Shown: one piece after another, positions 1-43,496 of the stretch | Layout of the letters: every line of letters begins with the position of its first letter | How positions within the stretch are numbered: the stretch's first letter is position 1 | Assembly (NCBI GenBank): GCA_900315955.1 | Contig: ONBC01000009.1 | Coordinates: forward strand, 1 to 43,496 | Direction of reading: 5' to 3' | Length of the DNA stretch: 43,496 nucleotides | Source: an uncultured Prevotella sp. | GTDB taxonomy: Bacteria; Bacteroidota; Bacteroidia; Bacteroidales; Bacteroidaceae | Made by a program: the position numbers and the translations under genes | Notes under the pieces: generated by a model | What the model was told of the DNA's origin: nothing | Databases searched by the model: none | Seen by the model: the letters and a program-made list of their open reading frames with translations, nothing else

Positions 1-1
1 T

Positions 2-529
2 GTACGGCTGCAATATTATCATTATCTCCTTGACGAATACAATACTATAGCGCCCGTGAAGACTTCAGAGTTGAGTCTTCGCTATGGTCGTGCCGCTCTC
101 CATGGCGACTGGCGACCGCTCATCGAGTTTATCTGCAAGGCTTACCACGACACCACGGCGGTACGTCAGCTCATCGAGGGAGAGCGTAACCTGCAGGGCT
201 TCATGAACGCTTACCTGACGTTGACCAACTATTATCAAGTGGCTCCGGAGATGGAGTTCTCGCATGGCTATTGCGACTTCTTCCTCCTGCCCAACTATCT
301 CACCTATCCGATGGTGGCGCACAGCTATATTCTTGAGCTGAAATATCTCAAGACCGATGCTACCGAGGCAGAAGCCGCGAAACAATGGGATGAAGCTGTT
401 GAGCAGATAAAAGGTTATGCTGCCGACAAGAAGCTGCGGAGCATGCTCCACGGCACACAGCTTCACGCCATCGTGATACAGATCAGAGGCTACGACCTTG
501 TGAGGTTTGACGAAGTGTCGACGGTATAA
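2..529 (+). CDS. C-terminal part of an AAA-ATPase-like / PD-(D/E)XK nuclease protein (5' end outside window)
   Basis: The reading frame is open from base 2, so the gene starts before the window and only about the last 175 residues are present. The visible part carries the nuclease-like fold seen at the C-terminus of the DUF1703-type proteins: an acidic strand (CDFFLLP) followed by the ILELKYLK strand that supplies the E-x-K of a PD-(D/E)XK site, then a helix (QWDEAVEQIKGYA) and a final strand (LHAIVIQIRGYDL). The full-length gene at 1931-3472 has the same domain order, so a missing N-terminal ATPase domain is expected. A GTG at 56 is not a credible start because the upstream frame continues. 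The family is greatly expanded in Prevotella and its cellular role is not established. Domain assignment is fairly sure; function is not. Confidence 0.8.
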   Translation, partial: VRLQYYHYLLDEYNTIAPVKTSELSLRYGRAALHGDWRPLIEFICKAYHDTTAVRQLIEGERNLQGFMNAYLTLTNYYQVAPEMEFSHGYCDFFLLPNYLTYPMVAHSYILELKYLKTDATEAEAAKQWDEAVEQIKGYAADKKLRSMLHGTQLHAIVIQIRGYDLVRFDEVSTV

Positions 530-595
530 GAGTGGGGAACTGAATAGTTGCAAAAATCTTGTGTCTTAGTGCAGCCTTTTCTAAAAGTTATTTAG

Positions 596-603
596 TAACT
601 TTG
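596..603 (+). promoter_or_regulatory. Bacteroidota -7 promoter box for the ATPase gene
   Basis: TAACTTTG matches the TAnnTTTG -7 consensus of Bacteroidota sigma factors. It lies about 50 bases before the ATG starts at 649/652. No clean TTTG -33 element is visible, only a T-rich stretch near 577-580. Confidence 0.5.
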
Positions 604-651
604 CAAGCACAATGATTATTGCGTACTTTGCGTAACGGGAAAAGCGTAATG

Positions 652-1782
652 ATGGAAAAGGTAAAACTTAACAATCCGTTCGTTGTTTATGGATACAAGG
701 GTCCGGAGTATTTTTGTGACCGGGAGGCAGAGACCGAGAAACTGATGTCTACGCTTCACGGGGAGCGGAATGTGACGCTTATTGCCCCCCGTCGTATGGG
801 AAAGACTGGGTTGATCCAGCATGTGTTCAACCACTTCTCAGCTTCAGATGAGGCTATAAGATGCTTTTATGTAGACATCTTTGCTACGAAGAATTTAGAA
901 CAGTTTGTACAGTTGCTTGCCAACACAATTATCGGCAAGCTTGACACCGTCTCTCAGGCTGCCTTGCGAAATATCCAGGCTTTCTTCAGCAGTTTCCGTC
1001 CTACGATGGCCTTGGATGAGCTGACAGGCATTCCTACATTCTCTTTGGATATTCAGCCGTCGGAGCGCGAGTCGAGTTTGAAGCGCATCTTCGAATATAT
1101 GAAAGCATCGGGTAAGCGGTGTTATGTAGCTATTGACGAGTTTCAGCAGATATTGTCTTATCCTGAAAAAGGTACAGAGGCCTTGATCCGCTCTTACATC
1201 CAGTTTCTGCCGAATGTATATTTCATTTTTTCCGGGAGTCAGCAACACATGATGGAGGAGATGTTCCTGTCCGCCAACCGGCCTTTCTTCCAAAGTTCCA
1301 TGGTTCTGTCGCTGCAGCCTATTGATGAGGCGAAGTATCTTAGCTTTGCGGATGCGATGTTGCGGCGCGACGGGCGTACGATCGATTCAGATACGTTCCA
1401 TTATATATATGATGTGTCGGAGGGTATCACCTGGTATATTCAGTCGATTCTCCATGGTATCTATGATCATCATCAATTAGCAATAAACAAGCAGCTTGTA
1501 GATGATGTTATTCAGGAGATTATCGGTGAGCAGACAGACACTTATCAGAACTATTTGGCTTGGTTGACAGAGAACCAGCAAAATCTTCTTCGTGCCATTG
1601 CTTCAGAGCATCTTGTTGGGGCACCATTGAGCCAGGATTTTATTCGTGCTCATCGCCTTCCTGCGCCAAGTAGTGTGAAGACGGCTTTGAATGCGCTTGT
1701 GGACAAGCAGCTTGTCACGCGCACGCCGAAAGGCTGTTGTGTCAGTGATATCTTCTTTGCTCTGTGGCTCAGGCGCCTGTAA
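652..1782 (+). CDS. AAA/P-loop ATPase of the archaeal-ATPase type (hypothetical)
   Basis: A 376-residue soluble P-loop ATPase. The Walker A motif is APRRMGKT (residues 45-52) and the Walker B is CYVAIDEF (157-164), in the arrangement typical of the archaeal-type ATPase family (PF01637-like). The C-terminal third resembles a winged-helix region (LLRAIASEHL...VKTALNALVDKQLVTRTPKG). There is no nuclease domain, unlike both neighbours. A TTG at 619 would add 11 residues, but ATG at 652 (or 649) gives the expected N-terminus, in which a short NPFVVYG segment precedes the ATPase core. It has its own -7 box and is separated by 120 bases from the preceding gene. Function is unknown; related proteins sit in variable regions of Bacteroidota genomes. 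Confidence 0.75.
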   Translation: MEKVKLNNPFVVYGYKGPEYFCDREAETEKLMSTLHGERNVTLIAPRRMGKTGLIQHVFNHFSASDEAIRCFYVDIFATKNLEQFVQLLANTIIGKLDTVSQAALRNIQAFFSSFRPTMALDELTGIPTFSLDIQPSERESSLKRIFEYMKASGKRCYVAIDEFQQILSYPEKGTEALIRSYIQFLPNVYFIFSGSQQHMMEEMFLSANRPFFQSSMVLSLQPIDEAKYLSFADAMLRRDGRTIDSDTFHYIYDVSEGITWYIQSILHGIYDHHQLAINKQLVDDVIQEIIGEQTDTYQNYLAWLTENQQNLLRAIASEHLVGAPLSQDFIRAHRLPAPSSVKTALNALVDKQLVTRTPKGCCVSDIFFALWLRRL

Positions 1783-1820
1783 AACTTGGTTTCTTTTGTC
1801 ATCTTTTCTTTCCGGATCTC

Positions 1821-1850
1821 TTTGTTTCTCAAAAAAAATACGTAAGTTTG
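1821..1850 (+). promoter_or_regulatory. Bacteroidota -33/-7 promoter
   Basis: TTTG at 1821-1824 and TAAGTTTG at 1843-1850 with an 18-base spacer form a near-consensus TTTG-N(19-21)-TAnnTTTG promoter. It is about 80 bases upstream of the AAA-ATPase/nuclease gene at 1931. Confidence 0.7.
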
Positions 1851-1930
1851 CAACAGATATGGTGTTATGTCTCACTAAAGGACAAAGCAGACAACAGCGT
1901 TCCCGCAACGCTTCATAAAAGCAGACAGAT

Positions 1931-3472
1931 ATGAAATATCCAATAGGTGTACAAAATTTTGAAAGCCTCCGTGACGACGGCTATGTGTATGTAGACAAGA
2001 CAGCACTTATTTACAAACTTGTCAATGAGGGACGTTATTATTTCCTCAGCCGTCCCCGTCGTTTCGGCAAGAGCCTTCTGATCTCTACCTTGGAGGCTTA
2101 TCTCTCGGGTAAGAAAGATCTGTTCCAGGGGCTGGCCTTGGAGCGGCTGGAGAAGGAGTGGACGGAGTATCCGGTTCTTCACATGGACTTGAATAGTCGG
2201 AACTATGTGAACGAAGAGGCATTGTTGGAAGAACTTCGTAAGCATCTTGAGTTGTGGGAAGACGAATATGGCCGTGACTATCGTGATAGAGCTATTGAGG
2301 AACGCTTCTATCATATCGTAAGATTAGCCTATGAGAAGACGGGTAAGCGTTGTGTCATACTTGTGGATGAATATGACAAGCCTTTGCTTCAGACACTCAA
2401 CAACGAACCTTTGCAAGATGCTTATCGTGCCACACTCAAGGCTTTTTATTCGGTGCTTAAGACCCAGGATCAATATATCAAGTTTGCCTTGCTAACGGGT
2501 GTGACGAAGTTTGGCAAGGTCAGCGTGTTCTCTGATCTCAACAATCTAATCGACCTGTCCATGGACGAGCGTTATCAGACCCTTTGCGGTATCACCAAGG
2601 AGGAGCTCCTTCGTTACTTTGCGGATTCTGTCCGAGAGCTTGCCGCGAACAACCATCTCAGCTATGCGGAGGCCTTGGCCCGTCTTGAACGCGATTATGA
2701 CGGCTACCACTTCGTAGCACATGGCGAGGGCGTGTACAACCCGTTCAGCCTGCTCAACACGCTCAGCCGGCTGAGGTTCGGCCGTTACTGGTTTGAGACC
2801 GGCACGCCGTCGTACCTTGTGGAGGTAATGAAGCAGGACAATTATCCGCTGCCTGACCTTACGCAGGAGCAGGTGACGGGCGACTTCCTCAACAGTATCG
2901 ACTCGATGTCGACGAATCCCATCCCTCTCATCTACCAGAGCGGCTATCTGACGATTAAGGACTATGACCCTGAGTTTGGATTCTATACTTTGGGGTTTCC
3001 AAATAAGGAAGTGGAGGAGGGCTTTGCTGACTATCTTCTGCCTTTCTATACGAGCATCCGTCAGGGTGAGTCGGCATTCTATATCGGGAGTTTTATAAAA
3101 GACCTTCGGGCAGGTCGTGTGGACGATTTCATGCGCCGCATGTCGACCATGTTGGCCGATACCGACTATAAGATTGTTGGCGACAGCGAACTTTACTTTC
3201 AGAACGCTTTCTATCTGGTCAGCCGCATGCTTGGCTTCTATACTGAGGTGGAGCGGGAAACGAGCGACGGACGGATGGACATGACCGTCAAGACGAACGA
3301 CTATATTTATATCTTTGAGTTCAAGCTCGACGGCAGTGCGGACGAGGCCCTGAGCCAGATTGACGAGAAAGGTTACGCGAAGCCTTTCGCACTCGACAAG
3401 CGGAAGCTCATCAAGGTAGGTATTAATTTCTCGCTGAAGAAACGGTGCATAGAGGAGTGGAAGTATGAGTAA
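1931..3472 (+). CDS. AAA-ATPase-like protein with C-terminal PD-(D/E)XK nuclease domain
   Basis: A complete 513-residue member of the AAA-ATPase-like (PF09820) plus PD-(D/E)XK (PF08011/DUF1703) family. The N-terminus has the family hallmark YPIGVQNFESLR and YVDKT. Walker A is SRPRRFGKSLL (K47, S48) and Walker B is VILVDEYDKPL (D146, E147). The C-terminal nuclease core shows D450 in RMDM and E463-F-K465 in IFEFK, so the putative catalytic residues are intact. The last codons overlap the next gene by 8 bases (ATG at 3465), suggesting coupled translation. The family is abundant and multicopy in Prevotella and Bacteroides. A role in mobile-element or defence biology has been suspected, but nothing here proves it. 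Confidence 0.88.
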   Translation: MKYPIGVQNFESLRDDGYVYVDKTALIYKLVNEGRYYFLSRPRRFGKSLLISTLEAYLSGKKDLFQGLALERLEKEWTEYPVLHMDLNSRNYVNEEALLEELRKHLELWEDEYGRDYRDRAIEERFYHIVRLAYEKTGKRCVILVDEYDKPLLQTLNNEPLQDAYRATLKAFYSVLKTQDQYIKFALLTGVTKFGKVSVFSDLNNLIDLSMDERYQTLCGITKEELLRYFADSVRELAANNHLSYAEALARLERDYDGYHFVAHGEGVYNPFSLLNTLSRLRFGRYWFETGTPSYLVEVMKQDNYPLPDLTQEQVTGDFLNSIDSMSTNPIPLIYQSGYLTIKDYDPEFGFYTLGFPNKEVEEGFADYLLPFYTSIRQGESAFYIGSFIKDLRAGRVDDFMRRMSTMLADTDYKIVGDSELYFQNAFYLVSRMLGFYTEVERETSDGRMDMTVKTNDYIYIFEFKLDGSADEALSQIDEKGYAKPFALDKRKLIKVGINFSLKKRCIEEWKYE

Positions 3473-4340
3473 GATGTGGCACTGTCATCTCATTGCTATT
3501 CTTGTAGTGCTCACGTGGGGTGTGACCTTTGTCAACTCGAAGGTGCTGCTGAACCATGGCCTGGAGGCGCATGAGATTTTCACGCTGCGGTTTCTCTTGG
3601 CTTATATCTGTATTTGGATATTCTTCCCGCGGCAGCTCTTTGCCAGGTCGTGGAAAGACGAGGGATTGTTGGCCCTGCTCGGTATCACGGGCGGTTCGCT
3701 CTATTTCGTTTCTGAGAACATGGCAGTCAAGATAGGCTATGTCAACAACGTGTCGTTCATCGTGTGCTCCGCCCCTTTGCTTTCCACGTTGATAGCCTTG
3801 GCGGTTTTTAAGGATGTGAAAGCCACGAAACCGCTCATCGGCGGCAGTATCCTCTGTGTGCTGGGTATTGCGCTCGTTATCTTCAATGGTCAGATCATAT
3901 TGAAGTTGAACCCGCTTGGTGATACGCTGGCTTTGGTAGCCTCGCTCTGCTGGGCTGTTTACACATTATTGTTGAAGAAGCTCAGCAATTATGGCAGCGT
4001 CTTTATCACGCGCAAGGTGTTCTTCTACGGGCTGGTGACCGTGCTTCCCTGGTATCTCGTATGGCCGTGGAACTATCCGTTGCGAGGTTTTTTGCAGCCG
4101 GCAGTGCTTGGAAACCTGTTGTTCCTCGGTGTGATAGCGAGCTTCACCTGTTTCGCGCTGTGGAGCTGGGTGAGCAAGAAGGTGGGGGCGTTGGCGGTGA
4201 GCAACTATGTTTATCTTAACCCTGTATCTACTGTCGTGTGCAGTGCTATCGTGCTCGGCGAACGCTTGACGTGGATGGCAGCCGTGGGCAGTGCGATGAT
4301 CTTGGCGGGGTTGTATATTTCTAACAAAAAAAATAAGTAA
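3465..4340 (+). CDS. DMT-superfamily (EamA) permease
   Basis: A 291-residue integral membrane protein with about ten hydrophobic segments arranged as two EamA repeats. The first begins AILVVLTWGVTFVNSKVLL; the second ends in the conserved SNYVYLNPVSTVVCSAIVLGERL segment typical of drug/metabolite transporters of the RhaT/YdcZ/EamA type. It presumably exports or imports a small metabolite across the inner membrane; the substrate cannot be read from sequence. The start overlaps the upstream gene by 8 bases, and the stop is 2 bases before the M6 protease start, so the three genes may be cotranscribed from the promoter at 1821-1850. Family assignment is firm, function generic. Confidence 0.9.
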   Translation: MSKMWHCHLIAILVVLTWGVTFVNSKVLLNHGLEAHEIFTLRFLLAYICIWIFFPRQLFARSWKDEGLLALLGITGGSLYFVSENMAVKIGYVNNVSFIVCSAPLLSTLIALAVFKDVKATKPLIGGSILCVLGIALVIFNGQIILKLNPLGDTLALVASLCWAVYTLLLKKLSNYGSVFITRKVFFYGLVTVLPWYLVWPWNYPLRGFLQPAVLGNLLFLGVIASFTCFALWSWVSKKVGALAVSNYVYLNPVSTVVCSAIVLGERLTWMAAVGSAMILAGLYISNKKNK

Positions 4341-4342
4341 AT

Positions 4343-6523
4343 ATGAGAAAAGTGCTTCTGTTCTGCCTCGTCTTCGTGACTGCTGCCTCTTTCGCCGTTC
4401 CCGCAAAGAAAGGGATCAGGCAGACGATCACCCTGACGGATGGCACTCAGGTGACAGTGGAGCTGCGCGGTGATGAGCACGCCCATTGGTGGCAGTCGGA
4501 TGACGGTCAGCGTTTCTTGTGTGACAGTACCGGTGCATGGAAAACGGTGACCGAAGCAGAGATGGCCGCAAGAGCTAAAAAACGGTCGGCAGCGAAGCAA
4601 CTTAAATCTGCCAAGCGCAGGGCGTTGGCAAAAAGTCGGGGAGAGAAACGTTCAGCGGGTACGGAGACAGCGTTCAAAGGACAGAAGCGTGGACTGATTA
4701 TCCTGGTCAACTTCTCCGATACAAAGTTTGACACTGAAAAATATGGTGCCACTCAGGCGCTTTATGACAGCATTGCCAATTTCTCGGGGTATAACCATCA
4801 TGGCTTCAAGGGAAGTATCAGTGACTTTTTCCAAGCGCAGAGTGGTGGTCAGTTTCTGCTCAACTTCGATGTTGTCGGACCAGTGACTCTCTCCAAGAGC
4901 TATCGCTATTATGGAGGTAACGATGATGAAGGCTATGACGAGCATCCGTTGGAGATGGTTCGTGAGGCTTGTCTTGCCGTTGACAGTGATGTGGACTTCT
5001 CCACATACGATTGGGATGATGATGGTGTAGCGGAAGAAGTGTTTGTGCTCTATGCCGGTCATGGAGAAAATGATACAAACAACGATAATCTCATCTGGCC
5101 GCATATGGACAACCTTTCCAATTATACAGAGGGGACACTGACGTTGGATGGCGTGACCATTGACACTTATGCCTGCACATCTGAACTGCAGTCGGACGGC
5201 TCCTTGGCAGGTATAGGAACCTTCTGTCACGAGTTCTCTCATTGCATGGGCTTCCCCGACATGTATGATACTTCGGCAAATGGGCGCAACTATGGCATGG
5301 GATCCTGGGATTTGATGTGCTCGGGTTCTTACAATGGCGATACCTATATGCCGGCCGGATATTCGGGCTACGAGAAGATGGTGTGCGGATGGACGAAACC
5401 GATAGAGCTCAACGCCGACACAACGATTACGGGGATGAAGCCGCTCGCGGACATGGGGCAAACTTATATCGTATATAACAAAGGCAACAACAACGAATAT
5501 TACATCTTAGAGAACCGCCAGCGCAAAGGCTTTGACGCCGCTTTGCCGGGAAGGGGTATGCTGATAGAGCATATCGATTACAACGAAGATATATGGCATT
5601 GGAATGTCGTAAACTCAACAGATGGTGTATATTATATAGGCAACGACGATACCCCCTATAATAATGACCATCAGCGCATTACAGTCTTTCATTCCGGTAA
5701 TGAGGCTTCAGATGTGGAGACCGCTTATCCTCTTTCAGGCAACAACAGTCTGACTGACACATCGGTACCTGCGGCGGAGGTATGGAACGCTAATTCAGAT
5801 GGAAGTTATCTTATGCATTGCGCGATAGCAGATATCACTCAGCTTAGTGACGGTACTATGTCGTTCAGCTTCGGCAGTGTCGGTTCTAATCCTGTCAGCA
5901 ATGACTCTGTCCTTTTCATGGAGACCTTTGACCAATGCAAGGGGACGGGAGGCAACGATGGGAAGTTTAGTGGTTCCATCGCTAATGGAGGCTTCCTGCC
6001 GGACAATGCTGGCTGGAAGACGGCCATACTGGTAGGCTCTTATATGTATGGTGCTGACAAATGCGCAAAGTTTGGCACCGGCTCCACCGCTAATTCCGGT
6101 GCGGTTTATACTCCTATGTTCACGCTTTCGGGCGATACCGTGACTTTGACGTTCCGGGCGGCAGGTTGGGATGCCTCAAAAGATGGTACCAGCTTGAATG
6201 TCAGTGTAGAAGGTGGTAATGCAGAGATCCTTGATGATGGCGACCTTACGATGAAGAAAGGGCAATGGTCTTCTTATAGGCTTCGAATTGTAGGTACGGG
6301 AAATTGCCGCATCTTGTTCAGTCCGTCAAAACGCTTCTTCTTAGACGATGTCGTGATCAAGAAGATGCATCCTTCGCCTACCACTGCTATCCGCAAGACG
6401 GTTATTGCCTTGCCTTGGAGCAACAAGGCCGTGTATACTATAGATGGCAGATATGCGGGGACAGACCTCAATGCTTTGCCGCATGGACTCTATATAGTAG
6501 GCGGAAAGAAAGTTGTTCGTTGA
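4343..6523 (+). CDS. Secreted M6-family metalloprotease with C-terminal sorting-like domain
   Basis: A 726-residue secreted protease. Residues 1-20 are a signal peptide (RKVLLFCLVFVTAASFAVPA), followed by a basic propeptide-like stretch to about residue 110. The catalytic zinc motif HEFSHCMGFPDMYD starts at His296 (HExxH with E297 and H300) and is followed by the Met-turn-like MGSWDLMCSGSYNG, the M6 (immune inhibitor A-like) signature. Residues from about 525 to 680 look like a jelly-roll/carbohydrate-binding-like module (ETFDQCKG to FLDDVVI). The last ~30 residues (VYTIDGRYAG...LPHGLYIVGGKKVVR) resemble type IX secretion/sorting C-terminal domains common in Prevotella. Export to the cell surface or medium is inferred from that. 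The start ATG follows the permease stop by 2 bases. Confidence 0.88.
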   Translation: MRKVLLFCLVFVTAASFAVPAKKGIRQTITLTDGTQVTVELRGDEHAHWWQSDDGQRFLCDSTGAWKTVTEAEMAARAKKRSAAKQLKSAKRRALAKSRGEKRSAGTETAFKGQKRGLIILVNFSDTKFDTEKYGATQALYDSIANFSGYNHHGFKGSISDFFQAQSGGQFLLNFDVVGPVTLSKSYRYYGGNDDEGYDEHPLEMVREACLAVDSDVDFSTYDWDDDGVAEEVFVLYAGHGENDTNNDNLIWPHMDNLSNYTEGTLTLDGVTIDTYACTSELQSDGSLAGIGTFCHEFSHCMGFPDMYDTSANGRNYGMGSWDLMCSGSYNGDTYMPAGYSGYEKMVCGWTKPIELNADTTITGMKPLADMGQTYIVYNKGNNNEYYILENRQRKGFDAALPGRGMLIEHIDYNEDIWHWNVVNSTDGVYYIGNDDTPYNNDHQRITVFHSGNEASDVETAYPLSGNNSLTDTSVPAAEVWNANSDGSYLMHCAIADITQLSDGTMSFSFGSVGSNPVSNDSVLFMETFDQCKGTGGNDGKFSGSIANGGFLPDNAGWKTAILVGSYMYGADKCAKFGTGSTANSGAVYTPMFTLSGDTVTLTFRAAGWDASKDGTSLNVSVEGGNAEILDDGDLTMKKGQWSSYRLRIVGTGNCRILFSPSKRFFLDDVVIKKMHPSPTTAIRKTVIALPWSNKAVYTIDGRYAGTDLNALPHGLYIVGGKKVVR

Positions 6524-6540
6524 AATAAAATGAATGGTAG

Positions 6541-6573
6541 TTTACAATAACCGCGAAAAAAGCAGTAACTTTG
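6541..6573 (+). promoter_or_regulatory. Promoter of the SGNH hydrolase gene, almost abutting the ATG
   Basis: TAACTTTG at 6566-6573 matches the -7 consensus, and TTTA at 6541-6544 is a plausible -33 element with a 21-base spacer. The first in-frame ATG (6582) is only 8 bases after the box, so the transcript would have almost no 5' leader. Confidence 0.55.
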
Positions 6574-6581
6574 CAGTCGTT

Positions 6582-7841
6582 ATGATGCGTAAGTTGCTGC
6601 TTTTCCTGTTTTTGTGCGTGTCTTTCTCCGTGAGAGGCGCCCATCCTGTCGGCTACGGCACCGTTATTGGTGAGTGGACAGGCACATGGGCAACGGCCAT
6701 GCAAGTCCCGGTAAAGCGCTTTATGCCCTACAACAACCAGATGAGCGACCGCTCCGTGCGACAGATTGTGAAGGTGTCGGCAGGGGGAAGGGTTGTTCGG
6801 TTGCAGCTTAGTAACATCTATTCAGCGGAGCCAGTTGTTCTCCGCAGTGTTTACATTGCGCATTCCATAGATTCTTTTCGCATTGATCCAAAAACTGCAC
6901 GGTATCTGAAGTTCGGAGGCAAGGATAATGTGGTTGTCCCAGCCGGAAAGAGCATCTTTTCCGATGCTGTTGTCTTCGATTTGAGGCCTTTGGAGCAGAT
7001 TGCTGTCACACTCAATTACGAGACCGCTCCGAAGTTGCCTACTGTTCACATGGGCTCCCGTACAACAAGCTATATCTTGAAGGGATCGAGCACGCCTGAG
7101 ACAGACTTCTCCAAGTCATTCCGTTATGAGAAATGGTTTAACATTGCTGCCCTTGAGGTTTTGACCAATAACGTGCGAGGCATAGCTATCATTGGCAACA
7201 GTATCACAGATGGCAAAGGCTCAACCACTGATCATCAGAACCGTTGGCCCGACGAGATGAGCTTCTGGCTCAATGGGCCTTATCGTCAGAAGGAGGAAGC
7301 TGCTGCCAAGGCCGCGAATCGGAAGTCGGTGGCAAAGGAGTGGGGAATACTGAACCTTGGCATCGGCAACAACCGTGTGCTGACCTATAGCGGCTATGGT
7401 GAGGCAGCGAAGAAACGATTTGACCGGGATATCTTGGAGCAGCATGGCATATCCGATGTCGTCATCTTTGAAGGCATCAATGATCTCGGGACAAGTGGCT
7501 ATGGAGTAGCGACGGCTTACAATCTCATTATGGAGTACCGCACGATGATAGAAAAGTGCCACAAGGCGCACAAGAAAGTCTATCTCGCAACGATCACTCC
7601 GATGCGTGGCAGTGGCTATTACAGTGCGAATCACGAGGAAGGCCGCCGTATCGTCAATGCCTGGATAAGGTCACAAAAGGTGGCCGACGGATACATCGAT
7701 TTCGATGCGCTTATGCGGGATCCAAAACAACCCACGGCAATGCGCAAAGGTCTCTGCCTTAGTGACCATCTGCATCCCAATGCGGCAGGTTACAAGGAGA
7801 TGGGACGCTTTGCAGCCGATTATTTCATCAAAACAAGATAG
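6582..7841 (+). CDS. Secreted SGNH/GDSL-type esterase
   Basis: A 419-residue exported hydrolase. The N-terminus MMRKLLLFLFLCVSFSVRGA is a clear signal peptide, which fixes the start at 6582 (or 6585) rather than at an earlier ATG (6534) that lies upstream of the promoter. SGNH blocks are present: block I GNSITDG (nucleophile Ser207), block II LGIGNNR, block III FEGINDLG (Gly-x-Asn-Asp), and block V SDHLHPN (catalytic Asp-x-x-His). A beta-rich N-terminal domain of about 180 residues precedes the catalytic part, as in the two-domain rhamnogalacturonan/xylan esterase-like proteins of gut Bacteroidota. Likely deacetylates a polysaccharide, but the substrate is not determinable. Confidence 0.87.
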   Translation: MMRKLLLFLFLCVSFSVRGAHPVGYGTVIGEWTGTWATAMQVPVKRFMPYNNQMSDRSVRQIVKVSAGGRVVRLQLSNIYSAEPVVLRSVYIAHSIDSFRIDPKTARYLKFGGKDNVVVPAGKSIFSDAVVFDLRPLEQIAVTLNYETAPKLPTVHMGSRTTSYILKGSSTPETDFSKSFRYEKWFNIAALEVLTNNVRGIAIIGNSITDGKGSTTDHQNRWPDEMSFWLNGPYRQKEEAAAKAANRKSVAKEWGILNLGIGNNRVLTYSGYGEAAKKRFDRDILEQHGISDVVIFEGINDLGTSGYGVATAYNLIMEYRTMIEKCHKAHKKVYLATITPMRGSGYYSANHEEGRRIVNAWIRSQKVADGYIDFDALMRDPKQPTAMRKGLCLSDHLHPNAAGYKEMGRFAADYFIKTR

Positions 7842-7882
7842 GACATTTTCTACTTTGCGTGTAGATATTTTGAATATAGCTT

Positions 7883-8548
7883 ATGAATGTACAGATAGAA
7901 CCCACCTGGAAACAGTATCTTGAGCCGGAGTTTGAGGCTTCTTATTTCAAGCAGCTTACCGATGCCGTCAGACAAGAATATAAGCATGGCCCGTGCTATC
8001 CTCCCGGACATCTTATCTTCAATGCTTTCAACCTCACGCCGTTTGACAAGGTGAAGGTCGTTATCATCGGTCAGGATCCTTATCACGAGCCTGGTCAGGC
8101 CATGGGATTGAGTTTCTCCGTGCCTGAAGGTGTGATGATGCCCCCTTCGCTCATCAACATTTTTAAGGAGATTCACGATGACCTTGGCAAGCCTATGCCT
8201 GCCAATGGAGACTTGACACGCTGGGCCAAACAAGGTGTATTGCTGCTTAATGCTACGCTCACGGTTCGAGCCCACATGGCAAACAGTCACCAACAGTTGG
8301 GCTGGAGCTTCTTTACCGATGCGGCCATCAAGGCACTGTCGGCTCATCGGGAACATATCGTCTACATGCTTTGGGGCGGTTATGCACGCAGCAAACGGGG
8401 GTTCATTGATGCTTCAAAGAATCTGATCCTTGAGTCGGTGCATCCCTCGCCACTCTCTGCCAATCGAGGCGGATGGTTCGGACAGCATCAGTTCTCGCGC
8501 TGCAATGAATATTTGAAGGCAAACGGTGAGGAAGAAATAGATTGGTAA
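7883..8548 (+). CDS. ung: Uracil-DNA glycosylase, family 1
   Basis: A 221-residue cytosolic DNA-repair enzyme that removes uracil from DNA to start base-excision repair. It has the family-1 water-activating motif GQDPYHEPGQA with catalytic Asp65, the uracil-binding segment LLLNATLTVRAHMANSH, and the DNA-intercalation loop HPSPLSANRG with His187. Length is normal for the family (about 220-230). The start ATG gives the usual N-terminus. Together with dut and dgt in the same window it belongs to nucleotide-pool and uracil control. A hairpin element follows 6 bases after the stop. Confidence 0.97.
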   Translation: MNVQIEPTWKQYLEPEFEASYFKQLTDAVRQEYKHGPCYPPGHLIFNAFNLTPFDKVKVVIIGQDPYHEPGQAMGLSFSVPEGVMMPPSLINIFKEIHDDLGKPMPANGDLTRWAKQGVLLLNATLTVRAHMANSHQQLGWSFFTDAAIKALSAHREHIVYMLWGGYARSKRGFIDASKNLILESVHPSPLSANRGGWFGQHQFSRCNEYLKANGEEEIDW

Positions 8549-8554
8549 TTATTA

Positions 8555-8578
8555 GGAAGTCCGGACTTCCGGGCTTCC
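8555..8578. repeat. Intergenic hairpin element, copy 1
   Basis: A 10-bp stem (GGAAGTCCGG / CCGGGCTTCC, one G-T wobble) closed by an ACTT tetraloop. Its left part is a perfect 16-bp palindrome (8555-8570). It begins 6 bases after the ung stop and ends 22 bases before the next ATG. The same element occurs at 33625-33648 with nearly identical spacing. Confidence 0.75.
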
Positions 8579-8600
8579 ATCAATATTGTTTGTAAAACCT

Positions 8601-9224
8601 ATGCAAGAACTACATATCATGCAGATCGGTGACGTGCTCGTGTCGCCGGATATCATCACCGAATATTTCTGTTGTGACCTCTCCAAGTGTAAAGGCGTAT
8701 GTTGTGTCGAAGGCGATGCGGGCGCTCCCGTGACGCTTGACGAGGTAGGCGCTATGGAGGATAATTTGGACGCTGTGTGGAGCGAGCTGGCAGCCTCTGC
8801 GCAGAGCGTTATTGATAAGCAAGGAGTGGCTTATACCGATAACGACGGCGACCTCGTGACAAGTATCGTGGGGAAGAAAGACTGCGTGTTCACCTGTTAT
8901 CATGATATCCAGGATTTCAATAGTGGTGAGACGATACCCAACTGTTGTCTTTGTGCTTTTGAGCGTGCCTTCCGTGCCGGGCGTATCAAGTGGTGCAAGC
9001 CTGTCTCCTGTGCGCTCTATCCCATCCGTGAGAAGAAGTTCAGCATGGGACTTGTAGGCATCAACTACAACCGATGGGACGTGTGTCATGATGCGGTGGC
9101 GTTAGGCCGAAAGCTCGGCATCAGAGTCTATCAGTTTTTGAAAGAGCCTTTGGTCAGAAGATTTGGCGAAGCGTGGTATAAAGAGTTGGAGGAAGCCGCT
9201 TCTTTTGTGCTCAAAGACGATTAG
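8601..9224 (+). CDS. DUF3109 family cysteine-rich protein
   Basis: A 207-residue soluble protein of the DUF3109 (YkgJ-like, UPF0153-related) type. It has clustered cysteines that could bind a metal or Fe-S centre: YFCCDLSKCKGVCC near the N-terminus, CVFTCYHD, then NCCLCAFERAF, KWCKPVSCALYPI and WDVCHDA. A TTG at 8586 would add five residues; ATG at 8601 is preferred. The family is conserved in Bacteroidota and its biochemical role is not known. It runs convergently into the AraC-type gene, and the two coding regions overlap by 4 bases at their stops. Confidence 0.85.
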   Translation: MQELHIMQIGDVLVSPDIITEYFCCDLSKCKGVCCVEGDAGAPVTLDEVGAMEDNLDAVWSELAASAQSVIDKQGVAYTDNDGDLVTSIVGKKDCVFTCYHDIQDFNSGETIPNCCLCAFERAFRAGRIKWCKPVSCALYPIREKKFSMGLVGINYNRWDVCHDAVALGRKLGIRVYQFLKEPLVRRFGEAWYKELEEAASFVLKDD

Positions 9225-10096
9225 TGTCTCCTGTATTGCTTCGGAGACATTCCGGCATGCTGCTTGAAATATTTGCCGAGGAAGCTCTGGTTGGGAAAAT
9301 TCATCTGCTCGGCGATCTCCTTGATAGATAACAGACTGGTTCGGAGTAGAACGCGAAGCTCCAACATGACGTAACTGTCTATCCATTCACCGGGTGTCTG
9401 TCTGCTCACCTTGCGGATGGTTTCAGAGAGATATTTTGGTGTGATATGCATCTGCAGAGCATACCAGGTCACGCGCCGCTCCGTCTTAAAATGCTTCTCA
9501 ACAAGTTCAATAAACTGCATGAAGATCTCCTCATTGCGCGTGTTCTTCTCATCTTCATTGTTGAACACCTTCCAGAAAATATTGCCGGCATCATAGAGAA
9601 AGGCCTGCAGCAACGCTTTTACCGTGTCTTTGCGGAAGCGGTGTGTGGCTTCACCGACCTTCTGTCGGATAAGGAGATAAAAGCCGAGGATGCTGCGTGC
9701 CTCCTCACGGTTCATGCTGAAGACAGGATGGAGCCGGGAGAAGAGAAAGATGGAAGAAAGGTCGTGCATGCCAGTAAGCACTTCCTGGACATACTGTGGC
9801 GACATGAATACCATTCGGCCTTGGCAATCGGCGCTTAGTTCAACCTTTTGCAACATCTGTCCCGAACACATGATGATGCAGTGGCCTGCTTCAACCTTTT
9901 GTGGCATGGTGTCTATCTCATAGTTTACCGAGCCTTTATCACAGAAGGCAAAGATGAAGCAGCCAAGTCGTTTCGCTTCACCAGGAAGGATGATCGACTT
10001 GACATTATCGATCAAGGCAAGGTCATCGCCAAGACTCAGGCACGATGAGGCTTGCTTAACACTTGCGATCGTTATGGTTGGCAAATCTTTGGGCAT
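9221..10096 (-). CDS. AraC-family transcriptional regulator
   Basis: A 291-residue regulator with an N-terminal cupin-like ligand domain (about residues 1-180) and a C-terminal AraC double helix-turn-helix (about 195-291). The second HTH is IKEIAEQMNFPNQSFLGKYFKQHAGMSPKQYR in character, with the canonical FxxQS-FxxxFKxxxGMSPxxYR pattern. Its start lies inside the end of the upstream gene (25-base overlap), so it is probably translationally coupled to the rhamnosidase-N-like gene. The ligand is unknown; genes of this type often control small sets of nearby or surface-related genes. Confidence 0.92.
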   Translation of the reverse strand: MPKDLPTITIASVKQASSCLSLGDDLALIDNVKSIILPGEAKRLGCFIFAFCDKGSVNYEIDTMPQKVEAGHCIIMCSGQMLQKVELSADCQGRMVFMSPQYVQEVLTGMHDLSSIFLFSRLHPVFSMNREEARSILGFYLLIRQKVGEATHRFRKDTVKALLQAFLYDAGNIFWKVFNNEDEKNTRNEEIFMQFIELVEKHFKTERRVTWYALQMHITPKYLSETIRKVSRQTPGEWIDSYVMLELRVLLRTSLLSIKEIAEQMNFPNQSFLGKYFKQHAGMSPKQYRRH

Positions 10097-11028
10097 CGAT
10101 TTATGTTTTTAATAGTGTAGTTCATGACAGGCACCGCTATGCTTACCGCCTCCAACCTCGTAATTCGTTTTCTTTTCCCTATAACGGTGATCCCATTGGT
10201 AAAAGAAGCTCCGAACTCAGGGAAGACTTGCTCGTCGAACGTCCCGTTGCAGATATAGAGCACGTTGCCGAGCTGGATCTTTTCTCCTCGCTTGGCTTCA
10301 CGGAGTGTCGCGCGGAAAAAGCCATAGAAAGGATGTGAGGCAGGAATGTTGTCGGTCAGTATGTCGTCGGCATTCCTCGCATCGATGTGGCTGATGCGGG
10401 GAAGCAGGGGCGTGGCACAATAATCTGCGTCTGAGGTGCTGTCGGCTTTAGCATGAATCCATAAGGCTAAGTCGTAGATAGTCGCTGCTTTCCACGACGT
10501 GTCGTGGGCTCTGCCGTCTATGATTTCAAGCCCGTCGGGGGTGAGCTTAGAGTTAGCTTCACGGCATAGCCAGGAGGCATCGGTCGAATAGGCGAACGGC
10601 TTGCCTTCATGGTCCGTCCCTGAGAGCGTGATGGCTATCTGCTTGGTTTGCTTGGTTGTTGAAGTGTGTGTAGGGGAATAGAGTACGGCTACGACATTGC
10701 TGTCGGAGGACAAATAAGGAGTGGCATCAAAGGTAAACTCAACAGCTTTGTTGTTCTCCTCCCTGCGTAGCGGAAGGAACGGAGCGGTGCCTACCTTGCA
10801 CTCGTTGACATACACCTTGCAGTAGCCTGTCGTGGCAATGGTTATCTGAGCGCGGCGGGGTTTGCCCTGAAAGAGATAAAGCTTTCGGAAGAAGACCCGT
10901 GAGAGGCTGTCGGTCTGCGGTGCTGAAATCCAGTGCGCCCCGGCTTCACTAAAGGATAAGGAAGAAAGAATAAAGAAGACAAGGAGGCTTTGAAACACAA
11001 GGCTTCTCGTATGGCTTACATTATTCAT
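10072..11028 (-). CDS. Exported protein resembling the N-terminal domain of alpha-L-rhamnosidases, no catalytic domain
   Basis: A 318-residue protein with a hydrophobic N-terminal export signal (SLVFQSLLVFFILSSLSFS). The following part (HWISAPQTDSLSRVFFRKLYL, ITIATTGYCKVYVNECKVGTAPFLPLR, FDATPYL) follows the pattern of the beta-sandwich N-terminal domain found before GH78 rhamnosidase catalytic domains, in which a 'vNG..vG' turn is typical. The rest is beta-rich and lacks recognisable glycosidase motifs, so this may be a stand-alone sugar-binding domain or a shortened enzyme. An AAAGGAAA stretch before the ATG is a reasonable ribosome-binding site. It overlaps the AraC gene by 25 bases. Function is uncertain. 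Confidence 0.6.
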   Translation of the reverse strand: MNNVSHTRSLVFQSLLVFFILSSLSFSEAGAHWISAPQTDSLSRVFFRKLYLFQGKPRRAQITIATTGYCKVYVNECKVGTAPFLPLRREENNKAVEFTFDATPYLSSDSNVVAVLYSPTHTSTTKQTKQIAITLSGTDHEGKPFAYSTDASWLCREANSKLTPDGLEIIDGRAHDTSWKAATIYDLALWIHAKADSTSDADYCATPLLPRISHIDARNADDILTDNIPASHPFYGFFRATLREAKRGEKIQLGNVLYICNGTFDEQVFPEFGASFTNGITVIGKRKRITRLEAVSIAVPVMNYTIKNINRCPKICQP

Positions 11029-11061
11029 TTTCCTTTCTTGTTATTGATATAGTTAATGTTA

Positions 11062-11090
11062 CAGGGGCGATCCTTTTGTGGTCGCCCCTG
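11062..11090 (-). terminator. Hairpin terminator downstream of gyrB
   Basis: A perfect 9-bp stem, CAGGGGCGA / TCGCCCCTG, with an 11-base loop, lying 11 bases beyond the gyrB stop on the minus strand. It separates gyrB from the gene starting at 11028. There is no long U tract, which is common for Bacteroidota terminators. Confidence 0.65.
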
Positions 11091-11101
11091 CCTGTTGGTG
11101 T

Positions 11102-13075
11102 TTATGCGTCGATGTTTGCGTAAGCGGCATTCTCCTCGATGAACTCGCGGCGCGGTTCTACGTCGTCACCCATGAGCATAGAGAAGATCTCGTCGGCTTC
11201 GGCTGCATTCTCTATTGTCACCTGCTTCAGGAGGCGGCTCTTAGGATCCATTGTCGTCTCCCACAGCTGCTCGGGGTTCATCTCACCAAGTCCTTTGTAG
11301 CGTTGGGTATGGATGCTTGTTCCTTCCTGACCGTTGCCATACTTGTCGAGGAACGCCTGGCGCTGCTGGTCATTGTAGCAGTACTGGGAGACCTTGTTCT
11401 TGTACGTGCATTTGTAGAGTGGGGGAGTGGCGATATACAGATGTCCTTCCTCGATGACCTTCGGCATGAAGCGGAAGAAGAGCGTCATGATCAGTGTGTC
11501 GATGTGAGAACCATCGACATCGGCATCGGTCATGATGATGATCTTGTCGTAACGTAGTTTGTCAATATTGGCTTCGCGGTCATCCTCGCCGTCAACGCCG
11601 AAGCGTACGCCGATGCTCTGGATGATGTTCATCACCGACTCTGCCTCGAACACGCGGTGCCACTGTACCTTCTCAACGTTCAGGATCTTACCGCGGAGCG
11701 GGAGGATAGCCTGCGTGTAACGGTCGCGTCCCTGTTTGGCGGAACCACCTGCCGAGTCACCCTCAACGAGGAAGATTTCACACTGTTTAGGGTCTCTGTT
11801 GGAGCAGTCGGCAAGCTTACCGGGCAGTCCGCTGCCGCTCATCACGCTCTTGCGCTGCACGCTCTCACGAGCCTTGCGCGCCGCGATACGAGCTGTGGCG
11901 GCAAGAATCACTTTCTCACAGATCTTGTGGGCTTCATCGGGATGCTCCTCGAGATAGTTGGTCAACGCTTCACCGACAGCCTGGTTCACGGCTCCTGTCA
12001 CCTCGCTGTTGCCGAGCTTAGTCTTAGTCTGACCTTCAAACTGAGGCTCTGCGACCTTGATGCTGATGACGGCTGTCAGCCCCTCGCGGAAATCCTCACC
12101 GGCAACCTCGATCCTTGCCTTCTCAATCTGCTTCTTAATCTGCGGATCGGTGTCGGCATAGTTCTTCAGCACACGGGTCAATGCCATGCGGAACCCCGTC
12201 ACATGCGTACCGCCCTCAATGGTATTGATATTGTTGACATAAGAGTGGAGGTTCTCAGAGTAGTCAGTGTTGTACATGATGGCCACCTCGATAGGTACGC
12301 CCTGCTTCTCGGTCTTGAGATAGATAACGTCGTCGAAGAGGTGCTGACGGTGACGGTCGATGTAGCGCACAAACTCTTTCAGTCCGTCCTTGGCATGAAA
12401 CACTTCCTGACGTGTCTTGCCTGTTTCGGGATCGGGGCGGAGGTCGGTGAGCGTGATCTTGATGCCTGCGTTCAGGTAGGCGAGCTCACGCATGCGCCGG
12501 GCTACGATGTCCCACTGGAAGGTTGTTGTGGTGAAGATGGTCGGATCGGGCCAGAACTGCTGTCGCGTACCGCGCTTTGTTGTCTCACCGATGATCTTTA
12601 CGGGATAGAGGGGCTTGCCCTTCTCGTATTCCTGCTGATAGATATGACCATCGCGGAAGACCTGTGACTTCATGTGTGTGGAGAGGGCGTTTACACAGCT
12701 CACGCCCACACCATGCAGACCGCCGGATACTTTGTAGGAGCTCTTATCGAACTTACCACCGGCGTGCAGCACCGTCATGACAACCTCGAGGGCTGACTTA
12801 TGCAGCTTCTTGTGCTCATCAACAGGGATACCACGACCGTTGTCCTCTACGGTGCAGCTGCCATCAGCGTTGATGGTTACTTCCACTTCCGTACAGAAAC
12901 CGGCCATGGCCTCGTCGATACAGTTGTCTACGGTCTCGTTAATAAGGTGATGGAGACCTTTCTCTGAAATGTCACCGATATACATGGCCGGGCGCTTGCG
13001 CACGGCTTCCAAACCCTCTAATACTTGAATATTAGAGGCTGAATAGTTATCTTCTGGATTCTGATTTTCTGCCAT
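11102..13075 (-). CDS. gyrB: DNA gyrase subunit B
   Basis: A 657-residue type IIA topoisomerase ATPase subunit that, with GyrA, introduces negative supercoils using ATP. The N-terminus has the GHKL ATPase motifs: ETVDNCIDEA (motif N), DNGRGIPV, and GGLHGVGVSCVNALS (ATP lid). The TOPRIM part shows EGDSAGGSAKQGRDR and the metal-binding MTDADVDGSHID. The PLRGKILNVEK motif and overall length favour GyrB over ParE. gyrA is not in the window. It is transcribed alone, with a -7 box just upstream and a hairpin downstream. Confidence 0.96.
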   Translation of the reverse strand: MAENQNPEDNYSASNIQVLEGLEAVRKRPAMYIGDISEKGLHHLINETVDNCIDEAMAGFCTEVEVTINADGSCTVEDNGRGIPVDEHKKLHKSALEVVMTVLHAGGKFDKSSYKVSGGLHGVGVSCVNALSTHMKSQVFRDGHIYQQEYEKGKPLYPVKIIGETTKRGTRQQFWPDPTIFTTTTFQWDIVARRMRELAYLNAGIKITLTDLRPDPETGKTRQEVFHAKDGLKEFVRYIDRHRQHLFDDVIYLKTEKQGVPIEVAIMYNTDYSENLHSYVNNINTIEGGTHVTGFRMALTRVLKNYADTDPQIKKQIEKARIEVAGEDFREGLTAVISIKVAEPQFEGQTKTKLGNSEVTGAVNQAVGEALTNYLEEHPDEAHKICEKVILAATARIAARKARESVQRKSVMSGSGLPGKLADCSNRDPKQCEIFLVEGDSAGGSAKQGRDRYTQAILPLRGKILNVEKVQWHRVFEAESVMNIIQSIGVRFGVDGEDDREANIDKLRYDKIIIMTDADVDGSHIDTLIMTLFFRFMPKVIEEGHLYIATPPLYKCTYKNKVSQYCYNDQQRQAFLDKYGNGQEGTSIHTQRYKGLGEMNPEQLWETTMDPKSRLLKQVTIENAAEADEIFSMLMGDDVEPRREFIEENAAYANIDA

Positions 13076-13099
13076 TTTTTATAGCTTCGTTTTACCATG

Positions 13100-13107
13100 C
13101 AAAGGTA
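13100..13107 (-). promoter_or_regulatory. -7 promoter box of gyrB
   Basis: On the minus strand the sequence reads TACCTTTG, a match to TAnnTTTG, 24 bases before the gyrB ATG. No convincing -33 TTTG is visible. Confidence 0.55.
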
Positions 13108-13262
13108 CAAAAAAAACGGGTAACTATCTAATATTTTATCATAAAAAACAGGGGAGTGTTGGCTTTGGTGGCATGGGGTGGAAGCCAAAGTTGTCGTGAC
13201 CATAAATTTATCCACACCCAGCATTAATACTGGTTCTTATCTCCAGCTTCCATCTCATAGCT

Positions 13263-13442
13263 TAACTCCTATCTTCTAACTTCTAACTCCTAACTTCTAC
13301 CTTCTAACTCCTATCTTCTAACTCCTAACTTCTAACTCCTAACTTCTAACTCCTATCTTCTAACTCCTAACTTCTAACTCCTAACTTCTAACTCCTAACT
13401 TCTAACTCCTAACTTCTAACTCCTAACTCCTAACTTCTATCT
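13263..13442. repeat. Heptanucleotide tandem repeat array between envC and gyrB
   Basis: About 180 bases made of roughly 25 copies of a 7-base unit, TAACTYC on the plus strand (GRAGTTA on the minus), with TAACTTC and TAACTCC often alternating and a few TATCTTC variants. The array starts exactly at the envC stop codon (13437-13439) and runs into the envC-gyrB intergenic space. It fills most of the 361-base gap 13076-13436; the rest holds the gyrB promoter and AT-rich sequence. The same unit flanks the four-helix-bundle gene at 31.8-32.3 kb. Confidence 0.95.
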
Positions 13443-15131
13443 TCCCAACCACGCCTCGGGATTGAGTTTCGCGCGCTCTTTGCGAAGCTGGAACTGTAGG
13501 ATGTGGTCGGGACCCACAGTGCCAAGGATTTGACGTGTAGAGACGTGCTGGCCACGGCTTACGCTCGCCGAACTGAGGTTAGAGTAGACAGAGATGTAAG
13601 CACCATGACGGAGCATGACAACCACTGTGCCCGCATAAGAGAGCACGGCACTCACCTCGCCGTCGTAGATAGCACGCGCTTTGGCACCGGCACCTCCCAT
13701 GATGTTGATACCTTTGTTGTCGAGTGTCACACCCTTGAGCCCTGCCACATTATATTGTCCGAAGTGGCTCACGATGCGATAACCACCCGTGATAGGCATG
13801 GGCAGTCGCCCCCTGTTTGCCTCAAATCCATTGTTCATCATGCGGTCGACCGATGAGAACTGTTGAACCTCCTGCTGGTCTTGCTTAGCCTCTGCAATCT
13901 CTTTCTTGGCACGCTCGGCATCAGCCGCTTGCTTTCGCTCTGCGGCTTGACGTGCTGCTTCTGCCTCCTTAGCAGCCTGTTCCGCCGCTGCTTTTCGTGC
14001 TGCTGCCGCTTCCGCTGCTGCCTGTGCCTTGCGTTTCTCTTCGGCCGCCGCTGCTGCTTCGCGTGCCTTCTGTGCGGCGATGGCTGCCTCACGTGCCTGT
14101 TGTGCTGCCAATTCTGCGGCTTTCTCGCGTGCCTTGGCTTCTGCAATACGGCGTGCATTCTCGCGTGCTGCCGCTTCGGCCGCTGCTTTCTTACGGGCGA
14201 GCTCTGCCGCGCGACGCTGCCGTGCTGCTGCGATGGCTGCCGCCTGACGACGCGCCTCTGCCTCAGCACGAGCGCGCACCTTGGCAACTTCTATCTCCAC
14301 CTGGCGGTCGATCTCCGCATTCAGTGCTGCGTCTTTCTTCCGTTGCTCGGCAATGAGCACACGGATTGTGCCTTGCTGCTTTTGGAGGCCATTGACGATC
14401 TCCTGCTGCTGATTCTTGTTGGCTTCAAGCTTAGCATGTTCCTGCCGGCCTTTATAAAGAAGGTTGTTCTTTTGCCCCTTGACATTCTGCAGTTGTTTAT
14501 GTTTGCTCGTCACCTGTTGCTGCTTGGCTTTCACCGCCTCGCCCTGCGCTTTCTGATAGTTGGCATACTCGCGCACAAACCGCAGACGGCGGTACATCTG
14601 ATAAAGGTTCTTGGCCGAGAAGATGAACATCAACTTGTCTTGAACCGTGCGATGGCGCGCCATATAGCGCATCGACTTGATGTATTTGTTCTGGCGGTCC
14701 TTCAGCTGCGCCTTCAGCGTGTTGAGCTGCGTATTCAGAATACTGATGTTTCCGTTGATATGGTGAATATCCTTTTCGATACTATGGATATTCTGCTGAT
14801 TCTTATCAATGTCTCCATTGATCATCATCAGTTCGTTCAGTTTCTTGCTGACGTTGGCTTTGTTCTCTTGCAGTGCCTTCTCCTGCTCTTTGATTTTCTT
14901 CTGAATCTCGGCGCGCTGGCTTTGAAGCTTACGGATTGAAGCATTGGAATAGGTCACCGCATGCTTCTGTTTCTTGGAAGATGCCGCGGTCCGGTTTCGG
15001 CTCGTTTGCTTGGCCGTATGGGTTGTTCGGTTGGTCTTTCGTGCAGAAGTCCTCTTCTGAGAGAATGAAGGCAACGCCACGAATAAAGCAAGCAATAAAC
15101 TAATTCTGTAATATATAATAATGTGTCTCAT
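13437..15131 (-). CDS. EnvC-like murein hydrolase activator with degenerate LytM/M23 domain
   Basis: A 564-residue exported protein. After a signal peptide (IIIYYRISLLLALFVALPSFS) come a basic linker, a long coiled coil (about residues 60-260), and an Ala/Arg/Glu-rich helical region of about 130 residues (many AAEAAARK-type repeats). The C-terminal LytM-type domain (about 450-564) has lost the zinc ligands expected of active M23 peptidases: GVTLDNKGINI replaces the H...D segment and ILQFQLRK replaces HxHFE. That is the EnvC pattern, in which a catalytically dead LytM domain activates amidases at the septum. It is the last gene of the dut-TPR-DUF4292 operon, and its stop codon is the first triplet of the heptad array. 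Confidence 0.85.
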   Translation of the reverse strand: MRHIIIYYRISLLLALFVALPSFSQKRTSARKTNRTTHTAKQTSRNRTAASSKKQKHAVTYSNASIRKLQSQRAEIQKKIKEQEKALQENKANVSKKLNELMMINGDIDKNQQNIHSIEKDIHHINGNISILNTQLNTLKAQLKDRQNKYIKSMRYMARHRTVQDKLMFIFSAKNLYQMYRRLRFVREYANYQKAQGEAVKAKQQQVTSKHKQLQNVKGQKNNLLYKGRQEHAKLEANKNQQQEIVNGLQKQQGTIRVLIAEQRKKDAALNAEIDRQVEIEVAKVRARAEAEARRQAAAIAAARQRRAAELARKKAAAEAAARENARRIAEAKAREKAAELAAQQAREAAIAAQKAREAAAAAEEKRKAQAAAEAAAARKAAAEQAAKEAEAARQAAERKQAADAERAKKEIAEAKQDQQEVQQFSSVDRMMNNGFEANRGRLPMPITGGYRIVSHFGQYNVAGLKGVTLDNKGINIMGGAGAKARAIYDGEVSAVLSYAGTVVVMLRHGAYISVYSNLSSASVSRGQHVSTRQILGTVGPDHILQFQLRKERAKLNPEAWLGR

Positions 15132-15157
15132 TATTAGATGTGTCTCAGTCTATACTA

Positions 15158-16105
15158 TTACATATTGAATAGCTTGGAGAAGATGTCGGTAGCTTCAATT
15201 TTTTTATATTTAGAAGGGAGTGTGGTCTCTGTGCTCCATTTCGAGGAAGCATTAGGCTCGTCCATGTCGAGGATCATGGTAACCTTCTCCATTTTCTTTG
15301 TTGCTGTGGTCTGGAACGTCAGCTCTTCGTAAGATGGAAAAGCCTTTGCGCCCAAGGCCTTGAAGTTGGCATATTTCATCGTAAGCGTCGACTTTCCGTG
15401 CTGTGTCGAGACATAAGAGGCTTTCACTTCGTTGATCTTTCCCGATTCGCGGTCTGCATTCCATTGATAGGCGAGGTTTCCGCTTTTCAAAGTCACAGGA
15501 ACAGTCTGTGTTGAGCCGCTTAGGTCAGCATAGAACTTCGCCACATCGCCTTCGCCCACGGTCTTTTTCCCCGGGAGGAAGAGCTGGTTCCAGAACAGTG
15601 CCTGAAGCGCATAGAAATCGAGCCCGTTGTCTCTCAAGAAGTCAAGCTTGTTGTAATCTTCCTTGACGTACTGCTTATGCAGGCGGTCTACGACAAGCAC
15701 ATAGTCGGGGGTGAACTCTAACCGTCCTACTTCTGTGCGGAGCAGTGGAACAAAAAGCTGCAGACGGATCATCTGATCCTTGCGCATGTGAAGGCTGCCG
15801 GGCACCGATACATCCTTGCCGCCCATTGTAGCAGAGAAGGTGAGGTCAGCGACGATGTTATCGGCTGTCACCTTGCGGTCGTTCACCTTTTCTACGAACG
15901 CAAAGCTCGATTCTTTGGTAGCTTTTGTTGTCGCTGGCTTCGATGCTGTTTCCGATTTAGAGACCTGCTCCGTTTTAGAGGCCTGCTCTGACTTAGAGGC
16001 CTGAGGTAAAGCGTTCTTTGAATCTTTGACCGCCATCTTGTCAGTGCCACAGGAAGCTACGAGCAATAGCGTTGAAATAGCGATGATTCCAAGTCTTATA
16101 TTCAT
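15158..16105 (-). CDS. DUF4292 family lipoprotein
   Basis: A 315-residue lipoprotein: the signal ends in LLLVASC with the lipobox Cys at residue 19. A Lys/Ser/Glu-rich repetitive linker follows (SKSEQASKTEQVSKSETASK), then a beta-rich domain of the DUF4292 type, distantly LolA/LolB-like (FSATMGGKDVSVPGSLHMRKDQMIRLQLFVPLLRTEVGRLEFTPDYVLVVDR in outline). Likely on the periplasmic side of an envelope membrane. Its place between a TPR protein and an EnvC-like protein is a common Bacteroidota arrangement, suggesting an envelope role, possibly in lipid or lipoprotein handling. It starts 1 base after the TPR stop. Confidence 0.87.
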   Translation of the reverse strand: MNIRLGIIAISTLLLVASCGTDKMAVKDSKNALPQASKSEQASKTEQVSKSETASKPATTKATKESSFAFVEKVNDRKVTADNIVADLTFSATMGGKDVSVPGSLHMRKDQMIRLQLFVPLLRTEVGRLEFTPDYVLVVDRLHKQYVKEDYNKLDFLRDNGLDFYALQALFWNQLFLPGKKTVGEGDVAKFYADLSGSTQTVPVTLKSGNLAYQWNADRESGKINEVKASYVSTQHGKSTLTMKYANFKALGAKAFPSYEELTFQTTATKKMEKVTMILDMDEPNASSKWSTETTLPSKYKKIEATDIFSKLFNM

Positions 16106-16106
16106 G

Positions 16107-17891
16107 TTATTTTATTTTCTTTTGATACATTTTCCGATACCAACGTATTTTCTTCTCCAAGGCCTTGGCATCGCCGCCATGCTTGATGGCCTGCTCGCAG
16201 AAGCTTGCGGCCGACTTGTAATCGCCAAGCTTCGCGTAGATCTCCGCCGCGTGGTCATAGAGCGTGTTGTCCGAAGTGCTGTCGGTGGAGAACTTCAAGG
16301 TCTGGTCGATATAAATCTTTGCTTCGGCATAGCGCCCCAGTTTGTAGAGCACCCAGGCATAGGTGTCGAGATACGTAGCGTTCTTAGGTTCGGCAGCAAT
16401 AGCCTTGGCACTCATCTGCTCGGCTTTTTCGAGATTGGCTCCGTCCACACTGAGGAAGTAAGCATAGTTGTTGAGTGTCCCGATGTTGTCTGGCTTATAT
16501 TGCAGGCAACTGTCGTAGGCTGCGTAGGCCTCCTGCTTCAAGCCTTTGGAATGATATATCTCTCCGACGATCGAATAAAGATCGGACACAATATCCGGGT
16601 TGCTCTGGTCGTTGATAAACGCCGTGCCCTTCTTCAATGCGTCAAGCGCACCGTCGTCGTCCTTGAGATAATAACGTGACAGACCTGTGAAGAAATAGAA
16701 CGCAAGCTCCTTGGGGTTGTAGAGCATGCCGGGTTCGCTGAGCAATGATATAGCTTTCCAGTCTTGCGACGGCCATTTGTCCTGAATGAGCTGTATGCGG
16801 GCTCCCGCGTTGTCGGGCTGTAGCCTGAGCAACTGTGTCAAGGCGTTGTCAATCGAGTCTTTTGGGAATTTCTTCAGTGTATAATAAGCCGCTTTGAGTT
16901 GCGCTACGGTTGTGTCGCGCGGTACGACTTGCTGCACTTGCTTGAAGAGCTTTGTGATCTGAGTAGAGTCGCCTCCGCTCTTCTCGTTTTGCTGAATGGC
17001 ATTGCGCATAAACTCAATGCGTGTATCTGAAGGGGTCTCCTTTCCTAAGAGCAGTTTGTCCATCATCTCCTTAGCCTGAGCGTCCTGCCCTGTGGCATTA
17101 TAATAATCGTACATGCAGCTTTGCGCCATCGCATTGTTGGGTTCAGCCTTCAAGACAGATGTATAAATGTTGAAGGCTTCCTCTTGGCGCTTGTGCTGCA
17201 TGAGCCAGTTGCCCAGCATGAGCTTGAAATTAGGGTCGTTAGGATGACTGTCTGCTAATCCCTTCAGTGTCGTGTAAGCCCCTTTGGCATCTCCCTTGAG
17301 CTCGTAGGCGTTCATGCGCATGAGCGAGAGTTGGTCGCTCTCACCATCAATCTGCTCCAGGCGGTTGATGGCATCGAGCATCTTGTCATAGTCTTTCTGC
17401 TGACGGTAGAGTTGCACGAGAATGCCTAACACATCATCGCGGTCACGATGTCCTTTGTATAACTTCTCGTATGCTTCCGTGGCTTTGGCAAAGTCCCCTG
17501 TGCCAATATACATCTGCGCTACACGCTCCTGGTAAGTGTCGTTGTTCGGCTCAAGCGTTGCCGCAGCCTCGTAATCACGGAGAGCCAGCGTGTCTCTGTC
17601 TTGTGAGGCGTGATATTCTGCCCGTATAAAATGAGCTGCGGCAGAATTGGGGTTGAGCTGCAGGCATGAATCGATAAGCATCAACGCTGAGTCGGTGTTG
17701 CCTTTCTCGCGCTGCTGCACTGCCTTGAGAAACCGTTCTCCGAAGACACTGTCCTGCTCATAGGTCAGGGCTTGGGTTGGCTTCTTTGCAGTATCTTTCT
17801 TTTCTTTTCCGGGTATAGTGGTTACTGCCCAGGCATGACCTAACATGAGGATCAATGCTAACGCAGCTAATTGTAATCCGTGTTTCTTCAT
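16107..17891 (-). CDS. Tetratricopeptide repeat protein, exported
   Basis: A 594-residue protein with an N-terminal signal (LQLAALALILMLGHAWA) followed by some ten TPR units, each with the W/L-G/A-Y-A-P spacing (for example AYEKLYKGHRD, AAAHFIRAEYHASQDRDTLALRDYEAA, YLDTYAWVLYKLGRYAEAKIYIDQTL). TPR arrays act as protein-binding scaffolds, so a periplasmic or outer-membrane assembly role is plausible. The gene sits between dut (14-base gap) and DUF4292 (1-base gap), in one operon. No catalytic domain is visible. Confidence 0.88.
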   Translation of the reverse strand: MKKHGLQLAALALILMLGHAWAVTTIPGKEKKDTAKKPTQALTYEQDSVFGERFLKAVQQREKGNTDSALMLIDSCLQLNPNSAAAHFIRAEYHASQDRDTLALRDYEAAATLEPNNDTYQERVAQMYIGTGDFAKATEAYEKLYKGHRDRDDVLGILVQLYRQQKDYDKMLDAINRLEQIDGESDQLSLMRMNAYELKGDAKGAYTTLKGLADSHPNDPNFKLMLGNWLMQHKRQEEAFNIYTSVLKAEPNNAMAQSCMYDYYNATGQDAQAKEMMDKLLLGKETPSDTRIEFMRNAIQQNEKSGGDSTQITKLFKQVQQVVPRDTTVAQLKAAYYTLKKFPKDSIDNALTQLLRLQPDNAGARIQLIQDKWPSQDWKAISLLSEPGMLYNPKELAFYFFTGLSRYYLKDDDGALDALKKGTAFINDQSNPDIVSDLYSIVGEIYHSKGLKQEAYAAYDSCLQYKPDNIGTLNNYAYFLSVDGANLEKAEQMSAKAIAAEPKNATYLDTYAWVLYKLGRYAEAKIYIDQTLKFSTDSTSDNTLYDHAAEIYAKLGDYKSAASFCEQAIKHGGDAKALEKKIRWYRKMYQKKIK

Positions 17892-17905
17892 CTAAAATCT
17901 TACTC

Positions 17906-18343
17906 TTATTTTACGCCTGTGTGCCCATAGCCGCCTTCGCCCCGCTCCGTCTCGTCAAGGAGGTCTACAGGTTCCCAGACCACGGTCTCATATTTTGTGA
18001 TAATCATCTGGGCGATGCGCTCTCCTGCATTGATCACGAAATCCTCGTTGGAGAGGTTGACAAGCAGTACCATCAGTTCGCCACGGTAATCAGCGTCTAT
18101 CGTGCCCGGCGTGTTAAGCACTGTGACACCGTGCTTCAGCGCCAGACCGCTGCGGGGACGAACCTGAGCCTCATAGCCTTCCGGGAGTGCGATACGCAGC
18201 CCCGTGGGAATGAGACGGCGCTCCAAAGGTTTCAGTGTGATGGGAGACTCTATGTTGGCACGGAGATCCAGCCCCGCGCTCTGACTGGTAGCATATTCCG
18301 GCAATGGCTGCCGACCGATGTTTACGACTTTGACTTTCACCAT
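17906..18343 (-). CDS. dut: dUTP diphosphatase (dUTPase)
   Basis: A 145-residue trimeric dUTPase that hydrolyses dUTP to dUMP and pyrophosphate, keeping uracil out of DNA and feeding dTMP synthesis. All five motifs are present: SAGLDLRA (motif 1), RPRSGLALK (2), [13 protein letters not shown] (3, with the catalytic Asp), RIAQMI (4), and the C-terminal GEGGYGHTG (5, the flexible P-loop-like arm). Length is normal. It is the first gene of the dut-TPR-DUF4292-envC operon, and is divergent from dgt across a 111-base gap. Confidence 0.97.
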
Positions 18344-18350
18344 AATAGTG

Positions 18351-18383
18351 CAAAATTAAGCAATTTCAAAGAGATAATTCAAA
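18351..18383 (-). promoter_or_regulatory. Promoter of the dut operon
   Basis: On the minus strand TTTG (18383-18380) and TAATTTTG (18358-18351) lie 21 bases apart, a good match to the Bacteroidota promoter. The box ends 7 bases before the dut ATG, so the leader is very short. Confidence 0.62.
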
Positions 18384-18422
18384 TAATTCCTATTAAAAAG
18401 ACGAAAAGCCACAAAATAAGCG

Positions 18423-18430
18423 TAACTTTG
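18423..18430 (+). promoter_or_regulatory. -7 promoter box of dgt
   Basis: TAACTTTG, 24 bases before the dgt ATG. The -33 region is not consensus. Confidence 0.55.
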
Positions 18431-18454
18431 CGAGAAACGTAACAGGATAGAATC

Positions 18455-19792
18455 ATGAACTGGCAACAACTTATCAGTAATAAACGTCTTGGACAGGAGA
18501 ACCGGCACGCTTTGCGTCATGATGACCGCTCTGAGTTTAAGCGCGACGGCGACAGGCTGATCTATTCGGCACCTTTTCGCCGCCTTCAGAACAAGACGCA
18601 GGTGTTCCCACTCCCGGGCAGCGTCTTCGTACACAACCGCCTCACTCACTCTTTCGAGGTATCCTCTTTGGGTAAGAGCCTCGGTGATGATGTGGCCCGT
18701 CGGTTGACAGACAAGCACCCGGAGCTGCGCAATACGCTTTTCGAGGAGATAGGCACCATCGTGCAGACAGCCGGTTTGGCTCATGACATGGGAAATCCGC
18801 CGTTCGGACACTCCGGAGAGAAAGCTATCCAGACCTTCTTCACGGAAGACAACGGCAGCTTCCTGAAAAGCAAGGTTTCTGAAGCCTTCTGGGAAGACAT
18901 TACGCATTTTGAAGGCAACGCCAATGCTTTCCGACTGCTTGCCCATCAGTTTGTAGGCCGTAGGCCGGGAGGCTTCGTGATGACCTATTCCACGCTTGCC
19001 GCTGTCGTGAAATATCCGCGTGCCAGCTCGCTGGCGGGAGATCATGGCAAGTTCGGATTCTTCACCTCGGAAGCACCTCTCTATGAAAAGATAGCCAACG
19101 AGTTGGGGATCATCAGGCTTTCTGCCGACGGTGAGCCTTTAGCGTATGCGCGCCATCCGTTGGTGTTTCTCATGGAGGCTGCCGATGACATCTGTTATGA
19201 GATCATGGACATTGAGGACTCGCACAAGCTCCGCATTCTGACGTTTGACGAGACACGCGACCTGTTGCTTGGCTTCTTCGATGACGATGCCAGGCGACAT
19301 ATTCTTAGTCGGCTGAAAGAGGACGGGGTGACCGATGAGAATGAGCAGATTGTTTATTTCCGTGCCTGCGCCGTGGGCAAGCTTGAGCACGAATGCGTAG
19401 AGACATTTGTTGAGCATGAGGAAGAGATACTCAACGGAACCTTCAAGGGAAGTCTTATACAGCATATCGCGGAGCCACAGCGGGAGGCTTATCAGCGCTG
19501 TGTGCGCACATCCTATCAGAAGATTTACCACTCCAAGCCCGTGCTCGACGTGGAGCTGAGCGGTTACAAGATTATGGAGACGCTCATGCGTACGTTCATA
19601 GGAGCCGCTGTCCACCCGGAGAAGTTCCACTCGCAGCAGCTCATCAACCGCTTCTCCTCGCAGTACGACATCCACAGTGATGACCTTGAGACGCGCATCA
19701 TGGCGGTCCTCGATTTCATCAGTGGCATGACCGATGTCTATGCACTTGATATCTATCAGAAGATCAGCGGTATAGCGCTCCCGATTGTATAG
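18455..19792 (+). CDS. dgt: Deoxyguanosinetriphosphate triphosphohydrolase (HD-domain dNTPase)
   Basis: A 445-residue cytosolic HD-superfamily enzyme that cleaves dGTP (or other dNTPs) to the nucleoside and triphosphate. Motifs are in order: RRLQNKTQVFPLP and NRLTHSFEVSSLG at the N-terminus (substrate and first metal-ligand His), GLAHDMGNPPFGHSGE (the HD doublet and second-shell residues), and EAADDICYEIMDIED (final metal Asp). Length fits the family. Divergent from dut; the pair controls dNTP pools from opposite sides. Its TAG stop is the start of a 9-base tandem repeat. Confidence 0.93.
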   Translation: MNWQQLISNKRLGQENRHALRHDDRSEFKRDGDRLIYSAPFRRLQNKTQVFPLPGSVFVHNRLTHSFEVSSLGKSLGDDVARRLTDKHPELRNTLFEEIGTIVQTAGLAHDMGNPPFGHSGEKAIQTFFTEDNGSFLKSKVSEAFWEDITHFEGNANAFRLLAHQFVGRRPGGFVMTYSTLAAVVKYPRASSLAGDHGKFGFFTSEAPLYEKIANELGIIRLSADGEPLAYARHPLVFLMEAADDICYEIMDIEDSHKLRILTFDETRDLLLGFFDDDARRHILSRLKEDGVTDENEQIVYFRACAVGKLEHECVETFVEHEEEILNGTFKGSLIQHIAEPQREAYQRCVRTSYQKIYHSKPVLDVELSGYKIMETLMRTFIGAAVHPEKFHSQQLINRFSSQYDIHSDDLETRIMAVLDFISGMTDVYALDIYQKISGIALPIV

Positions 19793-19860
19793 AAGGGATA
19801 GAGGCTATAGAAGCTATAGAGACTATAGAAGCTATAGAGACTTTAGAGGCTATAGCTCCT
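19789..19860. repeat. 9-bp tandem repeat starting at the dgt stop codon
   Basis: Eight imperfect 9-base units of the form ATAGARRCT (ATAGAGGCT, ATAGAAGCT, ATAGAGACT and so on) run without gap from the dgt stop (TAG at 19790-19792) to the convergent gene end. Since 9 is a multiple of 3, every unit repeats TAG in the dgt frame. Confidence 0.9.
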
Positions 19861-19866
19861 ATAGCC
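19848..19866. terminator. Possible bidirectional hairpin between convergent genes
   Basis: GGCTATAG / CTATAGCC form a perfect 8-bp stem with a CTC loop, at the end of the 9-bp repeat and 2 bases from the stop of the convergent acyltransferase gene (19868). The position between convergent genes suits a shared terminator. Confidence 0.5.
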
Positions 19867-19867
19867 A

Positions 19868-20836
19868 TCATTTCTTCGGCATGGGCATTCTCACAGCCTC
19901 AGGATGTTCAGCCACGAAGCTGTTGATATGGCGGATGCGTTTCTCCTCAAAAATCTCGTCCACAGCAATGAGAATGCCGCTCTCCTCTACGTCACCGAAC
20001 TCATAATTGACCGCTGTTCCGAAGAACTTCATCGTCGGGCTCAGATTCATGTAGGCATTGACCAATGGCGGAATGTTATACCCGAGCTCCCGCACCTGAT
20101 GGTTAAGCAGGCGATAGTCGTTCTTGAAATCATCTTCATAGAAAAGTTGTTTCAACTCATCCGCCGGCGTGTCGATCTTCACGGGCTGAATGGGGACAAC
20201 CAAATGCTCATTGTCTCCGAAGTGCTTGCGGAGGAAGTAGAGAATCATGTCGCGCCCACGTCGGACAAACGACGGGTACATCGTCATCTTCCCAAGAAAA
20301 TACTTACAACGGGGATTGATAACCGTGAGCGCGCCTAAGCCGTCCCACAAGTTATCAAGCGCAAAGATGCTTTTGGTGTTCTTCCGCACATTCTGATATT
20401 CCAGCGACACGAAAGAGCGCCCTAACTCCACGGTATAGGGAGCATAGTCTTTCATAAACTCATCCGTGAAATGGAACATATGGCTCATGGCGAGGTTGGG
20501 CTGGCCGTCTGGCTTCAGTTGCCAGTCTTCTCCGAAGAGATAGCGGTAGCCGCCGATGATCTCCTCTGCCTCCGGGTTCCACACGACCAGTTGTTTGCAA
20601 CCATGGGGCATCGTATCAAATTCATCGATATCCACGCTCTTACCCGTACCTCCTCCGGCTGTCCGGAAGGCGATCTCTCGCAGTCGGCCAATCTCTTGCA
20701 TGACATGCGGAGCCTCTGACGCACGAATGACGTAAATCTCATTGTGGCTCTTATTGGTTGTGCGCAGGCAACGGTCCGGTGTCAGCTCACTTTTCAAAAG
20801 ATCTTTACTGATGGGTTGGATAATCTCTTCTTCCAT
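19868..20836 (-). CDS. GNAT-fold N-acyltransferase, GlsB/OlsB-like (probable glycine/amino-acid lipid synthesis)
   Basis: A 322-residue protein with the acyl-homoserine-lactone-synthase/GNAT-like core of the OlsB/hemolysin-related family: EIYVIRASEAPHVMQEIGRLREIAFR, then GYRYLFGEDW and YTVELGRSFVSLEYQN. In Bacteroides, GlsB is an N-acyltransferase that attaches a 3-hydroxy fatty acid to glycine, and GlsA then adds a second acyl chain. The neighbouring PlsC-like gene 21 bases upstream on the same strand reproduces that pairing. The acceptor amino acid (glycine or ornithine) cannot be told from sequence alone. Confidence 0.75.
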   Translation of the reverse strand: MEEEIIQPISKDLLKSELTPDRCLRTTNKSHNEIYVIRASEAPHVMQEIGRLREIAFRTAGGGTGKSVDIDEFDTMPHGCKQLVVWNPEAEEIIGGYRYLFGEDWQLKPDGQPNLAMSHMFHFTDEFMKDYAPYTVELGRSFVSLEYQNVRKNTKSIFALDNLWDGLGALTVINPRCKYFLGKMTMYPSFVRRGRDMILYFLRKHFGDNEHLVVPIQPVKIDTPADELKQLFYEDDFKNDYRLLNHQVRELGYNIPPLVNAYMNLSPTMKFFGTAVNYEFGDVEESGILIAVDEIFEEKRIRHINSFVAEHPEAVRMPMPKK

Positions 20837-20857
20837 AGTTGCTATTATTGGTTGCGG

Positions 20858-21715
20858 CTACTCAGCGTGCAGGCCACGGGGTCCTGCTTGCCGGTAGACC
20901 AAGTCTTCTACATAAACGGCCCACTGTCTCGGCGTGCGGCTCTTGTCGAACGTCTGCCAGGGGATAGGCTTGCCGATGACTACCCGGAAAGGCTTGTGGC
21001 GGTTGCGGTACATCTCGTCGACGAGAAAGATCATCGCGATATTGATTTTCAGCCCTAAGCGCTTCTGCCAACGGGCGATGCGATAGAAGCGGGCAGAGTT
21101 GTGCCCACTGAAATAGACGGGCACGACATCGCGGTGATACTGCACGCTCTTCGATATGAACGTCTTCTTCCAGGGAAGGTCGTGGATGCGGCCGTCGATG
21201 AGGCGGGAGTTTAGTCCAGCGGGGAACATGACAATGTGGTTGTCGCTCTCGAAAGCTGTCTCCACGGCATCGGCAAACTTCTCTCCGTTGCGTCCCGTCT
21301 TGTTGATGCCAACGCAGACGGGCCGCAGCCCCGGAAGGAACATCAGCAGATCATTGACGAGGTAGCGAAACTTGCCGTCGTAGTGGCGTCCGATGATAGA
21401 ACCGAGACACACGCCGTCCTGTCCGCCGAGCGGATGGTTGCTGACGAAGATATAACGCTTGCCGTCGTTCTTGTCAGGCAGATTCTCTGCGCCTTCTATC
21501 GTAACCCTCATGTCAAGATAGCGCACGCATGCTTCGAGCCATTCGGTGCCCACCTGTCCACGATGCTGCCAAAGGAAAGCATTGACCTCGTCCTCATGAA
21601 TGATGCGACGAAGCCAACTGATCAAGAACCGCGGCACAAAACGGACCTTATTGCCCATCTTGCTGCGCAATACTTTCTCTATGTCTATTGTTTTCTCTAT
21701 GCTTTCTTCTGTCAT
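20858..21715 (-). CDS. PlsC-like lysophospholipid/lyso-glycine-lipid acyltransferase (GlsA-like)
   Basis: A 285-residue acyltransferase. The catalytic block is FVSNHPLGGQDGVCLG, the His/Asp motif as written in the COG3176-type branch, followed by the substrate block VMFPAGLNSRLIDGRIHD-like region (FPAGL in place of FPEGT). The start is ATG at 21715; an upstream in-frame TTG at 21733 would add MQRSFV and overlaps the -7 box region, so it is rejected. Paired with the GlsB-like gene immediately downstream. Expected to act at the inner face of the cytoplasmic membrane, adding an O-linked acyl chain. Family sure, exact substrate inferred from the pair. Confidence 0.78.
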   Translation of the reverse strand: MTEESIEKTIDIEKVLRSKMGNKVRFVPRFLISWLRRIIHEDEVNAFLWQHRGQVGTEWLEACVRYLDMRVTIEGAENLPDKNDGKRYIFVSNHPLGGQDGVCLGSIIGRHYDGKFRYLVNDLLMFLPGLRPVCVGINKTGRNGEKFADAVETAFESDNHIVMFPAGLNSRLIDGRIHDLPWKKTFISKSVQYHRDVVPVYFSGHNSARFYRIARWQKRLGLKINIAMIFLVDEMYRNRHKPFRVVIGKPIPWQTFDKSRTPRQWAVYVEDLVYRQAGPRGLHAE

Positions 21716-21730
21716 AACAAAACTACGTTG

Positions 21731-21738
21731 CAAAAATA
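21731..21738 (-). promoter_or_regulatory. -7 promoter box of the GlsA/GlsB-like pair
   Basis: On the minus strand the sequence reads TATTTTTG, a match to TAnnTTTG, 15 bases upstream of the ATG at 21715. The -33 element is unclear. Confidence 0.45.
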
Positions 21739-21826
21739 GTAATTAATTTTATTATAACCTTGCGTTTCGTTAGAAAAATATGTTTTTCTTCACTTTTTTA
21801 TTGCCAACGCAAAAGGTTTTGCACCG

Positions 21827-24439
21827 TTACAGCTTGTTGATGACACGCATCATCTGTTCGCCCAACCCAATGGTATAGCCCTGACTGACAAACACAACGC
21901 GGTTGAACGTGTCGGCAATGATGAACACGGGGAGCGTGGATGCAGAGAGATGCATCTGCTGCCTGATCTGCGAGAGAATGGAACCATCGCCGTCAATGCC
22001 ATAGCTTGCGGTGGCAGGCAGCGTCTTAAACTCGTTGCGCTGTATATACTTGTCATACTGATCCTTGTCGGTGAAGAGCAGCAGCATCTTCCTGCCCCAT
22101 TTCTCAAACTGTTGCTTTAAGGCTGAGATGTCGCGTAAGGCATGGTTGGTAGGCTCCTGGCCGACACCCAACACGGCAATGACATAATAGCCGCGGCCCG
22201 TGGTTGACAATACCGACTTCTTCGTACCACTCGCGGCGTCGGTGTAGATCGACTCTGAGTTGAAGTTCCCAATCACCTGCACATCATCTTTCGATTGTCT
22301 CATCACAAGCTGGGTGTGCGTAGTGTCATTGGCGTTGACGGTAAAGAACTGCAGGCGGGCAAGCACTCCGCCATTGGCAAGCCGCGTGCCGCTCACCAAG
22401 AGATACGGACCGGCATCGACGGCTGTGCCTTTCTTCAACAAATTGCTGTAGGTTGTGCCAAATCCCGTGTCGCTGTCGCCCTCGGCATAGTTTTGCAATT
22501 GCAGCTGTCCCTGTTCATCAATCTTCGCGATGGTGAAATGAGAGTAATAAACCGGATTTTCTGTGCTCTCCGACACTAAGTCGGCCACGACAACGCCCTG
22601 CTTGGCCGCCTGTGGCTCCTTGGCTCCGAAAAGCACGTCCTTGGCACCTTCCTTTTCCATGAGCTGCACTTTTCCCGTTACGGGGTCAATGCATGATGGT
22701 ATACCTAACGTGCGGGTCAGCGCCACAAAGAAGATGTTGCGGCTGTTCGTGTCGGCCACGCGTCCTTTCCAGACACCTGCCGGCGAGATGGGGCAGGCAC
22801 CATAGTTGCTGACATTGTCTGTCTTAATGTTGTTTGTTACGAAGTCGATAATCAGTTGCGGATTCTTCCGATAGTCATCCAAGGTCTTGCCGTTCTTCTT
22901 CGCGTACGCTGCAAACTGCTTGAGCAGATAGGCTCGGAACGGCGTGAGAAGCTCGTTGGCGATGCGGGGGCTTCGCACATAGGCATCGAAGTCGTCGGCC
23001 GACATTCCCTGCTTCTCGGCTCTCAGGCTTTCCTGACAGCAAAGATGGTCGCGCAGCGTTGCTAAAGACACGTCTCTCAGGTCCTTTTGTGTCAGCTGTT
23101 GGAGCAGTCTGACCGCAGCCTCTTTTTCCTGGTCTTTCGCGGTGGCAAGGAATGTGCAGATTGCCTCATGATTGCCACACGAAGCCACGAGCAACGGCGC
23201 AACGGAGGCATCATAGTCGTGTCGCTTTGCCCATGTCGCAGCTGTGGCCTCCGTAAAGAACGTTGAGGTGTAGGCGTTTCTTATCGAATCTTCGTGAGCC
23301 AACCGCTTGTCGTTCAGCGCCCGCTGTGCTTTTGTAACCTCCGGAATATTAGGGTGCTCCTTCGGTGGAACGAGATCGAGATCGATGCCTTTCTGTGGCA
23401 GACGGGTGCCGTCCATGGAGAGAACAATCGTTATCAGACGGTCCTTGCCGAACGAAGCCTTGCTGAAACCTATCCTACCGTTTTTTGTTGCCCAGACCAC
23501 CATGTCACCTAACCCGGCCGAGAGCGAGCAGCGCCCGTCGTGTCCTGTCTGCTTTGCGGCTACGGTGTGCAGCTCCGCATAGTTGTACAGGGTGAATTCT
23601 ACATACGCGCCGTCCACCGGTTTTCCTGCTTCGTCTTTCACTTCAACCTGAAGCAGTGCCGTGGGGGCATAGTTGCTCGTCACGTTGATCTCCGTGTACT
23701 TGGACGTGCGCCACATCACTTCCTCCGGACCATCGTATTTGCCGAAGACGCGCGTGTCCATGAGCATGCCCCGGGAAGCCGGCGCATTGAACCAACCAAG
23801 GTCCAACACGGGTTCTGGCTCACAGGCTCCGAGGAAGTGCCATTTGCCGTCAATCCACACCTCCACCCATGCATGGTTGTCGTCGGTATGAGCCCAGCGG
23901 GGTGTGTAGACCTGGCGTGCAGGGATGCCCACAGCCCGCATGGCGGCTACGGTCAGCGTGCTCTCCTCGCCGCAGCGCCCTCTCGCCGTACGGATCGATG
24001 CCAAGGGCGACGACGTGCGTGCGTCGCTGGGGGCATAAGTCACGTGCTCGTGGCACCAGTGATTCACCTCCAACGCCGCGTCAGCCATCGACAGATGCTT
24101 CACCCTCGGTGCCAGCTCGCGGTAAAAGACCATGCGTGAGGAGTCGAGATCTTCATTGTTCACGCGAATGGGCAAAACGAAATGTTTCCATTCGCGGTCG
24201 GGAACGGTCTTGCCCCAAGGCATCTCGCGCCGGGCTTGCAGAGAGGTCCGCACGTTGGCAAGATAAAAGGCCTTGTCGTGATCCACTTTGTCGGCCTGAC
24301 ACATGTAGCCGTAAAGGAAATCGAGCGACTGCTGCTCTGCCTGAGTGATAGCCGGCCGTCGGCTTTCCGAAAAAGCCGGACAAGCAAACATGGCAACAAG
24401 CAAGATCAGCGCATACAGGCTGCGTATATTGTATTTCAT
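21827..24439 (-). CDS. Exported transglutaminase-like protein with C-terminal thioredoxin-like domain
   Basis: An 870-residue exported protein. The preferred start at 24439 puts a normal signal peptide (MKYNIRSLYALILLVAMFAC) at the N-terminus; up to three more in-frame ATGs upstream (24463, 24487, 24508) would add charged repeats. The transglutaminase core has GRCGEES (catalytic Cys156), NHAWVEVWIDGKW (His189, Asp197). A beta-sandwich follows, and the last ~130 residues look thioredoxin-like (YYVIAVLGVGQEP...LPVFIIADTFNRVVFVSQGY) without a CxxC. Transglutaminase-core proteins of this type may act as peptidases or crosslinkers in the envelope. It follows cutC by 85 bases (16 if the longest form is used), so they may be cotranscribed. 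Confidence 0.82.
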   Translation of the reverse strand: MKYNIRSLYALILLVAMFACPAFSESRRPAITQAEQQSLDFLYGYMCQADKVDHDKAFYLANVRTSLQARREMPWGKTVPDREWKHFVLPIRVNNEDLDSSRMVFYRELAPRVKHLSMADAALEVNHWCHEHVTYAPSDARTSSPLASIRTARGRCGEESTLTVAAMRAVGIPARQVYTPRWAHTDDNHAWVEVWIDGKWHFLGACEPEPVLDLGWFNAPASRGMLMDTRVFGKYDGPEEVMWRTSKYTEINVTSNYAPTALLQVEVKDEAGKPVDGAYVEFTLYNYAELHTVAAKQTGHDGRCSLSAGLGDMVVWATKNGRIGFSKASFGKDRLITIVLSMDGTRLPQKGIDLDLVPPKEHPNIPEVTKAQRALNDKRLAHEDSIRNAYTSTFFTEATAATWAKRHDYDASVAPLLVASCGNHEAICTFLATAKDQEKEAAVRLLQQLTQKDLRDVSLATLRDHLCCQESLRAEKQGMSADDFDAYVRSPRIANELLTPFRAYLLKQFAAYAKKNGKTLDDYRKNPQLIIDFVTNNIKTDNVSNYGACPISPAGVWKGRVADTNSRNIFFVALTRTLGIPSCIDPVTGKVQLMEKEGAKDVLFGAKEPQAAKQGVVVADLVSESTENPVYYSHFTIAKIDEQGQLQLQNYAEGDSDTGFGTTYSNLLKKGTAVDAGPYLLVSGTRLANGGVLARLQFFTVNANDTTHTQLVMRQSKDDVQVIGNFNSESIYTDAASGTKKSVLSTTGRGYYVIAVLGVGQEPTNHALRDISALKQQFEKWGRKMLLLFTDKDQYDKYIQRNEFKTLPATASYGIDGDGSILSQIRQQMHLSASTLPVFIIADTFNRVVFVSQGYTIGLGEQMMRVINKL

Positions 24440-24508
24440 ATCTCTTTGTCTATCTTGTTTCATCTCTCTTTGTCGGTCTTGTATCATCTCTCGTCTGTCT
24501 TGTTTCAT
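24440..24508 (-). repeat. In-frame tandem repeat of start codons upstream of the transglutaminase gene
   Basis: Three imperfect units of 21, 24 and 24 bases, each beginning with ATG and encoding M(K/I)QDR-type octads, precede the signal peptide in the same frame. Four in-frame ATGs are therefore available (24508, 24487, 24463, 24439). Confidence 0.85.
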
Positions 24509-24524
24509 CTTTCATGTTTTTTGC

Positions 24525-25358
24525 CTATTGTTCCCCATCCCGGCCCGTTGCGTGTGTTTCTTCCGCTGGGTTCAGTAAGTCGCTGCTGTGCAGCGGCTCC
24601 TTCGTCAAGGCCTCACGCGCTGCGCGTATCTTCTCCGGGTCGGTGATGTTCCGGCTGTATTCGTCGATCCTCACCGTTCCGCCCATGCTGACTTTAGGAT
24701 TGCGGTATGTCATCGGGCTGCTCACTTTCGAGCGTCCTGAGAAGTGAAACTCGCATGCTCCCGTCTGGCGTGCTATCCGTGCGATATTCGAGGCATTGAT
24801 GCCGCAGCCCGGCATGATGATGATACGGCCGTTGGCTTCCTCCACGAGCTTGGCAAGCTGCGGGATGCCTTCTTCCGCAGTGGCAGCCTGTCCCGACGTG
24901 AGGATTCGGTCGCAGCCTAAGCCGATGATCTGCTCCAAGGCCTCCATAGGCTCCCGACACACGTCGAAGGCACGATGAAAGGTGACGCTCAGCCCTTGGG
25001 CAGCCTCCATCAGTCGGTGCATGGCAGCCATGTCGATGCTTCCGTCGCTTTGCAAGGCTCCGAACACCACGCCGTCCGCGCCTTCCTCGCGGGCCGCATG
25101 GATATCCGTGACCATCGCCTCAAGTTCTTCTGCCGAATAGCAGAAGTCGCCGCCGCGCGGACGGATGATGACATGCAGGCGGGTATGGGTCAGCAGACGG
25201 CGGGCCAGCCGCATCTCTCCTAAGGAGGGAGTCGTCCCGCCCTCCGGGATTCCGGCGCACAGCTCCACGCGGTCTGCTCCACCCTCCTGCGCTTTAAGTG
25301 CGCTCTCAGCACCATTGGCGCAATTCTCTAAGACGTATTTCATAGTGCCTTGATTCAT
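24525..25358 (-). CDS. cutC: CutC family protein
   Basis: A 277-residue TIM-barrel protein of the CutC family (YVLENCANGAESALKAQEGGADRVELCAG at the N-terminus, then HVIIRPRGGDFCYS and GADGVVFGAL). CutC was first linked to copper tolerance in E. coli; that role is disputed, and the enzymatic function remains uncertain. Length is slightly above the usual ~250. The ATG at 25358 is preceded by AGGAG at a workable distance; ATG at 25343 (MKYVLEN) is an equally plausible start. Upstream are two TAATTTTG boxes on the minus strand. Confidence 0.93.
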   Translation of the reverse strand: MNQGTMKYVLENCANGAESALKAQEGGADRVELCAGIPEGGTTPSLGEMRLARRLLTHTRLHVIIRPRGGDFCYSAEELEAMVTDIHAAREEGADGVVFGALQSDGSIDMAAMHRLMEAAQGLSVTFHRAFDVCREPMEALEQIIGLGCDRILTSGQAATAEEGIPQLAKLVEEANGRIIIMPGCGINASNIARIARQTGACEFHFSGRSKVSSPMTYRNPKVSMGGTVRIDEYSRNITDPEKIRAAREALTKEPLHSSDLLNPAEETHATGRDGEQ

Positions 25359-25374
25359 GTTCTCAGTTCTCCTG

Positions 25375-25382
25375 CAAAATTA
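25375..25382 (-). promoter_or_regulatory. -7 promoter box of cutC
   Basis: On the minus strand TAATTTTG fits TAnnTTTG, 16 bases before the cutC ATG. An identical box lies at 25415-25422, so two tandem start sites are possible. -33 elements are weak. Confidence 0.45.
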
Positions 25383-25673
25383 CTATAAAATTGCGGTATT
25401 TAATAAAATACTTGCAAAATTATTTGGGAGAAACGTGTTAATTTCTGCTTCTGAGTCCTGTGGCAGGCATGCAGAGACCGCATCAAGGCCATCTGCTTGT
25501 TATAGAGTATGGATTTGGATCGCTGTTGCCGGATGGACGCTGCCGAAACAGAAATAAATATGAATTTATATTTACAAAAAGTAAAAAGTTAGGACAACGT
25601 GAATTTGTGAAAGAGAAGAGAAAAATGGGGCTGGTGGGCTTGGGAAGGCGGAAGAACGAGGCAAGGCATCTGC

Positions 25674-25799
25674 CATTCAACGGTTATGGCACCTACCTAA
25701 CAGCGTAAGGTCGGTGACATAACCGTTGAATGTCAGTGCCATAACCGTTGAATGTCGGTGACATAACTGTTGAATGTCGGTGTCCTGACCGTGGTAAGG
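25674..25799. repeat. 22-bp direct repeats with one perfect inverted copy
   Basis: Three full copies of a 22-base unit built on CATAACCGTTGAATG sit at 25711-25732, 25733-25754 and 25755-25776, with a degenerate fourth at 25777-25799. A 19-base stretch of the second copy (25736-25754) is exactly complementary to 25674-25692, giving a 19-bp stem with a 43-base loop. The 795-base gap 25359-26153 between cutC and mraZ otherwise holds the cutC and mraZ promoters and no convincing gene. Confidence 0.92.
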
Positions 25800-26033
25800 C
25801 ACGAGATTAGAAAGGGTTGAGAAGGTCTCTTAAGGGAGTAAATCGCTTAACATCCTGACTCATAGATATTTACCAATTTGTCTCATAATCGCGTTCTTTC
25901 GGACCAACCACCTCCTCGTTTGAAAAAAAACGATTCTCAGCGGGGGTTCGAAGTAAAATAAATTTAAGTTTCCCAGTTTTCCCCTTCTTCAGTCGGTTGT
26001 CATCTTTAACTTCTTTCCCTATATTTTTATAAA

Positions 26034-26070
26034 AAAGTGGGGAAAAGTGGCGCAAAGTGGGGGAAAGTTT
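26034..26070 (+). promoter_or_regulatory. MraZ box array (probable autoregulatory operator)
   Basis: AAAGTGG occurs at 26034, 26044 and 26054 and a partial AAAGTT at 26064, spaced exactly 10 bases apart. This is the direct-repeat pattern known for MraZ-binding sites upstream of mraZ in other bacteria. It lies immediately before the -7 box of the mraZ promoter, where a bound protein would block transcription of the division cluster. Confidence 0.8.
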
Positions 26071-26071
26071 G

Positions 26072-26079
26072 TAACTTTG
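26072..26079 (+). promoter_or_regulatory. -7 promoter box of the mraZ/dcw cluster
   Basis: TAACTTTG fits TAnnTTTG, 74 bases before the mraZ ATG. The repeats just upstream occupy the -33 region. Confidence 0.62.
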
Positions 26080-26153
26080 AAGCCCATTAGAAAAGATGGG
26101 TATATTAAATATGTGTATTGAAGCATTTCAAGACCTGTCTGAATGAGCATTAG

Positions 26154-26669
26154 ATGCGTTTTTTAGGTAACATAGAGGCAAAGACTGACTCGAAGGGCCG
26201 TGCGTTCCTTCCAGCCCCGTTCCGCAAGGTGCTTGCAGCATCGGGCGAGGAGTCTCTTGTCCTTCGTCAGGATGTCTTCGAGAATCTGCTCGTGCTTTAT
26301 CCCGTCAGCGTGTGGAACGCGTTGATGGACGACATGCGCCGCCGGCTCTCGCGCTGGGACCGTCGTCAGCAGATGGCTTACCGCACCTTTGTCAGCAGTG
26401 TCGTAGAAGTAAGCATCGATGGCAGTGGCCGCATCCTCATTCCCCGGCCGTTCCTGGAATCAGCAGGCATCAGCCAGAACGTCCATTTCGTCGGCATGGG
26501 CGACATCATCGAGATCTGGCCTGCCGAGACGATGGAGACGATGAGCAAGGAGGAGTTCGGTCAGGTGCTCGATGAAGCTATAAAAGCGGAAGCAATCATG
26601 AAGGAGGAAAAGAACATGATGAAGGAGGAGATGAAAGAGGAAACCAAGAGGAGGATCAACAATGACTGA
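26154..26669 (+). CDS. mraZ: MraZ transcriptional regulator
   Basis: A 171-residue protein of the AbrB-like MraZ family, first gene of the dcw cluster. Both SpoVT/AbrB-like halves are seen: FLGNIEAKTDSKGRAFLPAPFRK at the N-terminus and VSIDGSGRILIPRPFLESAGI in the second half, each carrying the DxxGR-like motif. It binds repeated sites upstream of its own gene, and the AAAGTGG array at 26034-26070 fits that. The C-terminus is extended by about 25 mostly charged residues (KAEAIMKEEKNMMKEEMKEE) beyond the ~150 typical length. The stop overlaps the rsmH start by 8 bases. Confidence 0.95.
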   Translation: MRFLGNIEAKTDSKGRAFLPAPFRKVLAASGEESLVLRQDVFENLLVLYPVSVWNALMDDMRRRLSRWDRRQQMAYRTFVSSVVEVSIDGSGRILIPRPFLESAGISQNVHFVGMGDIIEIWPAETMETMSKEEFGQVLDEAIKAEAIMKEEKNMMKEEMKEETKRRINND

Positions 26670-27579
26670 GACAGCCCCGACATATCATGTGCCCGTGTTG
26701 CTCAACGAGAGCATCGACGGTCTTGCCATCAAACCCGGCGGTACGTATGTGGACGTCACCTTTGGCGGTGGCGGTCATTCGCGCGAGATCTTGAGACGGT
26801 TAGGTACCGATGGCCGGCTGTTCAGCTTCGACCAGGATGCCGATGCCGAGAAGAACATCGTGGATGACGGCCGCTTCACGTTCGTGCACTCCAACTTCCG
26901 CTGGCTTGCCAACTGGATGCGCTACTACGATGTGGAGCATATCGACGGATTGTTGGCCGACCTGGGCGTGTCGAGCCATCACTTTGACGACGCGGAGCGT
27001 GGGTTCTCTTTCCGCTACGACGCACCCCTCGACATGCGCATGAACCGTGAGGGCGGAAAGACGGCAGCCGATATCGTGAACAACGACACGCAAGAGGAGC
27101 TTGCCGACATCTTCTATCTCTACGGCGAGCTGAGGCAGTCAAGGCAGATAGCAGCCGCCATCGTGAAGGCGCGCACGCGGAAGCCGATCCTCACCACGCA
27201 GGACTTTCTGCAGGTCGTCGATCCGCTCTTCCGCCGTGAGAAGGAGAAGAAAGACATGGCACGTCTTTTCCAGGCTCTCCGCATAGAGGTCAACCACGAG
27301 ATGGCAGCGCTTTCAGAGATGCTCACCTCGGCCACGAAGCTCCTGACCGAGGGCGGACGGCTGAGCGTCATCACCTATCACTCGCTCGAGGACCGAATGG
27401 TGAAAAATGTGATGAAGACGGGAAACGTGAACGGAAAAGCGGAGGAAGACCCGGTCTACGGCCGAAAGCCAAGCCCTTACCGGCTGGTCAACAACAAGGT
27501 CATCGTGCCCTCGGAAGAGGAGATAGAGCGAAATCCGAGAAGCAGGAGTGCCAAGCTCAGAATAGCGGAAAAACTATAG
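26662..27579 (+). CDS. rsmH: 16S rRNA (cytosine-1402-N4) methyltransferase
   Basis: A 305-residue SAM-dependent methyltransferase (MraW/RsmH) that methylates C1402 in the ribosomal P site. The SAM motif is YVDVTFGGGGHSREIL, followed by FSFDQDADA and the DGLLADLGVSSHHFDDAERGFSF block. LRIEVNHEMAAL and VITYHSLEDRMVK are the family signatures in the second half. Length is normal. Overlaps mraZ by 8 bases and precedes the ftsL-like gene by 4, consistent with tight cotranscription. Confidence 0.97.
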   Translation: MTETAPTYHVPVLLNESIDGLAIKPGGTYVDVTFGGGGHSREILRRLGTDGRLFSFDQDADAEKNIVDDGRFTFVHSNFRWLANWMRYYDVEHIDGLLADLGVSSHHFDDAERGFSFRYDAPLDMRMNREGGKTAADIVNNDTQEELADIFYLYGELRQSRQIAAAIVKARTRKPILTTQDFLQVVDPLFRREKEKKDMARLFQALRIEVNHEMAALSEMLTSATKLLTEGGRLSVITYHSLEDRMVKNVMKTGNVNGKAEEDPVYGRKPSPYRLVNNKVIVPSEEEIERNPRSRSAKLRIAEKL

Positions 27580-27583
27580 AGCC

Positions 27584-28066
27584 ATGGAAGAAGAAAAGAA
27601 AACAATAAAAGATAAAGAGGAAGAGATCAAAAAAAAGGAGAAGAAGATCGCTTCCAACATCAAAGCTGAGGCCGAGGAGATAGACAAGTCGCTCTCCGAA
27701 GTGATCCGCCAGCAGGCCACGGAAGACGAGGCACCCCAGTCGAGGACTTTCTCGCTGCGGAAGATTCTCGGTGGCGATGTCCTGAGCACATCGTTCATGC
27801 GGCGGCAGGTCTGGCTCTGCGTGCTCATCGCTCTCTTCATTGTGGTATATATCGGAAACCGATATTCCTGCCAGCAGGATATCATCGAGATCGATGCCTT
27901 GCAGAAGGAGCTCAAAGACGCCAAATACAAAGCCCTGTCGAGCAACAGCAAGCTGACGGAGCTGAGCCGGCAGAGCAATGTCCTCGAGATGCTGAAGAAC
28001 AACAAGGACAGCACGCTGAAAATGCCCACGCAACCGCCTTATATCATCACGGTGCCGGACAAATGA
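27584..28066 (+). CDS. FtsL-like cell division protein (Bacteroidota type)
   Basis: A 160-residue bitopic membrane protein. A lysine/glutamate-rich cytoplasmic tail (about residues 1-80) is followed by one membrane segment (VWLCVLIALFIVVYIGNRY, about 84-102) and a short periplasmic coiled coil with heptads (IIEIDALQKELKDAKYKALSSNSKLTELSRQSNV). This topology and the position between rsmH and the division transpeptidase are those of FtsL, which bridges FtsB/FtsQ and FtsW/FtsI. The long basic/acidic N-terminus is typical of the Bacteroidota form. Family call rests mainly on topology and synteny. Confidence 0.85.
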   Translation: MEEEKKTIKDKEEEIKKKEKKIASNIKAEAEEIDKSLSEVIRQQATEDEAPQSRTFSLRKILGGDVLSTSFMRRQVWLCVLIALFIVVYIGNRYSCQQDIIEIDALQKELKDAKYKALSSNSKLTELSRQSNVLEMLKNNKDSTLKMPTQPPYIITVPDK

Positions 28067-28093
28067 GTAAGCGAGATTAGTTTATGATCATTA

Positions 28094-30289
28094 ATGAGTA
28101 GATTCAACTATAGTAAAATAATGCCGCGCTACAGTGTCATCGCTTTCCTGCTGACGCTTGTAGCCGTTTTGGTCCTTGCACGCGCCGGCTATATCATGAC
28201 GGCGAAGAAGAGCTACTGGATGGCCGTAGCGAAACGCGTGCGGCAGGACAGCGTGCGCACGCAGCCTACGCGCGGCAATATCCTCGCCTGTGACGGCCAG
28301 CTGCTGGCTTCCTCGCTTCCGGAGTTTAAGATATATATGGACTTCAAGCAGCTTCACGATGCCGGCACCGACTCGCTGTGGAATGTGAAACTCGACAGTA
28401 TCTGCCTGGGCCTGCACCGCATCTTCCCCGAGCAGAGCGCTGCCAGGTTTAAGGCTGTGCTTATGAAAGGTTATCACAGCCGGCGCACGTCGGGGCCGCA
28501 CAAAGGCGAACGTCTGCGCAACTATGAGATATGGCCCAAGCGCATCGACTACAACACGTACAGCAAGGTGTGCGAGCTTCCCGTCTTCCGGTTGTCAAAG
28601 CTCAAGAGCGGCTTCCATGCTGACCAGCTCAATGCGCGCGAGAACCCTTACGGATCCTTGGCCAAGCGAACCATCGGCGACGTGCTCTTCACGGAGGAGA
28701 ACGGGCGCGCGGCACGCTACGGACTGGAGCTGAGCTACGACTCGCTGCTCAAAGGATCCTATGGTATCGTCAGCCGGCAGAAGGTGCTCGGTAAGTTTCT
28801 CAGCATCACGAACACACCGCCTATCAACGGCAGCGATATCGTGACGACGATCGACGTGGGCATGCAGGATCTCGCAGAGCGGGCTCTTGAGAACAAGCTC
28901 AAAGAGATAGACGGCAGTGTTGGCGTGGCCATCGTCATGGAGGTTGGCACGGGTGACATCAAGGTCATTGTCAACTTAGAGAAATGCGGGGACGGATCGT
29001 TCCGGGAGATACAGAGCCATGCCGTGAGCGACCTCCTCGAGCCAGGCTCCGTGTTCAAGACCGCTTCCGTGATGACAGCGCTTGAGGACGGAGTGTGCGA
29101 CACCACATTCCGGATCCCTACCGGCAATGGCATCTGGCATATCTATGGCCGCGACATGAAAGACAGCCACTGGCGCACCGGAGGCTATGGCACCATCTCC
29201 CTCGGACGGGCCATGGAGGTGAGCTCGAATATCGGCGTGAGCTATGTCATCGACAAGTTTTATCACAACGACCCCGTCAAATTCGTGCGGGGCATCTACC
29301 GGACGGGTATCGATGGCACAGGCGTGAAGATTCCTATCGTGGGTCATGCCACACCCGTCATCCGCTGGCCCAAGAAGAACAAACGGGGCGAATGGCTCAA
29401 CTGGAGCAACACGGCGCTGCCATGGATGAGCATCGGCTATGAGACGCTCATCCCGCCTATCTATACGCTTACGTTCTATAATGCCATTGCCAACAACGGC
29501 CGCATGATGGAGCCGCGCTTCGTGAAGAGTGCCATCAAAGATGGCGACACCATCGCTACATTTCCACCCCAGGTGGTAAAGGGCAAAGAGCATATCGCCT
29601 CCGACCGCACCCTGCGCATCGTGCAGGATCTGCTCAGAAGAGTGGTCACCAACGGAACGGGAAAGAAAGCCTGCAGCCCCAACTACTGGGTCTGCGGCAA
29701 GACGGGTACGGCTATGATTGCCAGCAACGGCAACTACAGGGGCACAGCCCACAGCCTGCTCTCCTTCGCCGGTTGGTTTGGACAGAAAGACCGTCCTTAC
29801 TATAGTTGCATTGTCTGCATCCAGAAGTATGGGCTGCCTGCCTACGGATGGATGAGCAGCGAGGTATTCCGCGAGATTGCCGATGGCATCATGGCTAAGT
29901 ATGTAAGATACGATGTCAGTGACGCGCGTGATCCCGACTCGCAGATGATTCCCGACGTGAAAGCCGGAAACATCCTCTCGGCCGACTATGTGCTCTCCAC
30001 CCTTGGCATCTCGACATTCTCCAACTATGCCTTCAAGCCCGACGAGACACAACCCGTATGGGGCACAGCAGACCGTAGGCGGGGGAGCGTGAAACTTATC
30101 AGTGAGGGTGGTCCCAAGCCTCACATCATGCCCGATGTCCACGGAATGGGTGCGCGCGACGCTGTGTTCCTCGCTGAGTCGAGTGGCGTGAAGTGTATTA
30201 TCCAGGGCAGGGGCAAGGTGACGGCACAAAGTATCGGACCCGGGGAGAAGGTAAAGAGCGGACAGAAATGCGTTCTGACGCTTCAATGA
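28094..30289 (+). CDS. ftsI: Division-specific penicillin-binding protein (FtsI/PBP3 class) with PASTA domain
   Basis: A 731-residue class B transpeptidase that crosslinks septal peptidoglycan. It has a short cytoplasmic start, one membrane anchor (YSVIAFLLTLVAVLVLARAGYIM), a pedestal domain, and a transpeptidase domain with SVFK (nucleophile Ser319, Lys322), SSN (377-379) and KTG (536-538). A PASTA-like domain closes the protein (MPDVHGMGARDAVFLAESSGVKCIIQGRG region). The PASTA addition resembles SpoVD-type PBPs and is usual in Bacteroidota FtsI. Its partner is FtsW, encoded further down. Confidence 0.94.
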   Translation: MSRFNYSKIMPRYSVIAFLLTLVAVLVLARAGYIMTAKKSYWMAVAKRVRQDSVRTQPTRGNILACDGQLLASSLPEFKIYMDFKQLHDAGTDSLWNVKLDSICLGLHRIFPEQSAARFKAVLMKGYHSRRTSGPHKGERLRNYEIWPKRIDYNTYSKVCELPVFRLSKLKSGFHADQLNARENPYGSLAKRTIGDVLFTEENGRAARYGLELSYDSLLKGSYGIVSRQKVLGKFLSITNTPPINGSDIVTTIDVGMQDLAERALENKLKEIDGSVGVAIVMEVGTGDIKVIVNLEKCGDGSFREIQSHAVSDLLEPGSVFKTASVMTALEDGVCDTTFRIPTGNGIWHIYGRDMKDSHWRTGGYGTISLGRAMEVSSNIGVSYVIDKFYHNDPVKFVRGIYRTGIDGTGVKIPIVGHATPVIRWPKKNKRGEWLNWSNTALPWMSIGYETLIPPIYTLTFYNAIANNGRMMEPRFVKSAIKDGDTIATFPPQVVKGKEHIASDRTLRIVQDLLRRVVTNGTGKKACSPNYWVCGKTGTAMIASNGNYRGTAHSLLSFAGWFGQKDRPYYSCIVCIQKYGLPAYGWMSSEVFREIADGIMAKYVRYDVSDARDPDSQMIPDVKAGNILSADYVLSTLGISTFSNYAFKPDETQPVWGTADRRRGSVKLISEGGPKPHIMPDVHGMGARDAVFLAESSGVKCIIQGRGKVTAQSIGPGEKVKSGQKCVLTLQ

Positions 30290-30340
30290 TACCGCCGTAA
30301 TCAAGACATGAAGTGATAAACATAAAATAATATATATAAG

Positions 30341-31792
30341 ATGAAACTGCAGGAACTTTTAGCGAACATCAAGCCGCTCCGCATTGAGGGCAGCACGGAT
30401 GTAGACATCACGGGAGTAAACATCGACTCACGTAAGATCAAGGACGGTCATCTCTTCGTAGCTATGAAAGGCACGCAGACAGACGGTCATAAGTTCATCC
30501 CTAAGGCTTTGGAGCTCGGTGCCAGGGCTGTTCTCTGCGAGGACATGCCTGAGACGCTTCAGGACGGCATCACCTATGTTCAGGTGGAGAGCACAGAGGA
30601 TGCAGTGGGCAAGGTGGCAACACTCTTCTACGGCGACCCGTCGAAGCATCTGAAGCTCGTCGGTGTGACCGGAACGAACGGAAAGACCACCATCGCCACA
30701 TTATTATATAATATGTTCCGCGAGTTTGGCTACCGCTGTGGTCTGCTTTCTACCGTCTGCAACTACATCGACGGCAAGCCTGTTCCCGCTGACCACACCA
30801 CTCCCGACCCCATTGAGCTCAATGAGCTCCTCGGTGAAATGGTGAAAGCCGGTTGCCAGTATGCTTTCATGGAGTGTTCCTCACATGCCATCCATCAGAA
30901 GCGCATCGGCGGACTGAAGTTTACCGGAGGCATCTTCACCAATCTCACGCGCGACCACCTCGACTATCACAAGACCTTCGAGAACTATCGCAACGCGAAG
31001 AAGGCTTTCTTCGACGGGCTGCCCAAGTCGGCGTTCGCCATCACGAATGCCGATGACAAGAACGGCATGATCATGGTTCAGAACACGAAGGCTACGGTCA
31101 AGACGTATTCTATCCGTCAGATGGCTGACTTCCGCGCACGCATCATCGAGATGCACTTCGCCGGTATGTACCTCGACATCGACGGCCATGAGGTCGGTGT
31201 GCAGTTCATCGGTAAGTTCAATGTCTCCAACCTCCTCGCCGTCTATGGCGCTGCCCGCATGTTGGGCAAGGATCCGGAAGAGATTCTTGTGGTGCTCAGT
31301 ACGCTTCACAGTGTCAGCGGTCGTCTGGAGCCCATCCATTCACCCGCCGGCTTCACGGCTATCGTCGACTATGCCCACACGCCCGATGCCTTGGAGAACG
31401 TGCTCAATGCCATCCATGAGGTGCTCGACGGCAAGGGACATGTCATCACTGTTTGTGGTGCCGGTGGCAACCGTGACCACGGCAAGCGCCCGCTCATGGC
31501 ACAGGAAGCCGTGAAGCAGAGCGACAAGGTCATCATCACGAGCGACAACCCCCGCTTCGAGGATCCGCAGGCTATCATCGACGATATGGTAGCCGGGCTG
31601 GACAAGGAGCAGATGAAGAAGGTGCTGACAATCGTCGACCGCAAGGAAGCCATCAAGACTGCTTGCATGATGGCACAGAAGGGTGATGTCGTGCTCGTGG
31701 CCGGCAAGGGGCACGAGAACTATCAGGAAATAAAAGGTGTGAAGCATCATTTCGACGATAAGGAAGTGCTGCACGAAATCTTTAATAGTTAG
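30341..31792 (+). CDS. murE: UDP-N-acetylmuramoyl-L-alanyl-D-glutamate--2,6-diaminopimelate ligase
   Basis: A 483-residue cytosolic Mur ligase that adds the third amino acid of the stem peptide. The ATP-binding loop is VTGTNGKTT (109-117), and the substrate block [12 protein letters not shown] and [20 protein letters not shown] follow. The DNPR motif (402-405) is the meso-diaminopimelate signature, so the cell wall is predicted to be DAP-type. The stop codon (31790-31792) lies in the first unit of the heptad array that brackets the inserted four-helix gene; the C-terminus seems complete. Confidence 0.96.
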
Positions 31793-31841
31793 GAGTTAGT
31801 AGTTAGTAGTTAGAAGTTAGTAGTTAATAGTTAGTAGTTGG
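31783..31841. repeat. Left heptanucleotide array of the inserted element
   Basis: Eight consecutive 7-base units (AGTTAGG, AGTTAGT, AGTTAGT, AGTTAGA, AGTTAGT, AGTTAAT, AGTTAGT, AGTTGGA) beginning at the murE stop. The first 17 bases, 31783-31799 (TAATAGTTAGGAGTTAG), are an exact reverse complement of 32328-32344 at the right end. Confidence 0.95.
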
Positions 31842-31895
31842 AAAACACCGAATACTTCTAATATATTAATGATGACAGACTAAAGACGGAATGAT

Positions 31896-32324
31896 ATGGA
31901 CAACTTTCGACAGTTCCTATATAACAAATGCCTTAGTTTCTCCGTCCGGATCGTACGGTTCTCCCAATATCTCCAAAAGGAAAAACAACTTTATGTTATC
32001 TCTAATCAAATATGCAGAAGCGGAACAAGTATAGGGGCCAACTTAGCTGAGGCCCAATATGGTAGCAGTAGGAAAGACTTCTTGGCAAAATGCTATATCA
32101 GTCTCAGAGAAAGTTTTGAGACATGCTATTGGCTCGATGTCCTGTTCCAGGCCGATCTCATCTCGGAGAGGCAATATTCTTCGCTTTATGAAGATTGCAC
32201 GGAACTAAAGAAGCTATTCATCTCAATAACAAATAAAACAAAGAACAATTTAAAGGAGGAGAAAGCGGATAGTGAGCACAGAGTTCATGACATCAATGGT
32301 ATGCAGGAAACTCCTAACTCCTAA
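31896..32324 (+). CDS. Four-helix-bundle protein of the 23S rRNA intervening-sequence / bAvd family
   Basis: A 142-residue helical protein. The conserved SGTSIGANLAEAQYG motif with ISNQICRS before it, and KCYISLRESFETCYWLDVL after it, mark the four-helix-bundle family (PF05635) known from 23S rRNA intervening sequences and, as bAvd, from diversity-generating retroelements. No reverse transcriptase is nearby. It sits between murE and mraY where Bacteroidota normally have no gene, inside inverted heptad arrays; its own stop (32322-32324) is within the right array and its last codons (PNS) are array sequence. The tail from about residue 115 is low-complexity. Function unknown; members form pentamers and are thought to bind nucleic acid. 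Confidence 0.9.
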   Translation: MDNFRQFLYNKCLSFSVRIVRFSQYLQKEKQLYVISNQICRSGTSIGANLAEAQYGSSRKDFLAKCYISLRESFETCYWLDVLFQADLISERQYSSLYEDCTELKKLFISITNKTKNNLKEEKADSEHRVHDINGMQETPNS

Positions 32325-32344
32325 CTTCTAACTCCTAACTATTA
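32310..32344. repeat. Right heptanucleotide array of the inserted element (inverted)
   Basis: Five units in the opposite orientation to the left array (ACTCCTA, ACTCCTA, ACTTCTA, ACTCCTA, ACTATTA). It ends 2 bases before the mraY ATG at 32347, so it occupies the ribosome-binding region of mraY. Confidence 0.95.
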
Positions 32345-32346
32345 TT

Positions 32347-33618
32347 ATGCTGTACTATTTATTTAGATTTCTTGAGCAGTTCGGCATCTCAGGATCCGGC
32401 ATGTGGAGCTACATCTCCTTCCGGGCTCTGTTGGCGCTCATTCTGTCGCTCATTATCTCAGCTTGGTTCGGAGAGAAGTTCATCAAGTTCTTGAAGAGCA
32501 AGCAGATCACGGAGACGCAGCGCGACGCTAAGATCGACCCGTTCGGCGTCAAGAAGATCGGGGTGCCGTCGATGGGTGGTGTCATCATCATCGTCTCCAT
32601 CCTCATCCCTGTGCTGCTCCTCGGCCGACTGAGGAACATCTATCTCATCCTGATGATCATCACTACGGTGTGGCTCGGCTTCCTCGGAGGCTTGGACGAC
32701 TTTATCAAGATCTTCCGACGCAACAAGGAAGGCTTGAAGGGCAAGTACAAGATCGTGGGTCAGGTCTCTATCGGTCTCATCGTCGGTCTCGTGCTTTGGG
32801 CTTCGCCCGACGTGAAGATGAACGAGAATTTGACGGTCCAGCGTCAAAACGGTCAGGAGGTCGTGGTCAAGCACCGTGCCGTGGCACACAAGTCGCTCAA
32901 GACGACAATCCCGTTTGTCAAAGGTCATAACCTCGACTATTCACGCATCATGTCGTTCTGCGGCAAGTATAAGACCGCTGCCGGATGGATTTTGTTCGTC
33001 ATCATGACCATCCTCGTCGTCACTGCCGTCAGCAATGGAGCCAACCTCAACGATGGTATGGACGGCATGTGCGCGGGCAACTCGGCGATTATAGGCGTGG
33101 CGTTGGGAATCCTCGCCTATGTGAGCTCGCATATGCAGTTTGCCGCCTATCTGAACATCATGTATATCCCCGGCTCGCAGGAGCTTGTGGTGTTTATGTG
33201 TGCTTTTGTCGGAGCGCTCATTGGCTTCCTGTGGTATAATGCTTATCCCGCCCAGGTCTTCATGGGCGATACCGGCAGTCTCACGATCGGTGGTATCATC
33301 GGTGTGTGTGCCGTCATCATCCATAAGGAACTGCTGCTGCCGATACTCTGTGGCATCTTCTTCGTGGAGAGCCTTTCGGTGATCGTGCAGGTTTGGTATT
33401 ACAAACTCGGTAAGCGCAAAGGTGTCAAGCAGCGCATCTTCAAGCGTACGCCGATACACGACAACTTCCGTGTCACTCCTGAGCAGCTTGACCCCGACTG
33501 CAAGTATCTTATCAAGAGTCCGCGCTCGCCGAAGCATGAGTCGAAAATTACGATCAGGTTCTGGATCATTACGATCATCCTTGCAGCCCTGACCATCATC
33601 ACATTGAAGATAAGATAA
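32347..33618 (+). CDS. mraY: Phospho-N-acetylmuramoyl-pentapeptide-transferase
   Basis: A 423-residue polytopic membrane enzyme that transfers phospho-MurNAc-pentapeptide to undecaprenyl phosphate, giving lipid I. The conserved motifs are visible: GGVIIIV and FLGGLDDFIKIF (aspartate-rich active site), NLNDGMDGMCAG and AYPAQVFMGDTGSL (second Asp site), and a C-terminal RTPIHDNF. The length exceeds the ~360 of E. coli because of an insertion (about residues 155-205) common to Bacteroidota MraY. The start ATG is 2 bases after the right heptad array. Confidence 0.96.
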   Translation: MLYYLFRFLEQFGISGSGMWSYISFRALLALILSLIISAWFGEKFIKFLKSKQITETQRDAKIDPFGVKKIGVPSMGGVIIIVSILIPVLLLGRLRNIYLILMIITTVWLGFLGGLDDFIKIFRRNKEGLKGKYKIVGQVSIGLIVGLVLWASPDVKMNENLTVQRQNGQEVVVKHRAVAHKSLKTTIPFVKGHNLDYSRIMSFCGKYKTAAGWILFVIMTILVVTAVSNGANLNDGMDGMCAGNSAIIGVALGILAYVSSHMQFAAYLNIMYIPGSQELVVFMCAFVGALIGFLWYNAYPAQVFMGDTGSLTIGGIIGVCAVIIHKELLLPILCGIFFVESLSVIVQVWYYKLGKRKGVKQRIFKRTPIHDNFRVTPEQLDPDCKYLIKSPRSPKHESKITIRFWIITIILAALTIITLKIR

Positions 33619-33624
33619 TGATAT

Positions 33625-33648
33625 AGAAGTCCGGACTTCCGGACTTCT
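33625..33648. repeat. Intergenic hairpin element, copy 2
   Basis: AGAAGTCCGG / CCGGACTTCT form a perfect 10-bp stem with an ACTT loop. It begins 6 bases after the mraY stop and ends 21 bases before the murD ATG, matching copy 1 at 8555-8578 in sequence and placement. The stem ends differ (A-T here, G-C there) yet still pair. Confidence 0.8.
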
Positions 33649-33669
33649 AAAGAAAATAGAACGTAAAAC

Positions 33670-35001
33670 ATGAAACGCATAGTAGTTTTAGGAGCTGGAG
33701 AGAGCGGCGCAGGTGCCGCTGTCTTAGCCAAGAAAGAAGGTTTCGATGTATTCGTTTCCGATACGTCGAAGATTAAGGACAACTATAAGAAGCTGCTCGA
33801 CGACCACGGCATTGAGTGGGAGGAAGGGCATCACACGGAGGAGAAGATTCTCAACGCCGATGAGGTCATCAAGAGCCCGGGCATTCCTAAGGAGGCTCCG
33901 ATGATTCAGAAGCTCATGAAGCAGGGAACACACATCATCAGCGAGATTGAGTTTGCGGGACGCTACACGCACTCAAAGATGATCTGTATCACCGGCTCCA
34001 ACGGCAAGACGACAACGACCTCGCTCATCTACCACATCTTTAAGAAAGCAGGCTACGATGCCGGACTGGCCGGTAACATCGGCCGCAGCCTTGCGCTTCA
34101 GGTAGCAGAAGATCCGCACGAGTACTATATCATCGAGCTCAGTTCTTTCCAGCTTGACAACATGTACGACTTCCGCGCCAACATCGCCATCCTGCTCAAC
34201 ATCACGCCCGATCATCTTGACCGCTATGACTTTAAGTTTGAGAACTATGCCGATGCCAAGATGCGCATCACACAGAACCAGACGAAGGAAGACAGCTTCA
34301 TCTTCTGGAACGATGACCCCGTCATCAAGAAGGAGATGGAGAAGTTTGACATCCACGCTGTGCTGTGCCCGTTCTCAGAAATTAAGGAGGACGCGTCCGT
34401 GGCTTACATCGAGCAGGGCGAGTATAAGCTCGAATACCCCACTCCGTTCAACATGGAGCAGGAGGAGCTGTCGCTTACCGGCAAGCATAATCTCTATAAC
34501 AGTCTTGCCGCCGGTCTTGCCGCCAACATCAGCGGCATCAAGAAAGACATCATCCGCAAGAGTCTCAGCGACTTCCCCGGTGTGGAGCATCGCCTGGAAA
34601 AGGTGTGCAAGGTCGGGGGCGTACAGTATATCAACGACTCTAAAGCAACGAATGTCGATGCCTGCTGGTATGCGTTGGAGAGCATGAAGACCCCGACAAT
34701 TCTCATTCTCGGCGGAAAGGATAAAGGCAACGACTACAGCCATATCTTTGACCTCGTGAAGCAGAAATGTGCAGGTCTCGTTTACCTTGGTGCCGACAAT
34801 ACAAAGCTGCACAAGAACTTCGACTCCTTCGGTATTTCCGTGCGCGACACCCACAACATGAAGGACTGTGTCCAGGCTTGCTACGAGATGGCTAAGCCGG
34901 GAGAGACCGTGCTGCTGTCACCTTGCTGCGCTTCCTTTGACCTTTTCAAGAACATGGAGGACAGAGGTACACAGTTTAAGGATCTGGTTAGAAAACTGTA
35001 A
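33670..35001 (+). CDS. murD: UDP-N-acetylmuramoylalanine--D-glutamate ligase
   Basis: A 443-residue Mur ligase adding D-glutamate to UDP-MurNAc-L-Ala. N-terminal UDP-binding Rossmann part starts IVVLGAGESGAGAAVLA; ITGSNGKTTTTSL is the ATP loop; ELSSFQLDNMYDFRANIAILLNITPDHLDRY covers the substrate/metal region; NDSKATNVDA and LILGGKDKG are in the C-terminal domain. Length is standard. Preceded by the hairpin element and followed 23 bases later by ftsW. Confidence 0.97.
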   Translation: MKRIVVLGAGESGAGAAVLAKKEGFDVFVSDTSKIKDNYKKLLDDHGIEWEEGHHTEEKILNADEVIKSPGIPKEAPMIQKLMKQGTHIISEIEFAGRYTHSKMICITGSNGKTTTTSLIYHIFKKAGYDAGLAGNIGRSLALQVAEDPHEYYIIELSSFQLDNMYDFRANIAILLNITPDHLDRYDFKFENYADAKMRITQNQTKEDSFIFWNDDPVIKKEMEKFDIHAVLCPFSEIKEDASVAYIEQGEYKLEYPTPFNMEQEELSLTGKHNLYNSLAAGLAANISGIKKDIIRKSLSDFPGVEHRLEKVCKVGGVQYINDSKATNVDACWYALESMKTPTILILGGKDKGNDYSHIFDLVKQKCAGLVYLGADNTKLHKNFDSFGISVRDTHNMKDCVQACYEMAKPGETVLLSPCCASFDLFKNMEDRGTQFKDLVRKL

Positions 35002-35024
35002 AGCGCGAGAGGAGGAAACAGTGC

Positions 35025-36347
35025 ATGAATAAACGTCTCAGTGCTATCTTCAAGGGTGACAAGGTCATCTGGATGGTATTCTTCTTCCTGTGTCTTGTCA
35101 GCATCATTGAGGTGTTCTCGGCTTCGTCGGCGTTGACTTATAAGACCGGAAACTATCTTGGCCCGGTGAGCAAACATATAGGTCTCCTGAGTATCGGAGT
35201 TTTCTTGATGCTTGTCACCCTGAACATTAAGTGCCGCTATTTCAAGCTTCTCACGCCTATCGCGCTCGGTCTGTCGTGGATCACGTTGCTTATCGCATTG
35301 TTGGCCGGACACACGGTCAATGGAGCAGGACGATGGATCCCGATCTTGGGTTTCCAGTTCCAGCCATCAGAGATAGCTAAAGGAACAATGGTGCTCGCTA
35401 CGGCGCAGGTTCTCAGTGCGATGCAGACCGATCACGGAGCAGACCGGCATGCCTTCAGGTATATCGTCATCGTTTGGCTTACCATCGTGCCGTTGATTAT
35501 GCTTGAAAACTTGTCTACGGCTGCCCTGTTGAGTGTTGTCGTCTTCCTGATGATGATTATCGGACGAGTGCCGGCAAGGCAACTGATGAAAGTGGTGGCG
35601 GGTGTTGTCGTTGTCGTTGTGCTCGCCATCTCTTCTGTGATGGCTTTCGGAGATGAGAAAGAAGCGCAAGACACTCAGCAGGCCATGACCGAAACCGTGG
35701 CAAAGAACGGAAAGACTGTACAGAAGAAGAAACACGGTGGATTGCTCCACCGTATGGGGACGTGGAAAGCGCGTATCTACAACTTCATGGACAATAAATA
35801 TGTGCCGCCAGAGAAAGTGGATCTCGACAAGGATGCACAGACATCTTATTCCAACATCGCCATCGCCTCAAGCAGTTTCATCGGCAAGGGTCCCGGCAAC
35901 AGTGAGGAGCGCGACTTCCTGCCACAGGCATTCTCCGACTATATCTATGCCATCATCATAGAGGAAACGGGGCTGCTCGGCGCTTTCCTTGTGGCGATGC
36001 TGTATATCATCCTGCTTTTCCGTACGGGACGAATAGCGAACCGATGCGAGAACAACTTCCCTGCTTTCCTTGCCATGGGACTGGCTTTGCTGCTGGTTGT
36101 CCAGGCGCTGTTCAACATGTGTGTGGCCGTAGGTATCGTGCCGGTCACGGGACAGCCGCTCCCCCTCGTCAGTAAGGGTGGTACGTCGAGTATTATCAAC
36201 TGCGTCTATATCGGCGTTATACTAAGCGTCAGCAGAACGGCAAAAAAGAACGCTGACGACGGCAAGGACACTGTCGCGCCTGCTGCCGCAGAAACCATAA
36301 CGGCAGAGAGCGGGCAAAAGGCACAACAACAGCCACCCCAGAAATAA
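35025..36347 (+). CDS. ftsW: SEDS-family septal peptidoglycan polymerase
   Basis: A 440-residue polytopic SEDS protein that polymerises lipid II into septal glycan together with FtsI. About ten membrane segments are seen, starting VIWMVFFFLCLVSIIEVFSASSAL. The SEDS hallmark stretch GAGRWIPILGFQFQPSEIAKG and the later PVTGQPLPLVSKGGTSSI are intact. A large hydrophilic loop (about residues 205-280) rich in K/E/Q separates the halves, and the C-terminus adds ~40 polar residues. Partner FtsI is encoded in the same cluster. Confidence 0.95.
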   Translation: MNKRLSAIFKGDKVIWMVFFFLCLVSIIEVFSASSALTYKTGNYLGPVSKHIGLLSIGVFLMLVTLNIKCRYFKLLTPIALGLSWITLLIALLAGHTVNGAGRWIPILGFQFQPSEIAKGTMVLATAQVLSAMQTDHGADRHAFRYIVIVWLTIVPLIMLENLSTAALLSVVVFLMMIIGRVPARQLMKVVAGVVVVVVLAISSVMAFGDEKEAQDTQQAMTETVAKNGKTVQKKKHGGLLHRMGTWKARIYNFMDNKYVPPEKVDLDKDAQTSYSNIAIASSSFIGKGPGNSEERDFLPQAFSDYIYAIIIEETGLLGAFLVAMLYIILLFRTGRIANRCENNFPAFLAMGLALLLVVQALFNMCVAVGIVPVTGQPLPLVSKGGTSSIINCVYIGVILSVSRTAKKNADDGKDTVAPAAAETITAESGQKAQQQPPQK

Positions 36348-36385
36348 TTTAGGGGAATATTAGGCACAATAAGAAAAAAAATGAT

Positions 36386-36393
36386 TACTTTTG
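36386..36393 (+). promoter_or_regulatory. Possible internal promoter before murG
   Basis: TACTTTTG fits the -7 consensus, 45 bases before the murG ATG. No -33 match. It is followed by two copies of a 13-base repeat, GAAATAAAGCAAA, at 36396-36408 and 36426-36438, the second directly abutting the ATG. Confidence 0.4.
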
Positions 36394-36438
36394 CGGAAAT
36401 AAAGCAAATTGGGTAGTTTCGCCCAGAAATAAAGCAAA

Positions 36439-37548
36439 ATGGAAAAAGAGCTTAGAGTAATTGTCAGTGGAGGAGGTACCGGCGGACATATCTTTCCCGC
36501 CATCAGTATAGCCAACGCCATCAAGGCCAAGCATCCTGAGGCTAAGATCCTTTTCGTAGGCGCTTTGGGACGTATGGAGATGCAGCGCGTGCCACAGGCA
36601 GGCTACGAGATCAAAGGGCTTCCCGTGAGGGGACTCGTGCGTCCTGTTTATTCGCTGAAGAACATCAGTGTTGCTATCGACTTCCTGCGCAGCAAGTTCC
36701 TGGCAAAACGGATTGTCCGAACTTTCAAGCCTGATGTGGCGGTTGGAGTGGGTGGATACGCCAGTGCGGCCGCCCTCGACGCAGCTCATAGCCTTGGCGT
36801 GCCTTGCTTGATCCAGGAGCAGAACTCTTACGCCGGCAAAACCAATAAAATGCTTGCTGCGAAAGTGCAGAAGATATGTGTGGCTTACAATGGCATGGAG
36901 CGGTTCTTTCCCTCTGAGAAAATCATAATGACCGGTAACCCCGTGCGGCAAAATGTAGTCAATGACACAATCTCTAAGGAGGATGCCCGTAAGCAGTTCG
37001 GTCTCGACCCCGACAAGAAAACTATCCTGCTCGTAGGAGGCAGTCTCGGTGCACGCACCATCAACGACAGCATGCGTCTGCATCTCGATGAGGTGAAGAA
37101 CGCCGGTGTGCAGTTTATCTGGCAGACAGGTAAATACTACAATGCGGAGATGAACAAGGCGGTGAAGAACTTTGGTGACATCCCCAATCTCAAAGTGCTC
37201 GACTTTATCACCGACATGGGGGCGGCTTACAATGCTGCCGACCTTGTTATCAGCCGTGCCGGAGCAAGTTCCATCAGTGAGTTCTGTCTTATTGGCAAGC
37301 CTGTGATCCTCGTTCCCAGTCCTAATGTGGCGGAAGATCATCAGACGAAGAATGCCATGGCGCTCGTCAACAAGGATGCTGCTGTCTACGTCAAGGATGC
37401 TGAGGCTCCTGACGTGTTGCTAAAGCGTGCCTTGGATATCGTGAACGATGACGCTAAGCTCAAGTCGCTCAGTGAGAATATTAAGAAGCTCGGCCTCCCT
37501 GACTCTGCTGACATCATCGCTGACGAAGTGCTCAAGCTCGTTCATTGA
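36439..37548 (+). CDS. murG: UDP-N-acetylglucosamine--MurNAc-(pentapeptide) pyrophosphoryl-undecaprenol GlcNAc transferase
   Basis: A 369-residue peripheral membrane glycosyltransferase making lipid II from lipid I. The N-terminal glycine-rich loop is SGGGTGGHIFPAI; VGVGGYASAAALDAA and LIQEQNSYAGKTNK are typical of the acceptor side; GGSLGARTIN and SRAGASSISEFCLIGKPVILVPSP form the UDP-GlcNAc site. Length is normal. A 91-base gap with a -7 box and a repeated 13-mer separates it from ftsW, unlike the tight spacing elsewhere in the cluster. Confidence 0.96.
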   Translation: MEKELRVIVSGGGTGGHIFPAISIANAIKAKHPEAKILFVGALGRMEMQRVPQAGYEIKGLPVRGLVRPVYSLKNISVAIDFLRSKFLAKRIVRTFKPDVAVGVGGYASAAALDAAHSLGVPCLIQEQNSYAGKTNKMLAAKVQKICVAYNGMERFFPSEKIIMTGNPVRQNVVNDTISKEDARKQFGLDPDKKTILLVGGSLGARTINDSMRLHLDEVKNAGVQFIWQTGKYYNAEMNKAVKNFGDIPNLKVLDFITDMGAAYNAADLVISRAGASSISEFCLIGKPVILVPSPNVAEDHQTKNAMALVNKDAAVYVKDAEAPDVLLKRALDIVNDDAKLKSLSENIKKLGLPDSADIIADEVLKLVH

Positions 37549-37582
37549 ACGCTTGCACCCTGTAATTGAAAATCAACAAGAA

Positions 37583-38962
37583 ATGGAACTCAAAGATATT
37601 AAAGCAGTCTATTTTATCGGTGCCGGTGGCATCGGTATGAGTGCTATTGCACGCTATTTCATTCACCGCGGTGTGGTTGTAGCAGGCTATGACCGTACAC
37701 CCTCCACCCTCACGAAGCAATTGGAGAAGGAAGGTATGCTCATCCATTATGATGAGAATATAGATGAGATTCCTCATGCTTGCCGAGACAAAGCTACATG
37801 CCTCGTTGTATATACGCCGGCCATCCCCGCTGCCCACAAGGAGCTGGTATGGTTTCGCGACAATGGTTTCGAGATTCAGAAGCGTGCTCAGGTGCTCGGC
37901 ATCCTGACGCGTACCCACAAGGGTCTTTGTGTCGCCGGTACGCACGGAAAGACCACAACATCGACGATGTGCGCACATATCATGCACCAGAGCCATGTCG
38001 ACTGCAACGCGTTTCTCGGCGGTATCTCCAAGAACTATGGAACGAACTATATTCTCTCTGATACCAGCGACTACGTGGTCATTGAGGCTGATGAGTTTGA
38101 CCGCTCCTTCCATTGGCTCCGCCCGTGGATGACTGTCATCACGGCAACCGACCCCGACCATCTCGACATCTATGGCACCAAGGAGGCTTATCTTGAGAGC
38201 TTCCGCCATTATACAGAGCTGATCCAGCCCGGAGGCGCACTCATCATCCATACCGATCTGGAGATGCAGCCTAACGTGCAGGAGGGTGTGAAGACCTATA
38301 CTTACAGCCGCGACAAGGGCGACTTCCATGCTGAGAACATCAAAATAGAGAACGGTGAAATAACATTCGATTTCATCTCGCCAAAAGGCAACATCACTGG
38401 CGTAAAGCTCGGTCAGCCTGTCCCCATCAATATTGAGAACGGTGTGGCTGCCATGGCAATGGCACAGCTCAACGGCTGCACGGACGAGGAGATCAAATAC
38501 GGCATGGAGACCTACCATGGCGTGGAGCGCCGCTTTGACTTCAAGATCCGCAACGACAAGCACGTGCTGCTCTCCGACTATGGCCATCATCCGAAGGAGA
38601 TCCTGCAGTCGGCCAAGAGCCTGCGCGAGCTCTACCCGAAGCGTAAGATCACGGCCATGTTCCAGCCGCATCTCTATACCCGCACGCGCGACTTCTACAA
38701 GGACTTCGCTGAGGCGCTGAGCCACTTCGATGAGGTCATCCTCACCGAGATCTACCCGGCGCGTGAGCAGCCTATTCCCGGTGTCACCTCGCAGCTTATC
38801 TACGATAATCTCAAACCGGGGGTGGAGAAGAGCCTCATCAGGAAGGATGAGGTGCTCGACCTGGTGAAGAGACGCGACTTCGACGTTCTTGTCATTCTTG
38901 GAGCCGGTGATCTCGACAATATGACACCTCAGATAGAGAAGATTATCAACGCAAAAAAATAA
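37583..38962 (+). CDS. murC: UDP-N-acetylmuramate--L-alanine ligase
   Basis: A 459-residue Mur ligase adding L-alanine to UDP-MurNAc. The start at 37583 (MELKDIKAVYFIGAGGIGMSAIAR) gives the usual N-terminal Rossmann motif; the longer open frame back to 37448 lies inside murG and is not used. The ATP loop is VAGTHGKTTTSTM; EADEFDRSFHWL and TDPDHLDIYGT and HPKEI follow, and the C-terminal domain has FQPHLYTRTRDFYKDFAEAL. Gap to murG is 34 bases. Confidence 0.96.
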   Translation: MELKDIKAVYFIGAGGIGMSAIARYFIHRGVVVAGYDRTPSTLTKQLEKEGMLIHYDENIDEIPHACRDKATCLVVYTPAIPAAHKELVWFRDNGFEIQKRAQVLGILTRTHKGLCVAGTHGKTTTSTMCAHIMHQSHVDCNAFLGGISKNYGTNYILSDTSDYVVIEADEFDRSFHWLRPWMTVITATDPDHLDIYGTKEAYLESFRHYTELIQPGGALIIHTDLEMQPNVQEGVKTYTYSRDKGDFHAENIKIENGEITFDFISPKGNITGVKLGQPVPINIENGVAAMAMAQLNGCTDEEIKYGMETYHGVERRFDFKIRNDKHVLLSDYGHHPKEILQSAKSLRELYPKRKITAMFQPHLYTRTRDFYKDFAEALSHFDEVILTEIYPAREQPIPGVTSQLIYDNLKPGVEKSLIRKDEVLDLVKRRDFDVLVILGAGDLDNMTPQIEKIINAKK

Positions 38963-38976
38963 GACCATAACAGCAG

Positions 38977-39771
38977 ATGCACCTCAACTGGAAAAGATTA
39001 TTACTTGTTGGCTGCGATATAGTGCTTGGCGCCTATATCGTCGTCGCTATGACGGCTTTTGACAGGCCCGAGAGCGAGAATACTGCCTGCACGCAAGTGG
39101 ATATCAATGTCCAGGACGAGGCTGTCAACGGTTTCATTTCTCCAAAGGAGATACGCAGTCGCCTCATCAAGTCTGATCTCTATCCGCTCAAGAAGACGCT
39201 GAAAAACATCAATACGCGAGAGATAGAGGATCAGCTCAAGCAGAGTCCGTTCATCAAGAATGCGCAATGCTACAAGACGCAGGACGGACACGTGTGGATC
39301 TCGCTTACTCAGCGCATGCCAACTTTGCATGTCATGGCTGCCAATGGCGATGACTATTATTTAGATGATGATCACCGTATTATGCCCAACTCCCGTTATA
39401 CGAGCAACCTCATCATCGCAACAGGTGCCATTGACCGATGGTTCGCACGAAACTATGTATCTTATCTCGCTGATGCTATCATGGCTAACGAGTTCTGGCA
39501 GAACCAGATTGTACAAATCAATGTGCTGCCAGACGGTGGAATTGAGCTCGTGCCGCGTGTCGGTGACAACATATTATATATAGGTCAGTTGCCACAAACC
39601 AAATACATCGCGCAGCGCAAGAAGCTCATCACCGATTATGCGAACCGAAAGATGGACAGACTGGAGAAGTTCTACAGATACGGGTTGTCGCAAGCCGGAT
39701 GGAATAAGTATTCTTATATCAATGTAGAGTTTGATAATCAGATCATTTGCAAGAAAAAGAAAACAGATTAA
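38977..39771 (+). CDS. ftsQ: Cell division protein FtsQ/DivIB
   Basis: A 264-residue bitopic protein. The N-terminal membrane segment is LLLVGCDIVLGAYIVVAMTAF; the periplasmic part has the POTRA/FtsQ pattern in which FISPKEIRSRLIK and LKNINTREIEDQLKQSPFIKNAQCYKTQDGHVWISLTQRMP represent the POTRA helix-strand and the beta domain, with YYLDDDHRIM after it. Its position between murC and ftsA is that of FtsQ in all dcw clusters. Sequence conservation of this family is low, so synteny carries part of the call. Confidence 0.9.
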   Translation: MHLNWKRLLLVGCDIVLGAYIVVAMTAFDRPESENTACTQVDINVQDEAVNGFISPKEIRSRLIKSDLYPLKKTLKNINTREIEDQLKQSPFIKNAQCYKTQDGHVWISLTQRMPTLHVMAANGDDYYLDDDHRIMPNSRYTSNLIIATGAIDRWFARNYVSYLADAIMANEFWQNQIVQINVLPDGGIELVPRVGDNILYIGQLPQTKYIAQRKKLITDYANRKMDRLEKFYRYGLSQAGWNKYSYINVEFDNQIICKKKKTD

Positions 39772-39786
39772 AGTAGATATATCCCA

Positions 39787-41202
39787 ATGGCAGAATTTAT
39801 CGTAGCAATCGAATTAGGATCATCGAAAATTACCGGCATAGCAGGAAGAAAGAACAAAGACGGAAGCATCAGCATTCTTGCTTTAGCTCAGGAAGAGGGT
39901 GAGGCCTGCATTCAAAAAGGTGTTGTTCGCAATATCGACAAGACTGTTCAAGCACTCTCCAACATTATTAAGAAGTTGGAGGTGACACTGAAGACGCGCA
40001 TCGCGCATGTTTATGTGGGCTTTGGAGGCCAGTCGATCATGAGTGTGAAGAACACCAATGTCAGGGAACTCTCGTCGGAAAGCGAGGTGACTCAGGAGAT
40101 GATCAATGAGCTCATGGATGCAAACAGGAGCATGCAGTATCCTGACAAGCAGATTCTTGATGCTGTCACTCAGGAATATAAGGTTGACAACCAGTATCAG
40201 GCTGAACCGCCTGTAGGTGTGCCGTGCAAGCGCCTTGAGGGTAATTTCCTCAACATCCTTTGCCGGAAGGAGTTCTACCGGAGACTGAAGAAATGCTTTG
40301 ATCAAGCCAACATCAGCATCCTTGATATGTATATTTCTCCGCTTGCGCTCGCTGACAGTATTCTTACCGATGCGGAGAAACGTGGAGGATGCGTGCTTGT
40401 TGACTTAGGTGCCGACACGACGACGGTCAGCGTTTATCATCGCAACATTCTCCGAAAGCTCACCGTCATACCATTGGGAAGCAGAAACATCACCAAGGAC
40501 ATAGCCTCGCTCCAGATGGAGGAAGAAGATGCTGAGAAGATGAAGCTCAAGTACGCTTGTGCCTATACAGATGCCAATGACATCGACCCGACGTTCACTT
40601 ACCCCATTGATAAGGAACGCTCCATTGACATGCCTAAGTTTGTAGACATTGTGGAGGCCCGCGTGCGAGAGATCATTGAGAACGTGAGAAGTCAGGTTCC
40701 CGACGAGTATGCCGACAAGCTTTTGGGAGGAATCATCCTTACCGGAGGCGGTAGCAATATGCGCAATACCGAGCGTGCTTTCCGTCTCTACACGCATATA
40801 GAAAAAATCAGAACCGCTAAGTTCGTCAACGAGACCATCAAGTCGAGCAATCCCATCGTCAACGCAAAGGACGGTCGGCTTTGCACCGTACTCGCTATCC
40901 TTGCCGAAGGAGACCAGAACTGTGCCGGAAACGACATCACCGGAGACCTCTTCGAACATCAGCAGCCCAAGCCTGCCACGCAGTCCGCACATCCTGTAGA
41001 TGTTCAACCGACTCCTAAACAGCCGGGCAGGGTCATTGAGGATACCGTAACCCCACAGCCTGCAACGGTTCAACCTGCTTCAAAGAATACGGAGAATAAA
41101 AAGGAGGAAGATGAAGTGGTGCCTAAAAAAACACATAAGTTCTTTAGCAAGTTATCCGATTTCTTCAGGAAAATGACGGAACCAGACGAAGAAGATAAAT
41201 AA
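39787..41202 (+). CDS. ftsA: Cell division protein FtsA
   Basis: A 471-residue actin-like protein that anchors FtsZ to the membrane. ATPase motifs: IVAIELGSSKITGIAG (phosphate 1), GGCVLVDLGADTTTVSVY (phosphate 2), and GGIILTGGGSNMRN (adenosine). The 1C (SHS2) insertion is around residues 85-165. A Pro/Thr/Gln-rich linker (about residues 390-445) leads to a C-terminal amphipathic helix (KFFSKLSDFFRKM) of the kind that binds membrane. Long linkers of this sort are usual in Bacteroidota FtsA. Confidence 0.96.
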   Translation: MAEFIVAIELGSSKITGIAGRKNKDGSISILALAQEEGEACIQKGVVRNIDKTVQALSNIIKKLEVTLKTRIAHVYVGFGGQSIMSVKNTNVRELSSESEVTQEMINELMDANRSMQYPDKQILDAVTQEYKVDNQYQAEPPVGVPCKRLEGNFLNILCRKEFYRRLKKCFDQANISILDMYISPLALADSILTDAEKRGGCVLVDLGADTTTVSVYHRNILRKLTVIPLGSRNITKDIASLQMEEEDAEKMKLKYACAYTDANDIDPTFTYPIDKERSIDMPKFVDIVEARVREIIENVRSQVPDEYADKLLGGIILTGGGSNMRNTERAFRLYTHIEKIRTAKFVNETIKSSNPIVNAKDGRLCTVLAILAEGDQNCAGNDITGDLFEHQQPKPATQSAHPVDVQPTPKQPGRVIEDTVTPQPATVQPASKNTENKKEEDEVVPKKTHKFFSKLSDFFRKMTEPDEEDK

Positions 41203-41261
41203 TCGGAAAAATCGCCGCGAGAATGTTGACTACGATATTAATCTCATAGATTGAAAGGATT

Positions 41262-42602
41262 ATGCCAGAGAATAACAATACAGACAACCAGAAACCGACT
41301 ATCCTCGATTTCGGTGACCCAGATAAGGAAAATAGCATCATCAAAGTGATTGGTGTCGGTGGTGGCGGTGGCAATGCCGTTAACCACATGTACCGTGAAG
41401 GCATTCACGACGTGTCTTTTGTGCTCTGCAATACAGACGCACAGGCACTGAACGACTCTCCGGTCCCCGTTCATCTCCAGCTTGGTAAGGAAGGGCTTGG
41501 AGCCGGCAACCGTCCTGCACGAGCACGCCAGGCTGCCATGGAGAGCATAGATGACATCAAGCGCATGCTCGATGATGGTACGAAGATGGCGTTCATCACC
41601 GCAGGTATGGGTGGCGGCACTGGAACGGGTGCAGCTCCGGTCATCGCTCAGGTGAGCAAGGATATGGGCATCCTCACAGTGGGTATCGTCACGATTCCTT
41701 TCCGTTTCGAGGGACCTAAGAAGATCAACCAGGCGCTCGACGGTGTGGAGGAGATGGCAAAACACGTCGATGCGCTGCTCGTTATCAACAATGAGCGTCT
41801 TCGACAGATCTATCCCGAGCTGACCCTTGTCGATGCCTTTGGAAAAGCTGACGATACGCTCTCTGTGGCCGCAAAAAGTATTGCGGAGATCATTACGACC
41901 CACGGACTTATCAACCTTGACTTCAATGATGTTAAGACTGTGCTCAAAGACGGTGGCGTAGCTATCATGAGTACGGGTTACGGCGAAGGCGAGGAACGCG
42001 TGAAGAAAGCTATCGACGATGCGCTCAACTCCCCGTTGCTCAACGATAACAACGTGTTCAACTCGAAGAAGATCCTGCTCTCTATCGCCTTCTCCAGTGA
42101 GAAGAAAGAGAACCAAGGCTTCATGATGGAGGAGATGAACTATGTCAACGACTTCATGGCGAGGTTCGGTGAGGATTTTGAAATCAAGTGGGGTGTAGCC
42201 ATCGATCCGGAGTTAGGCAAGAAGGTCAAGGTCACAATCCTCGCTACAGGTTTCGGTGTGGAAGACGTGGAGCCGAAGGAGGAGCGTTCACGTAGAGACA
42301 ACGAAGACCGTAAGCGCGCCGAGGAGGAAGAGGAAAAGAAACTCAAACGCCAGGAGCGCATCGAGCACTACTATGGCGGAGACGGCAACAATTCGCTTCG
42401 CAAGCGGCGTCCTCATATCTTTATCTTCAAGCCCGATGATCTCGACAACGATGACGTCATCCTCGCCGTAGAGACTACGCCGACCTATAAGCGAACACGT
42501 CCCATGTTAGAAGATATCCGCAAGCAAGGCTCAGGCAGCTCCCAGGACGATGCTGCGGACGAGAAGAGTGAGGCTCAGCCCAGCGTCATCAGTTTTGCAT
42601 AA
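41262..42602 (+). CDS. ftsZ: Cell division protein FtsZ
   Basis: A 446-residue tubulin-like GTPase that forms the division ring. KVIGVGGGGGNAVNHM opens the nucleotide fold; the tubulin signature GGGTGTG is at 117-123; NNERLRQIYPELTLVDAF and the T7-loop region LDFNDVKTVLKDGG (catalytic Asp for the next subunit) are intact. After the core comes a charged linker rich in R/E/K (EERSRRDNEDRKRAEEEEEK region). The extreme C-terminus, PSVISFA, is the likely docking peptide for FtsA. A strong hairpin lies 15 bases after the stop. Confidence 0.97.
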   Translation: MPENNNTDNQKPTILDFGDPDKENSIIKVIGVGGGGGNAVNHMYREGIHDVSFVLCNTDAQALNDSPVPVHLQLGKEGLGAGNRPARARQAAMESIDDIKRMLDDGTKMAFITAGMGGGTGTGAAPVIAQVSKDMGILTVGIVTIPFRFEGPKKINQALDGVEEMAKHVDALLVINNERLRQIYPELTLVDAFGKADDTLSVAAKSIAEIITTHGLINLDFNDVKTVLKDGGVAIMSTGYGEGEERVKKAIDDALNSPLLNDNNVFNSKKILLSIAFSSEKKENQGFMMEEMNYVNDFMARFGEDFEIKWGVAIDPELGKKVKVTILATGFGVEDVEPKEERSRRDNEDRKRAEEEEEKKLKRQERIEHYYGGDGNNSLRKRRPHIFIFKPDDLDNDDVILAVETTPTYKRTRPMLEDIRKQGSGSSQDDAADEKSEAQPSVISFA

Positions 42603-42617
42603 GACAGAGAACAATAG

Positions 42618-42660
42618 TGCCAGTGCAGAGGGGTTCATAGGAAATGACTCTGCACTGGCA
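42618..42660 (+). terminator. Hairpin after ftsZ
   Basis: A perfect 13-bp stem, TGCCAGTGCAGAG / CTCTGCACTGGCA, with a 17-base loop, followed by TCTTTAG. It probably ends the dcw transcript or reduces readthrough into the yqeY-like gene. Confidence 0.75.
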
Positions 42661-42704
42661 TCTTTAGTAGATTCGCCTAACAATAACAATAATAACTGTA
42701 TATC

Positions 42705-43157
42705 ATGGAATCATTATTCGATCAGGTTAGCAAAGGCATCCGCGAAGCCATGAAAGCACACGACAAAGTGCGTCTTGAAGCGCTCCGCAATGCAAAAAAG
42801 GTGTTTCTCGAAGCAAAGACGGCTCCGGGAGCCAATGATACCCTGCCCGATGACAAGGCAATGAAACTGTTGCAGAAGCTCGTCAAGCAAGGCGAGGAGA
42901 GCGCTGATATCTATACAAAGGCCAACCGTCCGGAGCTCGCCGAAGGCGAGATGGCACAGGTCAATGTCTATAAGGAGTTCCTTCCTAAGCCGCTTTCAAC
43001 AGAGGAGATAGAGGCTGCCGTTAAGGAGATTATCGCGCAGACCGGTGCCCAAGGCATGAAGGATATGGGCAAGGTCATGGGGCAGGCTACGAAGCAGATG
43101 GCCGGCAAGGCTGATGGTAAGGAGATCTCTACCATCGTGCGCAAACTTTTAGCTTGA
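42705..43157 (+). CDS. GatB/YqeY domain-containing protein
   Basis: A 150-residue soluble helical protein of the YqeY family, related to the C-terminal tRNA-interacting domain of GatB. SLFDQVSKGIREAMKAHDKVRLEALRNAKKVF opens the first helical bundle; AEGEMAQVNVYKEFLPKPLSTEEIEAAV and GMKDMGKVMGQATKQMAGKADGKEISTIVRKLL end the second, with the conserved DMGKVM and ADG motifs. The stand-alone protein has no settled function; a tRNA or aminoacyl-tRNA link is suggested by GatB. It follows ftsZ by 102 bases and a hairpin, so it may be separately transcribed. Confidence 0.93.
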   Translation: MESLFDQVSKGIREAMKAHDKVRLEALRNAKKVFLEAKTAPGANDTLPDDKAMKLLQKLVKQGEESADIYTKANRPELAEGEMAQVNVYKEFLPKPLSTEEIEAAVKEIIAQTGAQGMKDMGKVMGQATKQMAGKADGKEISTIVRKLLA

Positions 43158-43166
43158 ATGTTTTAC

Positions 43167-43192
43167 AATGGCCGGCCTTGGTGCCGGCCATT
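43167..43192 (+). terminator. Hairpin terminator after the yqeY-like gene
   Basis: A perfect 10-bp stem AATGGCCGGC / GCCGGCCATT with a 6-base loop, 9 bases after the stop. GC-rich stem and position fit a terminator; only a short T-rich tail follows. Confidence 0.75.
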
Positions 43193-43233
43193 GCTGTTCT
43201 ATCGCCAAAGCACCTGTTTTTCTCTTACTTCTA

Positions 43234-43270
43234 ACCTCAATTATTCAAAATGACCTCAATTATTCAAAAT
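43234..43270. repeat. 18-bp direct repeat upstream of the leader promoter
   Basis: ACCTCAATTATTCAAAAT occurs at 43234-43251 and again at 43253-43270, period 19. It lies 28 bases before the -7 box at 43299 and could be an operator. Confidence 0.85.
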
Positions 43271-43298
43271 TATTGACTAACCATTAGAAACTTTTTCA

Positions 43299-43306
43299 TA
43301 CCTTTG
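43299..43306 (+). promoter_or_regulatory. -7 promoter box of the leader transcript
   Basis: TACCTTTG fits TAnnTTTG; ATTG at 43272-43275 is a possible -33 with a 23-base spacer, slightly long. The transcript would begin about 45-50 bases before the small ORF at 43359. Confidence 0.6.
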
Positions 43307-43358
43307 CGGTCAGCTACACTGCGAAAAATTATCAAAACTATATAAAACTGAATAAGGT

Positions 43359-43415
43359 ATGAGTTTACTAATGGTTGTCGAGCTGTTGGTTGTCCTGCGT
43401 AAGCATTCAGTATAG
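43359..43415 (+). CDS. Leu/Val-rich leader peptide (18 aa), probable branched-chain amino acid attenuator
   Basis: An 18-codon ORF encoding MSLLMVVELLVVLRKHSV. Ten of 18 residues are Leu (5) or Val (5), with Leu-Leu and Val-Val pairs at residues 3-4, 6-7, 9-10 and 11-12. AAGG sits 3 bases before the ATG. A promoter lies upstream, and two hairpins lie at and after the stop (43411-43430, 43431-43468). This is the layout of ilv/leu leader peptides, whose translation measures charged Leu/Val/Ile tRNA. The regulated gene would be beyond the window edge. It could be chance, since the ORF is short, but composition plus context support it. Confidence 0.6.
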   Translation: MSLLMVVELLVVLRKHSV

Positions 43416-43468
43416 GCCGTCTTTCCTATAAGCTGTAAATTTCCGACCTTTGCCGAAAATTTACAGCT
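43411..43468 (+). promoter_or_regulatory. Two-hairpin attenuator-like structure
   Basis: A first hairpin, TATAGG / CCTATA with an 8-base loop (43411-43430), overlaps the leader ORF stop codon. Directly after it a perfect 12-bp stem AGCTGTAAATTT / AAATTTACAGCT with a 14-base loop (43431-43442 and 43457-43468) is followed by TTATGTTTAAT. The second looks like a terminator. AGCTGT of its left arm is repeated inside the leader ORF (43381-43386), which might offer weak alternative pairing; no strong antiterminator is evident by eye. Confidence 0.6.
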
Positions 43469-43496
43469 TTATGTTTAATCTCAACGAGAATAACCA

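Follow-up and report, generated by a model that had tools for sequence, protein, structure and literature searches.

A probable compact mobile element without a transposase, formed by an S23 gene and its own inverted heptad arrays, between murE and mraY of an uncultured Prevotella

We analyzed a 43,496-nt stretch of contig ONBC01000009.1 from an uncultured Prevotella sp. (assembly GCA_900315955.1), hereafter the window, in which a short unit lies between two ORFs that correspond to MurE and MraY. The upstream host gene murE (positions 30341–31792, plus strand) ends with its stop codon in a left (5') array of about eight GTTAGRA/GTTAGTA heptads (31783–31839, plus strand), which begins in that codon, and the array is followed by a gene for a 142-aa protein (31896–32324, plus strand). 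A right (3') array of about five inverted heptads (32309–32344, minus strand) overlaps the 3' end of this gene, encoding its final codons and its stop codon, and stops 2 nt short of the ATG of mraY (32347–33618, plus strand). The outer ends of the arrays form a perfect 17-bp terminal inverted repeat, with the left copy at 31783–31799 (plus strand) and the right copy at 32328–32344 (minus strand). A first-pass annotation had described these perfect ends, the two arrays and their abutment on the murE stop codon and the mraY start, all of which was confirmed in the sequence. Tandem Repeats Finder delimited 8.3 heptads at 31782–31839 and 4.6 at 32309–32340, and the arms at 31783–31818 and 32309–32344 were 36 nt long, 92% complementary and 490 nt apart. 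The perfect 17-bp inverted repeat was the sole one with a gap of 60–700 nt in the 43.5-kb window, and none was obtained in 50 Markov simulations.

The gene is a member of the S23 (23S-rRNA-IVP) family, scoring 90.4 bits against PF05635 (cut-off 33.8) and 96.4 bits against TIGR02436 (cut-off 24), in agreement with its initial assignment to the intervening sequence (IVS)/bAvd family, and the protein was found to be related to PDB 2RLD (E 1e-28). It is the sole ORF of at least 100 aa in the unit, which contains neither a reverse transcriptase nor, as had been noticed from the outset, a transposase. The proposed kinship to S23-bearing rRNA IVSs was borne out by the protein family, which is common to the IVSs of Coxiella and Leptospira and the window unit, and by the complementary termini around the ORF, although the unit is located between murE and mraY and not in 23S rRNA. 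The Coxiella rRNA IVS carries terminal inverted repeats around one ORF and tandem heptads upstream of S23p, and a solved relative is reported to assemble four-helix bundles into a homopentameric toroid (PMC4990558). In CPR bacteria, 23S_rRNA_IVP ORFs are present in insertions of both 16S and 23S rRNA (PMC11270868). PF05635 and Avd of diversity-generating retroelements are stated to be homologous (PMC10053308), whereas the window unit has a single ORF and no reverse transcriptase, and a profile search against PDB sequences recovered 2GSC and 2RLD but no Avd. The 23S rRNA IVP also appears in the figure legend of one paper, among CRISPR-linked genes.

The unit is absent from the same junction in relatives, as had been suggested as a check. 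Among 29 other congeneric loci, 26 murE–mraY spacers were 3–58 nt long and two were 324 and 199 nt, the remaining one being unmeasured near a contig start and short by eye, and tblastn with 173 S23 proteins found no S23-like sequence in any of the 29 stretches. It found none either at the murE–mraY junction of another four genomes in which this S23 clade is present elsewhere (G573 gave no mraY match in this check). The empty junctions, read by eye, were too divergent to define a target-site duplication. In a tree of 31 S23 proteins, the window gene fell in a seven-member clade (support 99/99), the members of which are located at sufB–sufC (two), murE–mraY (one), rbfA–lolCE (two) and nusA–infB (two), with the flanking genes named by NCBIfam for L311, L312 and L313 and by likeness, by eye, for L314, L315 and L318. 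GTTAGRA-type arrays flank all seven members on at least one side; L311 has the left array alone, and L315 mainly the right one. Thus, one type of unit is present at different sites and variably present at a given site, as is the case for mobile elements.

To evaluate inverted arms at PF05635 loci in general, the 250 nt upstream of each S23 gene was aligned with the reverse complement of the 250 nt downstream, and partners were permuted within each sample (20,000 permutations); the loci were the best-scoring PF05635 matches rather than random picks, and most genomes surveyed were drafts or metagenome-assembled genomes (MAGs). The mean inverted score was 17.4 compared with 8.8 for permuted partners in the congeneric sample (30 loci), 12.4 compared with 8.6 in the phylum-wide sample (30 loci), 16.8 compared with 8.1 in the named multi-phylum sample (78 of 80 loci, two being dropped for short flanks) and 20.1 compared with 9.6 in the subfamily of the window gene (29 of 29 loci), and no permutation reached the observed mean in any of the four samples. 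The 95% mismatch level was exceeded by 17 of 30 congeneric, 11 of 30 phylum-wide and 50 of 78 named loci (40 of the last also exceeded the 99% level), leaving 13, 19 and 28 loci, respectively, that did not exceed it. Similar elements beside other genes, which the first-pass annotation had anticipated, were hence found in number across the genus, phylum and named samples. It had also named PF05635 genes lacking such arrays as an argument against the idea; on average this was not what was found, but a sizeable part of the loci lacks clear arms, and none were seen at a Calothrix plasmid copy of PF05635. A score of at least 12 was reached by 46 of the 73 S23 genes with long enough flanks, compared with 4 of 102 control ORFs (240–900 nt) from the named loci. 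Direct-repeat means in three samples (8.6, 10.7 and 10.0) were all below the inverted means, with a narrow margin in the phylum sample, indicating that direct repeats do not explain the arms.

The arms are locus-specific, their unit varying between loci while both arms of one locus match, and they share a period, a dinucleotide and a polarity. A clear period was present in 95 of 112 arm pairs with a score of at least 13 (7 nt in 70, 8 in 20, 9 in 4 and 10 in 1), compared with 11 of 996 control 30-mers; the other 17 pairs, whose arms were shorter than 18 nt or had no clear period, were left out of the unit logo. When the 70 heptads were aligned, on TAGTAGT-like units, one position was A in 68 of them and the following position was G in 52. 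The alignment contained 4.54 bits of information, compared with 3.80 and at most 4.04 in 30 shuffled sets of units. Of the 20 octads, 17 had the A and all 20 had the G. Furthermore, among 87 loci with a score of at least 12, the 5' arm was richer in G than in C in 82, poorer in 3 and equal in 2. In Nostoc edaphicum, the S23 gene is antisense to ribonucleotide reductase genes on both sides, and the G-rich arm is nevertheless 5' of S23 (inverted score 31); L105, L167, L171 and L218, antisense according to the gene caller, exhibit the same polarity, and in Calothrix PCC 7716, the second annotated antisense case, inverted arms are absent (score 8). Separately, short inner hairpins were observed in the arms of L325, L317, L321, L322 and L329; in L325, TCGCTTCGCGA in one arm is opposite TTGCTACGCAA in the other, each self-intact where the arms differ.

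Arrays of the window unit are also abundant apart from S23 genes. Three GTTAGNA heptads in a row, with up to 2 mismatches allowed, are matched 240 times in the 3.2-Mb draft genome to which the window belongs, compared with once for the reversed control. Among the matches listed, 29 arrays were inspected, distributed over 23 stretches of which two belong to the window. For 17 of the 29, the stop codon of a co-directional gene was no more than 12 nt away, and in several cases the array overlapped it. Outside the window, short-loop inverted pairs without a gene were present in 4 of 21 stretches, and the array sites inspected there never coincided with PF05635 genes of this genome. In the window itself, a solo array of 13 copies of a 14-mer built of the window unit (13263–13444, minus strand), without an S23 gene, abuts the stop codon of a minus-strand gene (13437–15131). 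The other strong PF05635 gene of this genome, L001, is located between pta and ackA and is bracketed by inverted arrays of a different unit, ATGTTSA. The inverted-arm test was negative for two weaker matches below the cut-off, L003 and L004, which were dropped from neighbour calling and from the unit logo. Across 150 genomes of the genus, 16 carry exact GTTAGNA arrays, this one included. As for the GTTAGTG unit, arrays occur at three places in a Thiohalocapsa genome and are confined in a Ruminococcus genome to one 470-nt stretch, which fits the element itself, and no unit copies were found in 10 further named genomes checked in this way, indicating that unit dispersal is not universal.

Other array families were encountered in the course of this survey. 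In other congeners, the unit ANGATTG that served as reversed control forms abundant arrays of its own (67 matches in G049, 41 in G101 and 27 in G127), and species thus seem to own separate heptad families. An intergenic TATAGARGC-like family with a 9-nt period is present in the window (19788–19855) and at L004 (about 1768–1835), once upstream of a weak PF05635 gene, and at L003 (about 1795–1885), GTGTAGGT arrays face each other in inverted orientation across a very short loop, directly 5' of a diverged PF05635-like gene.

The relation among unit, S23 lineage and host was determined at sdhA–sdhB, where 67 of 70 stretches (L241, L256 and L277 being left out) gave spacers of 2–55 nt in 45 cases, 101 and 117 nt in two, 186–283 nt in six and 451–615 nt in 14, the last 14 coinciding with PF05635 places. 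S23 fragments, representing decayed units, were found in two of the six middle spacers, including that of the genome studied here (283 nt), and none in the other four. In L248, L251, L254 and L262, the 186–222-nt spacers bear no likeness to S23 and hold another sequence, which partly reads as a small membrane protein. For the comparison, 14 filled loci with full flanks were used, 13 of them in the same genomes as the long spacers; L051, L063 and L079 were dropped, with a flank unmatched by the pattern or another junction. Host and S23 identity were uncorrelated (Spearman 0.016, p 0.88, 91 pairs), and the array unit, assigned to types by eye, was co-inherited with the S23 lineage across the 14 species (0 of 10,000 shuffles) and independent of the host (1,982 of 10,000 shuffles). 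The sister hosts G044/G028, G029/G046 and G004/G078 are 93–94% identical in DNA, and their S23 proteins are 50–56% identical with different units. In these three pairs, to which the profile was limited because indels spoiled it for distant hosts, identity per 100 nt of flank remained at 0.87–0.99 as far as the junction, falling slightly over the final 100 nt of sdhA (mean 0.90, compared with 0.92–0.96 further out). In two other pairs of close hosts, G078/G053 and G148/G105, the unit and the S23 type are the same, which is the pattern expected from vertical inheritance.

With regard to genomic position, a crude gene caller could assign both neighbours at 130 of 142 loci. Both ran in the direction of S23 at 108 of these and in the opposite direction at 5, of which at least one, L208, is a caller error, the downstream CarB being in sense. 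The junctions named by NCBIfam included sdhA–sdhB, nusA–infB, rbfA–lolCE, sufB–sufC, pta–ackA, araD–araA and serC–PGDH, with the IF-2, RbfA, LolCE, SufC and PGDH matches falling below the family cut-offs. A scan of L050–L109, L140–L219 and L290–L339 for eight rRNA motifs yielded no more than two isolated single-motif matches and placed none of these S23 loci in rRNA. S23 was found in none of 50,697 phage records and in 29 and 25 of 72,556 plasmid records (two queries), a near-absence that is odd for a mobile element. In G117, two 1,070-bp copies that are 99.5% identical (L290, 859–1928; L291, 879–1948) hold an S23 unit with its own arms inside what resembles, by eye, an interrupted RAYT/Y1 transposase gene. 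These copies could not be used for mapping element ends, as the duplicated 1,070 bp exceeds the S23 unit, and neither could a Calothrix brevissima plasmid pair, in which neighbouring genes are duplicated as well.

Candidate partner enzymes were evaluated in the nine S23-rich congeners, defined as having at least 10 PF05635 matches, with MAG gaps limiting both comparisons. A reverse transcriptase as an obligatory partner was rejected, PF00078 being absent in five of the nine (G008, G028, G041, G109 and G116), and so was the Y1 transposase PF01797, which is missing in one of the nine (G008) and found in 9 of 19 S23-free genomes.

Several explanations other than mobility were weighed against these results. 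In the one closest to the first-pass annotation, the unit would be an intervening sequence of the mRNA, the arms of which pair in the transcript and let RNase III free the S23 message, with movement being secondary. The ends of the Coxiella rRNA IVS are indeed paired and cut by RNase III, with tandem heptads before S23p (PMC4990558). The mostly co-directional neighbours are also in accordance with this explanation, and the folding that had been proposed as a check, when run on the 562-nt RNA, gave the arms as the outermost helix (z −4.24). However, arm–arm mismatches tolerable as G-U numbered 67, compared with 80 of the mirror kinds (p 0.32), and the ratio was 0.85 (p 0.25) in one laxer alignment and 0.75 in another, the latter deviating the opposite way (p 0.014); with no G-U excess, selection on RNA pairing is not visible, and it was rejected as a signal in these data, although recent homogenisation of the arrays, or young mismatches, could hide it. 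The polarity also stays with S23 in the annotated antisense case. The earlier idea of an mRNA-level intervening element accordingly stands as to a discrete unit with kinship to rRNA IVSs, and its mRNA stem is not supported so far; overall, we consider this explanation rather unlikely.

Ordinary recombination exchanging the junction could also mimic part of the mobility pattern, in that homologous recombination in the flanking genes would swap units that have no mobility of their own. The repeated occupation of sdhA–sdhB and pta–ackA by different lineages and the slight dip in sister-host identity before the junction could be taken in its favour, but identity otherwise stays high up to the junction, and the presence of a single S23 clade with a single unit at four junctions would be left unexplained, making such passive exchange unlikely. 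It is distinctly improbable that the arms are heptameric microsatellites, generated by slippage near stop codons and partnered by quasi-palindrome correction, with S23 being merely tolerant: S23-free arrays are abundant and include short-loop inverted pairs, and Xanthomonas genomes carry 70–75 inverted heptad pairs (PMC4692102), but ORFs at the same loci are mostly without inverted arms, the unit tracks the S23 lineage and the arms show strand polarity and a common AG. A vertically inherited autoregulator with an attenuator-like hairpin, which would suit the mostly sense orientation within operons, seems very improbable given the patchy presence, the unrelated operons and the lack of correlation between S23 and host identity.

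We therefore consider that the window unit is probably a compact IVS-type mobile element that lacks a transposase and consists of an S23 gene and its own heptad arms. The patchy presence, the occurrence at four junctions and the lineage-linked unit, all read from sequence comparison, suggest that the unit behaves as mobile. Such an element would consist of one S23 gene and two complementary, strand-asymmetric arrays of a 7–9-nt unit mostly carrying AG; gene and arms would move jointly, settling usually in sense in stop-to-start gaps of core operons, and the window unit would have reached murE–mraY after its host had diverged from the relatives sampled. The S23 protein may read the AG repeats of its own arms, periodic recognition being made plausible by the ring, and the arms may join both ends as a hairpin or cruciform, with movement presumably relying on enzymes of the host or of other origin that act in trans. 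Arrays without a gene would be decay products or passengers.

MITEs, REP/RAYT elements and TIR transposons are short, have inverted ends and give rise to gene-less derivatives. The units described here are likewise short, with inverted ends and gene-less derivatives, and differ in that their ends share a period and an AG rather than a fixed sequence and that no transposase is present. They also differ from rRNA IVSs in being located between protein genes of operons, with arrays on both sides, a locus-specific unit and a very common occurrence. Intergenic arrays of a group-specific 7-nt unit have been reported as GGGAATC in Xanthomonas and TAACTGA in Beggiatoaceae, with inverted heptad pairs in the former and array-overlapped stop codons in the latter (PMC4692102, PMC4679880). 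The accessible main text of these two papers contains no mention of S23, four helix or intervening, and S23 is not mentioned in the accessible parts of the heptameric-repeat papers on Xanthomonas, Nostoc and Beggiatoaceae. The open-licence full texts searched contained no account of S23 genes flanked by heptad arrays, and the Coxiella IVS, in the part of its report that was accessible, is the nearest case (PMC4990558).

A wider possibility, which we put forward tentatively and short of calling it probable, is that these units represent an undescribed, widespread class of elements defined by period, in which an S23 ring is combined with any AG-bearing 7–8-nt repeat arms that stay complementary during unit drift, homes to operon junctions and seeds heptameric repeats, with the rRNA IVS being the special case in 23S rRNA. 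If this is true, it would join the function of the very common S23 genes with the origin of over-represented heptameric repeats, a question that would be testable with one purified protein and its arm sequence, and the rRNA intervening sequence would be one landing site of a much larger family of elements.
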